Below are positions 1-64,000 of a stretch of DNA of 64,000 nucleotides, piece by piece (the first letter of the stretch is position 1; every line of letters begins with the position of its first letter). The translations under genes and the position numbers were made by a program. Source of the DNA: an uncultured Treponema sp. (lineage in GTDB: Bacteria; Spirochaetota; Spirochaetia; Treponematales; Treponemataceae); the NCBI GenBank assembly GCA_946615905.1, contig CAMOIE010000005.1, positions 62,001 to 126,000 on the forward strand, written 5' to 3'. A model generated the notes under the pieces. The model was given only the letters and a program-made list of their open reading frames with translations. It did no database searches and had not been told where the DNA came from.

Positions 1-895
1 GGATCAAAACGACTGTTACTACATCGCCCACTGTCGGCAGTTTTCCTGCGAACTCCTGAACGGGGATCTTTCCCTCAGACTTGTAACCGATGTCTACGAA
101 TACAAGTTCGTCTGTAACTGCGATAACTGTGCCGTCAACAAGCTGACCGTCTTCGAGCGGTTTCAGGCTTTTGAGAGATTCTTCTAATTGTGTCTGGATT
201 GCGCCCTTGGAGTCCTGGGCTTCGTCCTTTTCCACTTCCATCTGTTCCATAGATAACCCTTTTGTGTTAATTTTGCCTAATATTATCTCACAAACCTGCT
301 CAATCGTCAAGGCGGAAGTATCGAGATAGAAAGCATCGGGCGCCCTTCTCAAAGCCCCCTCCTTTTTGTTGCGGTCAATCTCATCGCGCTTGATGATCGC
401 GGCCTTGACTTCCTCTAAAGTCATGCCGGAAACGCCCTGGTCAAAGCGTCTCTGGGCCTGAACGTCAATCGAAGCGTCCAAATAGAATTTATGCTCGGCG
501 TTGGGGAAAACGACCGTGGTCATGTCCCTTCCCTCGCAGATTATGTCGAGGGACTTAGTGATTTCCCGCATTTTGTCGTTGACAAGGTGGCGGATTGGGA
601 CGATTGACGAGACCTGGGCCACGCGGGCAGAAACAGAGTCCTCGTGAAGTCTGTCCTCAACGTCTGTCCCGTTAAGAACCAGGCGGGAATCTTTGTATTC
701 AAGCTTTTGCTTTTTGCAGAAGTCAAGGATTTTCTCCTCGTCAGACAAGTCCTCGATTCCAGCCTCATTCAAGGCCAATGTCAGCGCCCGGTAAAAGGAG
801 CCTGAGTTCAAATAAGTGATATTGAGTTTTTTTGCGATAATCGAAGCTATTGTAGATTTTCCGGTGCCGGCAGGCCCGTCCATTGCGATAATCAT
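1..895 (-). CDS. cmk-rpsA: Cytidylate kinase-30S ribosomal protein S1 fusion (3' part cut by window edge)
   Basis: One open frame runs from ATG 895 to the window edge with no stop. Residues 1-~213 are cytidylate kinase (CMP/dCMP to CDP/dCDP): P-loop in GPAGTGKST, LNSGSFYRAL, and CEGRDMTTVVFP. The frame then passes without a break through a linker (ILGKINTKGLSMEQM) into the start of ribosomal protein S1, with the first S1 RNA-binding domain from about residue 245 (LEDGQLVDGTVIAVTDELVF). T. pallidum is known to have such a Cmk-RpsA fusion, so this is a lineage trait and not an assembly error. The in-frame ATG at 250 could also start a separate S1 chain. ATG 895 overlaps the stop of the upstream pseudouridine synthase (ATGA), implying translational coupling. 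Confidence 0.93.
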   Translation of the reverse strand, partial: MIIAMDGPAGTGKSTIASIIAKKLNITYLNSGSFYRALTLALNEAGIEDLSDEEKILDFCKKQKLEYKDSRLVLNGTDVEDRLHEDSVSARVAQVSSIVPIRHLVNDKMREITKSLDIICEGRDMTTVVFPNAEHKFYLDASIDVQAQRRFDQGVSGMTLEEVKAAIIKRDEIDRNKKEGALRRAPDAFYLDTSALTIEQVCEIILGKINTKGLSMEQMEVEKDEAQDSKGAIQTQLEESLKSLKPLEDGQLVDGTVIAVTDELVFVDIGYKSEGKIPVQEFAGKLPTVGDVVTVVLI

Positions 896-1668
896 ATTTC
901 CTTCCTATTTTTGCATAATTTTAGTAGATTTTGGACTTCCTGTGAAGTCAGATTTCTGAATTCACCCGGCTGTAAGTCGCCCAAAGTCAGATTGCCGATT
1001 CTCACCCGCTCAAGGGATTTTATCCCGACTCCGGCATTCTCAAAGACCCGGCGGATTTCACGGTTTTTTCCTTCTATTAGAACGACCCGCATTTTTCTCG
1101 GGTTGATTTCTTCTGCATCCATGGCCCGGTAGAAAATTCCGTCGACACGGACGCCTTTTTTGAAATTCTCGGCCAAGTCACGGGGAAGAGGCAGGGAGGA
1201 CTTCACGATGTATTCTTTTTCGATTTCCGCAGACGGATGGCTGAGCTTTGCGGCAAAGTCTCCGTCGTTGGTGAAAAGAATCATGCCGGTGGAGAACATG
1301 TCAAGGCGGCCGATGTTGTAAAGGCGCTCGTCATAGGCGGACTGAATCAGCGAGACAGCAGTCTGCCTGCCCTTTTCGTCTGACTGTGAGCATACGTAGC
1401 CCGCAGGCTTGTTCAAAAGGACGTAGCGTTTGTTTTCTTCTATCTTGATTTGCTTGCCGTCAACCTCGATTTTGTCGCTCAGGCTGACCTTTGTTCCTGG
1501 CTCCGTGACGACAGAGCCGTTCACAGTGACGCGGCCTGAGGCGATGATTTCCTCAGAGGCGCGGCGGGAGGCGACACCCGCATGAGCCATAAAGACTTGC
1601 AGGCGGACTTGTGATTTTTCTGACTCGTTAGCGGGCAAGTTCGAACCTCTCGGATTCCTGTGCGTCAA
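892..1668 (-). CDS. rluB: RsuA/RluB-family rRNA pseudouridine synthase
   Basis: Converts a specific uridine of rRNA to pseudouridine. An S4 RNA-binding domain (about residues 22-70, with GVASRRASEEIIASGRV) precedes the catalytic domain; the family motif GRLDMFSTGMILFTNDG carries the catalytic Asp (about residue 123), and KNREIRRVFE lies near the C-terminus. The S4 domain plus this motif fits RluB/RsuA; which base is modified cannot be decided from sequence, so the symbol is tentative. The ATG at 1668 overlaps scpB by 41 nt. The family usually begins just before RLQ, so a later start is possible, but no good SD marks one. It sits between scpB and cmk-rpsA with overlapping ends, consistent with one operon. 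Confidence 0.88.
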   Translation of the reverse strand: MTHRNPRGSNLPANESEKSQVRLQVFMAHAGVASRRASEEIIASGRVTVNGSVVTEPGTKVSLSDKIEVDGKQIKIEENKRYVLLNKPAGYVCSQSDEKGRQTAVSLIQSAYDERLYNIGRLDMFSTGMILFTNDGDFAAKLSHPSAEIEKEYIVKSSLPLPRDLAENFKKGVRVDGIFYRAMDAEEINPRKMRVVLIEGKNREIRRVFENAGVGIKSLERVRIGNLTLGDLQPGEFRNLTSQEVQNLLKLCKNRKEI

Positions 1669-2188
1669 GACGCGGCAGGTCGGCGATTGAATTGAGCTGG
1701 AAGAATTTCAAGAATTCTTTTGTGGTGCCGAACTGAACCGGACGGCCGGGAGCATCCTTGCGGCCGACTTCTTTCACAAGCTGGCGTTCGCTCAAAATAC
1801 GAATCATGTTGTCAGGGGAGACTCCCCGGATGGCCTCAATCTCAGCGCGGGTAATTGGCTGCTTGTATGCGATAATCGAAAGAACTTCAAGGGCTGAGCG
1901 GGAAAGTCGGCCTTCGTTTTTATTGCCGTAGCGTTCCTTCAATACTTCCCAGATTTCCTTTTTGGGAACCAACGTCCAGCCGCCTGTAATCATGGCAAGC
2001 TCCAAGCCTGAGTTCTCCGCAAGGTATTTTTCCTTGAGCAGGTCCAGACATTCATTTACGACATCAGGCGAAAGCTCCGAAGCTCTGGCGATTGACTCAA
2101 CTGTGGCAGGCTCCGATTCCAAAAACAAGACCGCCTCGACAATGGCGGATTCCTTCTCCAAATTAACGTTCACGTTCTCTTCTTCCAT
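1628..2188 (-). CDS. scpB: Segregation and condensation protein B
   Basis: Winged-helix partner of ScpA in the SMC-ScpAB condensin, which organises and segregates the nucleoid. The 186-residue length is normal for the family. The region [20 protein letters not shown] followed by EIEAIRGV is the conserved second winged helix, and [16 protein letters not shown] is also characteristic. The end overlaps the pseudouridine synthase start. In many bacteria scpA and scpB are adjacent; here a chemotaxis gene on the other strand separates them by about 2.3 kb, so scpB must have its own promoter in 2189-2315 or rely on read-through. Confidence 0.93.
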
Positions 2189-2255
2189 AAATATAGGCTT
2201 TATTTTCCATAAAAAAGGGAATCATTGCAAGTGGCGGAGACTCTTGGCCTTAAAA

Positions 2256-2284
2256 TTGACAAAAAAGTTTTTCAGCCATAAACT
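2256..2284 (+). promoter_or_regulatory. Sigma-70-type promoter for the chemotaxis receptor
   Basis: TTGACA at 2256-2261 and TAAACT at 2279-2284 are separated by 17 bp. They lie about 30 nt before ATG 2316, which has SD AAGGAG at 2305-2310. A sigma-28-like reading (GCCATAAA) was considered, but no TAAA lies at the proper spacing. Confidence 0.6.
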
Positions 2285-2315
2285 TGAACAAGTCTCACCG
2301 TTTCAAGGAGTCTTC

Positions 2316-4406
2316 ATGAAAAGCATTTCGGTAAAACTGATAGCGACCGCCCTGGTCATCGTGTCCGTGACAAATGCGGCCTTTCTTATAATCGCAAGGA
2401 ACATGTCCACAAAGGAGCTTAAGGCCTCCATCGAAAGCGACATGAACAACACAGCCTCCCTGGTAGCAGCCCAGATTCAGGCAATAAACGAGGGAGAGGT
2501 GAAGATGCTTACATCCCTCGGTAAAATGCCGATAATCAACGGCTATGATGATGACAAGCAGTCCGGAATGAGGACAAAGTGGAACTGGCTCAACGCCATA
2601 GCGGCGAATGACAAGACATACCTTGGAATGGCACTTTACGATGAGAATGGAGTTGGCTGGACGACAACAGGGAACTGGTCCGACCTTTCAAGCCGTGAAT
2701 ACCTAGCAGAGGCCATCAAGACGCGAAAGCCTTTCATAATGAAACCGAACTGGTCGCCGGTGAACGGCAATGTGTCCACATTCTACGCTGTCCCCTACTT
2801 CACAGGGACGCAGATGAGGGGCATCATAGTTGCTGTCCTTGACGGGCTAAACTTGAGCTATGTTGTCCAAGGAATCACAGTGGGCAAAAAATCCCACCCG
2901 CAGATTATCGAGATGAAGACTGGAAGCCTTGTGGCCTCTGAGAGAATCGAAGACATACAAGAGCAGAAGAACATAAGGGACGGTGCCCCAGAGGAATTCC
3001 TAGCCCTAATTGACAAAGCCTGTCTTGGCCAGAGCGGGGCCGCCACGTGGACTGATCCAAAAACAAAGGAAACCCATGCCTGCGTCTACAAGCCTGTCGG
3101 GGGGACGGCTGACTGGGCAGTGATTATCTCAACCCCGGTGAACGACTTTTTCGGCGGACTTAGCACTATGGTTCGCATTTTGACTGTGGTCTTTCTCATA
3201 TCGACAATAGCGGCAATTCTTATAATCGGCGGGACAATAATCCGAGCGATAAAACCACTCAAAAAGCTACGGGCCAACCTGAACGAAATCGCAACCGGAA
3301 GCGCCGACTTGACAAAGCGCATAGAGGTCAGCTCGGAAGATGAGGTTGGGGACGTAGTTCACGACTTCAACTTGTTTACTGAGAAACTGCACTCAATCGT
3401 AAGTGATATCAAGGAGTCCAAGGAAGAGCTGAACCAGAACGGCTCAAAACTTCTGCAGGAGACAGGGGCTGCGTCAAATTCAATCGAGGGAATTCTTTCC
3501 AGCATAAACAACGTGGACAGTCAGATTGAAAAGCAGACCGGGGACGTAAACCAGACGGCATCCGCAGTAAACGAGATAGCCTCGAACATCACATCCCTTG
3601 AGAAAATGGTCGAGAACCAGTCCTACCAGGTGCAGAATGCCTCAGCCGCCGTTGAGCAGATGATCCAAAACATCCTCAACGTCGACCAAACTGCAAACAA
3701 ACTTGCATCCTCGTTCGCAGGTCTCCTGACAAATGTCAACACAGGGGCTGAGAAGCAGAACCTTGTCAACGACAGAATTTCGGAGATCGAGGACCAGTCC
3801 AAGATGCTACAGGAGGCGAACCTAGCCATCTCGAACATCGCAGAGCAGACAAACCTTCTTGCTATGAACGCGGCCATTGAAGCCGCACACGCGGGAGAGT
3901 CCGGCAAGGGATTTGCCGTAGTCGCAGGCGAAATCAGGAAGCTCAGCGAAACATCATCAAAGCAGTCAAAGACAATCCAAGAACAGCTGTCAAAAATCAC
4001 GGACTCCATAAAGAACGTGGTTGACGCCTCAGGCCAGTCGACTAAGGCCTTTAGGGAAATCTCCGACAGGATTTTGGGGACGGACACCCTTGTTCAGCAG
4101 ATAAAGAACGCAATGCACGAGCAGAACGTCGGTTCAGAGCAGATTTCAGGTGCGCTCACGACCATGAACGACTCCACGCTTGACGTCAAGCAGGCGGCAA
4201 GGGAGATGTCAGAGGGCAACAAGATTATTCTGGACTCAGTGAAGGAATTGCAGGAGTCAACCTACCGCATAAAGGACTCAATGCAGGTCATGGCAAAGGG
4301 GGCTGACACAATCGGAGCCATGGGCAGAACACTGACATCGATTTCAGACGGAATTGAAATTTCAATCGATAAAATCGGAAACCAGATTGACCAGTTCCAA
4401 GTCTGA
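2316..4406 (+). CDS. Methyl-accepting chemotaxis protein
   Basis: Transmembrane chemoreceptor signalling to CheA/CheW. Residues ~5-28 form TM1 ([20 protein letters not shown]). A periplasmic dCACHE-like sensor spans ~35-280, TM2 ~285-308, HAMP ~309-362, and the cytoplasmic methyl-accepting coiled coil runs to 696. The conserved hairpin tip lies at ~505-545 and includes [19 protein letters not shown] and [14 protein letters not shown]. Start ATG 2316 was chosen because it has SD AAGGAG at 5-nt spacing and begins directly before TM1; the frame extends upstream to 1962 but that part is antisense to scpB. The ligand is unknown. It stands alone, inverted between scpA and scpB. Confidence 0.94.
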
Positions 4407-4422
4407 CAAAGACATAAAATGG

Positions 4423-4525
4423 CTTAGCCGCTGGAGCAACGCCGCAGGCGGCCACTGGACTGAGCGGAGCGAGGGAAGCGGCTGAGGGTGACCGAATTGC
4501 GGAAGTGGTGACCGCCGCAAGGCGG
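4423..4525. repeat. GC-rich multi-hairpin intergenic element
   Basis: Between the convergent ends of the chemoreceptor and scpA. An outer inverted repeat pairs CTTAGCCGCT (4423-4432) with AGCGGCTGAG (4477-4486). Inside it is the palindrome GCCGC-AG-GCGGC (4441-4452). A further hairpin CCGCC-GCAA-GGCGG with a GNRA-type tetraloop lies at 4512-4525. No coding potential is seen. It may act as a bidirectional terminator or belong to the genome's repetitive extragenic palindromes. Confidence 0.5.
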
Positions 4526-4543
4526 GAAGGCCCAAAAGCAAAA

Positions 4544-5356
4544 CTACGCGGCTTTTTTTGGGCGGCAGATTTTTATGTCACCGAACATGCGGTTCTGGTA
4601 AATCGCGGCCATCTTGAATTTGACCGCCTCCAAAATTGCCATGAAGGCGCAGATCACGTCGATTGTGGAGCCTTTGCGGACTATCAAATCGGTGAACATG
4701 CACTCTCCCTTGTTCTCAAGCAGTTCGCTCATCAATGTGATTTTTTCGTTGACAGAGACTTCCTCGTAGACATCGAGAATTCTTGAGTCGGAATACTGGC
4801 TCATGTAGGTTTTGAAGATTTTCTGCATCTGCTGTAGGAGGTCCCAGGTGTCGATTTTTTCCCAAAGATCCTCGTCGTCAAAAGGCAGGGTGCGCTGGAT
4901 TTTTTTGCGCTCAAACGACCACTCGTTCTCGTCCTCTTTTTCTTCCATAAGGTTTGAGAGAGCCTTGAATTTCTGGTATTCAATCAGGTTGTTGACAAGC
5001 TCATCGCGGGGGTCGTCAAAGTCGAGGTCGTCGTCCAGCTGTACTTCAACAGGAAGCATCATGCGGCTTTTTATGTAGAGGAGGCGGGCGGCCATTTTAT
5101 AAAATTCGCTCAGGTCGGTCAGGTCGGTCTCGGCGCAGTAATCCAGATATTCAAGGAACTGCTCGGTGATTGTGGCAATGGGGATGTCGTAGATGTTGAT
5201 CTTGTTGTCGTGAATCAGCGCCCAGAGGAGGTCGAGGGGGCCTTCAAACTCTCCGGCCTTGTACTTTCTGGCGGATTTTTTCTCTTCCTCGGCAGTCTGA
5301 ATACGTTTTTCCGCCTGAATCTGATTTTCTGCTGTCTGATTCTGAACTTCTTCCAT
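4544..5356 (-). CDS. scpA: Segregation and condensation protein A
   Basis: Kleisin subunit that bridges the SMC dimer heads and binds ScpB. Family features include the N-terminal YKAGEFEGPLDLLWALIHDN segment and DIYDIPIATITEQFLEYL-type helices that contact the SMC neck (read here as NIYDIPIATITEQFLEYLDY), then KMAARLLYIKSRMMLP. Start ATG 5356 is preferred over the ATG at 5380 because GGAGG lies 6-7 nt before it; this gives 270 residues. The upstream neighbour is folK, 180 nt away across a structured repeat. Confidence 0.93.
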   Translation of the reverse strand: MEEVQNQTAENQIQAEKRIQTAEEEKKSARKYKAGEFEGPLDLLWALIHDNKINIYDIPIATITEQFLEYLDYCAETDLTDLSEFYKMAARLLYIKSRMMLPVEVQLDDDLDFDDPRDELVNNLIEYQKFKALSNLMEEKEDENEWSFERKKIQRTLPFDDEDLWEKIDTWDLLQQMQKIFKTYMSQYSDSRILDVYEEVSVNEKITLMSELLENKGECMFTDLIVRKGSTIDVICAFMAILEAVKFKMAAIYQNRMFGDIKICRPKKAA

Positions 5357-5423
5357 ACGAGGCCTCCGGCACAAAGTCACTTTTATTATCGGAAGAATTT
5401 TCCGCCGGGAAAAGGGGGAAATA

Positions 5424-5535
5424 TCACACGGATTGGGAAATCACGATTTTATATTATCACACGGATTGGTTCGCCACTACGTGGCTCACTCTTCTTTTAG
5501 CGTGAGAGCCGTTAGGCTCGAACAAATCCGTGTGA
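5424..5535. repeat. Palindromic element with repeated TCACACGGATT ends and internal hairpins
   Basis: TCACACGGATT occurs as a direct repeat at 5424-5434 and 5457-5467, and its exact reverse complement AATCCGTGTGA lies at 5525-5535. Between the last two are GTTCG and CGAAC continuing the outer stem, and hairpins GCCAC-TAC-GTGGC, CTCAC...GTGAG and GAGCC-GTTA-GGCTC. As RNA this folds into a closed multi-branch structure of about 80 nt. It sits 2 nt from the folK stop and is non-coding. It resembles a MITE or repetitive palindrome; a structured RNA is also possible. Confidence 0.7.
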
Positions 5536-5537
5536 GA

Positions 5538-6038
5538 TTAAATTTTTGTCACGCCGCTACAATCGATTTTAGAAAGGGCAGCCTCCACTTCACTAGGGCT
5601 AACTAGAAGGCTGTCGTCATCTTTCAGGATTTCAGAAAGGGGAACCAGGACAAATGCCCGCTCCAAAAGTCTCGGATGAGGAATCACAAGGTCAGGGAGA
5701 TTTATTTTTTTCCTGCCCCAAAGTTCTATGTCAATATCCAGTGACCGGGGGCCGAAGCGGATTTCCTTTGACCGGTCGCGTCCGAAGGAAGCCTCGATTT
5801 TGTGGATTTCATCAAGAAAATCATGAGGTGAAAGCCCGTCCTTTACAGTGCCTAAAATCACGGCGTTGTAAAAGTCCTCCTGGTCTTCCACATACATGGC
5901 CTTTGTCCTGTAAACAGAGGAGACTTTAAAATCAATAAAGAGGGAGGCCAGTGCCTTTTTTCCCTCCTCAAGAAGGTCCAGCGGCCCCAGCCCCTTCCAT
6001 GAGCGGTTGGAGCCAAGGCCTAAAAGGATTTTCTCCAT
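5538..6038 (-). CDS. folK: 2-amino-4-hydroxy-6-hydroxymethyldihydropteridine pyrophosphokinase
   Basis: Folate synthesis: transfers pyrophosphate from ATP to 6-hydroxymethyl-7,8-dihydropterin. The N-terminal LLGLGSNRSWKG and the signature RFGPRSLDIDIELWG followed by LVIPHPRLLERAFVLVPL are diagnostic. The 166-residue length is typical of a stand-alone HPPK. ATG 6038 shares a base with the recA stop (TAATG), so the two are translationally coupled. No folP or folB partner is seen in the window. Confidence 0.94.
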   Translation of the reverse strand: MEKILLGLGSNRSWKGLGPLDLLEEGKKALASLFIDFKVSSVYRTKAMYVEDQEDFYNAVILGTVKDGLSPHDFLDEIHKIEASFGRDRSKEIRFGPRSLDIDIELWGRKKINLPDLVIPHPRLLERAFVLVPLSEILKDDDSLLVSPSEVEAALSKIDCSGVTKI

Positions 6039-7249
6039 TAGAAAAGCGCGTCCTGGGCGGAAACTTTGGCGGCTTCAGCTGACCTTTCAGCCTTCTCGCT
6101 CGCCTTGGCATCAGCAGCTGCGGCTTTTGCGGCCTCTTTCTCAGCTTTTTTTGCTGCCTTGGCCTTTTCCTCGGCGGCCTTCACCTGCTCAGGGTAGACA
6201 GGCTCTCCTTCCTTCGTGCGCAAAATCTGTCCGGGGAAAAGCTGCTCGCGCAGCTGGACTTCGAGAGTATGGGCGTAATCGGGATTTGTCTCCAGGAAGT
6301 TGACTGCGTTTTCCTTGCCCTGTCCGACTTTTTCCTCTCCGCGGGTGTACCAGGCCCCCCTTTTGTCGATAAAGCCGTGCTTTACGGCTGAATCCAAGAG
6401 GGAGGCAGAGGCAGAGACACCTTTTCCAAAGTAGATGTCAAGCTCCACCTTGCGGAAGGGCGGCGCGACCTTGTTTTTCACGATTTTCACGCGGACACGG
6501 TTTCCAACAGCATCCTCGCCTGATTTTCCATCGATTGACTCGATTCTGCGGATTTCAAGGCGGATCGATGAGTAGAATTTGAGGGCGTTTCCACCTGTCG
6601 TTGTCTCAGGGTTTCCGAACATGATGCCAATCTTCATGCGGATCTGGTTGATGAATACGATAATACACTTTGACTTTCCGACTATGGCTGTCAGTTTGCG
6701 CAGAGCCTGGCTCATAAGACGGGCCTGTAAGCCCATCATAGCGTCTCCCATGTCGCCCTCGATTTCCTTTTGTGGAGTCAGGGCGGCAACAGAGTCAACT
6801 ACGATGATGTCAACTGCGCCAGAGCGGACAAGATTCTCCGTGATTTCAAGGGCCTGCTCACCAGTGTCAGGCTGGGAGACCCAAAGCTCGTCGATATTTA
6901 CGCCGAGATTTTTTGCGTACTGGGGGTCAAGGGCATGTTCCGCGTCGACAAAGGCCGCGATTCCCCCTAATTTCTGAGCCTCGGCGATGGCGTGCAAGGC
7001 CAAAGTCGTTTTTCCTGATGACTCAGGCCCGTACATCTCGATAATTCTTCCGCGCGGATAGCCTCCGACTCCCAAAGCCTCGTCAAGCAAAATGGAGCCG
7101 GAGGGAACCACGTCAAGGGAAGACGTGTCGGTCTTTGTGCCAAGCTTCATCAAAGAGCCTGCGCCGAACTGTTTTTCAATCTGAAGGCGGGCCGCCTCCA
7201 GAGCCTTGAGTTTTTCCGACATGTCTGCCGGAGCTTTTGTTTCTGTCAT
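6038..7249 (-). CDS. recA: Recombinase RecA with long Ala/Lys/Glu-rich tail
   Basis: ATP-dependent strand-exchange recombinase. Walker A is GPESSGKTT, and the frame continues with [18 protein letters not shown], the Walker B region [19 protein letters not shown] and the DNA-binding loop 2 region [23 protein letters not shown] 7249 is preferred over GTG 7258 because AAGGTGG lies 5-6 nt upstream, giving 403 residues. The last ~50 residues are an unusual mixed-charge stretch of A, K and E (from about [20 protein letters not shown]), unlike the mainly acidic tail of most RecA proteins. It heads a recA-folK unit. No LexA box could be assigned. Confidence 0.97.
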
Positions 7250-7319
7250 TTTGACCACCTTATCCCCACCCCACTAATATATATAGGCGGTATTTTTTAT
7301 ATTTTACGCATTTTCGCTT

Positions 7320-7337
7320 GAAATTTCGCAAAATTTC
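7320..7337. promoter_or_regulatory. AT-rich dyad upstream of recA
   Basis: GAAATTT-CGCA-AAATTTC is a perfect 7-bp inverted repeat, 70 nt upstream of the recA start and 20 nt after the preceding stop. It could be an operator for recA or a weak terminator of the upstream TPR operon. It does not match the classical LexA boxes of E. coli or Bacillus, so no regulator is proposed. Confidence 0.3.
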
Positions 7338-7356
7338 TTCATTATTTTACGATTTT

Positions 7357-8448
7357 TTAATTTTTCCGCACTTCCTGATAGACAGCCCTGCCGGTCAAAG
7401 CAAGTCTTTTTCCTTCCATGCCGATTTTAGCAAGAATCGTCACTGCCCGGTCAGAGTCAATCGGAGGAGAAGGCTTTTTCGCAAAATTCACGCGGACAAT
7501 TCCGTCAACGCGGTCAAGGTTCTCATAGCCGACAAGCAAGTCGCAGATAAAAGAATCCTGGCTTTCGCTGGCATTCGTGATTCTCCCCTTCCATGAGACC
7601 CAGCACCCCTGATACAAAAGCGGGTCGGCAGAAACCTGGGCATAGGAATAATTGTCAGTTAGGCTGTCAAAGGTCGGATCCTGCAAGGTCGGCAAAAGCT
7701 CGTTTTTTGTCTTCTGCTTGATAGAGTCAGACGCATTTGAATTCAGGATTCTGTTGATTTCGACATGGGCGGCGTTGTCCCTGTAATCCTGAATAAACTG
7801 GACTGCCTTGTTGTAGGCGGTCTTGATTTCCGTGTCAGAAAGATTGTAATGCGCGCCTTTGCCGCCTGAATGGGCGTTCATGTTCTCTTCGATGGTAAGC
7901 TCCAGCCCCGTAAAATCATAGCGGCCTTTTTTGTCAAATGAACCGCCATTGGCAAAATGCAGGAGGACAAAGGCCAGGACTACACCGGCTGCCACTGAAA
8001 AAAGAATCTGGAAAATACGGGCGGGATTCACCCCAAGAGGAGGATAAAACTGCTCCAACTTTCCGCTGTCAGCCCATTTTATGATTGTGTCGTAATTTCC
8101 CTTCGTCTTGATGAACTCAAGGGCCTCCCCGGCAATTTTATTCGTCGGGTTTTCCGTCTGAATGTCCAGATAATACTGAATCGCCCGGTCGGTGTCGCCA
8201 TGCAGGAGAAAAAGAGCGGCCTGACCAGTCAGCAAAGTCACGTCATTGACTTTGAGTGTGCGGGCCTTTGAGTAATATTTATTCGCGTTTCCGATGTCGC
8301 CAACATAAAGACAGGCTGTCCCCAAAAGCAGGTAAAAATCAAAGGAAGCCTCAAAGGTTTCCTGATGATTTTCGAGAAGGGTTATCGCCTCTGCAAATTG
8401 ACGGCGCCGCATCATAGCGCGGGCGCGGTTTAAAATCGATCCAGACAT
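7357..8448 (-). CDS. TPR protein with one membrane-spanning segment
   Basis: Not recognised as a named family. Residues ~1-135 contain TPR-like helix pairs (RRRQFAEAITLLENHQETFE; ASFDFYLLLGTACLYVGDIG; NANKYYSKARTLK). One TM helix follows at ~168-185 (ILFSVAAGVVLAFVLLHFA). The C-terminal ~175 residues contain a further helical part and end in a beta-rich segment (GCWVSWKGRITNASESQDSF). It lacks a signal peptide, so the TPR part is probably cytoplasmic and the rest periplasmic. It is the last of four genes spaced by 6 nt or overlapping (rpe and three TPR/coiled-coil proteins), which suggests an envelope complex; function unknown. Confidence 0.85.
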   Translation of the reverse strand: MSGSILNRARAMMRRRQFAEAITLLENHQETFEASFDFYLLLGTACLYVGDIGNANKYYSKARTLKVNDVTLLTGQAALFLLHGDTDRAIQYYLDIQTENPTNKIAGEALEFIKTKGNYDTIIKWADSGKLEQFYPPLGVNPARIFQILFSVAAGVVLAFVLLHFANGGSFDKKGRYDFTGLELTIEENMNAHSGGKGAHYNLSDTEIKTAYNKAVQFIQDYRDNAAHVEINRILNSNASDSIKQKTKNELLPTLQDPTFDSLTDNYSYAQVSADPLLYQGCWVSWKGRITNASESQDSFICDLLVGYENLDRVDGIVRVNFAKKPSPPIDSDRAVTILAKIGMEGKRLALTGRAVYQEVRKN

Positions 8449-8454
8449 TCCAGT

Positions 8455-9795
8455 TTACATCCGCTGCTTTAACTTTAACAAGATTGCATCCAATTCAGCA
8501 TTTAAACGAGAAACTTCCTCGTGGTCAACTAAATCCGGGTCAGATTGCAAAGAATTTATGCGGTCAATCAAATCCTGAACATATTCTGGGTCTAGCTGGG
8601 CATCAGTCACAGGAGGAACGATAAATTCAAAGTCCGCCTTTTCAGGCTGGGGGGCAGGCACGTTTTGACTTTTTTTGGGTTCCTCCGGCGGAAGAATTTT
8701 ATTTTCGGCTTCAGGCACCTCTTCTTTTTGTTCCGGCTGCGCTTCTGATTTTTCAGGCTCCGAAGAGACAGGACTTTCTGCCACAGGAGTTTTTTCCACT
8801 ACAGGGGCAGGAACCACCCCATTTTTGAAAAAAGAATTTCCGTCAGGTTTGATTCCATCATGGCCCGTAAAAATGTAGAAAACAAGGCTTCCAGTCTGCC
8901 CGGCTTTTAAAACCAAGACCGGCCAGTTGACGCAGATGACAGAATTATTCAAGTAGGAAATAGAATTGAAAGACCTTCCGCTGACCGCAGACGGCAACCA
9001 ATTCGCCTTTTCAATATAGCCCCTGTTAGAGACAGTTACAGCATCCGGGGTAGTAAGTCCAGGAGCGGAAAAATAAAACTGCGCCCATGTATTGCCATCA
9101 GTCGTATAAAGTGACTTTTCATTTTCCATGTCAAGAATTTGCTCTTCGCTGGTAAGCTGGCGACCGTTGCCAGTTGTAAAATGAGTTTTTATACGCTCGC
9201 CCAAAACTGTGTCAAAAATTCCCTTGAGAGAAAAAGCCTGCATCTTCGAGGAAAGATTTGTAACATAGGCAGTCACTTTTACAGCATCCTGACCAAGACT
9301 TTCTTTTGTCTCTACAAGTGTAAAATCCACGATGACATTGGCCTTTTTCTTAATTGTATAGCCAAGCTGACCGCCCTCTTCCAATTTTCTGACAGTCTTT
9401 TTTACGACTGAGCTGGCAGACAGATTGTAAACTTTGTTTCCGATTTTCAGCAAAAAGGAATTTGAGCAAGCAGAGGAAGGTGCAAGAATATAATTCTTAC
9501 CACCCTCGGAATCTAAGGCTGCGATAGTATATGAAGCCGAGGAGCCGTCTAAAAAGACCCTGACATTTTCTTTTCCAAACGAATGGCTGCGGACTTCTTT
9601 GTAAGAAACATTTAGATTTGCCCCCTGCGCTGGTTGAGGCTGAGCTGTTGGCCCAGGCTCTTGTGCTGGTTGAGCAGGAGAAGCCGATTGGACAGACTTT
9701 TCCTCATCTTTTTTATCATCTTGGGCAAAAAGACAAGCGTTCAAGGCAGAAAAGGCAAGCAAAAGAGAAATTATTGTTCTTACAGACTTTTTCAC
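8455..9795 (-). CDS. Exported protein with Pro/Glu-rich linker, function unknown
   Basis: N-terminal signal sequence (SVRTIISLLLAFSALNACLFAQ), probably cleaved after AQ; LNAC could alternatively act as a loose spirochaetal lipobox. Residues ~55-310 form a beta-rich domain (for example VRVFLDGSSASYTIAALDSE). A Pro/Glu/Lys-rich linker (~315-385) leads to a short helical C-terminus (DLIDRINSLQSDPDLVDHEE). GTG 9795 was chosen because GGAG lies 8 nt upstream; GTG 9804 also fits but would abut the SD. Neighbours are two TPR/coiled-coil proteins in the same transcription unit. No family was recognised. Confidence 0.82.
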   Translation of the reverse strand: MKKSVRTIISLLLAFSALNACLFAQDDKKDEEKSVQSASPAQPAQEPGPTAQPQPAQGANLNVSYKEVRSHSFGKENVRVFLDGSSASYTIAALDSEGGKNYILAPSSACSNSFLLKIGNKVYNLSASSVVKKTVRKLEEGGQLGYTIKKKANVIVDFTLVETKESLGQDAVKVTAYVTNLSSKMQAFSLKGIFDTVLGERIKTHFTTGNGRQLTSEEQILDMENEKSLYTTDGNTWAQFYFSAPGLTTPDAVTVSNRGYIEKANWLPSAVSGRSFNSISYLNNSVICVNWPVLVLKAGQTGSLVFYIFTGHDGIKPDGNSFFKNGVVPAPVVEKTPVAESPVSSEPEKSEAQPEQKEEVPEAENKILPPEEPKKSQNVPAPQPEKADFEFIVPPVTDAQLDPEYVQDLIDRINSLQSDPDLVDHEEVSRLNAELDAILLKLKQRM

Positions 9796-9800
9796 TTCAT

Positions 9801-10826
9801 TCACTCCTGATTTGAGTCCAACAAATACTGGAGGACTTTAGCTTTGCGCTTAAGGACTTCTATATCAGTCTCCCCTGATGCTGACGCAGGCTTGACTCCC
9901 GGCTGAACGACAACGAAAGAAGAATTTGACCCGTTCTTTTCTACCAAGGAATCAGGATTACGCTTTTCCACAGGGTCGGGGATATTCCTTGCAGAAGCCT
10001 TTTTTGCAGCCTCAGCGCGGGCTTTCTCAGCGGCAAGTTCACGTTCCGCAGCAAGACGGGCTTCTTCCTCAGCCTTTGTCTTTTCCTCATTCTCACGGTT
10101 CAGGCGGTTGATTTCTCCTTCAGCGTCGGAAAGCTGCTTTCTCAAGCCCATGGAGTCCTCAGCCTGCTTCATGCGAAGCTCCCTCTCAAAGTCCTCGCGG
10201 GCGGCAAGATTCTCTTCCCCGGTGACTTTCAAAAGATAAAGGAGCTTCTCCTCGCGGCTGCGCTGCAAAATCATTTCGATTCTGTAGCGGGCATCGGGAA
10301 CTTTCTCACAATCTGGAAAATCCTTTACAATCCGCTCGTAGATGGCCAGGGCGGAGTCAAAGTTGTATTCAGTGTAAAAATCTTCGGCAATCCAGTACAA
10401 GGCGGACGGATAAACGGGGGAGTCACTGTTCTTGTGGCAAAAATCGCTTAAGACAAGGATAGAGTCCTCGTTCTTTCCTAGCAAATGCAAAAGCCTCCCC
10501 TTTTGGTACTGGATGAAAGGCAGGTAGCGGCTCGAAAGGTATTTTTTCTCAAAGGCGTTGCAGTCAGCGTAGGCCTCATTGTACTCACCCGCGGAGATTT
10601 CACTCATGACCGTCATGTAGGCGACCTCATCCGTAATATAAGAAGGATTTACGGATGCCGCCTGCCGAAAGAACAAGAGGGCGTTGTTCCAGTCGCCCAT
10701 CCTATAAGCCTGATAGGCAGGTTCCAGCCCCGCATGATTAGACGGAGTTTTCGCCGCCAATGGAAGAGAAAAACAGGCAAGGGCACAGAGCGCGGGAAAA
10801 AACTTTTTTGTAATAGTCGCTTTCAT
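9801..10826 (-). CDS. Periplasmic TPR/coiled-coil protein
   Basis: Signal peptide at residues 1-25 (FFPALCALACFSLPLAAK). TPR-like repeats follow at ~33-195 (AYQAYRMGDWNNALLFFRQA; ALYWIAEDFYTEYNFDSALA; IYERIVKDFPDCEKVPDARY), then a coiled coil rich in R, E, K and A at ~215-285 and a low-complexity tail. The repeats and spacing resemble BamD/CpoB(YbgF)-type periplasmic scaffolds, but the domain order does not match a named family. The start shares a base with the rpe stop, and the end overlaps the next gene region. Confidence 0.85.
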   Translation of the reverse strand: MKATITKKFFPALCALACFSLPLAAKTPSNHAGLEPAYQAYRMGDWNNALLFFRQAASVNPSYITDEVAYMTVMSEISAGEYNEAYADCNAFEKKYLSSRYLPFIQYQKGRLLHLLGKNEDSILVLSDFCHKNSDSPVYPSALYWIAEDFYTEYNFDSALAIYERIVKDFPDCEKVPDARYRIEMILQRSREEKLLYLLKVTGEENLAAREDFERELRMKQAEDSMGLRKQLSDAEGEINRLNRENEEKTKAEEEARLAAERELAAEKARAEAAKKASARNIPDPVEKRNPDSLVEKNGSNSSFVVVQPGVKPASASGETDIEVLKRKAKVLQYLLDSNQE

Positions 10827-11458
10827 TAATTCTCCCAGTCGAATTTGCCGGAAAAAAATGCGGAGCCGGTGACAACAATGTCTGTCCCGGCATCAAGCAC
10901 AGATTTTACCGTAGAATTGTTCACGCCGCCGTCCACGGAAATAAGGAAATTATAACCTTTTTCACGGCGGATTTCGTTGAGGCGGGCGATTTTATCCACG
11001 CAGGAGGGAATCAATTTTTGCCCCCCGAAGCCCGGATTCACAGTCATCACCAGCACAATATCAATATCGGCTAAAATCTCTGATAAGGTTAAAAGAGGAG
11101 TTGACGGAACAATTGAAATTCCAGCTTTTTTGCCCAAATCATGGATGTGGGAGACAAGGCGGTTGATATGGACGGTGGATTCGGCATGAAAAGTAATCCA
11201 GTCGGCCCCGGCTTCCGCGAAAGAGTCGACCATTTCCTCAGGCCGCTCGACCATCAGGTGGACATCAAAAGGCAGGCTGGTCTTGGGTCTCAGGGACTTT
11301 ATGACCGGCTGACCGTAGGAAATCTGCGGGACAAAGTGGCCGTCCATCACGTCGATGTGGACAGCGCCAGATTTTTTTTCTTCTATAAGTTTTAATGCCC
11401 CTTCCAAGTCGCCGAAATCAGCGGAAAGGAGCGAAGGTGAAAGTATGCGTTTTTTCAT
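10826..11458 (-). CDS. rpe: Ribulose-phosphate 3-epimerase
   Basis: Interconverts ribulose-5-phosphate and xylulose-5-phosphate in the pentose phosphate pathway. TIM-barrel signatures: LSPSLLSADFGDLEGAL, VHIDVMDGHFVP (metal-binding His and Asp), DVHLMVERPE, FHAES, VMTVNPGFGGQKLIP and ISVDGGVNNSTV (second metal Asp), ending ADIVVTGSAFF-like. Start ATG 11458 gives 210 residues, the family's usual length; the frame is open to 11602, but that extension reads through a repeat element and is not conserved-looking. It is first in the unit rpe-TPR-exported-TPR. Confidence 0.95.
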   Translation of the reverse strand: MKKRILSPSLLSADFGDLEGALKLIEEKKSGAVHIDVMDGHFVPQISYGQPVIKSLRPKTSLPFDVHLMVERPEEMVDSFAEAGADWITFHAESTVHINRLVSHIHDLGKKAGISIVPSTPLLTLSEILADIDIVLVMTVNPGFGGQKLIPSCVDKIARLNEIRREKGYNFLISVDGGVNNSTVKSVLDAGTDIVVTGSAFFSGKFDWEN

Positions 11459-11836
11459 TTGTTCTATATTATCAGAAGAAAGGCGAATAGTGAATAATGA
11501 AAAATGAAAAATTTGAGGGGAAGCAGGGGCTGTCTCAAAAGAATAAAACGCGGTGGTTGAGCTTGCGTCGTCCTGAGCTTGTCGAAGGGTAGAAACCACC
11601 ATATATAGTCCGAGAGGTCATTTCGACAGGCTCAATGACCACACACCCCCATCTGTCACGGTGGCAAGCCCCCGTTCCCCGCTACGCAAAAAGGGCTGCG
11701 ACACGGGAAAAAATTGCGCAAAGCCTGGAGCCATGCCGGAGGCAGTGCGCAGCACCGCGCGGTGAGCAAGTGGCGGAAGGCGGAGACGGCGAAAATCTCG
11801 CGCCCGAAAAGTTTAAAAAAAAGTTGAAATTAGCTA
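11459..11836. repeat. Non-coding spacer with inverted repeats of the TCGACA/GAGCTTGTCGA type
   Basis: A 484-nt gap between rpe and the next plus-strand gene, with no convincing frame. Nested inverted repeats are visible: GGTGGTT (11552-11558) with AACCACC (11594-11600), GGTCATT (11616-11622) with AATGACC (11634-11640), and GAGCTTGTCGAA (11575-11586) roughly complementary to TTCGACAGGCTC (11622-11633). A related GGTTGAGCTTGTCGAAACC stretch occurs near 47149-47167. From 11660 to 11800 the DNA is GC-rich and low in pattern; nothing is assigned there. Confidence 0.6.
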
Positions 11837-11865
11837 TTGACAGATATTGATAAAGCCATTATAAA
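11837..11865 (+). promoter_or_regulatory. Upstream sigma-70-type promoter (P1) for the TPR-greA unit
   Basis: TTGACA at 11837-11842 and TATAAA at 11860-11865, spacing 17 bp. It is the first of two near-consensus promoters before the TPR gene and would give a leader of about 70 nt. Confidence 0.6.
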
Positions 11866-11900
11866 CTTTAGCCCAAATTTTCAAAAATACAGTGATTTTA

Positions 11901-11928
11901 TTGACTAAAAATTTCATTTTGATATAAT
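11901..11928 (+). promoter_or_regulatory. Downstream sigma-70-type promoter (P2) for the TPR-greA unit
   Basis: TTGACT at 11901-11906 and TATAAT at 11923-11928, spacing 16 bp. Transcription would start near 11935, only about 8 nt before ATG 11943, leaving almost no leader. The TTG at 11928 is inside the -10 box and therefore cannot be the start on this transcript. Confidence 0.7.
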
Positions 11929-11942
11929 TGAGAGTACACGCT

Positions 11943-12875
11943 ATGGGAATTCAGTCTGACATCGGTTTGAATGAGGTTTACACCCTGCTTGAGGAAGGAA
12001 ATATCGCGCAGGCGAGGGCGAGACTCACGTCAATTTTGGAATATAACCTCGACAATAAAGAAGTCAGTTTTGCAATCTGGTGCTGCTCCTTTTGGTTCGA
12101 CACGTTCAGGCAGCTGGAAAACCTAACGCCTTACGATGCCGGAGAGACTTTGGTCGCCCAGTGGAAACTTTTTATCCCGGCGTTGAAACACGAGGGCAGG
12201 ACTCTCTACGATGGTGCCCTTTATGCGGTTCAGACGGGAGTTTTCAACAAGGCCTTTCAGAATTACAGCCAGCTTGACGAGGAAGCGGACTCAGCCCAAA
12301 AGGCAGAAATCCGCAGAAAGGAAGGCCTGTGCCTGAAAAAGCTCGGAAAACAGGGTGAGGCTTTGGCCTATCTCAAAGAGGCGAACGAGCTTTTGCCCAA
12401 TCAGCCTGAGATTCTCGCCGAAATCGCCGACTGCTACGCCCTCTGCGGCGAGGAGAAAATCGCCAAGCTTTTGTTCCGCGAGGCTTTTTTCATCGATGCG
12501 GAAAAAGTCGACCTGGATTTTCTGGACTCGGAGCTTATCTGCGTCCTTATCCGTCAGGTCGAGGAAAGAGGGCTTTCCGGCTCTGTCTTGCAGCAGTGGA
12601 TTCCGGTTTACGGGGTTCTCTACGGAGTCCTGAACATCAAGCGGGAGCTTAGAAGTCAGGAGTTTGGCAAGCTGAGGCAGGACATATACGCCTGCGAGAA
12701 TGAGCTAAAAAATCCTTCGAACGATGCGAAAACGCTGACTCCGAAGCTGATTAATATGTATTTCTGGCTGATTGACCACTACGTTCAGTCCGGTGACGAC
12801 AGCCCGAAAATAAACGACGTTTTACTGAAAATCAAACTGCTTGACCGCAACGTCTACGATTTGTACGTCAAGTAA
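11943..12875 (+). CDS. TPR-containing protein upstream of greA
   Basis: 310 residues, no signal peptide or membrane segment, so cytoplasmic. TPR-like pairs are at ~8-40 (VYTLLEEGNIAQARARLTSI), ~95-160 (ALYAVQTGVFNKAFQNYSQL; GLCLKKLGKQGEALAYLKEA) and ~150-185 (PEILAEIADCYALCGEEKIA). ATG 11943 is chosen because the longer frame would start at a TTG within the -10 box. It ends 23 nt before greA, so the two are probably cotranscribed. It may be a partner of the long N-terminal helical extension of GreA; this is inference from position only. Confidence 0.85.
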   Translation: MGIQSDIGLNEVYTLLEEGNIAQARARLTSILEYNLDNKEVSFAIWCCSFWFDTFRQLENLTPYDAGETLVAQWKLFIPALKHEGRTLYDGALYAVQTGVFNKAFQNYSQLDEEADSAQKAEIRRKEGLCLKKLGKQGEALAYLKEANELLPNQPEILAEIADCYALCGEEKIAKLLFREAFFIDAEKVDLDFLDSELICVLIRQVEERGLSGSVLQQWIPVYGVLYGVLNIKRELRSQEFGKLRQDIYACENELKNPSNDAKTLTPKLINMYFWLIDHYVQSGDDSPKINDVLLKIKLLDRNVYDLYVK

Positions 12876-12898
12876 GAAAATTAGAATAGGAGACAAAC

Positions 12899-15595
12899 AT
12901 GTCCGAAGAGCTTGTAAAATCAGTTCAGGAAAAGCTGAAAGAAGAAACATGGACACGCGCAACAATCAGCAACTACACAAAATCAAACCTGATTGAACTG
13001 GCAGAAATCGTTGAGAAAGCAAAGAACGAGAATTGCATCGACGAAATCAAGGAAATCTGTGACCAGAAACTCGCCCAGTCAAAAGACTCAGTTATGGCCC
13101 TCTACATTTCCGGGATGCTCGGTCTCAAAAAGGGTGCTTTGGACACATCAGCCCTGGTTCTCCTGATTGACATCTTCAAGAAAAACCACAAGGAACCGCT
13201 CGTAACTTATGTATGCGACACAATCCTTGAGGAAGACCCCAACAATAAATTCGCCCTCCGCACCCTTTTCTCAGCATACCGGGCAGCCGGCGATGAGAAA
13301 ATGTGGGAAATCGCAGAGAAAATCGTAAAAATCGACTTCGAGGAGGCTGAAATCACAAAACTCCTCGCTGACCACTATGAGGAGAAAGGCAACAAGGACA
13401 CATCGATCGAATTCTACAAGAAAGCCCTCCTCCGCTACGTCAATGCTAAGAATATAAACGCCCTCAAGGAAGTTTGGCTCAAGGTGGTCGGACTCATTCC
13501 TGAGGAAATCGACTTCTTCAACCTGGTTCAGCGCAAGGTCGCAAAGACAATCAGCGAAATCAAAGCCGCCCTCCTCATGCGCGACGTTTACCCCTACTAC
13601 AAGGACAACAAACGCTGGGACACAGCGATTGACATTTTGAAGCAGATTCTCCAGTCTGACGAAAAAGACAGCTGGGCACGCAAAGAAATCACAGAATGCT
13701 TCAAGAATAAATACGCAGACCACTCAGGAGTTGACGAGTACATCAAGTCATCAAACTTGAACCAGTCATTCCGCAACGTATTCGAGGCAATCAGCGACTT
13801 TGAGAAGCACATCGCCTTTGACGCTAAGAATTTCGTCTGGCACCGCACATGGCACGTCGGCGTAATCCGCAAGGTTGCAAACGACACTCTGACAATCCAG
13901 TTCGGAGGAGCTGCCGGAGTCAAAACAATGTCTCTCAAAATGGCAGTCGAGGCCCTGGAGCCGCTGGCAAAAGACCATATCAAAGTCCTCAAGGCAATCA
14001 CAAAGAAGGACGTCCTCGCAAAGAAAATCAAGGACGACAAAGCCTGGGCGCTCAAGACAATCATCAAGTCTTTCGGAAATTCATGCGACTTCAAAAAAAT
14101 CAAGGCAGAGCTTGTTCCCTCAGTCCTCACCGCAAGCGAATGGACCGGTTGGAATTCCGCCGCGAAGAAAATTCTTGAGTCAGACTCAACATTCGTAGTC
14201 AATCCGGCCAACGAAAAAGAATACATGGTTCGCGATCACGAAATCACTATGGAAGAAAAGCTCAACAACGAATTCAAAGCTCAGAAGCAGTTCTTCCCGA
14301 AGATTGACGTCCTCGTGCGCTATCTGAACGATGACGAGACGGACAAGTCAAACGACCTCTTCGCCGACATGGTAAGCTACTTCAAGGCCTACCTCAAGGC
14401 AATCAACTCAGTGAACGAGCAGGTCGTAGCCTCATATCTGACAATCCAAAAAATCGGAGCAGCTTGCCCCGCCCTCGCCTACCAGCCAACGTTCACATTC
14501 GAGGCCATGTACCGCGAGATTGAGAACCCGCGCTCAATGTATTCTTCACTCAAAGACACAAAGAACACAAGCTTGCAGGAAGACTTCCTCACAGACATCA
14601 GAATGTTGCCTGACTGGGTTGACCAGTACATCAAGCTCTTCCCGACAGTTCTTTCCCAGAAGGTTTTGGACACCCTGATTAACACGGGCAACGTTGAGAA
14701 AGTAAAGCAGCTTGCTATTGACTCATTTGACGACTACCGCGTATACCGCGATGCGATTCTCTTCTTCTTCGAGAACAGCCGCGATGCTGACTGGTTCAAA
14801 GAGGCGAACATTCCTCTCCAGAAGCAGCTGATTGCAATCGTCAACATCATCGCCCAGACATACCGCGAGATGGACAACCACGTTGACACTACGGGCAACC
14901 GCAAAATCAATAAGACTGCCCAAAAACTCATCTTCGAGTCAGGCGTTTACGCCGACTACATGCTCTCAAGCGACAAAGACACGATGACCCACATGTACAC
15001 CCTCGTTGATGATATTCCGGCACTCGAACAGTCAGTAAAGTCACAGTTGCGCAACAAGATTCTTGAGAAGTACCCCGACTACAAATTCCACAAGACGGAG
15101 GAAAAAGCTTCCGCCCCGGCCGGAATGTTGGTCACAGCCGCAAAACTCACGGAAAAACGCGCCCTTCAGGAACGCATGAACACCGTGGACTTGCCCGCAA
15201 TCGCAAAGGAAATCGCCGAGGCAAAGGAAAAGGGAGACTTGAAGGAAAACGCGGAGTACATCGCGGCAAAAGAAGCCCAGCACAAGCTCAGCCAGGACCT
15301 CAAACGTCTCGAAGGAGAGCTTGGTCGCGCCCAGATTTTCGACCCCACAACCGCGACAACCTCATACATCTCATTCGGCACAGTCGTCACTCTTACGAAC
15401 AAGGACGAGGGAAAGGACGAGAAGTACACAATCCTCGGACCATGGGAGTCAGATCCGGACAACGGAGTCATCTCCTATATGTCACCATTCGGAAACGCGG
15501 TTCTCAACGCAAAAGCCGGAGAGGACATTTCTTTCAAGATTAACGACCACCGCTACAACTACACGGTCAAGTCAATCGAGCTTGCAAAGATTTAA
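12899..15595 (+). CDS. greA: Giant GreA: transcript cleavage factor with ~740-residue helical N-terminal extension
   Basis: The C-terminal ~155 residues are a complete GreA: an N-terminal coiled coil with acidic tip AKEKGDLKENAEYIAAKEAQ, which enters the RNA polymerase secondary channel and stimulates cleavage of backtracked RNA, then the FKBP-like domain (SYISFGTVVTLTNKDEGKDE; ISYMSPFGNAVLNAKAGEDI). Residues 1-~740 are mostly helical repeat-like sequence with no named domain seen; TPR-like pieces occur at ~100-180. Large GreA proteins of about 900 residues are known in Borrelia and treponemes. SD AGGAG lies 8 nt before the ATG. The stop overlaps the convergent cbiC stop by 4 nt (TTAA). Confidence 0.93.
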   Translation: MSEELVKSVQEKLKEETWTRATISNYTKSNLIELAEIVEKAKNENCIDEIKEICDQKLAQSKDSVMALYISGMLGLKKGALDTSALVLLIDIFKKNHKEPLVTYVCDTILEEDPNNKFALRTLFSAYRAAGDEKMWEIAEKIVKIDFEEAEITKLLADHYEEKGNKDTSIEFYKKALLRYVNAKNINALKEVWLKVVGLIPEEIDFFNLVQRKVAKTISEIKAALLMRDVYPYYKDNKRWDTAIDILKQILQSDEKDSWARKEITECFKNKYADHSGVDEYIKSSNLNQSFRNVFEAISDFEKHIAFDAKNFVWHRTWHVGVIRKVANDTLTIQFGGAAGVKTMSLKMAVEALEPLAKDHIKVLKAITKKDVLAKKIKDDKAWALKTIIKSFGNSCDFKKIKAELVPSVLTASEWTGWNSAAKKILESDSTFVVNPANEKEYMVRDHEITMEEKLNNEFKAQKQFFPKIDVLVRYLNDDETDKSNDLFADMVSYFKAYLKAINSVNEQVVASYLTIQKIGAACPALAYQPTFTFEAMYREIENPRSMYSSLKDTKNTSLQEDFLTDIRMLPDWVDQYIKLFPTVLSQKVLDTLINTGNVEKVKQLAIDSFDDYRVYRDAILFFFENSRDADWFKEANIPLQKQLIAIVNIIAQTYREMDNHVDTTGNRKINKTAQKLIFESGVYADYMLSSDKDTMTHMYTLVDDIPALEQSVKSQLRNKILEKYPDYKFHKTEEKASAPAGMLVTAAKLTEKRALQERMNTVDLPAIAKEIAEAKEKGDLKENAEYIAAKEAQHKLSQDLKRLEGELGRAQIFDPTTATTSYISFGTVVTLTNKDEGKDEKYTILGPWESDPDNGVISYMSPFGNAVLNAKAGEDISFKINDHRYNYTVKSIELAKI

Positions 15596-16263
15596 TCGAT
15601 ATAAAGCAGCGAGTTGACAATCGCTGCCGCAATATTCGAGCCCCCCTTGTTGCCCTTTACGGCGATTAGGGGGATTTTTGTTTTTAAAAGCAATTCCTTT
15701 GCTGCAACAACATTCACAAAGCCCACCGGGGCGGCGACTAGAAATGCTGGATTTACAAGGTCACCATCATAGAGCTGTCGCAGGCGGACCAAAAAAGTCG
15801 GGGCATTGCCAGAGACAAAGACAAGTGGGCGGCCGCTCCCGGAAAAACTCTGTACAGCCTTGTCAACTGAGCAGGCGGCGCGGGTAAGGCCGGAGGATTT
15901 CGAGGCGGTGGCAACATCATCGTCGGACATAAAGCAGACGACATCGATTCCAAATTTTTTGCATGTCGCAGAAGAGATTCCCGCCTTTGCCATGTTCGTG
16001 TCGGTGATAATCACGGGCTTTTCATTTTTCAATATTTTACAGGCGGTTTTTACGGCATCTGGTGAAAAATAAAGATTTTGCGCGAAGGAAAAATCCGCGC
16101 TCGTGTGAATGCAGCGAATTATCACAGGAGCCTTTTCATCCTCAAGGTTGATTTTGCGGGCAGTCAGCCCGGCGCGGATTATCTCAAAGGAGCGTCTCTC
16201 TATTTCTTTAGGCGGCAGTCTCTCTATTTCAGGGTATTCTGGCAGCTTGTCAAATAATTCCAT
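15592..16263 (-). CDS. cbiC: Precorrin-8X / cobalt-precorrin-8 methylmutase
   Basis: Moves the C-11 methyl group to C-12 to give hydrogenobyrinate or cobyrinate in corrin synthesis. Signatures: VIIRCIHTSADFSFAQNL (catalytic His region), VIITDTNMAKAGISS, VAAPVGFVNVVAAKELL and IAVKGNKGGSNIAAAIVNSL. The 223-residue length fits CbiC/CobH. It begins 1 nt after the cobA stop and is last in the ispH-cobD-cobQ-cobA-cbiC unit. Other corrin-ring genes are not in this window, so the pathway must be completed elsewhere or be partial. Confidence 0.93.
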   Translation of the reverse strand: MELFDKLPEYPEIERLPPKEIERRSFEIIRAGLTARKINLEDEKAPVIIRCIHTSADFSFAQNLYFSPDAVKTACKILKNEKPVIITDTNMAKAGISSATCKKFGIDVVCFMSDDDVATASKSSGLTRAACSVDKAVQSFSGSGRPLVFVSGNAPTFLVRLRQLYDGDLVNPAFLVAAPVGFVNVVAAKELLLKTKIPLIAVKGNKGGSNIAAAIVNSLLYID

Positions 16264-16264
16264 T

Positions 16265-16801
16265 TTAAAACTCGACTCCTTCCCTTGCCACTATTCCACT
16301 GTCAAAGGGGTGGCGGATTTTCTTCATCTCAGTCGCGTAGTCGGCAAGAGAAAACAAGGTTTCACTTGGATTGCGGCCCGTAAGGACGACTTCGATTTTT
16401 GGATTTTCAGAAAGCCCCTTTATCTTTTCGACCGCATAAGCCTCATCCAAAAGACCGTGGGCGATTGTAGCGCAGATTTCATCAAAAACGAGCAAAAGCC
16501 TTCCGTCAGCCTGGCTTTTGAGAAAACTTTCCGCACGTCCTAGGGCAGAATCAAAAAGCTCTGGGGTGATTTTACGGCTCTCAGTCCGCTCTTCTAAAGT
16601 CATCTGGGCAAAAAATTTCTTGGGAAAATTTCCCCTCATAACCTCAATTCCAAGTTTTTCAAGTGAGGTCAACTCGGAGACAGGGCGAGATTTTAAAAAC
16701 TGGCAGAAAATCACCTTTCCGCCGGAGCCTGAAAAACGCAGGGCAAGTCCTAGGGCGGCTGTGGTCTTTCCCTTGCCCTCTCCAAAATACAAGTGAATCA
16801 T
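16265..16801 (-). CDS. cobA: Cob(I)yrinic acid a,c-diamide adenosyltransferase (CobA/BtuR type)
   Basis: Attaches the 5'-deoxyadenosyl group to the corrinoid cobalt using ATP. P-loop HLYFGEGKGKTTAALGLALR at the N-terminus, KVIFCQFLKS, LLVFDEICATIAHGLLDE, and LTGRNPSETLFSLADYATEM near the C-terminus are CobA/CobO/BtuR features. The 178-residue length is normal. Its ATG overlaps the cobQ stop (4 nt). Confidence 0.94.
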   Translation of the reverse strand: MIHLYFGEGKGKTTAALGLALRFSGSGGKVIFCQFLKSRPVSELTSLEKLGIEVMRGNFPKKFFAQMTLEERTESRKITPELFDSALGRAESFLKSQADGRLLLVFDEICATIAHGLLDEAYAVEKIKGLSENPKIEVVLTGRNPSETLFSLADYATEMKKIRHPFDSGIVAREGVEF

Positions 16802-18327
16802 ATTTTATTCCCCCTGCCAGAAAGCCCCATAATTCCGTATATTTTTTCCATGTCAAGAGACGACCGGACTATGGCGGCAAGTCTCTCATATTCTTTTTCC
16901 TTTCGGGAGCGGAAATCCTCAAAGTCAGGCAAGTCAATGCCTTTTTTTTCTGCGATATGATTCAATATAGAGTGCAGGATTTCTTTTGAGTCAAAAAAAC
17001 CGTGCAGATAAGTTCCAAAAACATTTTTATTCCAAGCGGCGGGAAAGTCAGTGATGGAACCGGAAGTCAGGCCAGAGTGAATCTCATAGCCGTCAGCACT
17101 CAAGCCAGACAAAAAGGAGAAGTCACCTGAAATCTCAGGGATTCTGCCGGAAAAACGGCGGCGGATTTTATTTTTACCGAATGAAGTCTGAGTCGGCAAA
17201 AGAGCAAGCCCTGTCTCAACAATTCCCTGCTTGCCACCCTCAAAGCCCTCCAAGTCAGAGAGTTTTTGCCCCAAAAGCTGGTAGCCGCCGCATATCCCAA
17301 TAACCAGCGTCCCGCAAGAAGCCTCGTTTTGAATCAATTTGCTCAGGCCGGATTTTCTCAAGTATTGTGCGGATGCGATTGTGTTTTTTGTGCCGGGAAT
17401 AATTATCAAGTCTGCTGCCCCGAATATGGCCTCGTTTTGAGCAAAAGTTTCGCATGAGTCAAAGAAGGAAATTGTGGCAAAATCAAGATTCTGCAATGGA
17501 GCCAGGTCAGTAAAATTCGCGATATAAGGAAGCCTGCATACGGCAACGTGAAAAAGCTGATTTTTTCCTGCGGATTTCGTCTCAAGCCTCGATGAAAGTG
17601 AGTCTTCCTCGTCAACGGCCAAATCCTGAATAAATGGAAGGACTCCGAGAACCGGGATTTTCGTAAGCCGCTCAATCTCCCTCAAGCCAGGCTCCAAAAG
17701 CTCTCTCTTTCCTCTGAATTTGTTTATGACAAGACCTTTCACACGGGCGCGTTCTGACCTTGTTAAAAGTTTTACCGTTCCGTAGAGGGAGGCAAAAACT
17801 CCGCCACGGTCAATGTCGGCGACAAGAAGCACCGGTGAGTCAGCGATTTTCGCCATTCCCATATTAGCGATGTCATTTTTTTTGAGGTTGATTTCAGCAG
17901 GACTTCCCGCCCCCTCGATTATCACAGCATCGTTTTCAGCGGCAAGTGACTTATAATTCTTTTTGATGACGGGAATCAGTTTTTTTCGGAAGGAAAAATA
18001 TTCGCTTGCGTCCATCTGGGCGAGGATCTCGCCGTTTACAATTACCTGGCTACCAGACTGGGACGTCGGCTTTAGCAGAACCGGGTTCATGCGGGTATCA
18101 GCCTCTTTTTTGGCACACTCAGCCTGCATTATCTGGGCGCGACCAATCTCAAAGCCGTCAGGAGTCACGCCGGAATTCAAAGCCATGTTCTGACTCTTGA
18201 ACGGGGCGACAGAATAGCCGTCCTGTGTCAAAATCCTGCAGAGGGCGGCCGTAATCAGGGATTTGCCCGCAGACGAGCATGTTCCCTGAATCATCAGCGG
18301 GTGGGCAGCAGTTTTCTCAGTTTTCAT
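16798..18327 (-). CDS. cobQ: Cobyric acid synthase
   Basis: Glutamine-dependent amidation of adenosylcobyrinic acid a,c-diamide at four side chains. The N-terminal synthetase domain shows MIQGTCSSAGKSLITAALCR (P-loop-like), VAPFKSQNMALNSGV and ADIDRGGVFASLYGTV. The C-terminal class I glutamine amidotransferase domain shows VIGICGGYQLLGQ, with the nucleophile Cys, and the His in FGTYLHGFFDS. The 509-residue length matches CobQ/CbiP. It overlaps cobD by 11 nt upstream and cobA downstream. Confidence 0.96.
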   Translation of the reverse strand: MKTEKTAAHPLMIQGTCSSAGKSLITAALCRILTQDGYSVAPFKSQNMALNSGVTPDGFEIGRAQIMQAECAKKEADTRMNPVLLKPTSQSGSQVIVNGEILAQMDASEYFSFRKKLIPVIKKNYKSLAAENDAVIIEGAGSPAEINLKKNDIANMGMAKIADSPVLLVADIDRGGVFASLYGTVKLLTRSERARVKGLVINKFRGKRELLEPGLREIERLTKIPVLGVLPFIQDLAVDEEDSLSSRLETKSAGKNQLFHVAVCRLPYIANFTDLAPLQNLDFATISFFDSCETFAQNEAIFGAADLIIIPGTKNTIASAQYLRKSGLSKLIQNEASCGTLVIGICGGYQLLGQKLSDLEGFEGGKQGIVETGLALLPTQTSFGKNKIRRRFSGRIPEISGDFSFLSGLSADGYEIHSGLTSGSITDFPAAWNKNVFGTYLHGFFDSKEILHSILNHIAEKKGIDLPDFEDFRSRKEKEYERLAAIVRSSLDMEKIYGIMGLSGRGNKI

Positions 18328-19561
18328 AGGAGAGAATTTCGTCTAATTTTTCAATCAGCTTTTCGTTTTCTTCCTTATTTTTAATTGCCGTGCGGTACCA
18401 GCTTGAGTCCAAGCCGAAAAAGTCAGCGCAGCCGCGGATTGCGATATTGTTTTTGGCAAGTGCAAGGCAGAGGGGGGCTGACGGCGGGTCAACCATATTG
18501 TCGTGGATTTTGAACAAAGTCTGTTTCTTTGAATACGATCGTTCCTTGAGCTGCTTTACACCGGTCTCATGATTTTTCGCATAGGAAAGGGCCTTTTCCT
18601 GCATTGAGTCGTTGAGCCTGAACAAAAGATAATTCGTCTCGCTCTGGATAAAGCGGATATTCTTCGACTTCAAGAATTCCTCAAGGCGGCCCTTCTCTTT
18701 TTCGACGATTTTGATTGTCCGCTCCTGCCAGTCAGAGCCTTTAAGCTCCTCCTTTATGACGGCCGCTCCTGTTCTCTGCGCCCCGGTGGAAATAGCCCAG
18801 GGCCGCATTGACTCAACCAGAATATTGTAGGTCTTTTCAGAGGCGCAAAGGCAGTAGCCTAAGCGGAGGCCTGCAAGACCGTAAATTTTTGTGAAAGCAT
18901 TCAAAACAATCAGATGAGGAAATTTGTCAGACTGAGAAAGAAGAGTGCGGATAGACTCTTCCGCCTTTTTTGAGAACTGGGCGAAACATGCGTCAATCAC
19001 AAGGACGGTCCCAGTCTTCTCACATTCCTCAGCGATTCTGAAAAGGTCTTTCTCTGGAATGGAGTTGCCGGAGGGATTTGCAGGAGTCGCCATGAACAAA
19101 AGCGGCACTCCCCCTGAAAGAATTTTTTCCAAGCGGCCGAAATCTTCGTCAGTCCATGAAAAATCGTTTTCGGCAGCCAAAGTCAGATGGAGAATCTTCT
19201 CTTCGTGGCAGACAAGCTTAAGCGCGTTCTCATACTCAGAAAAAGCCGGCTCTATAATCAAATTGAAGGCCTGTCCCTGGGCATTGGCCCTCTTGCCAAT
19301 CACAGTGGCAATCAGCTGAATCAAGTCAGCCGCACCGGAACCGCAGAGGACAGCCCCGTGGAAATTCCAGTATTGGGCGAGAAGTTTTTTAAGCTCTGAT
19401 GAGTCAGGGTCAGGATAGGCGGCCAGGCAGTCCGGGCCTTTTGCAAGGGTTGAAAGGGCTTTTACAGCCGCTGGGTGGACTCCAAGAGGAGACGTGTTTG
19501 CAGAAAAATCAAGAAAATCAGCGATTTTTGCGGAATGTGTGCCGCCATGAAAGTAAGACAT
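18317..19561 (-). CDS. cobD: L-threonine-O-3-phosphate decarboxylase-like aminotransferase
   Basis: PLP enzyme of the histidinol-phosphate aminotransferase fold that supplies (R)-1-amino-2-propanol phosphate for the corrin side arm. FSANTSPLGVHPAAVKAL near the N-terminus is the usual CobD start. Also seen: PANPSGNSIPEKDL, VLVIDACFAQF (PLP Asp) and LNAFTKIYGLAGLRLGYCL with the Schiff-base Lys. At 414 residues it is about 50 longer than most CobD proteins, with extra sequence in the C-terminal third (NHETGVKQLKERSYSKKQT region). It follows ispH by 20 nt and overlaps cobQ. Confidence 0.87.
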   Translation of the reverse strand: MSYFHGGTHSAKIADFLDFSANTSPLGVHPAAVKALSTLAKGPDCLAAYPDPDSSELKKLLAQYWNFHGAVLCGSGAADLIQLIATVIGKRANAQGQAFNLIIEPAFSEYENALKLVCHEEKILHLTLAAENDFSWTDEDFGRLEKILSGGVPLLFMATPANPSGNSIPEKDLFRIAEECEKTGTVLVIDACFAQFSKKAEESIRTLLSQSDKFPHLIVLNAFTKIYGLAGLRLGYCLCASEKTYNILVESMRPWAISTGAQRTGAAVIKEELKGSDWQERTIKIVEKEKGRLEEFLKSKNIRFIQSETNYLLFRLNDSMQEKALSYAKNHETGVKQLKERSYSKKQTLFKIHDNMVDPPSAPLCLALAKNNIAIRGCADFFGLDSSWYRTAIKNKEENEKLIEKLDEILSYEN

Positions 19562-19581
19562 AAGTCAATTATAACATAATT

Positions 19582-20484
19582 TCAAAATTTATTAAATGAC
19601 ATTGACGAAGAAAGCAGTCTTTCACTCACAGCGTCAATCACGTTATCAGGAGTGGAGGCTCCAGCCGTCAGACCGACATTCTCAAGCGAAAAGAATTCTG
19701 GAGGAATCTCATCCTTTGTTTCAATCAAGGCGGCGTGCTGACAGTTTGCCTTCGCGGTGGCATAAAGCCGGTTCGTGTTTGCAGAGGTCTTTCCGCCGAT
19801 TACAAGGATTCCGTCGACTTTTTTGCAAAGGTCCAAAAGGGAATCCTGCCTCTCATGGGTGGCAGGGCAGATTGAAGAGACAACTTCCAAACCGGGAAGT
19901 TTTTTCTTCAATACAGATGAGATTTCGTCAAAGGCAGAAATTGAAAAAGTAGTCTGGCTCAAAAGGACGGATTTTTCAGGCAAGCGACCGTCTGAAAAAA
20001 GGTTTTCCGCATCCTCTTTTGTGCGGACAAGGCAGAAGACAAAGGTCTTTCCGGCACTTTCAGCGGCTTTTTTTGCCCAGCCCTCGATTCCGACAACTTC
20101 CCCGTGATTTTTGTCGCCCGCAAAAATAATCGCAAAGCCTCTCTCGGCATAGGAAGCTGCCCTCTTTTGACTGGCGGTGACAAGGGGACATGTTGCGTTC
20201 ACAAGCGTGCAGCCGGACGCCTCAAGTTTTTCAGAAAGCTCCGGAGGAACTCCGTGCGCGCGGATAATAACGGTGTCACCTCTTTTGACTTTGGAAATTT
20301 CCTCTGTCTCAAGGACACGGACCCCCTTGCGCTCAAAATCAGCCAGAGCCGACGGATTATGAATCAAAGGACCGAGCGTATAGACCTGACCGCCCAAAGC
20401 CCCCTCAAGCGATTTTTCCGCCTCATTCACAGCCCTTCTTACCCCGGCACAAAAGCCAAGTATAGTCGCACGGATGACGTTCAT
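19582..20484 (-). CDS. ispH: 4-hydroxy-3-methylbut-2-enyl diphosphate reductase
   Basis: Last step of the MEP pathway, a [4Fe-4S] enzyme making IPP and DMAPP. The three cluster cysteines are in LGFCAGVRRAV (C12), VNATCPLVTASQ (~C96) and SSICPATHERQ (~C200). RLIHNPSALADFERKGV-type and TLGPLIHNP regions fit the family, as does the 300-residue length. SD GAGGGG lies 6 nt before the ATG. It is the first gene of the cobalamin unit. Confidence 0.96.
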   Translation of the reverse strand: MNVIRATILGFCAGVRRAVNEAEKSLEGALGGQVYTLGPLIHNPSALADFERKGVRVLETEEISKVKRGDTVIIRAHGVPPELSEKLEASGCTLVNATCPLVTASQKRAASYAERGFAIIFAGDKNHGEVVGIEGWAKKAAESAGKTFVFCLVRTKEDAENLFSDGRLPEKSVLLSQTTFSISAFDEISSVLKKKLPGLEVVSSICPATHERQDSLLDLCKKVDGILVIGGKTSANTNRLYATAKANCQHAALIETKDEIPPEFFSLENVGLTAGASTPDNVIDAVSERLLSSSMSFNKF

Positions 20485-20552
20485 TCTTACCCCTCAAATT
20501 TCATGAAAGCTGGATACAGACCTGCAAAAAAATAATACTTTTCAATAAACAC

Positions 20553-20582
20553 AAAAAGCGGTCGGACCGACCGCTTTTTTTT
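20553..20582 (-). terminator. Rho-independent terminator after secF
   Basis: AGCGGTCGG-A-CCGACCGCT is a perfect 9-bp stem (20557-20575) with A tracts on one side and T tracts on the other, so it can act in either direction. On the minus strand it lies 20 nt after the secF stop and before ispH, so it ends the yajC-secD-secF transcript. Confidence 0.85.
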
Positions 20583-20601
20583 ATTAAAGAAAATTAAGAT
20601 T

Positions 20602-21843
20602 TCAGACCTGTGGCTCCATGCTGAAAGTATGTTCTTTTGACGCGATGGCCTTTTCCTTGCCATCGTAGTTTCCGTCGTAAGAGCGGCGGGCAAATGCGAT
20701 AAAGGCACCAGAAATGAACATAGATGAATAACAGCCGGAAATCAAGCCGACGAGCAATGCAAGGGCAAAGTCGTGGATTGAACCAGTCGTAAAGACCAGC
20801 AAGGAAACAACTGCGAACAAAGTCGTCACTGTCGTGATGATTGAGCGGCTCAACGTGCGAGTAAGAGCTGAGTCAAGGATTTCCTTGAAGTTCTTTGTCT
20901 CAAGCATACGCATATCGAAGCGAACACGGTCAAGGATAACGACAGTAGCGTTGATTGAATAACCGATGATTGTCAGAATTGCGGCCAAAGTTGTGGTCGT
21001 GAATTCCATCTGAGTCCATGCGATAAATGCAATCATGATAAGTGAGTCGTGGAGCAAGGCGATAACGGCAGCCATGGCGAAATCCCAGTGGAAGCGGATT
21101 GCTGCATAAATCCAAATGAGAGCCAAAGTCGCGATTACCAAAATGATTGAGTCACGAATCAATGATTTGGAGAACTGAGAGCCGATGAAGTCAGACTTGA
21201 CGATCACAACGTTCTCCGCGCCGAACTTTGATGCGAGGGCGATTTTTGTCTCGTCCTGAATTGACTTCTGGCTTCCGTCCTTGCCGATTCCTGTGCGAAT
21301 CTGGAAGGAGGCGTTTCCGTCCGTTCCCGTAGCCTTTACATCAGCACCCTCAAGACCTTTCACAGCCTCGCGAATCTGGTCAGAAGTGACTCTCACAGAA
21401 GAGTCTGAAGCATGAAGACTGAGCGGAGTTGACGAAAGTTTTGTAGAAACTGTTGAGTCAGAGAAAAGTCCGTCAGAGCCGATTGGGCAATCCTTCACCA
21501 GCTGGGCTGAAACACCATCGATTTTGTTGAGTTCCGCAACCAAAGCCGAGACCTTCTTAACATCCGCAAAGGAAAGAGAGACTGTCTGGTTCTCTGCACC
21601 GACACCTGAAATCACAACATCAATTCCGCTTGAGCTGATGTCAAGGGAAACAGTGTTTGCGCCGCTGTATGAAACGTTCAAAACAGTCGGAGCGATTCTT
21701 ATTTCCTCAATCATACCGGGCTTGAAGTCAAGACCGAAGTTGATTCCCTTTGTCGCAGTGCGGACGATTCCAGAAAGAATCAAAACCGCGCTGATTACGA
21801 CAGCGGGCAGGAAAAATTTGCTAAAATGGATAATTTTTTTCAT
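20602..21843 (-). CDS. secF: Protein translocase subunit SecF
   Basis: Membrane partner of SecD in proton-driven late steps of Sec export. TM1 is at ~8-28 (FFLPAVVISAVLILSGIV), then a periplasmic domain larger than usual (~30-230), then five TM segments with the family's GYSINATVVILDRVR region and TRTLSRSIITTVTTLFAVVS. At 413 residues it is about 100 longer than E. coli SecF; the extra length lies in the first periplasmic part. Start directly abuts the secD stop (TAAATG). Confidence 0.95.
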   Translation of the reverse strand: MKKIIHFSKFFLPAVVISAVLILSGIVRTATKGINFGLDFKPGMIEEIRIAPTVLNVSYSGANTVSLDISSSGIDVVISGVGAENQTVSLSFADVKKVSALVAELNKIDGVSAQLVKDCPIGSDGLFSDSTVSTKLSSTPLSLHASDSSVRVTSDQIREAVKGLEGADVKATGTDGNASFQIRTGIGKDGSQKSIQDETKIALASKFGAENVVIVKSDFIGSQFSKSLIRDSIILVIATLALIWIYAAIRFHWDFAMAAVIALLHDSLIMIAFIAWTQMEFTTTTLAAILTIIGYSINATVVILDRVRFDMRMLETKNFKEILDSALTRTLSRSIITTVTTLFAVVSLLVFTTGSIHDFALALLVGLISGCYSSMFISGAFIAFARRSYDGNYDGKEKAIASKEHTFSMEPQV

Positions 21844-23598
21844 TTACTTAACCCTCCGCCAGCTGATGGAGATGTTCTTTTTCTTCATAACGTCTGTAGC
21901 GAAGTCGAACATCAGGCGGGAAACAAACAAGGCTGTGAACACTGATGAACAAACACCGATTGCGAGAGAGACTGCGAAGCCCTGAATTGAACCAGTTCCA
22001 AGCTGAGAAAGGAACATAGCGGCGATGAATGTCGTGATGTTGGAGTCCATGATTGCCCAGAAGGCGTTGTCAAATCCTGATGCGATTGCGGCCGCACGTG
22101 ACTTGCCAGCCCTAAGCTCTTCCTTGATGCGCTCGAAGATAATTACGTTGGCGTCAACTGACATACCGACCGTAAGAATCATACCTGCGATAGAAGAAAG
22201 TGTCAGAGTCAAATTGAAGGCAGAGAGGACTGAGAACATGATGTACATATTCAAAATCTGTGCGACGACAGCGTTGAAACCCGCGCCGAGATAGTAGATA
22301 AGCATGAAGATAAGGACTGCGATCAAACCGACTGACAGAGCCATGATTCCCTGATGGATTGCCTGCTCACCGAGAGAGGCACCGATAACCTGCTGGCTCT
22401 CGACCTCAAGCGGAACAGAAAGCCATGCGGTCTGCAAAACCTTCTGGATGTTCTGGGCTTCCTCAACTGAGAATCCGCCGGAAAGGGCAACATGTCCTCC
22501 GGGAATAGCCTCGTTGATTCTAGCGTTTGACTTAACCTTGTCATCAGATACGATTGCCATGTATTTTCCAACATTGGCCTTTGTGTAGTCAGCGAACAAA
22601 TCCGCGCCCTCTGAGTCAAAGGCAAAGTCAACCTCAATCTGTCCGTTAGTCGGATTTGAAGAAACCTGTGCTGACTGGACGTGCTGGCCGTCAACGATAA
22701 TATCTTTCTTTACAACGAGATAGCCGATACGCTCATCAAGACCGTAGGCATCTTTTGTATACTGGCCGAAAACCTCGCAGTCCTCAGGAATAATCGAGGG
22801 GTCTGCAAGTTTTCCGTCAGAATTGAATGTGGCGGCACCGTGCTGGCGGTAGTAGTTCTCGAATTTTTCCGTTGCATCCATATCGACCTGGCGGAAGTTG
22901 AGGATTCCCTTGCCCATAATCAAAGTGTTGACTGACTCACCGTCTGCGGCACCTGGAATTTCGATATAGATTCTGTCCTCACCCTGCTGGCGGACAACCG
23001 GGGAAGAAAGACCGAATTTATCGATGCGACCTGTCAAAGTTTCAATAGCCTGAGCCATTGCGTCCTTTTTAAACTGGTCAACATTGTCTACGGAAGCACT
23101 GTCCTTTTTTTTCTGGGCTTCAACGGCTGCATTCAAGTCAGCGTGAACGATAATGTTCATACCGCCGGACAAGTCCAAGCCGAGTTTTACAGATGATTCT
23201 GACCGATTCTTAGCCTCAAGAATCTCATCGCGGTAGTGGCTTTCGAGGACGCTCTTAAGCTCCTCCACTCCACTGAATGCACTCAAAACAGATCCCAAAG
23301 TCATTGTCGCGGGAACAGACTTTTTCTGAGCCTTGTAGGCTTTTTTAGCGGCTTTTTCAAGCCATTTGAAAGAAGGGTCAAGGGCGTCGTCAGGATTATT
23401 GCGGGCAGAACTTATAAAATTCTCCGCACCGAGACGGGCGCGCTCTGTTGTATAATCCTTAATCTTTTCAAGAGAGCCGAGGGCAAGAGTCTGCTGGTCT
23501 TTGGGAGTCAATGCATACCATGAAATTGACGGCCAGAGAAAAACAAAGCAGACTGCAAGCACGGCAAGAATGAGAATAAAACGGCTGCGCTTATTCAT
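21844..23598 (-). CDS. secD: Protein translocase subunit SecD
   Basis: Six-TM translocase protein. SVKLGLDLSGGMNIIVHAD (family D1 motif), ALTLTLSSIAGMILTVGMSV-like region followed by DANVIIFERIKEELRAGK (D4), and LSQLGTGSIQGFAVSLAIGV are all present. ATG 23598 is preferred over GTG 23610, since GGAG is 11 nt upstream and the protein then begins MNKRSRFILILAVL; it overlaps yajC by 8 nt. 584 residues. Confidence 0.96.
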   Translation of the reverse strand: MNKRSRFILILAVLAVCFVFLWPSISWYALTPKDQQTLALGSLEKIKDYTTERARLGAENFISSARNNPDDALDPSFKWLEKAAKKAYKAQKKSVPATMTLGSVLSAFSGVEELKSVLESHYRDEILEAKNRSESSVKLGLDLSGGMNIIVHADLNAAVEAQKKKDSASVDNVDQFKKDAMAQAIETLTGRIDKFGLSSPVVRQQGEDRIYIEIPGAADGESVNTLIMGKGILNFRQVDMDATEKFENYYRQHGAATFNSDGKLADPSIIPEDCEVFGQYTKDAYGLDERIGYLVVKKDIIVDGQHVQSAQVSSNPTNGQIEVDFAFDSEGADLFADYTKANVGKYMAIVSDDKVKSNARINEAIPGGHVALSGGFSVEEAQNIQKVLQTAWLSVPLEVESQQVIGASLGEQAIHQGIMALSVGLIAVLIFMLIYYLGAGFNAVVAQILNMYIMFSVLSAFNLTLTLSSIAGMILTVGMSVDANVIIFERIKEELRAGKSRAAAIASGFDNAFWAIMDSNITTFIAAMFLSQLGTGSIQGFAVSLAIGVCSSVFTALFVSRLMFDFATDVMKKKNISISWRRVK

Positions 23599-24028
23599 GT
23601 TTTTCTTCACTCCAATAGTTGTCAGCTGTGTCGTCTGATTTCTTTTCCTCAGATGATTCTACAGCTTTTTTTTCTTCTTTTGTATTTTTTGCGGATTTTT
23701 CAGCGGCAGGCTTGTCTACGACAACAGAGGCGACTGCCGAGCGGTTGAATTCAATTTTTGCTCCGTCATCAACCTTGATAATGACAGTCTTTTCTTTTGT
23801 AGAAGAAACTGTTCCGTGGATTCCGCCGATTGTGATAACCTTATCACCTTTTTTGAGGGCGGCAATCATTTTTTCTGTTTCTTTCTGTTTTTTATTCTGC
23901 GGACGAATAATGAAAAAATAGAAAATAGCGATGATGAGAATAAACGGGGCGAATGTCATGAGCATTCCTCCGTTGGCTGGAGTTCCTGCAGCAGGAGCTG
24001 CGGCCTGCAATAACGGGATAAAAGACAT
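23591..24028 (-). CDS. yajC: Preprotein translocase subunit YajC
   Basis: Single-TM accessory to SecDF. The TM at ~23-43 is MTFAPFILIIAIFYFFIIRP, followed by the family motif QNKKQKETEKMIAALKKGD then VITIGGIHG. Residues ~108-145 are an extra Lys/Glu/Ser-rich tail not found in short YajC proteins. First gene of yajC-secD-secF. Confidence 0.94.
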   Translation of the reverse strand: MSFIPLLQAAAPAAGTPANGGMLMTFAPFILIIAIFYFFIIRPQNKKQKETEKMIAALKKGDKVITIGGIHGTVSSTKEKTVIIKVDDGAKIEFNRSAVASVVVDKPAAEKSAKNTKEEKKAVESSEEKKSDDTADNYWSEEKHE

Positions 24029-24078
24029 ATATCCTTCCTTTTCACTTCTTGTAATGTGATATAAAGTTTGGAGATTAG

Positions 24079-24106
24079 ATTATCATTTTAAGCCGTCAAT
24101 GGTCAA
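24079..24106 (-). promoter_or_regulatory. Sigma-70-type promoter for yajC-secDF
   Basis: On the minus strand, TTGACC (24106-24101) and GATAAT (24084-24079) are 16 bp apart. The start of yajC is about 50 nt further on. The rest of the 24029-24179 gap shows no gene. Confidence 0.55.
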
Positions 24107-24179
24107 TACTGAGATGAAATGTCACATAGAAGGACCACTCAGAAGCAATTATTTTTCTCTTAATGAGGTGGCCTCAGAC

Positions 24180-25970
24180 TTAAAGGCCAAGGAGTGAGTC
24201 CAATTCCTGATTGAGTTTCAGAAGGCCCTGGTCGTTCGGGGAAATCGCAACGACCTGTTTTAGATAATAGCGGGCCTTGCGGTATTCCTTTTTCGCATAA
24301 TAAATTTTATACATTCTAAAAAGAGCATCCTTGTTGCGGGGGTTTGCAGTCAAACTTGACCGGAGATTCGAGAGAATCTGGTCTTCTCCTGACACAAGAA
24401 AACTTCGCTCATAATAGTAAAAACTGCGCATTTGAGATGAGGGGGATTTAGAGAGATTGGACTCTATCAATTTTTTCGCCTCGTTATTGCGGTCTGTAGC
24501 GACAAGGACAGAAAGATAACATTTCAATACGTCCTCGTCAGCGGAATCCTCTCGGTACAAGGCAGAAGCTAGACGCCAAGCCTCATTTTTTTCGCCCGCC
24601 TCAAGACAAATTGAAATATGTGTGAAAATCTGCTGGCGGGAGGCGTTTTTCTTTTCCGCAAGTTTGGAACTTGTCCCGTAGGCCTTTTTCCAGTCTCTTT
24701 GCTTTATATATTCATCGGTCAGAATTTTTAGAGCCTCCGAGTTTTCAGGGTCAGAGGCCAGAATTTGCGACACAAAATCAACAGCATTCTTTCCACCGAT
24801 TGTCTTGCCAGTTGCAGAAGCGACTTCAGCCGCCGCCGCGAGAACATCCCCGTCATTCGGATAGAGGGACAAGGCCCTTTCCAAAGTAACTGCGGCGGCC
24901 GTCGTATTGCGGTTCCACTCCTTTTGAATGCGGCTACGCAAAAGCAGGTAGTCCTTTGACGAATCATCCGACCGGGCATAAACATCCAGGAGGGAAGATG
25001 CTCTTATGTAGTCATTCTTCAAAATCAGAATTTTTGCTCGGAACAAAATAAATTCTGGATTATTGGGGTTTTGCTGGAGAACCTTTGCGACATAGCCTTC
25101 AGCCTCATCAAATTTACCAACATCAAAGGCTGCCCTTGCGCAAATGGAGGTAGCTGTCAAATTCATTGAATTTTCAGGCTGAGACAAAATGGTCTTTCCA
25201 AGCTCCAAAGCCTTTGCAGGGTCTCCACCTCTAAGGGCATTTCTGGCCATGGCAAGCCAAAGCTCCAAGTTTTTGGGAGATTTTTCGGCGGCTTTTAAAT
25301 ACTCAATGTCAGCCCTGGAATAGTCCCCCTGTCTTTCATACAGGAGGCCTCGCAAATACCTTGCCAAGACAGAATCCGGCTGCAAGGTCAAGGCTTTGTC
25401 CAGAGACTGACCAGCCTGTTGGTAATATGAGTTTGAGGAATTTGAAGTCAGCAAAACGAGTGAGGGCAAAGTCAAGGTGAGAAAATCAGAGTTGCCGCTA
25501 CTCGTGTCATATAAACCTGAAGCAGCACTTTTTACCGCCCCTGTATAGAGGTTTTCTTCCTGAGGCTCTGGAGCCGAAAGGTAAAATTTTCCAGCGGCTG
25601 ACGGCCAGGCCATCTTCATAATAGAGGCAGCGACATAAATCAGAGTTTTCTCGTACTCCTCATAAGAGTTGTCGTTGCGGCGCAAAATCTCCCAGGCCCC
25701 TTGAAGAGACTCTGGGCTTCCCACCTCAACGAGTGTCAGAGCCTTTTGGTCTACAAATGAAAAATACGAAAGTTTTTTAAGTTCCGGCATTTGAATCGGA
25801 ACAGCTTGAGACAGGTCTATATCGTCCACTCCCTTTTCAGGACTATCGCCTTGGCTATTCTCCAGATTTGTTTCAGGCGATGAAGAATCAGCCTTCTGGG
25901 TCGAGGCGCAGGAAGCTAAAAATGAGGCAAGCAAAACTGAAGAAAAGGTCAGCCGCAAGCAGAGTTTCAT
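24180..25970 (-). CDS. TPR lipoprotein
   Basis: Signal peptide with lipobox LASC (about C21), so likely anchored to a membrane in the periplasm or at the surface. The rest is mostly TPR repeats: PDSVLARYLRGLLYERQGDY, LELWLAMARNALRGGDPAKA, FVAKVLQQNPNNPEFILFRA-like, and near the end FRMYKIYYAKKEYRKARYYL. No enzyme motif. Probably a protein-protein scaffold of the envelope. The ATG directly follows the TAG of the upstream membrane gene. No homologue with known role was recognised. Confidence 0.88.
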   Translation of the reverse strand: MKLCLRLTFSSVLLASFLASCASTQKADSSSPETNLENSQGDSPEKGVDDIDLSQAVPIQMPELKKLSYFSFVDQKALTLVEVGSPESLQGAWEILRRNDNSYEEYEKTLIYVAASIMKMAWPSAAGKFYLSAPEPQEENLYTGAVKSAASGLYDTSSGNSDFLTLTLPSLVLLTSNSSNSYYQQAGQSLDKALTLQPDSVLARYLRGLLYERQGDYSRADIEYLKAAEKSPKNLELWLAMARNALRGGDPAKALELGKTILSQPENSMNLTATSICARAAFDVGKFDEAEGYVAKVLQQNPNNPEFILFRAKILILKNDYIRASSLLDVYARSDDSSKDYLLLRSRIQKEWNRNTTAAAVTLERALSLYPNDGDVLAAAAEVASATGKTIGGKNAVDFVSQILASDPENSEALKILTDEYIKQRDWKKAYGTSSKLAEKKNASRQQIFTHISICLEAGEKNEAWRLASALYREDSADEDVLKCYLSVLVATDRNNEAKKLIESNLSKSPSSQMRSFYYYERSFLVSGEDQILSNLRSSLTANPRNKDALFRMYKIYYAKKEYRKARYYLKQVVAISPNDQGLLKLNQELDSLLGL

Positions 25971-26576
25971 CTATCTTTCATCCCTGGAAAGATTTTCATC
26001 GTCAGAAGCGTCCGGATTTTCATCCGTATTTTTGGGAAATATATTGGCGGGAGACTGCAAGTAGGCGTAAAGAATCACCAAAAGTCCGCCGATTAAAATC
26101 AATGAAAGTGGCCACCAAGTATTCAAAATCTGGTGGAATGTGACTGGGAGTATTTCAAGCGAAAAGAGAAGGAAAAAGGCACCCAAGACAGCAAGAACGA
26201 TTGAAGGAAAGAGGAAGCCGAAGCGAATCCGCCTGTCGCGGTATAGGCCTGTAAGTAAAAGAGAAAGTCCGGCCAAAATCATCGAAAAAGGCCAGAGTTC
26301 GGAAATGCCCGCCGGAATCACGCCGGAAGATGCGAACATGTAAAGGCTTCCAAGGAGGATTAAGTAAAGTCCTGTGAAAAAGACGAGCGAATTAATCGGT
26401 TTTACAAGCGCCATGTAAAGGGTAAAGGCTCCAATCACGATTACGGCAATCGAGCTAATCGGAACATGAGCCTCTATGTCTGAAAAAATGTGGGCAATCA
26501 GGAAAAGCCCTGCGAGAATTAAAATAACGCCGAACGCAAGCACCGTATTCAAAATAGCAACGTAATTTTTCTTCAT
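25971..26576 (-). CDS. Multi-pass membrane protein with LiaF-TM-like repeats
   Basis: About six short hydrophobic helices in 201 residues. Pairs of helices carry a WP motif (LWPFSMILAGLSLLLTG and WWPLSLILIGGLLVIL), which is characteristic of the LiaF/LiaI N-terminal TM domain. A short acidic tail ends the protein. ATG 26576 is used; the TTG 18 nt upstream is also in frame but overlaps the SD-like AAGGA. It is followed at once by a TPR lipoprotein. A role in envelope stress sensing is a guess from the family only. Confidence 0.72.
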   Translation of the reverse strand: MKKNYVAILNTVLAFGVILILAGLFLIAHIFSDIEAHVPISSIAVIVIGAFTLYMALVKPINSLVFFTGLYLILLGSLYMFASSGVIPAGISELWPFSMILAGLSLLLTGLYRDRRIRFGFLFPSIVLAVLGAFFLLFSLEILPVTFHQILNTWWPLSLILIGGLLVILYAYLQSPANIFPKNTDENPDASDDENLSRDER

Positions 26577-26671
26577 GACAAACCAATCCTTCAAGCAAAT
26601 GCAGTCATTTTATAGAATACAACAAAAATCCGCCCCTTGCCAATAATAAATTACTTCGATAGATTTTAAAT

Positions 26672-27727
26672 ATGAAGATATTTTGTCATTTCCTTTGCAC
26701 TCTATTAATTTTGTCCATTTTCTCTTCCTGCTCAAAAAATGACGGATTCTCCAGCAGGAAGCAAAGGAAACAATTCGAGAAAACCCAAACCGAGCTTACC
26801 TCACTTTTGCAAAACGCAGGTCTCTCACCAAAATCACGCTATGCAGTAATCAACAGGATTGCAAACAACCTGTACGCAACAAAACAATACGGTCAGATGA
26901 TTCTTTTTTTAACTAACTGGGCCAACACTCATCCTGATGACACATACAATGCCTACTGGCTCCTTTTGGTCGCGACCGCCTATCTTGAGCAGGGAGAAGA
27001 GCCTGTAGCCGAGTATTATTTTGAGCGGATTCTACGCGGTTGCCGGGACTTGATGACCGGAGGAAAGTCAATCCACTTTTTATGCCTACAGCATTTGATC
27101 CAGATTTCAGAAAATCCGGTGAACAGGATTTCTTATTTCAAGCAGCTGATTAACCAGTTTCCGTCGAACGTCAGCATTACGGAAATGTACGCCCGTCTGG
27201 CCCTTGAATACGAAAAAAACGGCGAATGGGACGAAGTTCTTAAGTCTTACTCGCAATTTTTGGAGCAGCCAGACGCATCAACAATACAGATTCCAGGCAT
27301 GAGCGATGCCTTCCAGACTGCAAGGCAGATGATAGACTTTTCAAATTCTTCAAAGGACTGGACTTTTGAAAGTCTGGAAGCCCTTGAGACTGCCGTAAAA
27401 AACGCGATTTCCCGATACGACTGGAGAAGTCTTGACAGGTACCGGTCAAAAGTAAACTTTTTTGCAATGAGCTGGAAGTCCAGCGAGTCAGACCCAAACG
27501 CCCTTGAGGAGTTCTCGATGAGAAACTTTATGAGGGGCAACAGAATCCGCTACAACAGCGAGCTGGACCCGTCATCAACCCCAAACGAGGCATACCTAAG
27601 GACTTCCGGCTGGAGCCAGTACGTCAACGTCTGGTACTTTTATTTCCGCAAGGTAAACTTTCCGTCAGACCCGGAAATTCACGGCCGCTGGGAATGGGCC
27701 GGTCTCTACTTTGGAGAAAAACTCTAG
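26672..27727 (+). CDS. Lipoprotein, helical repeat type
   Basis: Signal peptide with lipobox FSSC (~C20). The remaining ~330 residues look like degenerate TPR (YAVINRIANNLYATKQYGQM; ARLALEYEKNGEWDEVLKSY) and a C-terminal part rich in Trp and Tyr (GWSQYVNVWYFYFRKVNF). No SD is visible. TTGCCA (26637) and TAGATT (26660) with 17-bp spacing would place the transcript start almost on the ATG, so translation may be leaderless. Its stop is 3 nt from the convergent downstream gene. Confidence 0.83.
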   Translation: MKIFCHFLCTLLILSIFSSCSKNDGFSSRKQRKQFEKTQTELTSLLQNAGLSPKSRYAVINRIANNLYATKQYGQMILFLTNWANTHPDDTYNAYWLLLVATAYLEQGEEPVAEYYFERILRGCRDLMTGGKSIHFLCLQHLIQISENPVNRISYFKQLINQFPSNVSITEMYARLALEYEKNGEWDEVLKSYSQFLEQPDASTIQIPGMSDAFQTARQMIDFSNSSKDWTFESLEALETAVKNAISRYDWRSLDRYRSKVNFFAMSWKSSESDPNALEEFSMRNFMRGNRIRYNSELDPSSTPNEAYLRTSGWSQYVNVWYFYFRKVNFPSDPEIHGRWEWAGLYFGEKL

Positions 27728-27730
27728 CCT

Positions 27731-28057
27731 TTATTTATCGTTGCTAAGAGCTTCCTCCCGCCGGGCAATTTCCTCCTCGTAGTTGCGGAGTTTTTCGAGA
27801 AGGGGGCTGATTTTGTCGTTTTCCTTCAGGTTGGCTGTCTCGGACTCGGACTTAATCATCTCCCAGACAAGAAGGCCAAGGTCACGAAGCTCTCTCTCCC
27901 GTTTCGCCTCAAACTGGCGTTTTTCAAGGCGGGTCACTGACTCATCGCCGAATTTTTGGATTGCACCGCCGGCTTTTTTGAAAGCGATTTTCGACTTCTC
28001 AACGCCGATGTCGACATATTTTTTCACGTTCTCTTTGATTTCTTCTTTTGTTGCCAT
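27731..28057 (-). CDS. Small charged helical protein
   Basis: 108 residues, almost entirely amphipathic helix rich in Lys and Glu (EEIKENVKKYVDIGVEKSKI; LEKLRNYEEEIARREEALS). No signal peptide or membrane segment. SD GAGGTG is 6 nt before the ATG. It follows the SpoIIE-phosphatase gene by 23 nt, so it may be part of the same signalling unit; it does not look like an STAS anti-sigma antagonist. Family not recognised. Confidence 0.78.
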   Translation of the reverse strand: MATKEEIKENVKKYVDIGVEKSKIAFKKAGGAIQKFGDESVTRLEKRQFEAKRERELRDLGLLVWEMIKSESETANLKENDKISPLLEKLRNYEEEIARREEALSNDK

Positions 28058-28080
28058 ATTTCACCTCTCTTTTTTTGCAG

Positions 28081-31000
28081 CTACAGTCGCTTGACGGCCA
28101 AGAGCGTAAGGTCGTCAGCCTGCGGGTCTGCGTTTATATCAGTATAATACAAATAGTTCGCCTCGCCAATGTCGCCCTGTTTCGAACAGTAGTAATCATA
28201 GAGATTGAAGGTCTTTTTGAGGAATGCGTCGATTTTCCGGTCAACCCGAACCACGTCACCGGTCACTATCGTATGTTCCTCCCCGTCTTCGTCCTTTTGG
28301 ATTTGGGCGGTTCCCTTGGCGGATGGAGTCTTGTAAAGTCGGAATACTTTCTCAACGGCGGCAAGGGCAGTGATTACGTCCTCGACAGAGCCGTCAAGCC
28401 CTGAGAAGTCGAAAATCAGCTCCTCGGCGGGATTGGGGCTGTGGTATTTCACCAGCTTGTACTGGCTTTTCGCGAACACAGCCTCGATTATAGCCTGGAC
28501 TCTCTCAGGCTCCATCTGCTCGGAGTCCTCCCCGACCTTGTGGTTCACGTGGATTTCACCCTCGCTCATTCCCGGCTCCGCGCATTTTACGACCTGGAAA
28601 TTTGAGTCACGGAAAAAGCGTTTTGCCTCCTCGATGCCGTCAGTGTAGAGGAAGAGCACGTCCCCGTGCTTCAAATTGAGCTTTTCAACCTTGAAACCGC
28701 CCTTCATCTCGACCATGAATGACGGAAGGGGGCCTGCGGCAGGCGCTTCGTGCAGGGTGATTACCTTCTCCCTTTTGAGGGCTGAGTCGTAGACGTGGAT
28801 TATGTTGTCGCCCGCGTTGCACATAAAGACATCGCCTGTCTGGGTGTCGAATATACAGACCATCAGTGTGGCGAATTTTCCCTTGATTCCCAATGACTCG
28901 ATAAAGTCGTTTATCTGAGTGACCAGCTTGTTCAAGTCAGCCCCGTGGCTTGCCCATGACCAGTTCTCGAAATACTTTCGGAAAAGGGTCGCGACAATCG
29001 TCATAATCAGGGCGGCTGGAACACCGTGGCCGGATGCGTCGCATTTTATGATTGCGTAGCGGCGGTCATCGAGCTTTTTCCAGTCAAAGTAGTCGCCGGA
29101 AACCTCGTCAGCTCCCTCATAGTAGCCGAAGAATTCCGTGTTTTTCTCTTTCAGTTCGGCCGTGGTCCTCTTGCCCCCCTTGTCCGACTGCAAGAGCGGA
29201 AGGAAGGTCTGCTGGACAGCCTTGCCGTCAAGGGCCATTTTCTGCTGAATCTGGGCCTCCTCCTCGGCCTCGGCCGCATGGACAAGACCTGCGGTCATCT
29301 CATTCACCGCGTCACCAAGGACACCGATTTCGTCCCGGCTGGTCACGGAGATTGTCTCCCCCTTGAGCTTTTTCTTGTCAGCTGTGGCACCGATTTTGTT
29401 CACATGGTCAACAAGCAGGCGGATAGGCTTTACGATTATGGAGGCAAGGACAAAGGCACCGAAAAATCCCATGACAATCGCGATGACAGCGATAATCACG
29501 GTGATAATCATAATCGCGCGGCTGGCATCATCCACGGCCTTAATCAGGTTTGTCGTGGAGACCTGCATGAGAATCACAGCATGGACATAATTCTGGTCGC
29601 CGTTCGTGCGGTAGAGGACCGGCTTGTAGAAAAGATAGTCGGTGTTCTCGCGGTTGAGCTTTGTGTTGTCGAATTCTGGCTCCGCACCTGACTTGACGGC
29701 GGAAATCTTATTAAGGCTGTCGTTGACCGCCTTGGGTGAAAGTTCCTTGGCGTTGTCCATCTGGCGCAGGCTTTGAATCTCGGAATCATTCTCAAGGGCA
29801 TGGAGTTTTTCTGCGATTACGGAGCCTTTTTCTCTTTCTGAAAGCCTTGACTCTCCCTGAATGTATGCGGTTCCAGCGGCGGGCTGACTTTCAAGTCTCT
29901 TTTCGATTTCTGAGTCATTTGAAGACCATACGTAGTTCAAAGCGGAGTCACCGGAATTCTCAGCGGGTCCTAAAATCGTCACGTAGGCGGCATCCTCAAA
30001 ATACTGAATCTGGCCGGGCAAGTCAGCGAGGGAGAGGGTGTCCTGACTCTGGAAGGCAGAACGGACTCCGGAGTTGATTCCCGCCATGTAAGCGTCAACC
30101 CGCTCCTGCAAGTTCTCCGCAAGGGTCTGCTCCTGGCTTTTGACCATGTTCCGGCCGAGAGGAATGGAGACCATCAGGACGACGGCGGCGACAAGGCCAG
30201 ACGTGAAGGAAGAGAGCTTCCATTTGAGGCTGAGGCCTTTTTTCTTCAGCGCGGCGGCTTTTTCTTTTCTTTCCAAAGGCATAATTTCTCCCGACAGCAG
30301 GGCTGCCACTTCAGATTTTACGAGTATATTTTCGCGGATTGTGACCAGGATTCCTCGGGCGCACAGGGCAAAGACAAGGGCTGCCAAGATGAAAATCAAG
30401 GCGAGAATCAGGTCGACAGGATTTACGGTGACTTTTTCCTCCCTAGGATTCAGTGTCCATACCGGATGCAGCTGATATGGCTTTTGAATCTTGACCGTTC
30501 CGCTTTCATCCACCGTGAATGAAGTCCACTCAAGACTCTTTTTTGGGTAAGTTCCACGGTCAGAATGGTGGAGGAAAATCGAGTAGACACCTTCGTCCAA
30601 GTCCTCAAGGCTGATTCTTGAGATTTTGGAATCAGAGTCAACGGAGTAGTCGCCGTCAGCAAGCCTCAAGACACGGGAATTCTCTTCTGTCTCCTCCCCT
30701 TTCCCGGACTTTCTTATGTAGATTTCGTCAACTGTCCCGTCGTATTTAAAGCCTTCTCCGTAGATGCTGACTGAAATCTTTCCAAAATCATCGGCGGAAC
30801 TTGCGATTCCAGATATTTTCGTCTCAGGCTCGAATTTGTTCAAAAGCACGAGGACTGTTGACTTGGGGCCGGCGTTTCCAACCTCGTCAAAGGCCCGGAC
30901 AGAAAAGGCGTAGAGTCCGTTCTTAAATCCTGAGTAGGAGGCGGAAGTCTTGCCGCCGGAACTGAATCTTGCCGGCAGGGGGACAGACTCCTTCAATTTA

Positions 31001-32805
31001 TCCTCGTCGCCCAAAAGTTTTCTAACGGCCGCCTCTATTTTCTCGCCGTCTCCTTTAAGCGGATGGCGTTTTGAGTCTGCAAGGCTTTTCGGAAGGTCGG
31101 CGATTTTAACAAGAGAATAAGAATAGCCTGAAACATCGTCGTCAGACTCATCGGCCTTCCAGCTGACAGAAAACGCATTTGAGTCCAAAAATCCGTACTC
31201 GTCGCGCCGCAGGCTTTCATCCAAAATCACAGGGGCAAGGGGCGGAGTCATGTCGCGGGTATATGCAATCGAGGAGCTTTCAGACCAGTTTCCGGCCCTG
31301 TCTAAGACTTTCGCCTTGAAATACCATTTTCCGTCGCCTGGAGCCTTTCCCGTCAATGTATGCTCGGAAGGGAGTCGGAGATTTCTCTCGTCCTCCGGCG
31401 GCTCCTCATCAGGATTCTGAGTCCAAATCCAGGTGAAGCCCTCAATTCCAGACGGGTCAGACGGAACGGAAAGATTTACGGAGACGTTTTCCAAAGAGGA
31501 CTTTTTGCCTTCCGTGAAATTCACAGGCTTGAATGATGGCGGATTTGAGTGCCGGTCAGGAAGAAGGGCGAAAATTCTCGCGGTCGAATCCTCCCCTTTT
31601 GCGGATTCCTGCTGCCAGACAAAGGAAAGCAGGCTCGACTTCCCGCTTTTCCTGATGTAGGGCCATGCGAACCAGGCAGGATTTTTCTCTGAGGAGACTG
31701 TCGACTCAATCCAGTTCGGGTCGTTGTATTCTGCCCGGTAAACGGAATTCACTCCAGTGCGGTCGTCAAACCAGACCAGATTCAAAGCCCCTTCGTACTC
31801 ATAAAAAACAGGGCGGCGGGCGCTTCCAGACTTTGTGATTCTTGAGACCTCGCCAGAAATTCTTCCGCTTCTTGGATTCAGCTCAGCGGTCCAAATCGAA
31901 GAGCTTTCAGAATTCACGGAGTTACGCTCCCATGCCAGATGAAGATTTTTTCCGTCATAGTAAAGCGAGGGCTGCTGGTTTGAATAATCCGTGAAATTCT
32001 CTTTTGAATACTCCTCGAACGAATCTTCCCCTGTGACAAGGACTGGAAGCGACCAGTTTTTCAATTTGTCAAAGGAAATCGTGGCGTAAAGGCGGGTGTC
32101 TTTTAAGGGCATGGGGATTTTATTGGCCCCGTACTCATATTTTGACTGGAAAACCACGACATCATTGGAACCGGCAGGACAGAGATTCGGAACGAAGGCA
32201 TTCGGAACCGAGGCGGAGCCTGGAAATGGGTCCGGGGATGCCCATGAAGAGCCGTCCTTTGAGACCGTGTACAAAATCGAGAATTCGTCGTTGCCGCTGC
32301 TGCTTGAGACAAAGAGGACAAAAGAGCCGTTTGACGAGGTGAAAATTCTTGGTCCTACAAGACCTCTTGCGCCCGGAACCCGGTTTTCAGAAAAAGTCGC
32401 CCCTCCGTCAGTCGAGGTGAAAACGCTGACTTCCCGCTGGGAGACCTGGACTGCGACTGCTATTTTTCCAGACTTTGCGACTGCCGCTGAATAAAGGTCT
32501 GGGATGTCACCTGAATACGAGAAAGGCCCTGCAATCCGTCTAGCAAGCGGCACTTTTTTTGACTCAGCAGACTCATCAACCAGCGAAATCCAGATTTTTC
32601 CGCTACTCGCAGAAGACTTCTCGACTTCCTCGAAAAAAAGGTATGAGTCATTGCCGTTAGAGGCGACAAGGGGAAACTGGGAATTTCTTGATGTCAGAGG
32701 CTGAGGCTCGTCCCAGTAAAAAGTGCGGGCGTTTCCAACCGAAAGCAAGGCCAGAAGGGGGAGAAAAATCAATTTTTTGAAGGAAAGCGAGAACTTTTTC
32801 ATCAC
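28081..32805 (-). CDS. Membrane PP2C/SpoIIE phosphatase with periplasmic beta-propeller and HAMP
   Basis: 1574 residues. After a signal peptide, residues ~25-450 have repeated BNR/sialidase-like blades (ISLVDESAE; VFTSTDGGATFSENRVPG; TVSKDGSSWASPDPF), then fibronectin-like modules (~430-800). TM helices lie at ~800-825, ~862-885 and ~1090-1112, with an extracytoplasmic sensor between the last two. HAMP (~1113-1170; IVKPIRLLVDHVNKIGATAD) leads to a SpoIIE domain with metal-binding motifs EVSGDYFDW, IKCDASGHGVPAALIM and LFLYTDGIEEA. It should dephosphorylate a Ser/Thr-phosphorylated partner, typically an anti-sigma antagonist; none is seen nearby. ATG overlaps the upstream TPR stop. Confidence 0.9.
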   Translation of the reverse strand: MMKKFSLSFKKLIFLPLLALLSVGNARTFYWDEPQPLTSRNSQFPLVASNGNDSYLFFEEVEKSSASSGKIWISLVDESAESKKVPLARRIAGPFSYSGDIPDLYSAAVAKSGKIAVAVQVSQREVSVFTSTDGGATFSENRVPGARGLVGPRIFTSSNGSFVLFVSSSSGNDEFSILYTVSKDGSSWASPDPFPGSASVPNAFVPNLCPAGSNDVVVFQSKYEYGANKIPMPLKDTRLYATISFDKLKNWSLPVLVTGEDSFEEYSKENFTDYSNQQPSLYYDGKNLHLAWERNSVNSESSSIWTAELNPRSGRISGEVSRITKSGSARRPVFYEYEGALNLVWFDDRTGVNSVYRAEYNDPNWIESTVSSEKNPAWFAWPYIRKSGKSSLLSFVWQQESAKGEDSTARIFALLPDRHSNPPSFKPVNFTEGKKSSLENVSVNLSVPSDPSGIEGFTWIWTQNPDEEPPEDERNLRLPSEHTLTGKAPGDGKWYFKAKVLDRAGNWSESSSIAYTRDMTPPLAPVILDESLRRDEYGFLDSNAFSVSWKADESDDDVSGYSYSLVKIADLPKSLADSKRHPLKGDGEKIEAAVRKLLGDEDKLKESVPLPARFSSGGKTSASYSGFKNGLYAFSVRAFDEVGNAGPKSTVLVLLNKFEPETKISGIASSADDFGKISVSIYGEGFKYDGTVDEIYIRKSGKGEETEENSRVLRLADGDYSVDSDSKISRISLEDLDEGVYSIFLHHSDRGTYPKKSLEWTSFTVDESGTVKIQKPYQLHPVWTLNPREEKVTVNPVDLILALIFILAALVFALCARGILVTIRENILVKSEVAALLSGEIMPLERKEKAAALKKKGLSLKWKLSSFTSGLVAAVVLMVSIPLGRNMVKSQEQTLAENLQERVDAYMAGINSGVRSAFQSQDTLSLADLPGQIQYFEDAAYVTILGPAENSGDSALNYVWSSNDSEIEKRLESQPAAGTAYIQGESRLSEREKGSVIAEKLHALENDSEIQSLRQMDNAKELSPKAVNDSLNKISAVKSGAEPEFDNTKLNRENTDYLFYKPVLYRTNGDQNYVHAVILMQVSTTNLIKAVDDASRAIMIITVIIAVIAIVMGFFGAFVLASIIVKPIRLLVDHVNKIGATADKKKLKGETISVTSRDEIGVLGDAVNEMTAGLVHAAEAEEEAQIQQKMALDGKAVQQTFLPLLQSDKGGKRTTAELKEKNTEFFGYYEGADEVSGDYFDWKKLDDRRYAIIKCDASGHGVPAALIMTIVATLFRKYFENWSWASHGADLNKLVTQINDFIESLGIKGKFATLMVCIFDTQTGDVFMCNAGDNIIHVYDSALKREKVITLHEAPAAGPLPSFMVEMKGGFKVEKLNLKHGDVLFLYTDGIEEAKRFFRDSNFQVVKCAEPGMSEGEIHVNHKVGEDSEQMEPERVQAIIEAVFAKSQYKLVKYHSPNPAEELIFDFSGLDGSVEDVITALAAVEKVFRLYKTPSAKGTAQIQKDEDGEEHTIVTGDVVRVDRKIDAFLKKTFNLYDYYCSKQGDIGEANYLYYTDINADPQADDLTLLAVKRL

Positions 32806-35800
32806 ATGTTTGCCCTGACTGAATTATACAGCTTTTGAATGCTTGTGTTAGCAGGATACTTATTTCTAAGTCCTGTCACAATCTCGTTAGCCCGGTTCAT
32901 GTCCTCCATTCTGCCGGAATTCTTTCCTGACTGATAGAGAGAAAGGGCCTGCTTGTAGAGGCGGTTGTCCGCGGAGGTCATTTCGACCGGCGGAGTCGTG
33001 GCGGAAGCCCTCTGTGACTGAATCCTATAGAGAAGGCGGGTCGCCTCCCGGTTGCGGGGGTTCAGGCTGATTGCCCTGTTCAGCTGGTCCTGGGCGCGGG
33101 CAATCTGGCTGGAGCTTCCGGCGGCTGAATTGTAAATTCGCAAAGCCTCCTTGTAAAGTTTCGCGGACTCGGAAATATTTTTGTCCAGGTTGGCGACAGG
33201 CCGGGTCTTGAGTTCCAAATCATACTCGACCTCAAGAATCATTTTGTCCAGTCCCGGATACTTGGGGTTTACGCTTCTCAATGTGCAGAGGTCGTTGTAA
33301 TACTGAATCTTTGTCTTTCCAGAAGATGAGGCCTTGGCGGCGCAGTCAGCCCTGAATTTCGCGGGGTCCAAGTATTCCTCAACCTTCAAAATAAGGGCGG
33401 AAGCCTCGGCGTTGTAGGGGAACTGGCCCAAGACGGTCTGGGCCAGGGCAAGGGACTGGTTGAATGAATTTTTCGCGTCAGCTGTCTCGGATTTTTTCCA
33501 TGCGGAAATACCTTCGTCAAAGAACTGGTTTGCGTTGCGCAGAATCTGGGACATCTCCTTGTAGCGTGAATTGTCCTTTTTGATTTCACGCTCGGCGGAA
33601 GCGGTCAGGGCGTTCTTGATTCTGGCGGAAAGCATTGAAATCTGGCTGTTCTCGCTAGAGCCGTAAACTTCCGCCCAGAGAGATGCAGCCCTGGTCAAAG
33701 ATGAGTCAGCGTCATCAAACTGCTGGTTGTAGAAGGAGTCTGTCGCCTCTCCGATTAACTCAGGAACCTGCTCATCGACGTAAACTTTATGCTCGCGGCT
33801 GATTGTCATCGCTAAAGAGTCAAGAGTTGAGTCGCTGTCAAGGCGGCGGAGACGGTCGTAACGAAGGGCGTAAGACTCATCGTAGCGGTCACGAGCAGAC
33901 TGCAATCTGGCCTCGGCAGTGCGGAAGTCCTTTGCAGAGAGGGCCCTTCTAGCCTGCTTGAGGAAATCCTCAGCCTCCCTCTCGGCGTTTTTGGCATTGC
34001 GGATATTTCTCTGTGCCCTCGCGGCGATTCCATCGTCACGGCCGTTAATCGATAATGAAAGAGATGAGAGAGAGGTCAAGACATTTTGAATGTCAGCCCT
34101 ACCCTGACCGTAATAAGAATTCTCAGTCTGGGCATAGACTTCTCCTCCTGAAAGTTTTGTCAGGTAGTCATTCAAAGTCTTGCGGTCCTTTTCAATCTGC
34201 TTTGAGAGGTCGGAAGCGTTTTTCAAAGCCTGCTCCGGGTAGCAGTATTTTGAAGAGCCGTCATCAAAGTCATCGTCAGAAGGAATTCCCTCCAAAAGTG
34301 AGAGGGCATAATCGTATTCGCTCTGGCGGGCGGACTGGATGACCTTGGAATCCGTGCTGTAGGCTTTTGCAACCGCTGACCACAAACCAGCCAGCTGCCG
34401 TTGACACTCATCCTTTGTCAAAGAAAGAACCTGGTTGTAGCGGGCGATTTCTTTTTCATAGGAGACATAAGAATCATTGAGCTGGATTCCAGCCGTAGTC
34501 CTTTTTTCTGTAGAGGCAGAAGGCGGGACAGAACGCTCGTTTTTAAGGCGGTCAGAAATCTGCGGATCCTTTTGACGCGCGTCCGTGGCCGTCAGAATCT
34601 GCTCATAGAATTTCGCCGCATCAAAGCGGGATTTTTCCCATTCGTCCATGCTCTCAAGCGAAGTCTTGTCAGCAGAGGCAAGGAACCCGTTCTGCAAAAT
34701 CACATCACCGACAGTCTTTGCGGCCGGAGAATATTTGTTCTCAGCTAGGCTCGCGGCAAAATCCATTGACTGAGCATAGCGGGTAAAGCCAGAGGCCGGG
34801 GAGGCTTCAAGCAAAGAGTAAAGATTCTGTACTTCCTTTCCGGTTTTTGCCAGATTGACAGAGGCTGACGGAGCAGTCTCCAAGGCAGAAGGGGACGCAA
34901 TCTGGAAAGAGTCCTTTACTGGCAGACTTGACGATAAGGATTCAAACCGCTGTCCGATTGCGAGACTTACAACTTCCTTCATTGACTCAACCCTGGTGTT
35001 CCAGAAAGCGTCAACCGCACCGAGAATTCCCGTGTCAGGATTTGACGGAACACCTGAAGCCGCCCAGAGAGAAAATGTAACATAAGAAGTCATGCCCAAC
35101 TTTGGATTTTGTCTAAGAGCCTCGGCATCATATTTTTCAAGCGAAGAGCCACCCTCATAAATTTTATTGCGGATTTTCGCTAAAGCCCTAAATGAAGTCT
35201 TCACGTCAGCCAAGGCGGTAGGAATTCTTGCTAAATCACCAGACTGAACTGCGGCGACAAAAGCCTCGTAGGCAACCTGACAGTCAACATAAGACTCTGG
35301 AAGTTCTGCGGAATTCTTCTGGAGGTCTTCGATTTGCCCGGCCACTTTTTTTACAAAAGACTCTGGATAGACTACGGGAATTTCAGTCTCACCCTCGTAG
35401 ATTAAATCAGAGTCAGCAGTCTTTAAAGTGAGTCCCTTTGAAAATTGAGCGGAAGCCTCGACATAAGGACTTACGTCCAAAAGAGAAGCCCCACTGACCT
35501 TCGCCCCCCCCTGCCTCATAAGGAGGTTTGACTTGTTGATGTAATAAGAGAGTCGGACTGTACGGCGGGCATCGTTTGTAAGGGCAACTTCCTCTGCCGG
35601 GCGGTTTGTCTCAAAGTCCTCAAGGGCATTGATTATGTTCATCTTCTCTTCATCAAGACGATTCTCCTCAGTCTCAGATTGAGATTCAATGCCCATTTTT
35701 TTTGCAAGTTCTTCAGCTTTCGCATTAAATTCAGCCCTTTTTGCCATTATGAACTTGATTCGTCTTTGTGCCTTGTCAAAACCATCGGGATTTTCCTTGA

Positions 35801-35969
35801 TATAGTCAGAAAGGGCAGCCAGAGCGGAGGAATAGTCAGCCTTGTCAATCAGCAGGTCAATCTGCCTCAAGGACAAAATCTCCCCTACCCCAGAATTTTT
35901 TTGAGAAATCCCTGGACAAAGAAAAAGAGAGAAGATAAAAACTGTCAGAAGCAGAAGGCGTCTTTTAAT
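32802..35969 (-). CDS. Large exported TPR/coiled-coil protein with probable AUU start
   Basis: The longest standard-codon frame begins at TTG 35876 inside an exported protein's N-terminus. In the same frame 31 codons upstream, an ATT at 35969 begins (M)KRRLLLLTVFIFSLFLCPG and then ISQ, a textbook signal peptide, with GGAG at 35981-35978 and 8-nt spacing. No ATG, GTG or TTG exists between the upstream in-frame stop and TTG 35876 that would give a signal peptide. AUU starts are known for infC. The body (1055 residues) contains many TPR and helical segments, such as AEARLQSARDRYDESYALRY and YQSGKNSGRMEDMNRANEIV. The stop overlaps the SpoIIE phosphatase start, so the pair are probably partners. 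Confidence 0.8.
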   Translation of the reverse strand: MKRRLLLLTVFIFSLFLCPGISQKNSGVGEILSLRQIDLLIDKADYSSALAALSDYIKENPDGFDKAQRRIKFIMAKRAEFNAKAEELAKKMGIESQSETEENRLDEEKMNIINALEDFETNRPAEEVALTNDARRTVRLSYYINKSNLLMRQGGAKVSGASLLDVSPYVEASAQFSKGLTLKTADSDLIYEGETEIPVVYPESFVKKVAGQIEDLQKNSAELPESYVDCQVAYEAFVAAVQSGDLARIPTALADVKTSFRALAKIRNKIYEGGSSLEKYDAEALRQNPKLGMTSYVTFSLWAASGVPSNPDTGILGAVDAFWNTRVESMKEVVSLAIGQRFESLSSSLPVKDSFQIASPSALETAPSASVNLAKTGKEVQNLYSLLEASPASGFTRYAQSMDFAASLAENKYSPAAKTVGDVILQNGFLASADKTSLESMDEWEKSRFDAAKFYEQILTATDARQKDPQISDRLKNERSVPPSASTEKRTTAGIQLNDSYVSYEKEIARYNQVLSLTKDECQRQLAGLWSAVAKAYSTDSKVIQSARQSEYDYALSLLEGIPSDDDFDDGSSKYCYPEQALKNASDLSKQIEKDRKTLNDYLTKLSGGEVYAQTENSYYGQGRADIQNVLTSLSSLSLSINGRDDGIAARAQRNIRNAKNAEREAEDFLKQARRALSAKDFRTAEARLQSARDRYDESYALRYDRLRRLDSDSTLDSLAMTISREHKVYVDEQVPELIGEATDSFYNQQFDDADSSLTRAASLWAEVYGSSENSQISMLSARIKNALTASAEREIKKDNSRYKEMSQILRNANQFFDEGISAWKKSETADAKNSFNQSLALAQTVLGQFPYNAEASALILKVEEYLDPAKFRADCAAKASSSGKTKIQYYNDLCTLRSVNPKYPGLDKMILEVEYDLELKTRPVANLDKNISESAKLYKEALRIYNSAAGSSSQIARAQDQLNRAISLNPRNREATRLLYRIQSQRASATTPPVEMTSADNRLYKQALSLYQSGKNSGRMEDMNRANEIVTGLRNKYPANTSIQKLYNSVRANM

Positions 35970-36013
35970 TTTTTTAACTCCGGGAATTTTTTGACTATAT
36001 TTCGCCTCTTCTA

Positions 36014-36057
36014 TTTTCGGATATATTTATTATGTCTTATAGAAAAAAATCCGAAAA
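36014..36057. promoter_or_regulatory. Dyad between divergent TPR and UPF0164 genes
   Basis: TTTTCGGAT (36014-36022) and ATCCGAAAA (36049-36057) form a perfect 9-bp inverted repeat with a 26-bp centre, in the divergent gap 35970-36108. A second small dyad AAATCTA...TAGATTT follows at about 36054-36073. It could be an operator acting on both genes. No regulator is proposed. Confidence 0.4.
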
Positions 36058-36108
36058 TCTATATAGTAGATTTCAGCCTCTTACAGGCCACGTAGGCATA
36101 AAAATCCG

Positions 36109-37410
36109 ATGAAAGTGAGAAAAATTTTTCTTGCCTTATATTTTATCCTCCTCTTTTTTACAAAGGCTTTTTCCTTTGACCTTTCCTCGGTAAATTCAAG
36201 CCTGTCTGATGCATTCTCGTCTTTTATCGACAAAAACGAAGGTCTGACCTCATTCAGGTCGCTAAACATTCCAAGCGGTGGCAGGGCCGAGAGTATGGGA
36301 ACAGCATTTGCGGCAGTGAGTGACGATGCAAGTTTTTTCGACTACAATCCGGCATCATCATCGACTTTAAAAAACACTGAGGCGGCAGTCTTTCACAACG
36401 CATGGATCGCTGACTCCGCAATGGAAACTGTCGCATGGACTTCCCGCAGCGGAAATTTAGGCTACGGGGCCCAGCTAAAATGTTTCTACGTGCCTTTCAC
36501 AGAATACAATCTTTACGGGGACAGGGTTGCAGGCTCCTATTACTCGGAAACGTCACTGACTTTAAACGGCTCCTACAACTTTCTGTCAGGCTATAATTTC
36601 AAGGGAATAGCGGTCGGTTGGAATTTCCGCACTTCATGGAGAAACGTTCCAGACTACACAAACAACCAGACTGACGCGATAATAAAAGGCTCCGGCCTTG
36701 CCCAATCCTCACTCGGACTTATGGGAGATGTCGGCGCCTTGGTTAGATTTGACTTTTTAAAACATTTTGACTCCAGAGACCCGAATCTGTCATTCGCCCT
36801 TGTCCTTTCAAACGCAGGTCAGGCTTTTACAGGCTGGGGAGAAGAAATAAAGAAGGACGATCCCCTGCCGACTAGAATAAGCGGGGGAATCGCATGGAGA
36901 ATGTTCAAGCCACTTTTGATTTCCGCAGAATTTCGCCAGCCCCTTAATTTTGAAGACTTCTCCTCAAACGGAAAATGGTCTGCCGGAGGGGGAATAGAAC
37001 TTTCCATTACGAAATTCTTTGCCTTAGACGGGGGATTTTTAATCCAGGGAGGGAATCCGAGAATTTCTTTCGGCGGCCAATGCGAGTTGAAAAAAATAAG
37101 GCTGAACGCCTGCTATACACTGGATTTGACGACTTCCGCAAACCCTGTAAACAGAATCAGCCTTTCTGCCACATTCAGATTTGGTGACAAGGGAAGAGGG
37201 AAAAGACAGGCGGAAATTGATGCCTATTACGCAAAGGGCTTGGAATATTACGCCATGGGCGACCGGGAAAACATCGAAAAGGCAATCGATGTGTGGGAAA
37301 AAGCATACGAGCTTGACAAAACATTCGACCCAGTTTCAGAGGCTTTGGCAGCAGCCCGCGGGCTATTGGCAGCCCACGATGCAATCAACGAATACGGAAC
37401 CCTCAAATAA
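36109..37410 (+). CDS. UPF0164-type outer-membrane beta-barrel protein with TPR tail
   Basis: Signal peptide (FLALYFILLFFTKAFSFD), then FRSLNIPSGGRAESMGTAFA and AVSDDASFFDYNPASSSTL, the N-terminal motif of FadL/PorV-like barrels and of the treponemal UPF0164 family. Alternating beta strands continue to ~365 (SAGGGIELSITKFFALDGGF; RISLSATFRFGDKGR). The last ~65 residues form a TPR-like periplasmic tail (AYYAKGLEYYAMGDRENIEK). Members are thought to be outer-membrane channels for hydrophobic molecules. It stands alone, ending 15 nt from convergent GH57. Confidence 0.86.
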   Translation: MKVRKIFLALYFILLFFTKAFSFDLSSVNSSLSDAFSSFIDKNEGLTSFRSLNIPSGGRAESMGTAFAAVSDDASFFDYNPASSSTLKNTEAAVFHNAWIADSAMETVAWTSRSGNLGYGAQLKCFYVPFTEYNLYGDRVAGSYYSETSLTLNGSYNFLSGYNFKGIAVGWNFRTSWRNVPDYTNNQTDAIIKGSGLAQSSLGLMGDVGALVRFDFLKHFDSRDPNLSFALVLSNAGQAFTGWGEEIKKDDPLPTRISGGIAWRMFKPLLISAEFRQPLNFEDFSSNGKWSAGGGIELSITKFFALDGGFLIQGGNPRISFGGQCELKKIRLNACYTLDLTTSANPVNRISLSATFRFGDKGRGKRQAEIDAYYAKGLEYYAMGDRENIEKAIDVWEKAYELDKTFDPVSEALAAARGLLAAHDAINEYGTLK

Positions 37411-37425
37411 AGGTTCTGAAATCAG

Positions 37426-38976
37426 CTATTTTTTTTCTGCAAAAATTCTGAAGTTCATCCAGGGGAAGAGGACGTCCTCGCTGTCGATTCTTGTAAGCCA
37501 TTCGGTACTGACAGTGTTTGACCCCAAGGAGTCAAAGACCGTCGTAAAGGCCTTCACAGACTTGATGAATCTGGCAGAAACAATGTCGGAAAACTGCCCA
37601 TCATGAATCATCTTCGGCCACTCGCCGGATTGAACCAGCATAAGCTCTTTTGCACCAAGATTCAGCAGGCGGACTTTCAAGCCTGTGTCATCCGGGAATC
37701 GTCCGGCCAAATCAACCATACGTAGGCACATCTTGCGGATATAAGGAATCATCCATGAATTGGACGAATCAAGAAGGTCCTCGCCATAACCAGAGCCGCA
37801 TGAAGAAGCTGGGTACAAGTCGACCTTTTTCAAAGCAAACTGATTATCCAACATCTCGGCTCCAGTCTTAAAGAGACTTTCCTTATTTATACGTATGACT
37901 TCCTCAAGCCAAACCATGCCCTCAGCCCAATCGCGGCCAAGCATATCAGCCTCAAGACAGCAGACCAAGAGAGGATTTTCCACGGATCCGGCCACTTCTG
38001 AAAGTTTTGAATTCTCCTTGTCAACAAAAGCCTTAGCGTCTTCTTTTGCCTGTAGCAATGCCGCATCCTTGTCGTAATCAGAATCAGGGCAATTTGCACA
38101 ATAGCGGTAGGTTGAAAGAACGCGGGGAGAATCTTTTTCAATCAAGTCAGAAAGTTCATCAGGATTACGGTCAAATCCTGCGTCAGCATTCACGTTCAAA
38201 TAGACAGAATTTTTGGAAAAATTCAAAATGTCATCTGAAACTTCCGGGTCAGCGGCAAAAACCGCCAGAGAATTTGATGTGCGCAAGGGTGCAAAAATTC
38301 CACTCTGAGGAATTTCCTTTGAAAAGAGGACTGAACGGGCATCGACAAAAGCGTAGTTCACACCGTAAGCCCGCAAATTGCGCTCAATTCCGGGTGTATA
38401 GCCCAGGTAAGGCAGGAAGAAGCCTTCACTTGCGTTGCCGAAATGGTTGCGGTGGGCAAAAAGTCCGACCTCAATCTGTGCGTTGAGAATTTCCTGCAAG
38501 TCTTCGTAGTGGGGCAAAAATGCGTAAGTTCCCGCAGTCGAGACAAGCTCTAAATATCCTGCCCTTTCCAGTTTCACAAACTGGCGCAGAATATTCTTAT
38601 TGTATTTTTCTGTAAAATCACTTTTATTTTTTTGCAAGAAGGCCAAGTTGTCCGAGGCGTTCTTCAATTTTTTAGGGTCATTTGAAAAACGCTCGACTTC
38701 CTTCTGACCGAAAGCGATTCTTTTGTCCAGCCAGTCGATATATGAAGTCTGAACAATATGGTCTGAAAGCAGGGAACATAAAACCGGAGACAAAACCAAG
38801 GAAAGCCGGCACTTCAAGCCTTCATCCTTAAAACGACACAGCATGTCCAGCAAAGGCAGATAAACCTGTGAAATCGAAGAAAAAAGCAGGTCATTTTCAG
38901 GAGCCAACTTTCCGTCATTACTTCTGATGTACCCTTGATGACAGTTTATAACCAGTAGAATATTTTTAGATGACAT
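37426..38976 (-). CDS. GH57 branching-enzyme-like protein with replaced catalytic residues
   Basis: 516 residues, GH57/DUF1957-like (beta/alpha)7 fold. NILLVINCHQGYIR at ~5-18 corresponds to the N-terminal His motif. The nucleophile region, normally WLPE followed by x-x-Y-x-PG, reads GFFLPYLGYTPGIERNL (~184-200), so Glu is replaced by Tyr. The acid/base region, normally DTELFGHWW, reads CLEADMLGRDWAEG (~340), so Asp becomes Glu. It may therefore be inactive or a binding protein, not an alpha-glucan branching enzyme. It follows the DUF4912 gene by 18 nt; GH57-DUF1957 and DUF4912 genes commonly cluster. Confidence 0.78.
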   Translation of the reverse strand: MSSKNILLVINCHQGYIRSNDGKLAPENDLLFSSISQVYLPLLDMLCRFKDEGLKCRLSLVLSPVLCSLLSDHIVQTSYIDWLDKRIAFGQKEVERFSNDPKKLKNASDNLAFLQKNKSDFTEKYNKNILRQFVKLERAGYLELVSTAGTYAFLPHYEDLQEILNAQIEVGLFAHRNHFGNASEGFFLPYLGYTPGIERNLRAYGVNYAFVDARSVLFSKEIPQSGIFAPLRTSNSLAVFAADPEVSDDILNFSKNSVYLNVNADAGFDRNPDELSDLIEKDSPRVLSTYRYCANCPDSDYDKDAALLQAKEDAKAFVDKENSKLSEVAGSVENPLLVCCLEADMLGRDWAEGMVWLEEVIRINKESLFKTGAEMLDNQFALKKVDLYPASSCGSGYGEDLLDSSNSWMIPYIRKMCLRMVDLAGRFPDDTGLKVRLLNLGAKELMLVQSGEWPKMIHDGQFSDIVSARFIKSVKAFTTVFDSLGSNTVSTEWLTRIDSEDVLFPWMNFRIFAEKK

Positions 38977-38994
38977 GACTTAATCCTTTATATT

Positions 38995-39669
38995 TTAAGA
39001 AAATGACTGACGGTGATTTTCGTAGTGGTTTTTAAGCAACTCTGAAAGCCCCGAAAGTCTCAGGGCCGGGGAAATATCCAACTCGCGCCCAGGCAAGGCT
39101 TCTGTCAAAAGCTCATTTCCGTGGGGAATTGAGATTCTCCTTGAGATTGCGAGCAAATCTTCTTTTTTGCCGGAAAAATGTGCAATTAAATCCACCCGGA
39201 AAAATTTCTTTCCGAAAGGAAGCAGGACATACTGGCTACGGCCGTCCATCGAAACCTGAACCTCAAAACTTTCAGCCGGCAAAGAAGAATCAATTTGGTC
39301 AAAAATCGAGACCCTAAGGGACAAGTGGCTAAAGTCCCCAGAAGCATTCAGACGGGTCAAATCATCGGCACGGATGTCCCAGAAAACAAAAGCCCAAGCA
39401 GGATTACGGAGCATGGCCGAAATGACGGTCTCATTGTAAGTTTTTGGCAACTCCTCTTCGTCCGTATGGACTGGGGCATGCTCCTCGTCGGTAAGCATTT
39501 TGTCCTGTTCGGGACGGTCGAGTTCTTCAGCAGCTTCCAGAAGCTCTCCAACAATAAAACGTCTGTTCAAGTCATCAGGAATGTCAATTCCGTATTCGTC
39601 CGCAAGGGAAATCAAATCGGGAGTTGAAAGAGTTTCCAAATATGCACGGGATAAAATTTTTGTTTTCAT
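38995..39669 (-). CDS. DUF4912-domain protein
   Basis: Cytoplasmic, 224 residues. An N-terminal helical SAP/Rho-like segment (LETLSTPDLISLADEYGIDI) precedes the DUF4912 domain (~80-190), with its hallmark NPAWAFVFWDIR and a second conserved part LPFGKKFFRVDLIAHFSG. Family members are of unknown function but are often encoded beside GH57-type glycan genes, as here. Gap to the GH57 gene is 18 nt and to earP 43 nt. Confidence 0.85.
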   Translation of the reverse strand: MKTKILSRAYLETLSTPDLISLADEYGIDIPDDLNRRFIVGELLEAAEELDRPEQDKMLTDEEHAPVHTDEEELPKTYNETVISAMLRNPAWAFVFWDIRADDLTRLNASGDFSHLSLRVSIFDQIDSSLPAESFEVQVSMDGRSQYVLLPFGKKFFRVDLIAHFSGKKEDLLAISRRISIPHGNELLTEALPGRELDISPALRLSGLSELLKNHYENHRQSFS

Positions 39670-39712
39670 AAGTTTTTCTTAAACAAAATAATCCCAAAAA
39701 AAAGCACAAAAG

Positions 39713-40918
39713 TCAACACAAAAGGCTTTCTATATATCCGCATAAATTCTTTGCCAAGTCCCCGGCTTTCTCGATTGAGTCTGAAAAAGCCTGAATTCCA
39801 AGCCCCCCGCCTAAACTGCTGTCAGTTTTGTGGGAAAAATAATAGTCCAAAAGATTGAAAAGCCCTTCCTCAGAGTCCTGGCCGCCGCCAGAGTGAACGT
39901 TGTAGGCCTTCCAATAAGAAGAAAGCAAGTCAAAAAAATCCGGCTCATAAAAGGCTTTCATCCTGTCCAAAAGGGCCTGAACTTTCACCGCCTGATACTC
40001 ATCGTCTTGGGGATAGGCGTGCCAGACAAAGGGCAGACCTGAGAGAGCAGCCCTTGAAAGAGAGTCTTCACCACGGACAAAAAGAAAGTCGCAGGATGCC
40101 AAAAAGGAATCCCAGTCAAGCTGGCTCAAAAAAGGAAGCTCCACAAGTTCAAATGGCTTTTTAGCCTGCGTCCATGCGGTCAAAAAAGAGTCCTTTCCCC
40201 TCCCCTGCGCAAGATAGACTTTTAAATTGGGCATTTTCTCGCTTTTAAAGCGGGCAAGCGCTTTGACAACTCTTGAAAAATCCCGCTCATAAGAAAACAT
40301 GAGGATTTTGCATTCTGACTTTTCTTTTGAGGCGGGCGGATTTTCCAGCTGATTTTTCCGCTTCGTTTTTGCGCATTTAACAGCCTCAAGCCAATTTTCA
40401 TCCAGGACAAGACCACCAGTTTTTTCGGTGAAGCCCGGCATGAAAAAGGACTTTTTTACAAAGGCTGAGCGGGTGGCCGACGGCATTTTGTGAAATTCCT
40501 CGGCGTAGTCTTCAGCGGTGAGATAGTCGATTTCGATTATGCGGGTGATTTCATTTTTGAGAGATTTTTTCCCGTCAGCAAAAAGAATTTTCTCAAGCCA
40601 GTCAGGCCGGCCGCACTGGAAGCACTCCAAAATCAGCGGGGACGGAGACTTTTTAAAAAAGGCTGGGCAGTCAAAGTCATCGTTCCACTGCAAGAAAGTC
40701 CATTCTGGGCATAAAGATACAGACCTGTTCCAAGTGTATTTTTGGACAGGCGCGGACTCATCAAGTCCTGGGGCCAAAAGGGAGAAGGACTTTAAATTGT
40801 CGGTCACGATTGAAAGATGCCATTCCGGCCTTACGGAAGAAAGAGCGCGGGCAAGGCGGTAGACAAAGCCAATGTCACCGTAATTGTCCACGACCTTGCA
40901 TAAAAGAGTCACGTTCAT
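39713..40918 (-). CDS. earP: EarP-like protein-arginine rhamnosyltransferase for elongation factor P
   Basis: Inverting GT-B glycosyltransferase that rhamnosylates EF-P on an arginine to relieve polyproline stalling. The N-terminal signature CKVVDNYGDIGFVYRLA carries the catalytic Asp pair (D11, D15). Further motifs: LECFQCGRPDWLE (~95-107), EIDYLTAEDYAEEFHKMPS, FFMPGFTEKTGGLVLDE, and FVRGEDSLSRAALSGLPFV followed by WHAYPQDDEYQ (~278-310), which binds dTDP-rhamnose. 401 residues fits the family. efp and rhamnose genes are not in the window. Its ATG overlaps the HEAT-protein stop (ATGA). Confidence 0.87.
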   Translation of the reverse strand: MNVTLLCKVVDNYGDIGFVYRLARALSSVRPEWHLSIVTDNLKSFSLLAPGLDESAPVQKYTWNRSVSLCPEWTFLQWNDDFDCPAFFKKSPSPLILECFQCGRPDWLEKILFADGKKSLKNEITRIIEIDYLTAEDYAEEFHKMPSATRSAFVKKSFFMPGFTEKTGGLVLDENWLEAVKCAKTKRKNQLENPPASKEKSECKILMFSYERDFSRVVKALARFKSEKMPNLKVYLAQGRGKDSFLTAWTQAKKPFELVELPFLSQLDWDSFLASCDFLFVRGEDSLSRAALSGLPFVWHAYPQDDEYQAVKVQALLDRMKAFYEPDFFDLLSSYWKAYNVHSGGGQDSEEGLFNLLDYYFSHKTDSSLGGGLGIQAFSDSIEKAGDLAKNLCGYIESLLC

Positions 40919-42570
40919 TTTGCGTTGGGGTCAGTTTTCTTTGCATCGGCGGCATCGTTCTGCTCGGCGATTTTCTCAGGATCTTTTCCAAGGATTCTCG
41001 CGGCTTTCATGGCGTTTGCGTTGCGTTTTTTGGGGTCGTTTGAAACCTTTGTTGACAAGTCCTCGACTAAAGAAGATGCCGCCCCGTATTTGCCGCTTGC
41101 GTACATGTCAAGGCCTGTTCCCTGGGTTGAGACATCCTTGCTCTCAATGTATTCCACGCAGATATCGGAAAAAGAGCCGTCAGGATATTTTGCCATCGCC
41201 TTTCCCAACGCATAGCGGAGGGGCTTTCTCCTGTCATCTTTTACGACCGACTTTGCAAGCTCTGCAATCTCAGATTTTCCTGAATTTCCGGCCTCTAAAA
41301 GGGCATCCGCGATTTTAGCCTTTACGTTGTCGCTGACCTTTTTGTCGGTAATCTGGCTGACCAAGTAGTCGTTGCCGTCACCGGTATCCAAGGCGGCGAT
41401 AGCCTTGTAGCAGGATTCCTTCACGACCCCCTCCGGGTCATTTTTCGCCCGGTAAATTAAATACTCATCGGCATCTTTTATGGAATTTTCTTTGATTGCC
41501 TTGATTGCCTCAAGCCTCGTCCTAAAATACGAGTCACGGGTCGCCTGAATTATGGTCTTTTTTGCGTCAGCGTCAGAGGCAAAATGGGCAAGTCCCTTGA
41601 CTGCGGAAGTTCGGACGTTGGGGTCAGAGTCCTCGTACAATTCGACAAGAATCGGAATGGCGTCATTCTTTTCCATCTCGCCGATGCTTTCAGCCGAGTA
41701 CATACGGACGAATTTGTTCTCATCCTTGTTCTGGGCGAGGTCTGCCAGCGTGTCGTAAGTGGCGACGGCTTTTAGCTTTCCAAGCATACGGACCAGCTGC
41801 TGCTTTTCCTGAACGGAAAGGTCGTCCGAGTCAAGATAGTCGGCAAGGTACTTAGCCTCTTCTTCCCCGCCTGCAGCCCCGATGATTTCCATGGAGCCGT
41901 TAAAGTATTCGCCAAGGTCGCTTTCAAGGAGTTTTTTTGCGGCAGGAATCGCAGCCTTTGACTTTACGGAAGCCGCATAGCGAAAGGCTGACTCTACGGT
42001 CGAATTCTTCTGCTCATAGGGGTCGGCCAGAATTTTCACGGCGTAGTCCTCAAGGCATGGGTCCTCAATTTTGGCAAAATAATCCAAAGCCTTCTCTCGG
42101 ACAGATACGCTCTTTGTGTCCTGGAAAAGGTCGTAGACTTCATTAGTAAAGCGGACGTCCTCTTTTTCAGTCATAGTCTGCAAGAGGTCGCAGATTTCAC
42201 TCTCAAGACCGAATTTCAGAGTGGACTTCTTTTTCTCAACAGTGTCGCCCTCAGTGTCGGCGGCCTCCAGTTCGGAGACCTTTTTGGAGTCCGGGGACTT
42301 CGGTCTCTTTGCAGGAGGAATCGGAATGTCAGCCTCAAGCTCCGGGCTTTCTTCCTCGGAAGCGGCAGAACTTTCCGCAATAGAATTTTCTGAGCCAGCA
42401 GAATCTGTTGATGACTTGGGGGAGCCGATTGTAATCTTTGCGGACTTGTCCGTTCCTGGCAAAGTCGCCTCGACAGACAGGGATGAGTCCGTCTTTTCAG
42501 TTTTTACCTGAGAGAAAAGCAGACCCGCACAAAAAATCAGGTCCACACAAAAAATCAATTTTTTCATCAC
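40915..42570 (-). CDS. Exported HEAT-repeat protein
   Basis: Signal peptide (FCVDLIFCAGLLFS), then a low-complexity Ser/Glu/Pro-rich region (~25-110), then ~12 HEAT-like repeats to the end (EDPNVRTSAVKGLAHFASD-type units such as YEDSDPNVRTSAVKGLAHFA; FRTRLEAIKAIKENSIKDAD). No enzyme motif. HEAT repeats bind other proteins; a periplasmic location is inferred. It heads the four-gene unit HEAT-earP-DUF4912-GH57, although its exported nature does not fit the other, cytoplasmic products. Confidence 0.86.
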   Translation of the reverse strand: MMKKLIFCVDLIFCAGLLFSQVKTEKTDSSLSVEATLPGTDKSAKITIGSPKSSTDSAGSENSIAESSAASEEESPELEADIPIPPAKRPKSPDSKKVSELEAADTEGDTVEKKKSTLKFGLESEICDLLQTMTEKEDVRFTNEVYDLFQDTKSVSVREKALDYFAKIEDPCLEDYAVKILADPYEQKNSTVESAFRYAASVKSKAAIPAAKKLLESDLGEYFNGSMEIIGAAGGEEEAKYLADYLDSDDLSVQEKQQLVRMLGKLKAVATYDTLADLAQNKDENKFVRMYSAESIGEMEKNDAIPILVELYEDSDPNVRTSAVKGLAHFASDADAKKTIIQATRDSYFRTRLEAIKAIKENSIKDADEYLIYRAKNDPEGVVKESCYKAIAALDTGDGNDYLVSQITDKKVSDNVKAKIADALLEAGNSGKSEIAELAKSVVKDDRRKPLRYALGKAMAKYPDGSFSDICVEYIESKDVSTQGTGLDMYASGKYGAASSLVEDLSTKVSNDPKKRNANAMKAARILGKDPEKIAEQNDAADAKKTDPNAK

Positions 42571-42659
42571 TTGTATTTTGACATACTTTTTACACTTTTT
42601 AAAGAAGGTAAACAGACAGAAAAGCTCTTTTTATGACAAATCAGATAATGGAAAGACTA

Positions 42660-43340
42660 TCAGTGGCTGCTTTTTCTTACAATAAAGCTACCTGCCAGTT
42701 GCACCAAACATACGAGTGTAATCATTATTATGACAGTGACGAGCGTAATGTCGGTCATAAAGCGGTTGTGCCCGTACATAATGGCAAAGTTTCCAAGACC
42801 GCCGGCTCCAACGGCCCCGGCCATTGTTGTAAGGCCGATAAGGCTGATTGCGGTCAGAACTGTGGCTCTTGCAATTGCAGGTATTCCTTCGCGCAGATAG
42901 ACTTTGAAAATAATCGCAGTATTTGAAAGCCCCATCGCCTGAGCGGCCTCTATAGCTCCAGGATTGACCGTTGCGAGGGCGGACTCAATCTGCCTTGCAT
43001 AAAATGGAACCGTTCCACATACAAGCGGAAGAATCGCCCCCTTTACGCCGATTCCGGTACCTACAAGCTTTCTTGTTATTGGAAGAACAAGTGTGAGAAG
43101 AATCAAAAATGGAATCGACCTGAATATATTGATCAGGTTGTCGATTATGCCGTAGACAACTTTGTTTTCAATGATGTCATCTTTTGACGTAATTTTCGCA
43201 AGCGTGCCGAAAAATATTCCGAGGACAAAAATAAATATGCCGGACCAGAGCGTCATTGACAATGTGTCGCATACAGATTGCCAGAGTTCTGGCAGCCGAA
43301 CCATGACGTTCGGAAAGACTTTTGTCAGAAGTTCATTCAT
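42660..43340 (-). CDS. metI: D-methionine ABC transporter permease
   Basis: Five-TM permease of the MetNIQ importer. The EAA loop is EAAQAMGLSNTAIIFKVYLR, and GTIPFYARQIESAL-like and TTMAGAVGAGGLGNFAIMYG regions are typical of MetI. The 226-residue length is normal. It overlaps metN by 4 nt. The 89-nt gap to the HEAT gene is AT-rich with no clear terminator. Confidence 0.94.
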   Translation of the reverse strand: MNELLTKVFPNVMVRLPELWQSVCDTLSMTLWSGIFIFVLGIFFGTLAKITSKDDIIENKVVYGIIDNLINIFRSIPFLILLTLVLPITRKLVGTGIGVKGAILPLVCGTVPFYARQIESALATVNPGAIEAAQAMGLSNTAIIFKVYLREGIPAIARATVLTAISLIGLTTMAGAVGAGGLGNFAIMYGHNRFMTDITLVTVIIMITLVCLVQLAGSFIVRKSSH

Positions 43341-44356
43341 TCTTTTACGACCTCCACTTTTACCCCCTGCTCTTTTACATAGCGCAAGGCCTTTTCTATG
43401 TCTTCGCTCTTGCCGCTCACGACTGAGACTGTGCCCCCAATCGGAACGCCCCCGATAAGCTCCAGATCGCTGAAAAGTATGTTGAATTTCACATGGAATT
43501 TTTCAGTCATCTCTGACAAGAGGGGGGATGAAACGTCCGCCTTCTGGTATTGCAGGCTCACGATTTTTTCACCGGATTTTATCCTTGTAATCGGTGAGTC
43601 TTCGGCAACCAGCCCGTAGATTTTTGACAGGTTTGATGTAGTCCGAACAAATTTTTTTGTTATTTGATCGCGCGGAGTTGCGAATATGTCGTAGACAAAG
43701 CCCTCTTCCACAAGTCTGCCGTTTTCCATCACTGCGACCCTGTTGCAGATGTCTTTTATCACGTCCATCTCATGCGTCACGACTACTATTGTAAGCCCAC
43801 GCTCCCTGTTGAGTTTTTTGAGCAGCTGGAGTATTGACTGCGTGGTCTCTGGGTCAAGGGCAGAAGTCGCCTCATCGCAAAGAAGAATCTTCGGGTTGCT
43901 GGCCAAAGCACGGGCGATTGCCACACGCTGCTTTTGCCCACCGGAAAGTTGCGATGGGTATGAGTTTTCCCGTCCGTCAAGCTCTACCGTAGCCAAAAGC
44001 TCATGCACGCGCTTTTTTATTTCCGCTCTCGGCAAGATTCCTTCCAGCGGCAGGGCGACGTTTTGGAACACAGTCCGTGATGACATAAGGTTGAAGAGCT
44101 GGAAAATCATGCCGATTCCGAGCCGGAACTTTCTGAGTTCCCTGCCAGCCAGAGATGTGACTTCCGTCTGTCCGACAAAGACTTTGCCCGATGTGGGCTT
44201 TTCAAGCAAGTTGATGCAACGTATCAGGGTTGATTTTCCGGCTCCAGAATATCCGATTATGCCGAAGACCTCTCCGTCATTGATCGTAAGCGACACGTCT
44301 TTGAGGGCTTCGACATTGCTGTTGAATCGTTTGCATATATTTTCCAGCCTTATCAT
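43337..44356 (-). CDS. metN: D-methionine ABC transporter ATP-binding protein
   Basis: Walker A GYSGAGKSTLIRCINLLEKP, Q-loop FQLFNLMSSRTVF, signature LSGGQKQRVAIARALASNP, Walker B ILLCDEATSALDPETT, then the H-loop in VVVTHEMDVIKDI. The C-terminal ~95 residues form the NIL/C2 regulatory domain that binds methionine for trans-inhibition (QKADVSSPLLSEMTEKFHVK). 339 residues is the usual length. It lies 11 nt after metQ. Confidence 0.95.
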   Translation of the reverse strand: MIRLENICKRFNSNVEALKDVSLTINDGEVFGIIGYSGAGKSTLIRCINLLEKPTSGKVFVGQTEVTSLAGRELRKFRLGIGMIFQLFNLMSSRTVFQNVALPLEGILPRAEIKKRVHELLATVELDGRENSYPSQLSGGQKQRVAIARALASNPKILLCDEATSALDPETTQSILQLLKKLNRERGLTIVVVTHEMDVIKDICNRVAVMENGRLVEEGFVYDIFATPRDQITKKFVRTTSNLSKIYGLVAEDSPITRIKSGEKIVSLQYQKADVSSPLLSEMTEKFHVKFNILFSDLELIGGVPIGGTVSVVSGKSEDIEKALRYVKEQGVKVEVVKE

Positions 44357-44367
44357 GTTCTCGAACC

Positions 44368-45195
44368 TCAGTCCCAGGCCGGCACGTACAATCCGCTGAA
44401 CTGCTCGGCGAATATTTTCTTTGTCCGCTCGCTATGGTAGAGCTTGACAATCTTATTTAGAACCGGATCGTCTTTGTCAGCTTCGCGAACGGCGATAACG
44501 TTTATGTAATCATCGTTCGTGTAGTAAGAAGGATTATCCTCAAAAATAGCATCTTTGGCAGGAGTAAGGCCTGCGTCCGTGGCAAAACCTCCGTTGATTA
44601 TGGCGGCGGCAACGTCCGGCAGAACGGAAGGCAACTGAGACGGCTCAATCTGCACGATTTTTATATTTTTCGGGTTCTCAACGATGTCGTTCAAATTGTA
44701 CTCGTTTGTCTGCAAGTCCTGCTTGAGTTTGATGATTCCGGCGGCCTGCAGAATTGCAAGTCCCCTCGCACCGCTGATTGCATCGCTTGATATTGCGATT
44801 GTGTCACCGTCTTTCAGCTCGTCCACGGACTTTATTTTTTGGGAGTACAAATCCAAAGCGGCAATCAGCGTGTAGCCAATCGACGTAAGGTGATAGTTGT
44901 TGCGCTTGATTTCATTTTTGAGCCACAAGTAAGTCTGCATAGAGTTTATGTCGATGTCGCCGTGCTCAAGGGCTGCGTCAGGCTGCACATAGTCGGTAAA
45001 GAGGACATACTGCAAGTCCACGCCGTCTTTTTTAAGCTCCTCTTTTATCGGGTCAAAGATAAGCTGATCTTTTACCTGTGTCAGGCCGAGCTTTACGATT
45101 CTCTTGTCCTGATTTTTTTGCTTGCTGCATCCTGTAAGGACAGCAAGTGCGACAGCCAGAAAAATCACTGTTTTTCTGATAAGTTTTTTTGTCAT
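44368..45195 (-). CDS. metQ: D-methionine-binding lipoprotein
   Basis: Lipoprotein signal with VLTGC (C23). NlpA/MetQ fold: KLGLTQVKDQLIFDPIKEEL-like start, EHGDIDINSMQTYLWLKNEI, and YYTNDDYINVIAVREADKDD near the C-terminus. SD GGAGG is 7 nt before the ATG. First gene of metQ-metN-metI, divergent from msrA; such MetQ proteins can also bring in methionine sulfoxide, which would fit the neighbour. Confidence 0.94.
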   Translation of the reverse strand: MTKKLIRKTVIFLAVALAVLTGCSKQKNQDKRIVKLGLTQVKDQLIFDPIKEELKKDGVDLQYVLFTDYVQPDAALEHGDIDINSMQTYLWLKNEIKRNNYHLTSIGYTLIAALDLYSQKIKSVDELKDGDTIAISSDAISGARGLAILQAAGIIKLKQDLQTNEYNLNDIVENPKNIKIVQIEPSQLPSVLPDVAAAIINGGFATDAGLTPAKDAIFEDNPSYYTNDDYINVIAVREADKDDPVLNKIVKLYHSERTKKIFAEQFSGLYVPAWD

Positions 45196-45229
45196 AAAAA
45201 GCCTCCGTCTTTTTTCCTATTTTGCCCAC

Positions 45230-45258
45230 TTGATTAGTAGGTTTTTCAGCAGTATACT
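45230..45258 (+). promoter_or_regulatory. msrA promoter
   Basis: TTGATT at 45230-45235 and TATACT at 45253-45258, spacing 17 bp. The -10 is part of the 8-bp palindrome AGTATACT (45251-45258), which also supplies the -10 of the opposing metQ promoter. Confidence 0.65.
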
Positions 45259-45279
45259 TTCTTGAAAAATAAAATGCAA
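45251..45279 (-). promoter_or_regulatory. metQNI promoter, overlapping the msrA promoter
   Basis: On the minus strand TTGCAT (45279-45274) and TATACT (45256-45251), spacing 17 bp. It shares its -10 palindrome with the plus-strand msrA promoter, so only one polymerase can bind at a time. Confidence 0.65.
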
Positions 45280-45297
45280 TACACAGGAGAATCTTTT

Positions 45298-45822
45298 ATG
45301 TCAAATTCAAATAATGAAAAAACTATTTGCCTTGCAGGAGGCTGTTTTTGGGGAACGCAAAGGGCATTCAAGCTGCTAAATGGGGTCATAAAGACGCAGA
45401 CAGGCTATGCCAACGGCAGAACAGAAAATCCCCTTTATGAGGAAGTTAAAAAAGGAGAGACAGGTTTTAAAGAAGCCGTAATGATTCGTTACAATCCTGC
45501 GATTTTGAGCCTTGAGAAAATTCTAAAAGCCCTCTTTATATGCATAGATCCTTCTGTAAAGGATGGACAGGGAGAAGACCACGGAACCCAGTATCAGACA
45601 GGCGTGTATTACACAGATGAGTCTGACCTGCCAATAATCCAGGCGTATTTTGACAGAGAGAAGCCTAAACACAAGGCCTTTTACACGGAGCTTGAAAAGC
45701 TGGAGAACTTTTACACTGCCGAAGAATATCACCAGGATTATCTTGACAAGAACCCTGACGGCTATTGCCACATATCGCTTTTTGAGACCCAAAAAGTGCA
45801 GGCTCTCAACGATGAGAGATGA
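45298..45822 (+). CDS. msrA: Peptide-methionine (S)-S-oxide reductase
   Basis: Repairs oxidised methionine. Catalytic motif LAGGCFWGTQ (Cys in GCFW), GYANGRTENPLYEEV, then DHGTQYQTGVYY and YHQDYLDKNPDGYCH. The active-site Cys is at residue ~13. Start ATG 45298 has SD AGGAGA at 7 nt; the earlier ATG at 45262 lacks one. 174 residues; no fused MsrB domain. It is divergent from the methionine importer over overlapping promoters. Confidence 0.96.
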   Translation: MSNSNNEKTICLAGGCFWGTQRAFKLLNGVIKTQTGYANGRTENPLYEEVKKGETGFKEAVMIRYNPAILSLEKILKALFICIDPSVKDGQGEDHGTQYQTGVYYTDESDLPIIQAYFDREKPKHKAFYTELEKLENFYTAEEYHQDYLDKNPDGYCHISLFETQKVQALNDER

Positions 45823-45864
45823 ACTGCGAACGAAGAACGATAATCGAGGAACAACGAGTGACGT

Positions 45865-45913
45865 GGAAATTCCCCTCCGCATGCGTTAGCGGCTCTAGAG
45901 GGGCGAAATTTTC
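45865..45913. terminator. Hairpin between convergent msrA and tgt
   Basis: CCCCTC (45872-45877) pairs with GAGGGG (45898-45903), flanked by AAATT and AAATTTT and enclosing CCGC...GCGG. It lies 43 nt after the msrA stop and touches the tgt stop, so it may end both transcripts. It has an inner GCGTTAGCGG motif that resembles other repeats in the window. Confidence 0.5.
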
Positions 45914-47053
45914 TCACTTTATCTGACCGGCGTTGTAGCGCGCAAGGAAGTTCTTGCGGTATTCTTCAAAGCGGTCCTCGTTGATTGCGGTCCGGATTTC
46001 CTTCATCATATTGTGGAGGAAGTAGAGGTTGTGGTAGGAAGCCAGCATTGACGAGAGAATTTCCTGACTTTTGAAGATGTGGCGCAGGTAGGCGCGGGAG
46101 TAGTTCCGGCAAACCTTGCAGTTGCACTCGCCGTCAATCGGGGAGAAGTCACGCTCAAACCGCTGCTGCTTGATTGACAGGGGGCCGTCGTGAGTGAAGT
46201 AAGAGCCGTTTCGGGCGTTTCTTGTCGGAAGAACACAGTCAAACATGTCGATTCCAGAGTGAACAGCGTCCAAAATGTAGTCCGGAGTTCCGATTCCCAT
46301 GACGTACTTGGCCTTGCCGACCGGAAGTTTTTGCGCGGTAAAATCAAGCATTGAGGCGAAAACCTTAGGCGGCTCTCCAACGCTCAGTCCTCCGATTGCG
46401 ATTGCCGGCAGGTCAAGGTCGGTGACAAAGGCTGCTGACTCAGTGCGCAAGTCCTCGAAAAAGTTTCCCTGGACGATTGGCATGAGGATTCCCTTGTAGC
46501 CTGAGTCGACTTTTTTGCTCCACTGCTCTTTTGCCCTCTTAGCCCAGTTTTTCGTGACCTCAAGGGCGCGCTCAGCTTCCTTTCTCTCAGAATTCCAGCC
46601 AGTGCATACGTCAAGCTGCATTTGGATGTCGGAATTGAACTTGCACTGGGTGTCCACGACGTTCTCAGGCGTAAAATGGTGCTTTGACCCGTCTATGTTG
46701 CTGCGGAATTCAGCCCCGGCCATTGTGATTTTCCTAAGCGGAGAAAGGCTCCAGACTTGGAAGCCGCCAGAGTCGGTCAGGAAATTCTTTTTCCAGCCGG
46801 AAAATCCGTGCAGGCCGCCCGCCTCCTCGATTATGTCAGCGCCGGGGCGCAGGTAGAGGTGGTAGGTGTTTGCCAGAATAATCTCAAAGCCGATTTCCTC
46901 CAAATCATCCTTGGAGATTGCCTTTACCGTGGCGTTGGTTCCGACCGGCATGAAGACCGGGGTTTGAACGTCACCGTGAGCCAGATGCAGGGTTCCAGTC
47001 CTAGCCCTTCCGTCAGATGACGTGTGTTTTATGTCAAATATATTCTCAAACAT
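45914..47053 (-). CDS. tgt: Queuine tRNA-ribosyltransferase
   Basis: Exchanges guanine 34 for a queuine precursor in tRNAs for Asp, Asn, His and Tyr. TIM-barrel with LTDSGGFQVWSLSPLRKI (active-site Asp), GIGTPDYILDAVHSGIDMFD and CVLPTRNARNGSYFT (nucleophile Asp just before C), and zinc motif CNCKVC...H in the C-terminus (SRAYLRHIFKSQE). 379 residues is normal. SD GGAG is 6 nt before the ATG. No queA or queC-E genes are nearby. Confidence 0.97.
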   Translation of the reverse strand: MFENIFDIKHTSSDGRARTGTLHLAHGDVQTPVFMPVGTNATVKAISKDDLEEIGFEIILANTYHLYLRPGADIIEEAGGLHGFSGWKKNFLTDSGGFQVWSLSPLRKITMAGAEFRSNIDGSKHHFTPENVVDTQCKFNSDIQMQLDVCTGWNSERKEAERALEVTKNWAKRAKEQWSKKVDSGYKGILMPIVQGNFFEDLRTESAAFVTDLDLPAIAIGGLSVGEPPKVFASMLDFTAQKLPVGKAKYVMGIGTPDYILDAVHSGIDMFDCVLPTRNARNGSYFTHDGPLSIKQQRFERDFSPIDGECNCKVCRNYSRAYLRHIFKSQEILSSMLASYHNLYFLHNMMKEIRTAINEDRFEEYRKNFLARYNAGQIK

Positions 47054-47267
47054 AACTTACTCCTTATAAAGCCTCGGCGGCAGCCGCGCACCAAGGAACT
47101 CTTGTTTAAAATGCGTGAGCGATGTGAAGGGGCAGAGTTCGCGATGGCGGTTGAGCTTGTCGAAACCCCATTGCGAATGAGCGGCAGCGAACCCCGTAAC
47201 GTAGCGACGGCTCCAGCCGGCACGCCCCATAACTCCCAACTCCTAACTATAAACTCCTAACTATAAA
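47054..47267. repeat. Non-coding spacer with a TGAGCTTGTCGA repeat and a 14-bp tandem repeat
   Basis: GGTTGAGCTTGTCGAAACC at about 47149-47167 matches repeats at 11553-11590. CTCCTAACTATAAA is repeated head to tail at 47240-47253 and 47254-47267, ending exactly at the lptG stop. No gene is supported. Confidence 0.6.
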
Positions 47268-48338
47268 CTACGTGCGTGCATATTTTAGCAGAATAACGCT
47301 TATGATTACAAACAAAAAGACCGGAAACCAAGCCCCCATAAATGGAGAGATGTAGCCGAACTTTGCAAGAAGCATCGTAATCATCTGCGTGACGTAAAAT
47401 AAAACCGCGGCGGTGATGCAGGAGGCAAGAGAGGTCAAGAGGACGTTTTTCCTGGTCTTTCCGCTCAAGCCGACTGACAAAAAGACAACAATGAACAGTA
47501 TAAAAGGAAAGGAGAATTTTTTGTAGTAGACGGACTGGGCCTCGCCTACAGGAAGGCCGGTACGCCTTAAATGCTCGATGTACTCGCGGGCTTCCCTGAC
47601 GTTTACTGTCTCCACACTGACCGTGTTGTTTCTGAAAGTCTCAGGCGGCTCGTTCAGGCGGTCAAGAAGGGATTCCTCTGGCCAGCCACTTTCTATTCCA
47701 TCCTCGGAAACAGTGTACTGGGTCGGGGAGGAAAGCATCCATTTTTCATTGCGCCAGACTGCGGAAATCGAGCGAATAACAGCGTAAAGGGTCTTATCAG
47801 CGTTACGGACGACAATGCAAACTTCCTCAAGGCGCTGGGAATTGTCGTCATAATGGTCGGCCTTGTAGATAATGGAGCCAAAATCGGAGAGAACTACGAT
47901 GTTGTCGTTGTTGAGTTTTTTTTGCTTGTTCAAAACGACTTCCTGCTCGGTTGTTTTTTTTGCGTAAGTCGGGACGACGATTCTGTCATCAAAAAAGAAA
48001 AGGGCAAAGGAGGCCAAAAAGGCGAAAATCAAGAGTGGGGCGGCAAAGACTGCCAGTGGAACCCCGGAAGCGAAAATCGCGGTCAGCTCGTTGTTCGCGT
48101 AAAAATCGCTTAACGTATAAGCGACAGCGAAAAGTGTCGCAATCGGAGTGGAATACCAAATCGTCTTGGGGACGTACAGGGCCATAAGGCGGAATACCGT
48201 CGCCGGCGGAACCTGATTTTGAATGAATGGCCAAAGGTTCATCAGAAGGTCGACCAGGATCAGGACGAAGGCAAAAAAGAAGAGGGAGCCTAAAAAAAGA
48301 GGAACAAAGCGTTTGAATATATATTTTACCAACGTCAT
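47268..48338 (-). CDS. lptG: LptG-like permease of the YjgP/YjgQ family
   Basis: Membrane component of the LptB2FG lipopolysaccharide exporter. Three TM helices at the N-terminus (FLGSLFFFAFVLILVDLLMN; TIWYSTPIATLFAVAYTLSD; and ~95-115), a periplasmic jellyroll (~120-260), and three TM helices at the C-terminus (FILFIVVFLSVGLSG; ITMLLAKFGYISPFM; VFLFVIISVILL). Which of the two permeases is F or G is judged from position only. Overlaps lptF by 4 nt. In treponemes the cargo may be a lipooligosaccharide or other glycolipid. Confidence 0.86.
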   Translation of the reverse strand: MTLVKYIFKRFVPLFLGSLFFFAFVLILVDLLMNLWPFIQNQVPPATVFRLMALYVPKTIWYSTPIATLFAVAYTLSDFYANNELTAIFASGVPLAVFAAPLLIFAFLASFALFFFDDRIVVPTYAKKTTEQEVVLNKQKKLNNDNIVVLSDFGSIIYKADHYDDNSQRLEEVCIVVRNADKTLYAVIRSISAVWRNEKWMLSSPTQYTVSEDGIESGWPEESLLDRLNEPPETFRNNTVSVETVNVREAREYIEHLRRTGLPVGEAQSVYYKKFSFPFILFIVVFLSVGLSGKTRKNVLLTSLASCITAAVLFYVTQMITMLLAKFGYISPFMGAWFPVFLFVIISVILLKYART

Positions 48339-49771
48339 CGCTTTAAGAGCCTCACATAAAAAAAGACAGCTGAAATTCCGACCAAAAAGTCAGGAGCCCA
48401 CATTGTCCAAAAGCCAGAAAATCCAGCCCTATTGCCGAAAATCTGTCCCAAAATCGTCAATGCCCAATAAAGAACACAGATGAAGATTCCGATTATCATG
48501 CCGATTGTCTGGCCGTTGTGCTTTCCGAAAATCAGGGCAAGGGGAAGGGCCAAAAAGGCGAAGAAAATAGAGCCGAAAGGCAGGGAGAATTTCTTGTTGA
48601 ATTCAAGTTTGTATAAGTTCAACTTGCGGTCGCCCCCCTCCTCTTCGGTCTCCATTTTTTTTATCTGCTTGTAAAGGTCGTAAGAAGTCATTTCGCGGGG
48701 ATTATTTTTATTTGACATATTGACAACCGACGACTCAAAAATATTCAAGTCCATGGAATCTGCCTGCAAGGAGTCAAAATTTCCCCACTTGTCCGGTGCA
48801 AAGAAGAAAACTGAAGGTGAATGAAGGAGAAGCTTCATCAAAATTCCCGCATCCTCCGTTTTTTCAACAGACGACTGACCTGCAACAATTATCCGCTGCC
48901 TGCCCTCATTGTCAGTGTCAAAGAAAACCATGTCCGAGATATTCTTGTCATCAACCTGACCGACTACAAGGGTCTTGTCATTAGTCCGCTTTATCGAATT
49001 TGATTCAAGGATTACCCCCGGATTCGACTTGGTGATAGTCCTGTAAAGCTGGTTGTATTTTAAATTACCAAGGGGAAGAAGATAGTCGTTGACAAAAAAG
49101 GATCCTACCGAAATCAAAAGCCCTAGGACAAGAACTGGGATAAGAAGAATTCTATAGCTCTGGCCGGAAGCCCGCAAAATCAGGATTTCATTTTCGGTGA
49201 CGATTCTTCCCAGGCACATCAAAAAGCCAAGCAAAGTGGCAAAGGGGGCTGACTGGGCGATAATCATCGGGAGAGAGTACAAAATCAGCCTAAGGACATC
49301 GGAAACAGGAACATGCTGCTGCAAGATTTTTTCTGCGACAAGGAGAATTTGGTTTACAAAGAAGACCATAAAGAAGAAGACGAAAGAAATAAAAAAATAC
49401 ATGAAAAGTTCTTTCATCAGGTAGCGGACTAGGACGTGGCGTTTTACCCCGTTCGTCTCGACAAAGGCCTCTTTCCAAAAAAGGCCAGCCTTCTTTAAAC
49501 CAAGGGAAAAGCAGACTTTTGAAAAACATTCCGCCAAATAATTCAGGAGGTTAAAAGAAGATAGCGAATTGGCTAGATTTTTCTTACCGACAAGCAGCCA
49601 TTCACGGGCAGGGGAATGCCGCCATGAAATCAGCAAAAGGATGTTTTTTTTACGGGCCGCGGAAATCGTCTCCTTGACTTTTCCAATGCCAAAAATCGAG
49701 TCGGTGACTTTTTTTAGGATTACGGGCATATTGCAAAAAAAAGCAAAAAGTCCGCTGAAATGCTTGCCCAT
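48335..49771 (-). CDS. lptF: LptF-like permease with ~108-residue N-terminal extension
   Basis: YjgP/YjgQ family: the conserved part starts at ~115 (RYLMKELFMYFFISFVFFFM) with NELLILRASG-type motif read here as TENEILILRASGQSYRILLI, the periplasmic domain at ~220-330, and SLPFGSIFFAFLALPLALIF toward the C-terminus. The first 108 residues are extra and carry no known domain. ATG 49771 is 8 nt after the dut stop; GGAAAG lies about 11 nt before it. No other start codon precedes the conserved part except ATG 49417 (M119). An alternative is that translation starts there. Confidence 0.82.
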   Translation of the reverse strand: MGKHFSGLFAFFCNMPVILKKVTDSIFGIGKVKETISAARKKNILLLISWRHSPAREWLLVGKKNLANSLSSFNLLNYLAECFSKVCFSLGLKKAGLFWKEAFVETNGVKRHVLVRYLMKELFMYFFISFVFFFMVFFVNQILLVAEKILQQHVPVSDVLRLILYSLPMIIAQSAPFATLLGFLMCLGRIVTENEILILRASGQSYRILLIPVLVLGLLISVGSFFVNDYLLPLGNLKYNQLYRTITKSNPGVILESNSIKRTNDKTLVVGQVDDKNISDMVFFDTDNEGRQRIIVAGQSSVEKTEDAGILMKLLLHSPSVFFFAPDKWGNFDSLQADSMDLNIFESSVVNMSNKNNPREMTSYDLYKQIKKMETEEEGGDRKLNLYKLEFNKKFSLPFGSIFFAFLALPLALIFGKHNGQTIGMIIGIFICVLYWALTILGQIFGNRAGFSGFWTMWAPDFLVGISAVFFYVRLLKR

Positions 49772-49779
49772 TATAAAAT

Positions 49780-50220
49780 TTACTTTCCTGTGGAGCCAAA
49801 TCCGCCTGAGCCGCGCTCTGTCTCGTCAAGTTTGTCAGTTTTCGCAAAGGAGCCGATTGTAACAGGGGCAAGGATAATCTGGGCAATTCTCTCACCGGAT
49901 TTTATCGTAAAGTCTTCACCGCCAAGATTAATCAAAATAACCTTGAGTTCTCCCCGGTAGTCAGAGTCAATTGTGCCAGGAGTGTTCAATACTGTGACCC
50001 CGTTTTTTGCGGCGAGTCCGCTTCTGGGGCGAACCTGAATCTCATAGCCTTCGGGAATCGCAAATGACAGTCCTGTCGGAACGACAGCCCTGTCAAACGG
50101 CTTTAATATTATGTCAGAATCCAAAAGGGCGCATACATCGGCACCGGCAGCCCCGGAAGTCTTATAAACAGGAGCGACAGCCCCTTCTTTTGCAGTAAAA
50201 GGAATTTTAATCATGTTCAT
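49780..50220 (-). CDS. dut: Deoxyuridine 5'-triphosphate nucleotidohydrolase
   Basis: Hydrolyses dUTP to dUMP. All five trimeric dUTPase motifs are present: [50 protein letters not shown] and [11 protein letters not shown]. 146 residues is the usual length. First gene of dut-lptF-lptG. Confidence 0.96.
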
Positions 50221-50274
50221 GTCCCGATTTTATCAGAATTCGTCCTCTTAGGAAACTCTGCGAAGTAAACAAAA

Positions 50275-50315
50275 AAGCGGCAAAAGCAGGAAAAAAAACT
50301 TCCGCCAAGCCGCTT
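50275..50315 (-). terminator. Probable terminator after sstT
   Basis: AAGCGGC (50275-50281) pairs with GCCGCTT (50309-50315) across a long loop. On the minus strand the second arm is followed by six or more T. It lies 24 nt after the sstT stop and before dut. Confidence 0.55.
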
Positions 50316-50339
50316 TCTCGAAGTTCAGATTTTAAAATT

Positions 50340-51551
50340 TTATTTTTCCTTAGCCTTGTCGTGCATTTCAGCAACCGCCGTGATGAATACGTCCCCGGAA
50401 GAATTAAGTGCGGTCTCGCAGGAATCCTGAATCACGCCGATTATGAATCCTACAGCTACAGTCTGCATCGCTATATCATTTGAGATTCCAAAAAGCGAAC
50501 AGGCCATAGGAATCAAAAGCAGGGAGCCGCCGGCAACGCCGGAAGCACCGCAGGCCGCAAGAGTCGCAAGAAAGCTTAAAAGGATGGCAGACGGAAGTGA
50601 AATTTCAATTCCAAGAGTGTGGGCAGTCGCCAATGTCATGATTGTGATTGTGACGGCGGCTCCGTCCATGTTTATTGTAGCTCCGAGCGGAAGAGAAACA
50701 GAGTAAACTTCCTTGTCGAGGCCGAGCTTTTCGCAGAGGGCCATGTTCACCGGAATATTCGCAGCCGAAGACCGGGTAAAGAAGGCCGTAATTCCGCTTT
50801 CCTTAAGACAGGTGAACAAAAGGGGGTAAGGATTTTTTTTAATGAAAACAAAAGCAATCAGTGGATTCAAAATCAGAGCGACAACAAGCATTGTTCCAAC
50901 CAAAAGAAGGAGGAGCTTTCCGTAGTCAGCGAAAATCGCGATTCCGTTTGTGGAAACGTTGTCAAATACAATTCCCATGATTCCGAAGGGGGCAAGGTTG
51001 ATAATCCAGCGCACAATTTTGTTCACAGCGTCAGAAACTTGGGAGATTGAGTCCTTTGTGAATTTTGCGTCCAGCTTTTTAAGTGCAAGACCGAAGAAAA
51101 CACCCCATGCGAGAATGCTCAGATAGTTTCCGCTTGCAACTGCACTCACAGGATTTACGAAGATGCTTGTAAGAAGGTTCTGAAACACAAGGGAAATCTT
51201 CTGGGGAGGGGTCATGTCAGTCGCAGCCTTTGCCAACTTCATAGAGACTGGAAAGATATAACTTGCGAAAACAGCTACAATTGCAGCCAGCAAGGTCGTA
51301 ATTATATAGAGGAAGATAACTGTCTTGAATCGTTTACCGGATGTAAGACTTGCGTTTGCGATGGAGCTTGCAATCAGCACGAATACGAGGACAGGCGCGA
51401 TTGATTTCAATGCACTTACGAAGAGGGTTCCGAAAATCGAAATCCATGATGCCTGCGGAAATAAAATTCCGAGCAAAAGTCCGATTACAAGGCCGACTAC
51501 GATTTTAAAAATCAGGCTTGTGGAAGTCCAAATTTTGACTAGTTTGTTCAC
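50340..51551 (-). CDS. sstT: Sodium/serine(threonine) symporter
   Basis: DAACS-family amino-acid importer with about 8 TM helices and the two re-entrant hairpins. Signatures: IAPVLVFVLIASSIANASLT (SxAN-type), SLPLGATINMDGAAVTITIM (the NMDG sodium/substrate motif), and FLATLAACGASGVAGGSLLL near the C-terminus, close to E. coli SstT. GTG 51551 is chosen because GGAG lies 6 nt upstream; TTG 51563 in the same frame has no SD. 403 residues. Confidence 0.94.
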   Translation of the reverse strand: MNKLVKIWTSTSLIFKIVVGLVIGLLLGILFPQASWISIFGTLFVSALKSIAPVLVFVLIASSIANASLTSGKRFKTVIFLYIITTLLAAIVAVFASYIFPVSMKLAKAATDMTPPQKISLVFQNLLTSIFVNPVSAVASGNYLSILAWGVFFGLALKKLDAKFTKDSISQVSDAVNKIVRWIINLAPFGIMGIVFDNVSTNGIAIFADYGKLLLLLVGTMLVVALILNPLIAFVFIKKNPYPLLFTCLKESGITAFFTRSSAANIPVNMALCEKLGLDKEVYSVSLPLGATINMDGAAVTITIMTLATAHTLGIEISLPSAILLSFLATLAACGASGVAGGSLLLIPMACSLFGISNDIAMQTVAVGFIIGVIQDSCETALNSSGDVFITAVAEMHDKAKEK

Positions 51552-51578
51552 TTTTTTCTCCAACTTTCTTGATACATA

Positions 51579-51607
51579 ATATTACAAAATTTTTATCATC
51601 TTGTAAA
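51579..51607 (-). promoter_or_regulatory. sstT promoter
   Basis: On the minus strand TTTACA (51607-51602) and TAATAT (51584-51579) with 17-bp spacing, about 30 nt before the GTG start. The divergent rlmJ has TATAAT at 51643-51648 with no clear -35. Confidence 0.5.
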
Positions 51608-51656
51608 AGAGAAAATGCCTTTTATTATAAAATCCGAAACGATATAATAGAAAACA

Positions 51657-52562
51657 ATGCTCAGTTACATTCACTCATTCCATGCGGGGAATCACGCCGA
51701 TGTCCTCAAGCACGCTGTTCTATGCCTGATTCTCGAATACATGAAAAAAAAGGAAAAGCCCTTCGCCGCCTTTGACTCACACTCCGGCGAGGGGGTCTAC
51801 GACCTTTCTTCTGACGAGGCTTTAAAAACAGGAGAGGCAAAGGACGGAATCGTAAGACTTCTTGATTATGTCCAAAAGTCAGGGCCAAATCCTGCTGCCG
51901 CACCGGCAATCGAGCTTTTAGGGCCGTATTTGAAAATCGCGCGCGAATATCTTGCGGCCGGAAAATATCCAGGCTCCCCGGAAATCGAGAGAATCCTGCT
52001 CAGGCAGGGCGACACATTAACACTCTCAGAACTGCACCCAAAGTCAATCCAGATTTTAAAGGAAAACATGAAAAAGCCTCCTCTAGTCCAGTCAGCAGGA
52101 GTCGCTCCGCAGATTCACGCGAGGAACGGCTGGGAGACCATAGTCTCTCTGACTCCGCCGAAAACTATAAAACGTGGCTTTATTTTAATCGACCCGGCCT
52201 ACGAGGACACGGAAGAATACGAGACCTGCGCGGATACTGTAAGCAAAATCCACCAAAAATGGCCGGGGGCGACAATCGCAGTCTGGTATCCTCTGGTCGA
52301 AAAAAAAGCGGCAAATCTTTCGCAGATGAAAGAATACATCGCGGCCTCTTGCGCTTCCACAGAAAATAACGCAGAGTCAAAAATCTTGGACATTCAGCTC
52401 CTTATAAAAGAAAATTATGAAATGACAGGTTTATCATCTCTTTACGGAAGCGGGCTTTTTGTCGTACAATCTCCGTATACTCTTGAAAATCAAATGAAAA
52501 CACTTCTCCCCTTCCTAAAGGAAGCTCTTGGCGGGAAGGCCTTTTCTCTAGCACGACCTTAA
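51657..52562 (+). CDS. rlmJ: 23S rRNA (adenine(2030)-N6)-methyltransferase
   Basis: SAM-dependent methylation of A2030 in 23S rRNA. N-terminus LSYIHSFHAGNHADVLKHA is identical in style to E. coli RlmJ and fixes the start. SAM site in AFDSHSGEGVYDL. The catalytic motif, usually DPPYE, reads ILIDPAYEDTEEY, an A for P change. ATG 51657 has no SD; TATAAT ends 8 nt before it, so a leaderless message is likely. 301 residues. Confidence 0.94.
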   Translation: MLSYIHSFHAGNHADVLKHAVLCLILEYMKKKEKPFAAFDSHSGEGVYDLSSDEALKTGEAKDGIVRLLDYVQKSGPNPAAAPAIELLGPYLKIAREYLAAGKYPGSPEIERILLRQGDTLTLSELHPKSIQILKENMKKPPLVQSAGVAPQIHARNGWETIVSLTPPKTIKRGFILIDPAYEDTEEYETCADTVSKIHQKWPGATIAVWYPLVEKKAANLSQMKEYIAASCASTENNAESKILDIQLLIKENYEMTGLSSLYGSGLFVVQSPYTLENQMKTLLPFLKEALGGKAFSLARP

Positions 52563-52587
52563 GTAGGCAAAGGAAAATTCAAAAATC

Positions 52588-54660
52588 ATGGAAGAAAACA
52601 TCACATCTGTCATCACGCAGTTGGTATTCCAACTTGCCGTAATCATTTTCGCGGTCAGAATTTTTGGCCGTCTGGCTGTAAAAGTCGGCATCCCGTCCGT
52701 TTTGGGAGAGCTTGTCGCGGGAATCATTATCGGACCGTATGCGCTCGGCTCCATTTCCCTGCCGGGTTTTGCAAGCGGACTCTTCCCCCTCTATTCTGAG
52801 ACTCTGGCCGTCACGCCGGAACTCTACGCATTCGGACAGGTGGCCTCAATCATTCTCCTCTTTTCATCTGGAATCGAGACAGACCTTTCCCTCTTCATAA
52901 AGTACTCAGTCTCCGGCGGAGTCATCGGTTTGGGAGGAGTCGTATTCTCCTTCCTTTTGGGAGATTTGGCCGCCGTAATGATGCTCTCCCGCCCCTTCAT
53001 GGACTCCACCTGTCTCTTCTTCGGAATCATGTCCACAGCGACTTCCGTAGGAATCACGGCCCGTATTTTGAGCGACAGAAAGAAGATGGACAGCCCAGAG
53101 GGTGTCACAACTTTAGCCGCCGCTGTTTTTGACGACGTTCTCGGAATCGTCCTTCTTGCGGTCGTCATGGGAATCGTCCAGGCAAAGACAGGAACAGGAA
53201 GCCTTTCAGGCTCCGCAATCGGCATAATCGCATTGAAGGCTTTCTCAATCTGGCTGGTTTTCACGGTCATCCTGATTTTGGCCTCAAAATGGCTCTCAAA
53301 GTTCGTCCGTCTTTTTGGCGGCGCAATAGATTTTTCAATCGCATCATTCGGACTAGCCCTCGTCCTCTCAGGAATTTTTGAGCGGCAGGGACTTGCAATG
53401 ATTATCGGAGCCTACACGACCGGCCTTGCCCTGTCAAAAACTGAAATCGCCCCGATTATCCAGGAGAAAATCCACGTCCTCTATAAATTCTTTGTCCCCG
53501 TATTCTTCGCTGTGATGGGAATGAGCGTGAACGTCCGCGCCCTTGCGGATTCTTCCGTACTCGTTTTCGGAGCAGTCTACACACTCCTCTGCGTGGTCTC
53601 AAAGGTTTTCGGCTGCGGATTCCCGTCATTCTTTTTAGGCTTCAACACAAAAGGCGCCCTCCGTATCGGCTGCGGAATGATTCCACGCGGGGAAGTCGCC
53701 CTTATCACAGCGGGAATCGGCCTCACAGCGGGAATCGTCAACCAGTCAGAATTCGCTGTCGTAATTTTGATGACCCTCGTGACAACCCTCTTCGCCCCGC
53801 CGCTTTTGAACATGTCTCTTAAAATGAAGGGACGCGGAACTAAAAAAGAGACAAAGGAAAGCCAGAGCCAGATTTTTGTCTGGGACTTCAAGGACAGCCA
53901 GATTGCCCACATGGTTCTTGGCATGTTCATATCCGACCTGCGGTCTGAGGGATTTTTCGTGCAGATGATGAACATATCGGACGGAATCACCCAGGCCCGC
54001 AAGGACGACATAGCCCTCTCCGCACAGATTGAAGAGTCAACAGTTACAATCGAGACCGACGCAAAGGACATGGGCTTTGTTAAAGGAGAGATTTACGAGG
54101 TCATCCTCAAGCTGAACAAGTCCCTTGAGACCCTTAAGTCGCTCAACAACACGTCAACCCTCCAGTACGGCTTTGCCTCACCGGAGAACCGCACGGAGCC
54201 GGCCCTCTTCAAATTGCTGAAAGCCCCGGTCATCCAGACTGAATTGAAGGCGAACACAAAGGAAGAGGTTCTCGTTGAGATGGCAGACCTGCTTGAAAAA
54301 TCAGGGAAGGTCACAGACAAGGAAGAGCTTTTAAAGGCAATCCGCAACCGCGAGGCAACTATGTCCACTGGAATGCAGGACGGAATCGCCCTCCCCCACG
54401 CAAAAACCGACGGAGTTTCAGAGATTTGTCTTGCAGTCGGAATCAAGCGGGAAGGTCTTGATTTTGCATCCCTCGACAAGCAGCCGTCAAAAGTCTTCGT
54501 GATGATTGCAGCCCCCGCGTCAAAGGAATCCCCGATGATGCAGGTTATGGCGGCGATTTCCGGCGTAATGCTCAAAAAAGACACATTGCAGCATATAGTC
54601 GACTCAAAGTCAGCCGACCAGGTTATCTCGCTAATTAAAGAAGCGGCAAACAAAAAATAA
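52588..54660 (+). CDS. CPA2 cation/proton antiporter fused to PTS EIIA domain
   Basis: Residues ~1-415 form a 12-13 TM antiporter of the NapA/KefB type (VGIPSVLGELVAGIIIGPYA; SRFMDSTCLFFGIMSTATSV-like; LVLSGIFERQGLAMIIGAYT; IPRGEVALITAGIGLTAG). A linker of ~110 residues (IFVWDFKDSQIAHMVLGMFI) resembles a degenerate USP-like domain. Residues ~545-690 are a fructose-type EIIA with the phospho-His motif GIALPHAKTDGV. The phosphotransferase state may thus gate ion flux. rlmJ lies 25 nt upstream and the HD-GYP gene 5 nt downstream, suggesting cotranscription. Confidence 0.9.
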   Translation: MEENITSVITQLVFQLAVIIFAVRIFGRLAVKVGIPSVLGELVAGIIIGPYALGSISLPGFASGLFPLYSETLAVTPELYAFGQVASIILLFSSGIETDLSLFIKYSVSGGVIGLGGVVFSFLLGDLAAVMMLSRPFMDSTCLFFGIMSTATSVGITARILSDRKKMDSPEGVTTLAAAVFDDVLGIVLLAVVMGIVQAKTGTGSLSGSAIGIIALKAFSIWLVFTVILILASKWLSKFVRLFGGAIDFSIASFGLALVLSGIFERQGLAMIIGAYTTGLALSKTEIAPIIQEKIHVLYKFFVPVFFAVMGMSVNVRALADSSVLVFGAVYTLLCVVSKVFGCGFPSFFLGFNTKGALRIGCGMIPRGEVALITAGIGLTAGIVNQSEFAVVILMTLVTTLFAPPLLNMSLKMKGRGTKKETKESQSQIFVWDFKDSQIAHMVLGMFISDLRSEGFFVQMMNISDGITQARKDDIALSAQIEESTVTIETDAKDMGFVKGEIYEVILKLNKSLETLKSLNNTSTLQYGFASPENRTEPALFKLLKAPVIQTELKANTKEEVLVEMADLLEKSGKVTDKEELLKAIRNREATMSTGMQDGIALPHAKTDGVSEICLAVGIKREGLDFASLDKQPSKVFVMIAAPASKESPMMQVMAAISGVMLKKDTLQHIVDSKSADQVISLIKEAANKK

Positions 54661-54665
54661 ATTTT

Positions 54666-55913
54666 ATGCACAGCCACCGTAAGATTTACATTTTTCAAAC
54701 ATTTTTACTGGTTCTCGCAATTCTTCTTCTGGCTTTACACCGTTATTGTTTGAAAAATGGCATTGCACTAACACAACAGTTTTCCATAATGAGCGGGAGT
54801 TCGCATGGCAGTAGCAAGGTCTTTGTGACCCTTGAAAAAAACAAGGAAAAGCATTGGCCAGAAGCAGATGGCATGGAAATGTTTCAGCTTGACTGTCTAC
54901 TTCATAATGAAGAAAAATACGTCGACATCACTGACTGGAAAATAAAAATCGAAGTGCCGGAGGAGTTCAGATTTGAAAACCCCGCCTGGAGCTGCGTTTT
55001 AAGCCAAGAAGACAATACTCTTACGGCAAGACAGCTTCTCGAAGACGAAGTTCCAGACCCAGCAATCAAAGAAGCCTATTGCACGGTACATGCCGGAGCA
55101 GTATTTTCATTCGGGGCAATAGTTCACGCAAAGGCTGGTTGGGCACCGGAAAAGGTCAACTTCTCCTTGACCTACACGCCGATTTTTGCCTATAGCATGT
55201 CAAGAGCCTCCAAAATTATCGAAATCGTTTTGATTGCAATAATAGTTTTTTCGCTTGCCTACAATTCAATAAATGGAATACGAGACCTTGAGGACAAGCA
55301 TCGGGCTGAGCAGACAAAAAAATTCATCACAAATATTCTAACCCTTTTCACAAACCTGATTGAAGCAAAGGATCCATACACGAAAGGACATTCAGAAAGG
55401 GTTGCAATTTATTCAAGGGAAATAGCAAAAAGACTCAAACTCTCACAGGAAAATCAGAGCCTGGCCTATTATTGTGCCCTCCTCCATGACACAGGAAAAC
55501 TTGTGATTGACAATTCCATTCTAAACAAAACGGATAAATTCACACATGGGGAGCGGTGGTGCATGGAGTCCCATGCGGAAATCGGCAGTGAAATTTTCAG
55601 AAACTTTGAATACCTTCCGGGAATGGCAGACATTATTAGGCACCACCACGAACGATACAATGGAACAGGCTATCCTGACGGTCTCAAAGGAAACGAGATT
55701 CCCCTCCTTTCAAGAATAATCTTCGCCGCAGACTGCTTTGACGCAATGACCACGGACAGAATTTACAGAAAGCATATTTCAACAAACGAAGTCAAAAAAG
55801 AACTTTTGACTGGTTCAGGAGTGGCATTTGACCCGGCAATAGCAGCAATCATGCTTTCAATGCTGAACGATGGGGTTATTCCGATACAAAATTCTGGCTC
55901 CTATAACCTATAA
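54666..55913 (+). CDS. Membrane HD-GYP phosphodiesterase-like protein with periplasmic sensor
   Basis: TM1 ~8-28 (FLLVLAILLLALHRYCL), a periplasmic domain ~30-175, TM2 ~182-203, then an HD-GYP domain (~215-405) expected to degrade cyclic di-GMP. Motifs: KDPYTKGHSERVA, ALLHDTGKLV (usually HDIGK), ESHAEIGSEI, IIRHHHERYNGTGYPDGLKG (usually HHExxDGxGYP, here N for D), and DCFDAMTTDRIYRK. The periplasmic part has the spacing of Trp and Gly residues of a CBM2-like beta-sandwich (DITDWKIKIEVPEEFRFENP; AVFSFGAIVHAKAG). No SD precedes the ATG. It ends 8 nt from the convergent ABC gene. Confidence 0.88.
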   Translation: MHSHRKIYIFQTFLLVLAILLLALHRYCLKNGIALTQQFSIMSGSSHGSSKVFVTLEKNKEKHWPEADGMEMFQLDCLLHNEEKYVDITDWKIKIEVPEEFRFENPAWSCVLSQEDNTLTARQLLEDEVPDPAIKEAYCTVHAGAVFSFGAIVHAKAGWAPEKVNFSLTYTPIFAYSMSRASKIIEIVLIAIIVFSLAYNSINGIRDLEDKHRAEQTKKFITNILTLFTNLIEAKDPYTKGHSERVAIYSREIAKRLKLSQENQSLAYYCALLHDTGKLVIDNSILNKTDKFTHGERWCMESHAEIGSEIFRNFEYLPGMADIIRHHHERYNGTGYPDGLKGNEIPLLSRIIFAADCFDAMTTDRIYRKHISTNEVKKELLTGSGVAFDPAIAAIMLSMLNDGVIPIQNSGSYNL

Positions 55914-55921
55914 TTTTTCTA

Positions 55922-56701
55922 TTAAATCAGCTCTTTGCACTGGTCGCTCAGATTTTCAAAGTCCGCTTCCGTAATTCCGTACAAATCTCGTATGAAAGCT
56001 GAGTCTACCTGCCTAGGCTCCGCGATTTTTATTCCCTCAGCAGACATGCAGACCATTTTTGTGGAGACTGAGCGCGCAAGCTCTATCTCGTGAATCGCCA
56101 TTATGACCGCCATGCCCTCTTCTACCTTTTTTTGAAGAAGCGTCAGCAGCTTGAGCTTGTATTTCAAGTCCAAAAATGCAGTCGGTTCGTCCAAAAGCAG
56201 GATGTCAGGCTCCTGGCACAAAGCCCTCGCGATTAAAACCCTCTGCTTCTGCCCGTCGCTAAGCTCGCTGAAAAGTCTTTCCTTAAAAGAAAGGCAGTCA
56301 AGATCAGAAAGATTTTTTTCAACTATTTTCTTGTCATTCTCAGTCAAAAATCCGAAACGGCCTGTGTGGGGGTAACGGCCCATCGCCGCAAGCTCGAAGG
56401 CAGTCATGTTCTCCGGGCGGATTCTCTCAGAGAGAAGGAGGCTTATGACCTTAGCCCTAGCCGCCTCATTGAAGTCAGCAAGATTTTTTTTGTTGATGAA
56501 AATATCGCCGGACAAAAGCGGAATCTGACCTGAAATCGACTTTAAAAGAGTTGACTTTCCTGAGCCGTTGGAGCCTACAAGGGAGACAATCTGACCTGAG
56601 GAGACTGTCAGGGAAAAATCATTTATGACAAGGCTCTTCTTGTAGCCGGCGGATAGATTTTTTATCTCAAGGGAAAAATCATTCATCGGTTTTACAAACA
56701 T
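55922..56701 (-). CDS. Iron/haem/corrinoid ABC transporter ATP-binding protein
   Basis: FecE/BtuD-type ATPase. Walker A LVGSNGSGKSTLLKSISGQI, Q-loop in LLLSERIRPENMTAFELAAM, signature LSDGQKQRVLIARALCQEP (D in place of the second G), Walker B ILLLDEPTAFLDLKYK, and VIMAIHEIELA. ATG 56701 shares a base with the permease stop (TGATG) and has GGAGG ~10 nt upstream; the longer frame to 56830 only reads through the permease gene. 259 residues. Confidence 0.9.
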   Translation of the reverse strand: MFVKPMNDFSLEIKNLSAGYKKSLVINDFSLTVSSGQIVSLVGSNGSGKSTLLKSISGQIPLLSGDIFINKKNLADFNEAARAKVISLLLSERIRPENMTAFELAAMGRYPHTGRFGFLTENDKKIVEKNLSDLDCLSFKERLFSELSDGQKQRVLIARALCQEPDILLLDEPTAFLDLKYKLKLLTLLQKKVEEGMAVIMAIHEIELARSVSTKMVCMSAEGIKIAEPRQVDSAFIRDLYGITEADFENLSDQCKELI

Positions 56702-57702
56702 CAGTTCTGCCGCCTCCGGGAAAGCAAAATGAAAATCACGACCGGTGCGCCGAAAAGAGACGTGACGGCCGAAATCGACAGCTCCAGGGGAGAAAAAACA
56801 GAGCGGGCAATCAAGTCGCAGAGAAGGCAAAAAGAGCCGCCTCCCAAAAAGACCGCCGGAATCAGAAAAAGTGCGTTCGCCGTTTTTGAAATCCGCCTGA
56901 TTAAAAAAGGAACCGCGATTCCGACAAAGGAGACAGAGCCTGCGAAAGCCGCGACAGAGGCCGACAAAAGGGAGGAAAGCAAAATCAAAAGAGGCCGCAT
57001 TAATGAAATCCTTACCCCCATTGAGCGGGCGTAGTTTTCGCCAAGGTTAAAGGCCCCGATGGATTTCGAGAGAAGGAGAATCAGCAAAAAAGAAATCAGG
57101 ACAAGGGGCGCGATGACAAGGATGTTTTCCATCGTGATTCCAGAAAAAGAGCCTTGAGTCCAGCCGTGCAGGTTCACGATGTCAGCATCCTGAGCGAAGG
57201 TAATCACAAACTCGGTGACGCTAGAAGCGCAGTAACCGATCATGATTCCAGCAACCAAAAGAACAGCCGGATGAGAGATTTTCTTTGCGACAAGAAGAAT
57301 GAAGGCCGTGGAAAGGACAGCCCCTAAAAAAGCCCCGAAAATCAGCAGGGCTGACGAAGAGCCTGCCCCTCCAGCAAAAAAAACTAGGAAAATCGCGACA
57401 AAAAGTTTTGCCCCGGAAGAAATTCCAAGGACAAAAGGACCTGCCACAGGATTTTGGAAGTAAATCTGCAAAAGCAAGCCTGAGAGCGCAAGCGCGCCGC
57501 CAAGCAAAAATGCCGCAAAAAGACGAGGGAGGCGGATTTTAAAAATCACAAAGGCAGCGTCTGACTGGCCACCAGAAAAAATTGACTTTAAGGCATCGAA
57601 AAAAGAAAAGTCAGCGGAGCCGAACGAAAGATTTATGACAGAAAGAAAAATCGTGAGAAAAATCAAAAATGCGAAAATCAAAAGGGAGCGGTGCCTAGTC
57701 AT
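56701..57702 (-). CDS. FecCD-family ABC permease
   Basis: Ten-TM permease for iron chelates, haem or cobalamin. LLLQIYFQNPVAGPFVLGISSG is the hallmark FecCD motif, and later GLAVPFLIRRISKTANALFL-type loop (VGIAVPFLIRRISKTANALF) contacts the ATPase. 333 residues is typical. Start overlaps the binding-protein stop by 4 nt. Confidence 0.92.
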   Translation of the reverse strand: MTRHRSLLIFAFLIFLTIFLSVINLSFGSADFSFFDALKSIFSGGQSDAAFVIFKIRLPRLFAAFLLGGALALSGLLLQIYFQNPVAGPFVLGISSGAKLFVAIFLVFFAGGAGSSSALLIFGAFLGAVLSTAFILLVAKKISHPAVLLVAGIMIGYCASSVTEFVITFAQDADIVNLHGWTQGSFSGITMENILVIAPLVLISFLLILLLSKSIGAFNLGENYARSMGVRISLMRPLLILLSSLLSASVAAFAGSVSFVGIAVPFLIRRISKTANALFLIPAVFLGGGSFCLLCDLIARSVFSPLELSISAVTSLFGAPVVIFILLSRRRQN

Positions 57703-58928
57703 TTAAGCCGCCTCAAAAATTTTGTCTCTGGCGAGTCACTTTCGGAGGCCGAAAGAGAGCATGTATCGGGGGCTGACAAAATCAAATTGATGTCGCGCAA
57801 AAGCAGGGCCGTGTCGGCGATTGACTCGTAGACGTTTTTTCCTGCTGACCAAACTTGACCTTGAATGACGGCAGGGGATTTTTCCAACAGGGGACATTTT
57901 AAAAGCAGCTCGCCAATAGAAGAAAGAGGAGCCGTAATCGAGGAATTGTAGATTATCACGTCAGCATCCCTTGCGGCCGAATAAAGGGCTTCCATAGAGA
58001 CTGTGACGGAGGGGGAAGAAGCCTTGTATTTTGTGCTGAGCCTGTCAAAGGCATAGCGGCCTCCGGCAATTTTTATCATCCGAGGAATATAGTCGTCCTT
58101 TCCCCGGATTACAGGAAGATTATTGGAATTTATATAGAAGAAAGCGACTTTTTTGTCTTTTACGGCTGGCATCGAAAGATTTTTAACGATTGACTTCTGC
58201 CTCTCAAAAAAATCATCAGCCTCGCTCTCAAATCCTGACAGTTTGCCCCAGACTTTGACCCACTCAAGGCGGCCTAGCGGATCTTTTTCATAGCTTGACC
58301 TGTCGATTATCACGGGAAAGCCAAGGCTCTCAAGTTTTTCCTTGGTCTTGGAGGCGTGGAAAATCATCGTGGACTCAATCACGGAGTCAGGCTTTTTTGA
58401 AAGCAAAAGCTCATAGTCTGGAGACGAGTATTTTCCGCAGTAGATTATTCTCCCGTCATTTATCCTTGAAATCACAGACGGCAGATACCAGTTCTGCAAG
58501 GCCGTGGAAGTAAATGCCACAGAGTCCAAGGCTCCGCAGGAATCCAAAAGGGGGACAGCAGCAAGGGAAGCAGAATAGATTTTTCTCAGAGGCAGGGTCA
58601 AAAGAGTCACGCCGGAAGGAAGATTTTTCGGAGCCGTCTGACCTTCTTTGAGGCATAAATATGACTCATAGGGAGTCTGCAAAAAGGTGAATTCCTCTGC
58701 TCCAGATTTTCCAGAAGCCGAATCCACAAGCGTGAAAAAGGCGAAGCCCTCCGCGTATTCCGGGCGAATTTCACCTGATACAGAAAAGCCCTTGATTGAA
58801 GGCGGCGACAGGGCGACTTTTTCCGCCGGATTTTTTGAGGAACATGAGACTACCAAGGCACAAAGCGCAAAAGTCAAAGCGCATTGAATTGCTGAAAAAA
58901 ATCTTCTTGTAAATTGAAAAGCGCACAT
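57699..58928 (-). CDS. Substrate-binding lipoprotein of the FecBCD-type transporter
   Basis: Two-lobed periplasmic binding protein. Lipobox VVSC follows a short signal (FSAIQCALTFALCALVVS). RIIYCGKYSSPDYELLLSKK, LESLGFPVIIDRSSYEKDPL and AARDADVIIYNSSITAPLSS are typical of FepB/BtuF-like proteins. ATG 58928 was chosen since it places the lipobox at about residue 29; the longer frame overlaps the upstream gene. The codons just after the start come from an AT-rich repeat-like stretch (TTGCAATTTGCAATG style). Substrate cannot be fixed; the NEAT-like neighbour favours haem or iron. Confidence 0.85.
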   Translation of the reverse strand: MCAFQFTRRFFSAIQCALTFALCALVVSCSSKNPAEKVALSPPSIKGFSVSGEIRPEYAEGFAFFTLVDSASGKSGAEEFTFLQTPYESYLCLKEGQTAPKNLPSGVTLLTLPLRKIYSASLAAVPLLDSCGALDSVAFTSTALQNWYLPSVISRINDGRIIYCGKYSSPDYELLLSKKPDSVIESTMIFHASKTKEKLESLGFPVIIDRSSYEKDPLGRLEWVKVWGKLSGFESEADDFFERQKSIVKNLSMPAVKDKKVAFFYINSNNLPVIRGKDDYIPRMIKIAGGRYAFDRLSTKYKASSPSVTVSMEALYSAARDADVIIYNSSITAPLSSIGELLLKCPLLEKSPAVIQGQVWSAGKNVYESIADTALLLRDINLILSAPDTCSLSASESDSPETKFLRRLK

Positions 58929-58945
58929 TGCAAATTGTAAAACAG

Positions 58946-59833
58946 TTAATTTTCGATTTTGATTTTTCCAACAATTATCGGGGACGCGATTCCAAGGAGG
59001 ACGATTGCAAAGCCGATAATCAGGAACCATGGGATTCCAGCCTCTTTTTTGATGGAGGCAGCGTCAAATTCCAGCTGGTATGAAATCTCGTGCGGGGCAG
59101 ACATTGCGGTCGTGTCCGCGATTACCGTGAAAGGCCCGTCAAAAGTCATGACAGGAATCTCAAAGACAGACTTTCCCTTTTCGATTTTCGCCGTGTATTT
59201 TTGCCCGTAGATTTTCATATAGTCATAGTTCGCTGATGACCAGACAAGCCTCGCAGTCGCCTGACCGTCTTTTATTGTCACTACGGCTGGAGATGAGACA
59301 AAAGCCTTGCCTGTGCCGCCGGTCAATTTTACGCTGGCTGTGTAAGCTCCGTCCTTTTTTCCGAAAATCTCCTTGAAGTCATCGGAGAAAGGCTGAATCA
59401 AAATTGACTCCTGGGGGAGACTGTATGACCAAAAAATCAAGTCGCGGTCGTACCAGGATTTTTTCTTTGTCGAATAGGCAGCGCAGGGAATCGGCTCATT
59501 CAAATAGGTCACAGGGAATTCGTACTCATACTTGCCGTCAGAATTTTCGCTGTAAAAAAAACATGAGGAGTCCGGGGCAGTCTGGGCAGCTTCAGCCTTT
59601 CCGGGGAAAAGTTTTTTGTAGCCCTTGCCTGACAAAGTGAGTCTTGCCCGCATGGAGCCGGAATCCACGACAAGGGAGGCTTTCTCCACACGGAACATCG
59701 ACGATGAGGAATCCACAGAGATTGAATAACTTCCGTCCACAATATCAGAGCCTTTAAGCGGAAGAAAGGTCTTTTCCGAGAAAATCAAAAATGAAAGATT
59801 AAAAATTAAAAGTGAAAGAATCAGCCGTTTCAT
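58946..59833 (-). CDS. Exported, C-terminally anchored protein with two NEAT-like domains
   Basis: Signal peptide 1-19, two tandem beta domains (~30-150 and ~165-265), and a C-terminal TM (FLIIGFAIVLLGIASPIIVG) ending in a few basic residues. The repeats align: SMRARLTLSGKGYKKLFPG with GQATARLVWSSANYDYMKIY, and YEFPVTYLNEPIP with FEIPVMTFDGPFT. The second carries an ANYDYMKI motif and TTAMSAPHEISYQL, which recall haem-binding NEAT-like iron transport-associated proteins of clostridia. It begins the four-gene importer unit (18 nt before the binding protein), so it probably captures haem or an iron compound. Family by recall; moderate certainty. Confidence 0.72.
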   Translation of the reverse strand: MKRLILSLLIFNLSFLIFSEKTFLPLKGSDIVDGSYSISVDSSSSMFRVEKASLVVDSGSMRARLTLSGKGYKKLFPGKAEAAQTAPDSSCFFYSENSDGKYEYEFPVTYLNEPIPCAAYSTKKKSWYDRDLIFWSYSLPQESILIQPFSDDFKEIFGKKDGAYTASVKLTGGTGKAFVSSPAVVTIKDGQATARLVWSSANYDYMKIYGQKYTAKIEKGKSVFEIPVMTFDGPFTVIADTTAMSAPHEISYQLEFDAASIKKEAGIPWFLIIGFAIVLLGIASPIIVGKIKIEN

Positions 59834-59902
59834 AGGGGATATTTTACCGCAAATAGCATTTTCTTTCTATTTATTTTGGCGATATTATAGCTTTCAGAAA
59901 GG

Positions 59903-59916
59903 AATCCTGTATAATC
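59903..59916 (+). promoter_or_regulatory. Promoter segment duplicated at 60340-60353
   Basis: AATCCTGTATAATC contains TATAAT (59910-59915) 16 nt before the ATG of the 97-residue gene. The identical 14-mer recurs at 60340-60353 before a broken gene. No good -35 is seen. Confidence 0.5.
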
Positions 59917-59930
59917 ATCATGAGGAAAAT

Positions 59931-60224
59931 ATGAAACCGAAGATGATATTCCTAAACCTCCTGAAAGTTCTTGTATTTCTGCTGGATGCCGTATTGGACT
60001 TTTATGCATTAGTCTGGCTAGAAAGTTTTCTTTTCGAAAAATACGACAATCCGTTGCGCTATTTCGCAGCGATTTATATTCCCTACATCTCAATTTTCAT
60101 TGTGTTTTTTATATATCTTTTGACGGTAGGAATACGCTGGATTTTCGGAAAATGCAGACGGCAAATTCTGATTGTCTTTGCGTTTGCCGTATTCGGAGCG
60201 ATTGTGCTACGATACGAGTGTTGA
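59931..60224 (+). CDS. Small three-TM membrane protein
   Basis: 97 residues: TM1 ~8-28 (LNLLKVLVFLLDAVLDFYAL), TM2 ~42-66 (FAAIYIPYISIFIVFFIYLL), TM3 ~78-93 (QILIVFAFAVFGAIVL). SD GAGGAAA lies 3-8 nt before the ATG. No homologue recognised. It opens the accessory stretch at the right of the window. Confidence 0.65.
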   Translation: MKPKMIFLNLLKVLVFLLDAVLDFYALVWLESFLFEKYDNPLRYFAAIYIPYISIFIVFFIYLLTVGIRWIFGKCRRQILIVFAFAVFGAIVLRYEC

Positions 60225-60248
60225 AATTTGCAAACTGGTGAAGGAAAA

Positions 60249-60362
60249 ATGAAACCGACAAAACACACCCTCGCAAAACTCTTCGCCCTTCTTTCGTTCG
60301 CGGTGTATCTGCTATTAACACAAATGAAACATTCCTCAAAATCCTGTATAATCCTCTCATAA
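60249..60362 (+). pseudogene. Truncated small membrane-protein gene
   Basis: SD-like AAGGAA then ATG 60249 begins a 37-codon frame (KPTKHTLAKLFALLSFAVYL...) that stops at 60360-60362 after one hydrophobic helix. The start MKPT resembles MKPK of the preceding gene. Its 3' part overlaps the repeated AATCCTGTATAATC segment, suggesting a fused remnant. Confidence 0.4.
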
Positions 60363-60375
60363 AGGAAATCCCAAA

Positions 60376-60413
60376 ATGAAAAACAAATCCTAATTCTGCT
60401 CTTAACTCAATAG
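60376..60413 (+). pseudogene. Frameshifted 5' remnant related to the 468-residue protein gene
   Basis: ATGAAAAACAAATCCTAATT at 60376 matches the 5' end of the gene at 61030 (ATGAAAAAACAAATCCTACT) except for one missing A and two changes. With the A restored it would read MKKQILILLLTQ then a stop. Looks like a decayed copy of that signal-peptide start. Confidence 0.45.
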
Positions 60414-60467
60414 CCACCAGACGCATCACCCCCCCTTAGACTTCTGTATCACAAACCGAAGAATTTA

Positions 60468-60476
60468 TGCTATAAT
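60468..60476 (+). promoter_or_regulatory. Extended -10 promoter for the DUF4160 pair
   Basis: TGCTATAAT (60468-60476) is an extended -10 18 nt before ATG 60494. SD AGGAGG is at 60483-60488. Confidence 0.5.
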
Positions 60477-60493
60477 AAAAGTAGGAGGTGCGT

Positions 60494-60763
60494 ATGCTTC
60501 ACAATTTTATGGAATTGCCTGACCAAACAATAATCAGTTATTACGACATCGATAACGGCTCCGTCAAAGTTTATATGGAAACCCCGGATGAAAAATACGG
60601 ATTCAAGCATGCCACCTGTTTTTTGCCAGCCGAAAATTGGACAGACATTGTTGGCTACACCGAAGCAGAATTAGATTATTTAAAAGAACTCGTGGAATCG
60701 GAAAAGCACATGATTTTAGAATTTGCTCAGAATGGGGGCTTGGACGATGCCTCAAATTTTTAA
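60494..60763 (+). CDS. Small acidic partner of DUF4160 protein
   Basis: 89 residues, soluble, acidic (YDIDNGSVKVYMETPDEKYG; EAELDYLKELVESEKHMILE). Start ATG 60494 has SD AGGAGG 5 nt upstream; GTG 60488 is inside the SD. It overlaps the DUF4160 gene by 17 nt. Proteins of this kind are often beside DUF4160, and the layout resembles a toxin-antitoxin pair, but neither activity is shown here. Confidence 0.75.
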   Translation: MLHNFMELPDQTIISYYDIDNGSVKVYMETPDEKYGFKHATCFLPAENWTDIVGYTEAELDYLKELVESEKHMILEFAQNGGLDDASNF

Positions 60764-61025
60764 GCTAGGCTCGTATTGGGTCTACTTTTGGACAAATGAA
60801 GGAGAGCCAAAAGAGCCTGTCCATGTCCACATTTCAAAAGGAAAGCCTGTTCCAAATGGAACAAAAGTTTGGATTACAAAAAGCGGAAAGTGTTCTCTTG
60901 CTAACAACAATTCAAAAATTCCAGAGCAGGATTTAAACAAATTACTTCGCTTGATAGAGCCGCGAGCTTTTGAGATTACACGAAAGTGGCTTGAAATATT
61001 CGGACAGATTTCATTCTACTGTTGA
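60747..61025 (+). CDS. DUF4160 protein
   Basis: 92 residues. Family features: MPQIFKLGSYWVYFWTNE, EPVHVHISKGKP (HxH motif), then NGTKVWITKSGKCSLANNNS and IPEQDLNKLLRLI. The HVH motif is the family's most conserved part and may bind metal or act in catalysis. ATG 60747 aligns with the family start; the longer frame does not. Confidence 0.85.
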   Translation: MPQIFKLGSYWVYFWTNEGEPKEPVHVHISKGKPVPNGTKVWITKSGKCSLANNNSKIPEQDLNKLLRLIEPRAFEITRKWLEIFGQISFYC

Positions 61026-61029
61026 AAAA

Positions 61030-62436
61030 ATGAAAAAACAAATCCTACTTCTACCCCTTCTTTTCGTATTCGCCATCTCGACAATTTCCGCAGAAAAAAC
61101 TTACACCGCGTTTCGACCAGAGCAAATCGAAGTAAGCTCGTTTCTTTCGGAAGGAAAAAACCAATACTCAAAAGACTGTCTTTCGCCAAAAGTCAGCCGT
61201 TCCTGGGTTCCTGCAGGTGGGTATATCGTTCTTCGTTCAGGTGTTCACACCGCCCTTCCGATTGCGCCCGAAGACAAATACACGGTCGGCGAGGATTCAG
61301 AGGAAAAGTTCAGCGGATGGCGGCTTGTGGTGTTCGACTCCACGGAAGAGGTTGCGCTGAACGCGGATTATTCAGTCGCGATGGACGCTCTTTTGCAGAC
61401 GATACGGAGCAAGACTTTTGTCGTCGCCGAGAATGACGGATTTGTCATCACGTCCGCGATTTCCGACGAGGATATTGATATGCTCGCCAGCGCGGTGAAG
61501 CAGAGAGAAGATGAAAAAAGGGCGGAAAATGCAAAAAAATTCCTTGCGCCGAACGAAAAGCAGGACGACGGCTTTTTTATCGCGAAGCCGACGTGCGCCT
61601 CGATTGCGGCAACGGGGGAGAAGGCGGGGATATTCCATTTGAACGCGAACGAGGCGACCATTTTTCCGCGCGAGCCTGAGCATTTTTTCTCGTACACAGA
61701 AAACGACAGCAGCGAGGAGGAAGAGATTAAGCATTGGCGGTTTATCCTTGTTTGTGCGGACGGAGAGTTGATAGGCGATTTTGAGTATCACGAGTGCATT
61801 TCTATGCTTTCGCATTTCCCGCAGTTGCTTTCTGGTGGTGACGAGAAGTATCTTACCACGAAGGCTCTTTCGGACGACGACCTAAAGATGCTCGCCGAAA
61901 CGCTCTCCCAAGTTCAGAGGGATGACTCCAGCGATAAAGGGGACGCTACGACCGCCAGCGACGAAGAAGAAACTGAAGAAGGCGAAACCGACGAATACGG
62001 GTGGGTTGAAGCAACGTATAAAGAAACCGTGCTGGACAAATGGGCAGAACACAAGGGCGTTCTGCTGTTTTGGTGGTTCATCGTCGCCATAATGCATTGC
62101 GCGGCTTTCTTTGATTTGAGCGGGCAGTCTTTTGCGGGCATAAAAGCGTTCGGCTGGAGCGTTTTTGCCATTCTGGGCAGTTTTTCGTTCACCTATTTTT
62201 TCCTTCTTGTTCTAAAATTTTTTCTTCAAAACTACCCGAAGGCGCAAAAGCCGATTTGTCAGGTTTTGGCTTGGATTTCTTTTGTTTCCTTCTTTTTGCT
62301 AGGGATTGTTGATATGCGACCTCTCGGCTCGGTTAAGTTTATCGCGATGAGTTCGTTTACTTTAGGCTCGCTTTACGCGACGCTGTTGATTTTCAAAATG
62401 TATTACAGCGACGCCCCCGATTCGCGCAAAAACTGA
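61030..62436 (+). CDS. Orphan membrane protein with duplicated extracytoplasmic domain
   Basis: 468 residues. Signal peptide (KKQILLLPLLFVFAISTISA), then two related ~150-residue domains: copy 1 ends WRLVVFDSTEEVALNADYSV...AISDEDIDMLASAV, copy 2 ends WRFILVCADGELIGDFEYHE...ALSDDDLKMLAETL. A Glu/Asp-rich linker (~320-340; ASDEEETEEGETDEYG) is followed by four TM helices (~355-460). No family recognised. It starts 4 nt after the DUF4160 stop with no SD, so it may be coupled to it. ATG 61030 chosen for the signal peptide. Confidence 0.8.
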   Translation: MKKQILLLPLLFVFAISTISAEKTYTAFRPEQIEVSSFLSEGKNQYSKDCLSPKVSRSWVPAGGYIVLRSGVHTALPIAPEDKYTVGEDSEEKFSGWRLVVFDSTEEVALNADYSVAMDALLQTIRSKTFVVAENDGFVITSAISDEDIDMLASAVKQREDEKRAENAKKFLAPNEKQDDGFFIAKPTCASIAATGEKAGIFHLNANEATIFPREPEHFFSYTENDSSEEEEIKHWRFILVCADGELIGDFEYHECISMLSHFPQLLSGGDEKYLTTKALSDDDLKMLAETLSQVQRDDSSDKGDATTASDEEETEEGETDEYGWVEATYKETVLDKWAEHKGVLLFWWFIVAIMHCAAFFDLSGQSFAGIKAFGWSVFAILGSFSFTYFFLLVLKFFLQNYPKAQKPICQVLAWISFVSFFLLGIVDMRPLGSVKFIAMSSFTLGSLYATLLIFKMYYSDAPDSRKN

Positions 62437-62482
62437 TTTATTGAAAAATTCACAATCATGTGCTAGTTTTTATTCGTGCGGA

Positions 62483-62528
62483 GGGTTCAATACACAGCCC
62501 CATGGGGCGTAAAGAGGGTATTGAACCC
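62483..62528. repeat. Nested palindrome 1 upstream of the DUF3791-DUF3990 cassette
   Basis: GGGTTCAATAC (62483-62493) pairs exactly with GTATTGAACCC (62518-62528). The loop contains the 12-bp perfect palindrome GCCCCATGGGGC (62497-62508). Non-coding. It can fold as a two-part hairpin in RNA or a cruciform in DNA. Confidence 0.85.
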
Positions 62529-62547
62529 GACTGCGATTCCAATTATG

Positions 62548-62589
62548 AATCAGCATTCCCCGTGGGTTTGCCCCCGGGGAATGCTGATT
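62548..62589. repeat. Strong hairpin 2, ending at the SD of the DUF3791 gene
   Basis: AATCAGCATTCCCCG (62548-62562) pairs perfectly with CGGGGAATGCTGATT (62575-62589), with GGG-CCC extending the stem around a TTTG loop. It ends one base before GAGG (62590-62593), the probable SD of ATG 62601. It could be a terminator of upstream transcripts, an attenuator or an operator; there is no T tract right after it, which weighs against a plain terminator. Confidence 0.85.
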
Positions 62590-62600
62590 GAGGCTTAAAG

Positions 62601-62825
62601 ATGCAGACTGTACCGATAAAGGACAAAATTGAATATACCGTCTCTCTTGTCAGTGAGTTCGCAAAAAAACACTCGCTGACCACTACGCAGGCGTTCAATT
62701 ATCTTGACCGTTTTAAGGCTATCTCATTCATCGACCGCCAGTATAACATAGCCCATACGCTCTCTTTTGACGAGATGACCGAGAATATCGCATTGTACTG
62801 CAAAAAGAATGGAGGCCAGCTTTAA
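62601..62825 (+). CDS. DUF3791 protein, probable antitoxin-like partner
   Basis: 74 residues, helical (DKIEYTVSLVSEFAKKHSLT; QAFNYLDRFKAISFIDRQYN; HTLSFDEMTENIALYC), which fits DUF3791. The stop shares bases with the next start (TAATG), so translation is coupled. The small size, order and neighbour suggest it controls the DUF3990 protein. Confidence 0.8.
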   Translation: MQTVPIKDKIEYTVSLVSEFAKKHSLTTTQAFNYLDRFKAISFIDRQYNIAHTLSFDEMTENIALYCKKNGGQL

Positions 62826-63316
62826 TGTTTCTTTATCATGGGTCAAATGTAGAGATAAAAAAAGTCGATTTGAATCTTTCCAAACCGAACAAGGATTTTG
62901 GAAGAGGATTTTATCTTTCGGATAACTTTGAACAGGCAAGCGAAATGGCTTCTTTCAAGGCAGAACTTTTAGGTGGCGCGCCATTTGTTACAAAGTTTTA
63001 TTTTGATGAAAAACGATTTTCAGACAAAACGTTGAATGTATTGAGATTTTCAGAATATTCAAAAGAATGGGCGGAATTCGTTTTTAAAAATCGTAGTCAG
63101 GAAAATCAACTTTTCACCCATGAATATGACATTGTGACAGGACCAATCGCAAACGACCGCGTTGGAGTCCAAATCCGTCGTTTGATGGAAGGCGACATCG
63201 ATTTCGATACTTTCATCGAGAAACTAAAATTCATGAAAGGCGTAACATTTCAATTTTTTTTCGGAACGCAAAAAGCCGTTGATTTGCTTGAAAACAAGGG
63301 GCTGTGCGATGAATGA
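62825..63316 (+). CDS. DUF3990 protein, ADP-ribosyltransferase-like fold, probable toxin
   Basis: 163 residues. Starts FLYHGSNVEIKKVDL and has FGRGFYLSDNFEQASEMASF, features of DUF3990, a family grouped with ADP-ribosyltransferases (His in YHGS, Tyr in GFYLS would bind NAD). A third catalytic residue, often Glu, could lie in the later part (ENQLFTHEYDIVTGPIANDR), but is not certain. Overlaps the next gene by 8 nt. In this setting it is a candidate NAD-dependent toxin. Confidence 0.82.
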   Translation: MFLYHGSNVEIKKVDLNLSKPNKDFGRGFYLSDNFEQASEMASFKAELLGGAPFVTKFYFDEKRFSDKTLNVLRFSEYSKEWAEFVFKNRSQENQLFTHEYDIVTGPIANDRVGVQIRRLMEGDIDFDTFIEKLKFMKGVTFQFFFGTQKAVDLLENKGLCDE

Positions 63317-63527
63317 TGTGGAATATCAAATTGAATGCACGACCCGCGACCTTGCGACGTATCTTGTGGCGGACTTTTCCTTTGACATGGAAAACGCCTT
63401 GCGGACTGTCTACAATTCGGAAACCTTCAAGAAACTGACCAATCCCAAAACAGGCCTTTACTTTCAAAGTCCACTGTATGTTTATGACTATTTGAAGGCT
63501 GAAATTAAAACTGGGAAATTTCTCTGA
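63309..63527 (+). CDS. Third gene of the DUF3990 cassette, helical protein
   Basis: 72 residues (EYQIECTTRDLATYLVADFS; LYFQSPLYVYDYLKAEIKTG). It has the length and helical make-up of the DUF3791 protein but little clear identity with it. Start ATG 63309 lies inside the DUF3990 gene. A second regulator or chaperone of the enzyme is the most likely role; not shown. Confidence 0.72.
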   Translation: MNDVEYQIECTTRDLATYLVADFSFDMENALRTVYNSETFKKLTNPKTGLYFQSPLYVYDYLKAEIKTGKFL

Positions 63528-63594
63528 TACGCCAAGAACGCATATTTGGCGAAGCTCAGATGCTAAATTTTTCTGTGCAAGGAGTCAAAAAAAA

Positions 63595-64000
63595 TTGAAA
63601 ACACAAATCGCAATCATCACACTTCTTCTCTCACTTGCCGTGCCGCTCTTTGCGGACGACGGTGGCTCGTATTATCCTGAGGAATGGACGTACGGCAACA
63701 TCTATGTTAAGGAGCCGAACGACAAAATCGCGCTGGAAAACGAGCTTTTGTTTTTTGGACCGGACAAGGCGGAGGCTGTCTTTGACTTTGTGAACACGAC
63801 GGCAGAGAAAGTAAAGGTGCCATGCAGCTTTCCGGTCGTGATGAAAGTGCCGTTCAAGACTTACAAAGGAAAAGCCCGCCCCTCTTACTCGCAGTGGACG
63901 GGGACAATCGACTCCGTGATATGGGAAATCGCGCTCGGCCGCCACATTGGTGACCCCGACCGCGGACGCTGGCTGGACACTCTTTCAATCGACGAGCTTC
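63595..64000 (+). CDS. Exported protein, DUF4424-like N-terminus (cut by window edge)
   Basis: TTG 63595, with AAGGAG 10 nt upstream, starts a frame that stays open to the edge (135 residues seen). Signal peptide KTQIAIITLLLSLAVPLFAD. The segment NDKIALENELLFFGPDKAEA followed by VFDFVNTTAEKV and CSFPVVMKVP has the pattern of DUF4424 (intact beta-rich domain, unknown role). Its start resembles the MKKQI start of the gene at 61030. Confidence 0.68.
   Translation, partial: MKTQIAIITLLLSLAVPLFADDGGSYYPEEWTYGNIYVKEPNDKIALENELLFFGPDKAEAVFDFVNTTAEKVKVPCSFPVVMKVPFKTYKGKARPSYSQWTGTIDSVIWEIALGRHIGDPDRGRWLDTLSIDEL

What the first reader, a model, noticed from the sequence alone, without database searches (positions are those of the whole stretch)
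62483..62589. Two perfect hairpins packed before a toxin-like operon
The second stem (15 bp plus 3) ends one base before the SD, and the first holds a second palindrome in its loop. The pair could act as an attenuator, an operator for the DUF3791 protein, or mobile repetitive palindromes. Their position on the leader of the cassette makes RNA-level control attractive, as in type III systems.
Basis: seen in the sequence. Interest (0 to 1): 0.6.

Follow-up and report, generated by a model that had tools for sequence, protein, structure and literature searches.

The report
Spirochaete miniature mobile hairpin element
The two hairpins are one copy of a roughly 115-base non-coding mobile element that is scattered through treponeme genomes and landed by chance just before a toxin-like operon, so they are not a built-in control region of that operon; what moves the element is unknown.

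Summary
The hairpins are real (z = -5.1 against shuffles), but they belong to a larger unit. Window 62475-62589 is one copy of a two-hairpin, non-coding mobile element. The own genome has about ten dispersed copies. A consensus matches 137 of 294 genomes of the order (46 of 83 genera), with 44 matches in one complete genome. The ends are sharp. Orthologous empty sites show the rule: a 6-base target, TTTATT, stays on the left; nothing is duplicated or lost; the element itself ends in TTGATT. This is the arrangement of IS200/IS605 single-strand "peel-and-paste" insertion. Both stems are kept by compensatory changes. A one-hairpin mini form (about 47 nt) has the same ends.

The other copies checked lie beside unrelated genes. 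The closest homologues of the DUF3791/DUF3990 operon (72% DNA identity) lack the element, so attenuator, operator or type III readings are not supported.

Open point: genomes with many copies often carry no Y1 or RAYT transposase, presence of the two does not correlate over 294 genomes, and no autonomous version was found. The mobilising enzyme is unknown. The element may still alter the operon's 5' leader incidentally.

The parts
62469..62474 (+). target hexamer TTTATT, host DNA kept at the left side of the element
   Evidence: 110 of 138 extracted copies have TTTATT here; orthologous empty sites of other copies keep exactly this hexamer
62475..62589 (+). the mobile element copy (115 nt), CGTGCGG...GCTGATT
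   Evidence: repeat in own genome; boundary profile of 207 left and 144 right ends
62483..62528 (+). hairpin A (11-bp stem, with a nested palindrome 62497-62508)
   Evidence: compensatory changes in 40 copies
62548..62589 (+). hairpin B (15+3 bp stem); its 3' arm runs into the right end of the element
62584..62589 (+). right-end hexamer CTGATT (family consensus TTGATT), part of the element
   Evidence: 111 copies end in TTGATT; right ends in empty-site comparison
62590..62593 (+). GAGG, likely Shine-Dalgarno of the downstream gene, first host bases after the element
   Evidence: sequence; the homologous leaders in L284/L285 also have GAGG at this place
62601..62825 (+). DUF3791 protein (74 aa), first gene of the neighbouring operon; not part of the element
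   Evidence: PF12668 E 1.5e-21; PADLOC candidate PDC-M13A
62825..63316 (+). DUF3990 protein (163 aa), ADP-ribosyltransferase-like; not part of the element
   Evidence: PF13151 E 6.2e-45; PDC-M13B
63309..63527 (+). third small protein (72 aa) of the operon; not part of the element
   Evidence: PADLOC PDC-M13C E 1.5e-18

Best explanation
Window 62475-62589 is a copy of a non-autonomous, non-coding miniature mobile element, widespread in the treponeme order, that inserted 3' of a TTTATT in the short leader of the DUF3791/DUF3990 operon. Shown: it is a dispersed repeat with sharp ends; the hairpins are kept by compensatory changes; at orthologous empty sites of other copies the 6-nt target is kept only on the left, with no duplication and no loss, while the element's own right end is a near copy of the target (TTGATT). 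Inferred: it moves as single-stranded DNA by an HUH (Y1-type) transposase that reads the folded hairpins and joins the right end behind the target, as in IS200/IS605 and REP elements; the enzyme acts in trans and is not identified. Its place in front of this operon is accidental. As a by-product the operon's mRNA, if made from a promoter upstream of the element, would carry two stable hairpins next to its ribosome-binding site.
For: Own genome: about ten dispersed copies, 73-88% identical to the window copy, up to 98% among themselves. Order: 137 of 294 genomes, 46 of 83 genera. Complete genomes G219 and G059 returned 44 and 27 matches; G048 returned 33, several 97-99% identical to one query. 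Boundary profile: conservation drops from about 1.6-2 bits to about 0.1 bit outside TTATT at the left and TTGATT at the right. Empty sites for five copies, one of them a mini: left flank + TTTATT (or TTGATT) + right flank. No target-site duplication. 17 of 26 predicted pairs have compensatory changes in 40 diverse copies. Homologous operons lack the element; genes beside the other own-genome copies are unrelated. The published model of IS200/IS605 and REP ends (subterminal hairpin, target flanking the left end, equivalent final bases at the right end) is in PMC6006769.
Against: No Y1 transposase was found in many genomes rich in copies. Presence of the element and of Y1_Tnp is unrelated over 294 genomes: Fisher odds ratio 1.1, p = 0.73; for stronger element matches (E <= 1e-10) 0.52, p = 0.02, in the wrong direction. 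No copy with a gene between its ends was seen. The replication-strand bias expected of single-strand transposition is weak (41:27, p = 0.11). A clear guide-target covariation was not seen. The window copy itself has no orthologous empty site in hand.
Confidence: 0.75

Rival explanations
1. Same mobile element, but moved by site-specific recombination of a double-stranded or folded circle at a TTNATT core (tyrosine or serine recombinase, or integron-integrase-like), not by an HUH enzyme.
For: One core in the empty site and a core-like hexamer at both ends of the filled site also fit a crossover inside the core. No Y1 enzyme is linked to the element.
Against: By inspection there are no inverted recombinase arms around the joined ends and none at the targets; copies are scattered over the chromosome, unlike a cassette array; subterminal hairpins kept by covariation fit single-strand recognition.
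Confidence: 0.15
2. A family of structured regulatory RNAs or RNA terminators present in many copies, one of which serves the toxin-like operon.
For: Conserved stems with compensatory changes; some left flanks end in terminator-like hairpins (28% with energy below -8 kcal/mol against 14% in shuffles).
Against: No Rfam family matches; sharp insertion boundaries with empty orthologous sites; no consistent gene neighbourhood; the homologous operons lack it. An insertion inside a coding sequence (L106) is hard to reconcile with a required RNA.
Confidence: 0.05
3. A dedicated attenuator, operator or type-III-like antitoxin RNA of the DUF3791/DUF3990 operon.
For: Position directly before the ribosome-binding site.
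Against: The two closest operons (72% DNA identity over the operon) have no such sequence and have an AT-rich, TATAAT-like stretch close upstream of GAGG...ATG. Other copies have no linked cassette. Type III antitoxins are tandem repeats before an endoRNase toxin (established knowledge); here the toxin candidate is ADP-ribosyltransferase-like with small protein partners.
Confidence: 0.04

Closest known systems
IS200/IS605 family insertion sequences and their non-autonomous derivatives (PATE/MITE; free-standing IS605 stem-loops in Borrelia plasmids, PMC2775950)
   Same: Subterminal hairpins, no terminal inverted repeats, no target duplication, short T-rich target kept at the left, right end resembling the target.
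   Different: No tnpA or tnpB between such ends, and no autonomous copy with these ends found; the target is a hexamer TTTATT; presence does not track Y1_Tnp.
REP elements / REPINs with RAYT (TnpA-REP) transposases
   Same: Short, mostly intergenic palindromes in tens of copies, single- and double-hairpin forms; the mini form lies in the size range given for REPs (21-65 nt).
   Different: REPs are described as species-specific (PMC6006769), whereas many copies of this element keep about 85-90% identity to one consensus across genera. High-copy genomes have no RAYT. The RAYT loci seen carry other palindromes (GGTGCCAGGCACC type).
Integron attC cassettes
   Same: Folded single-strand site; toxin-antitoxin genes nearby.
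   Different: No array, no RYYYAAC/GTTRRRY boxes in the canonical order (inspection), copies dispersed.
Type III toxin-antitoxin RNA leader
   Same: Structured RNA before a toxin-like operon.
   Different: No tandem RNA repeats; the element is absent from homologous operons.

Membership tests
IS200/IS605-derived non-autonomous element | subterminal hairpins at both ends, no terminal inverted repeats | tested here: met
IS200/IS605-derived non-autonomous element | insertion 3' of a short fixed target, kept only at the left, no duplication | tested here: met
   empty sites of five copies; no duplication
IS200/IS605-derived non-autonomous element | ends shared with an autonomous element carrying tnpA | tested here: not met
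   no such copy in about 250 loci; Y1 loci examined lack the ends
IS200/IS605-derived non-autonomous element | guide bases 5' of the hairpin pair with the target | tested here: inconclusive
   AATA before the inner stem could pair with TATT, but variants do not covary cleanly
IS200/IS605-derived non-autonomous element | orientation bias to the lagging-strand template | tested here: inconclusive
   41:27, p = 0.11, origin inferred from sparse GC-skew samples
REP / REPIN of a RAYT | cognate RAYT gene in the genome, flanked by the palindrome | tested here: not met
   none in G219, G281, G059, G208, G173, G078, G093; one RAYT next to a copy (L139) has another palindrome upstream
REP / REPIN of a RAYT | GTAG/GGAG or CGTC tag at the hairpin foot | not tested
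   not screened systematically; the conserved foot contains CGTGCGGAGGG and AATA
Type III toxin-antitoxin | RNA antitoxin of tandem repeats conserved upstream of the toxin gene | tested here: not met
   closest homologous operons lack it
Known RNA family (Rfam 15) | match to a covariance model | tested here: not met
   no credible match to the element

The most novel reading that the evidence does not exclude
An order-wide spirochaete mobile palindrome, with a full two-hairpin and a mini one-hairpin form, that uses IS200/IS605-like insertion rules but is served by a host-encoded transposase outside the known Y1/RAYT families.
Probability: 0.3. Interest if true: 0.6.

Novelty: new variant of a known kind. 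Interest (0 to 1): 0.42.

Why it matters
It shows that the hairpins before this toxin-like operon are mobile DNA, not operon regulation, and it defines a well-bounded element with a clear insertion rule in a large, medically and ecologically relevant order. Unlike REP elements it keeps one sequence across many genera, yet it has no evident transposase, so its spread poses a concrete question: which enzyme moves it. The open-site polymorphisms between close species make that testable.

Tried and rejected
Flanking inverted repeats as a target feature: two striking cases (L209, L108), but the mean is the same as shuffled pairs. Target-site duplication: none. Long forms of about 370 nt as possible autonomous versions: assembly gaps (runs of N) in two metagenome assemblies. 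Left ends without a right end (L214, L218): ordinary genes or truncated copies, no transposase recognised. Y1/RAYT loci as source: their flanks do not carry the element's ends. Recurrent neighbour genes over about 200 loci: no transposase-like family recognised by eye among the recurrent families. Phage, plasmid and viral collections: no match. Empty sites for own-genome copies in genus relatives: relatives too diverged in intergenic DNA. Simple promoter and terminator scan around the window copy: nothing found.

Full report
Observation. Stem 1 is 62483-62493 / 62518-62528 with a nested palindrome; stem 2 is 62548-62566 / 62571-62589 with one mismatch; the second ends just before GAGG and the DUF3791 start codon at 62601. 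The leader folds far better than shuffled sequence (z = -5.1).

It is a dispersed repeat. A search of the own genome with the leader gave the window copy and about nine further places on other contigs or far away on the same contig. The alignment shows that the unit is larger than the reported span: it begins at TTTATTCGTGCGGAGGG and ends at ...TTGATT, and contains both hairpins in a fixed order. The window holds one copy. Genes beside other copies encode a nitroreductase, a NifU-like protein, an EPSP-synthase family enzyme, cyclophilin/FKBP, TrkA and an AMP-binding enzyme, with a tRNA beside another; none is a toxin cassette.

It is spread through the order. A consensus of 120 nt matches 137 of 294 genomes of the order in 46 of 83 genera, often at 85-90% identity. 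Complete genomes G219 and G059 return 44 and 27 matches, some of them partial or overlapping. G048 returns 33, several 97-99% identical to one query, which suggests recent spread. Phage, plasmid and viral collections gave no match. Rfam has no such family.

Forms. Besides the full form (about 115 nt, two hairpins) there is a mini form of about 47 nt with the same ends around a single hairpin. Apparent 370-nt forms are assembly gaps.

Ends and target. Over 207 left and 144 right ends conservation stops abruptly: TTATT at the left, TTGATT at the right, random beyond. Of 138 extracted copies with flanks, 110 start with TTTATT and 111 end in TTGATT; there is no target-site duplication. Using joined flanks of copies in G059, I found orthologous sites without the element in related genomes. 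For L073, L108 and L102 the empty sites read left flank + TTTATT + right flank; for the mini copy L128 the same, with a less certain alignment; for L106, which interrupts a coding sequence of a multi-copy family, related genes read TTGATT, CTGATT or TTAATT at that place. One further copy (L104) gave an ambiguous alignment in which the flanks overlap. So the hexamer at the left is target DNA, and the element proper runs from CGTG to TTGATT. In the window this gives target 62469-62474 and element 62475-62589, and a predicted ancestral leader ...TAGTTTTTATT|GAGGCTTAAAGATG.

Structure under constraint. In 40 diverse copies the two hairpins are recovered, and 17 of 26 pairs have compensatory changes. 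This fits recognition of folded strands, as RNA or as single-stranded DNA; the calculation alone does not tell which.

Mechanism. Insertion 3' of a short target kept on one side, a right end that resembles the target, subterminal hairpins, no duplication: this is the arrangement described for IS200/IS605 and REP elements (PMC6006769). I infer single-strand transposition by an HUH-type enzyme in trans. This step is inferred, not shown. Against it, no Y1_Tnp or RAYT was found in several complete genomes with many copies, presence of Y1_Tnp and of the element is unrelated over 294 genomes, and no autonomous version was seen. A strand bias is only suggestive (41:27, p = 0.11; my tally, with the origin placed). 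One RAYT gene lies next to a copy in L139, but carries another palindrome upstream, and the element there sits behind the gene's terminator. The enzyme may have been lost, may be carried by few strains, or may belong to a family that these models miss.

The neighbouring operon. The three genes are DUF3791, DUF3990 (ADP-ribosyltransferase-like) and a small third protein; PADLOC lists them as candidate defence set PDC-M13. The two closest operons, in G001 and G009, align at 72% DNA identity over the operon and have no element; there a TATAAT-like stretch lies close upstream of GAGG...ATG. The hairpins are therefore not an ancestral part of the operon. Whether the insertion alters expression is untested: it separates the start region from whatever lies upstream by 115 nt and puts a stable stem next to the ribosome-binding site.

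Novelty. The library searches found no paper on such an element in Treponema; RepRanger covers some spirochaetes but does not mention Treponema; free-standing IS605 stem-loops are described for Borrelia plasmids (PMC2775950). Most subscription papers are not in the library, so an earlier description cannot be excluded. I file it as a new variant of a known kind: a non-autonomous palindromic mobile element with IS200/IS605-like insertion rules, wide sequence conservation, and no known enzyme.

Noticed in passing
window 62601-63527: Three-gene DUF3791 / DUF3990 / small-protein operon that matches PADLOC candidate defence set PDC-M13A/B/C; homologues of the DUF3990 protein occur in 23 of 59 relatives searched.
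   Followed up: partly
window 60488-61022: Small unassigned protein overlapping a DUF4160 protein (PF13711), an arrangement that resembles a toxin-antitoxin pair.
   Followed up: no
L043, L343 (genome G048) and L139 1791-2633: RAYT-type transposase genes flanked by their own palindromes (GGTGCCAGGCACC or GGTGACTGTCACC type), distinct from the element studied here.
   Followed up: partly
L106 (genome G059), element at 1501-1622: The element interrupts a coding sequence whose product looks like a PD-(D/E)XK family protein of a multi-copy family; uninterrupted relatives exist in the same and related genomes.
   Followed up: partly
genomes G056, G136, G190, G199, G246 (same order, other family): Very high numbers of Y1_Tnp first-look candidates per genome (34 to about 100), without a matching abundance of strong copies of this element.
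   Followed up: no
L131 2052-2114: A palindrome made of two inverted left-end-like sequences of the element (AATTCGTGCGGAGAGGTTCATACCC...), near but outside an IS200-like gene.
   Followed up: no
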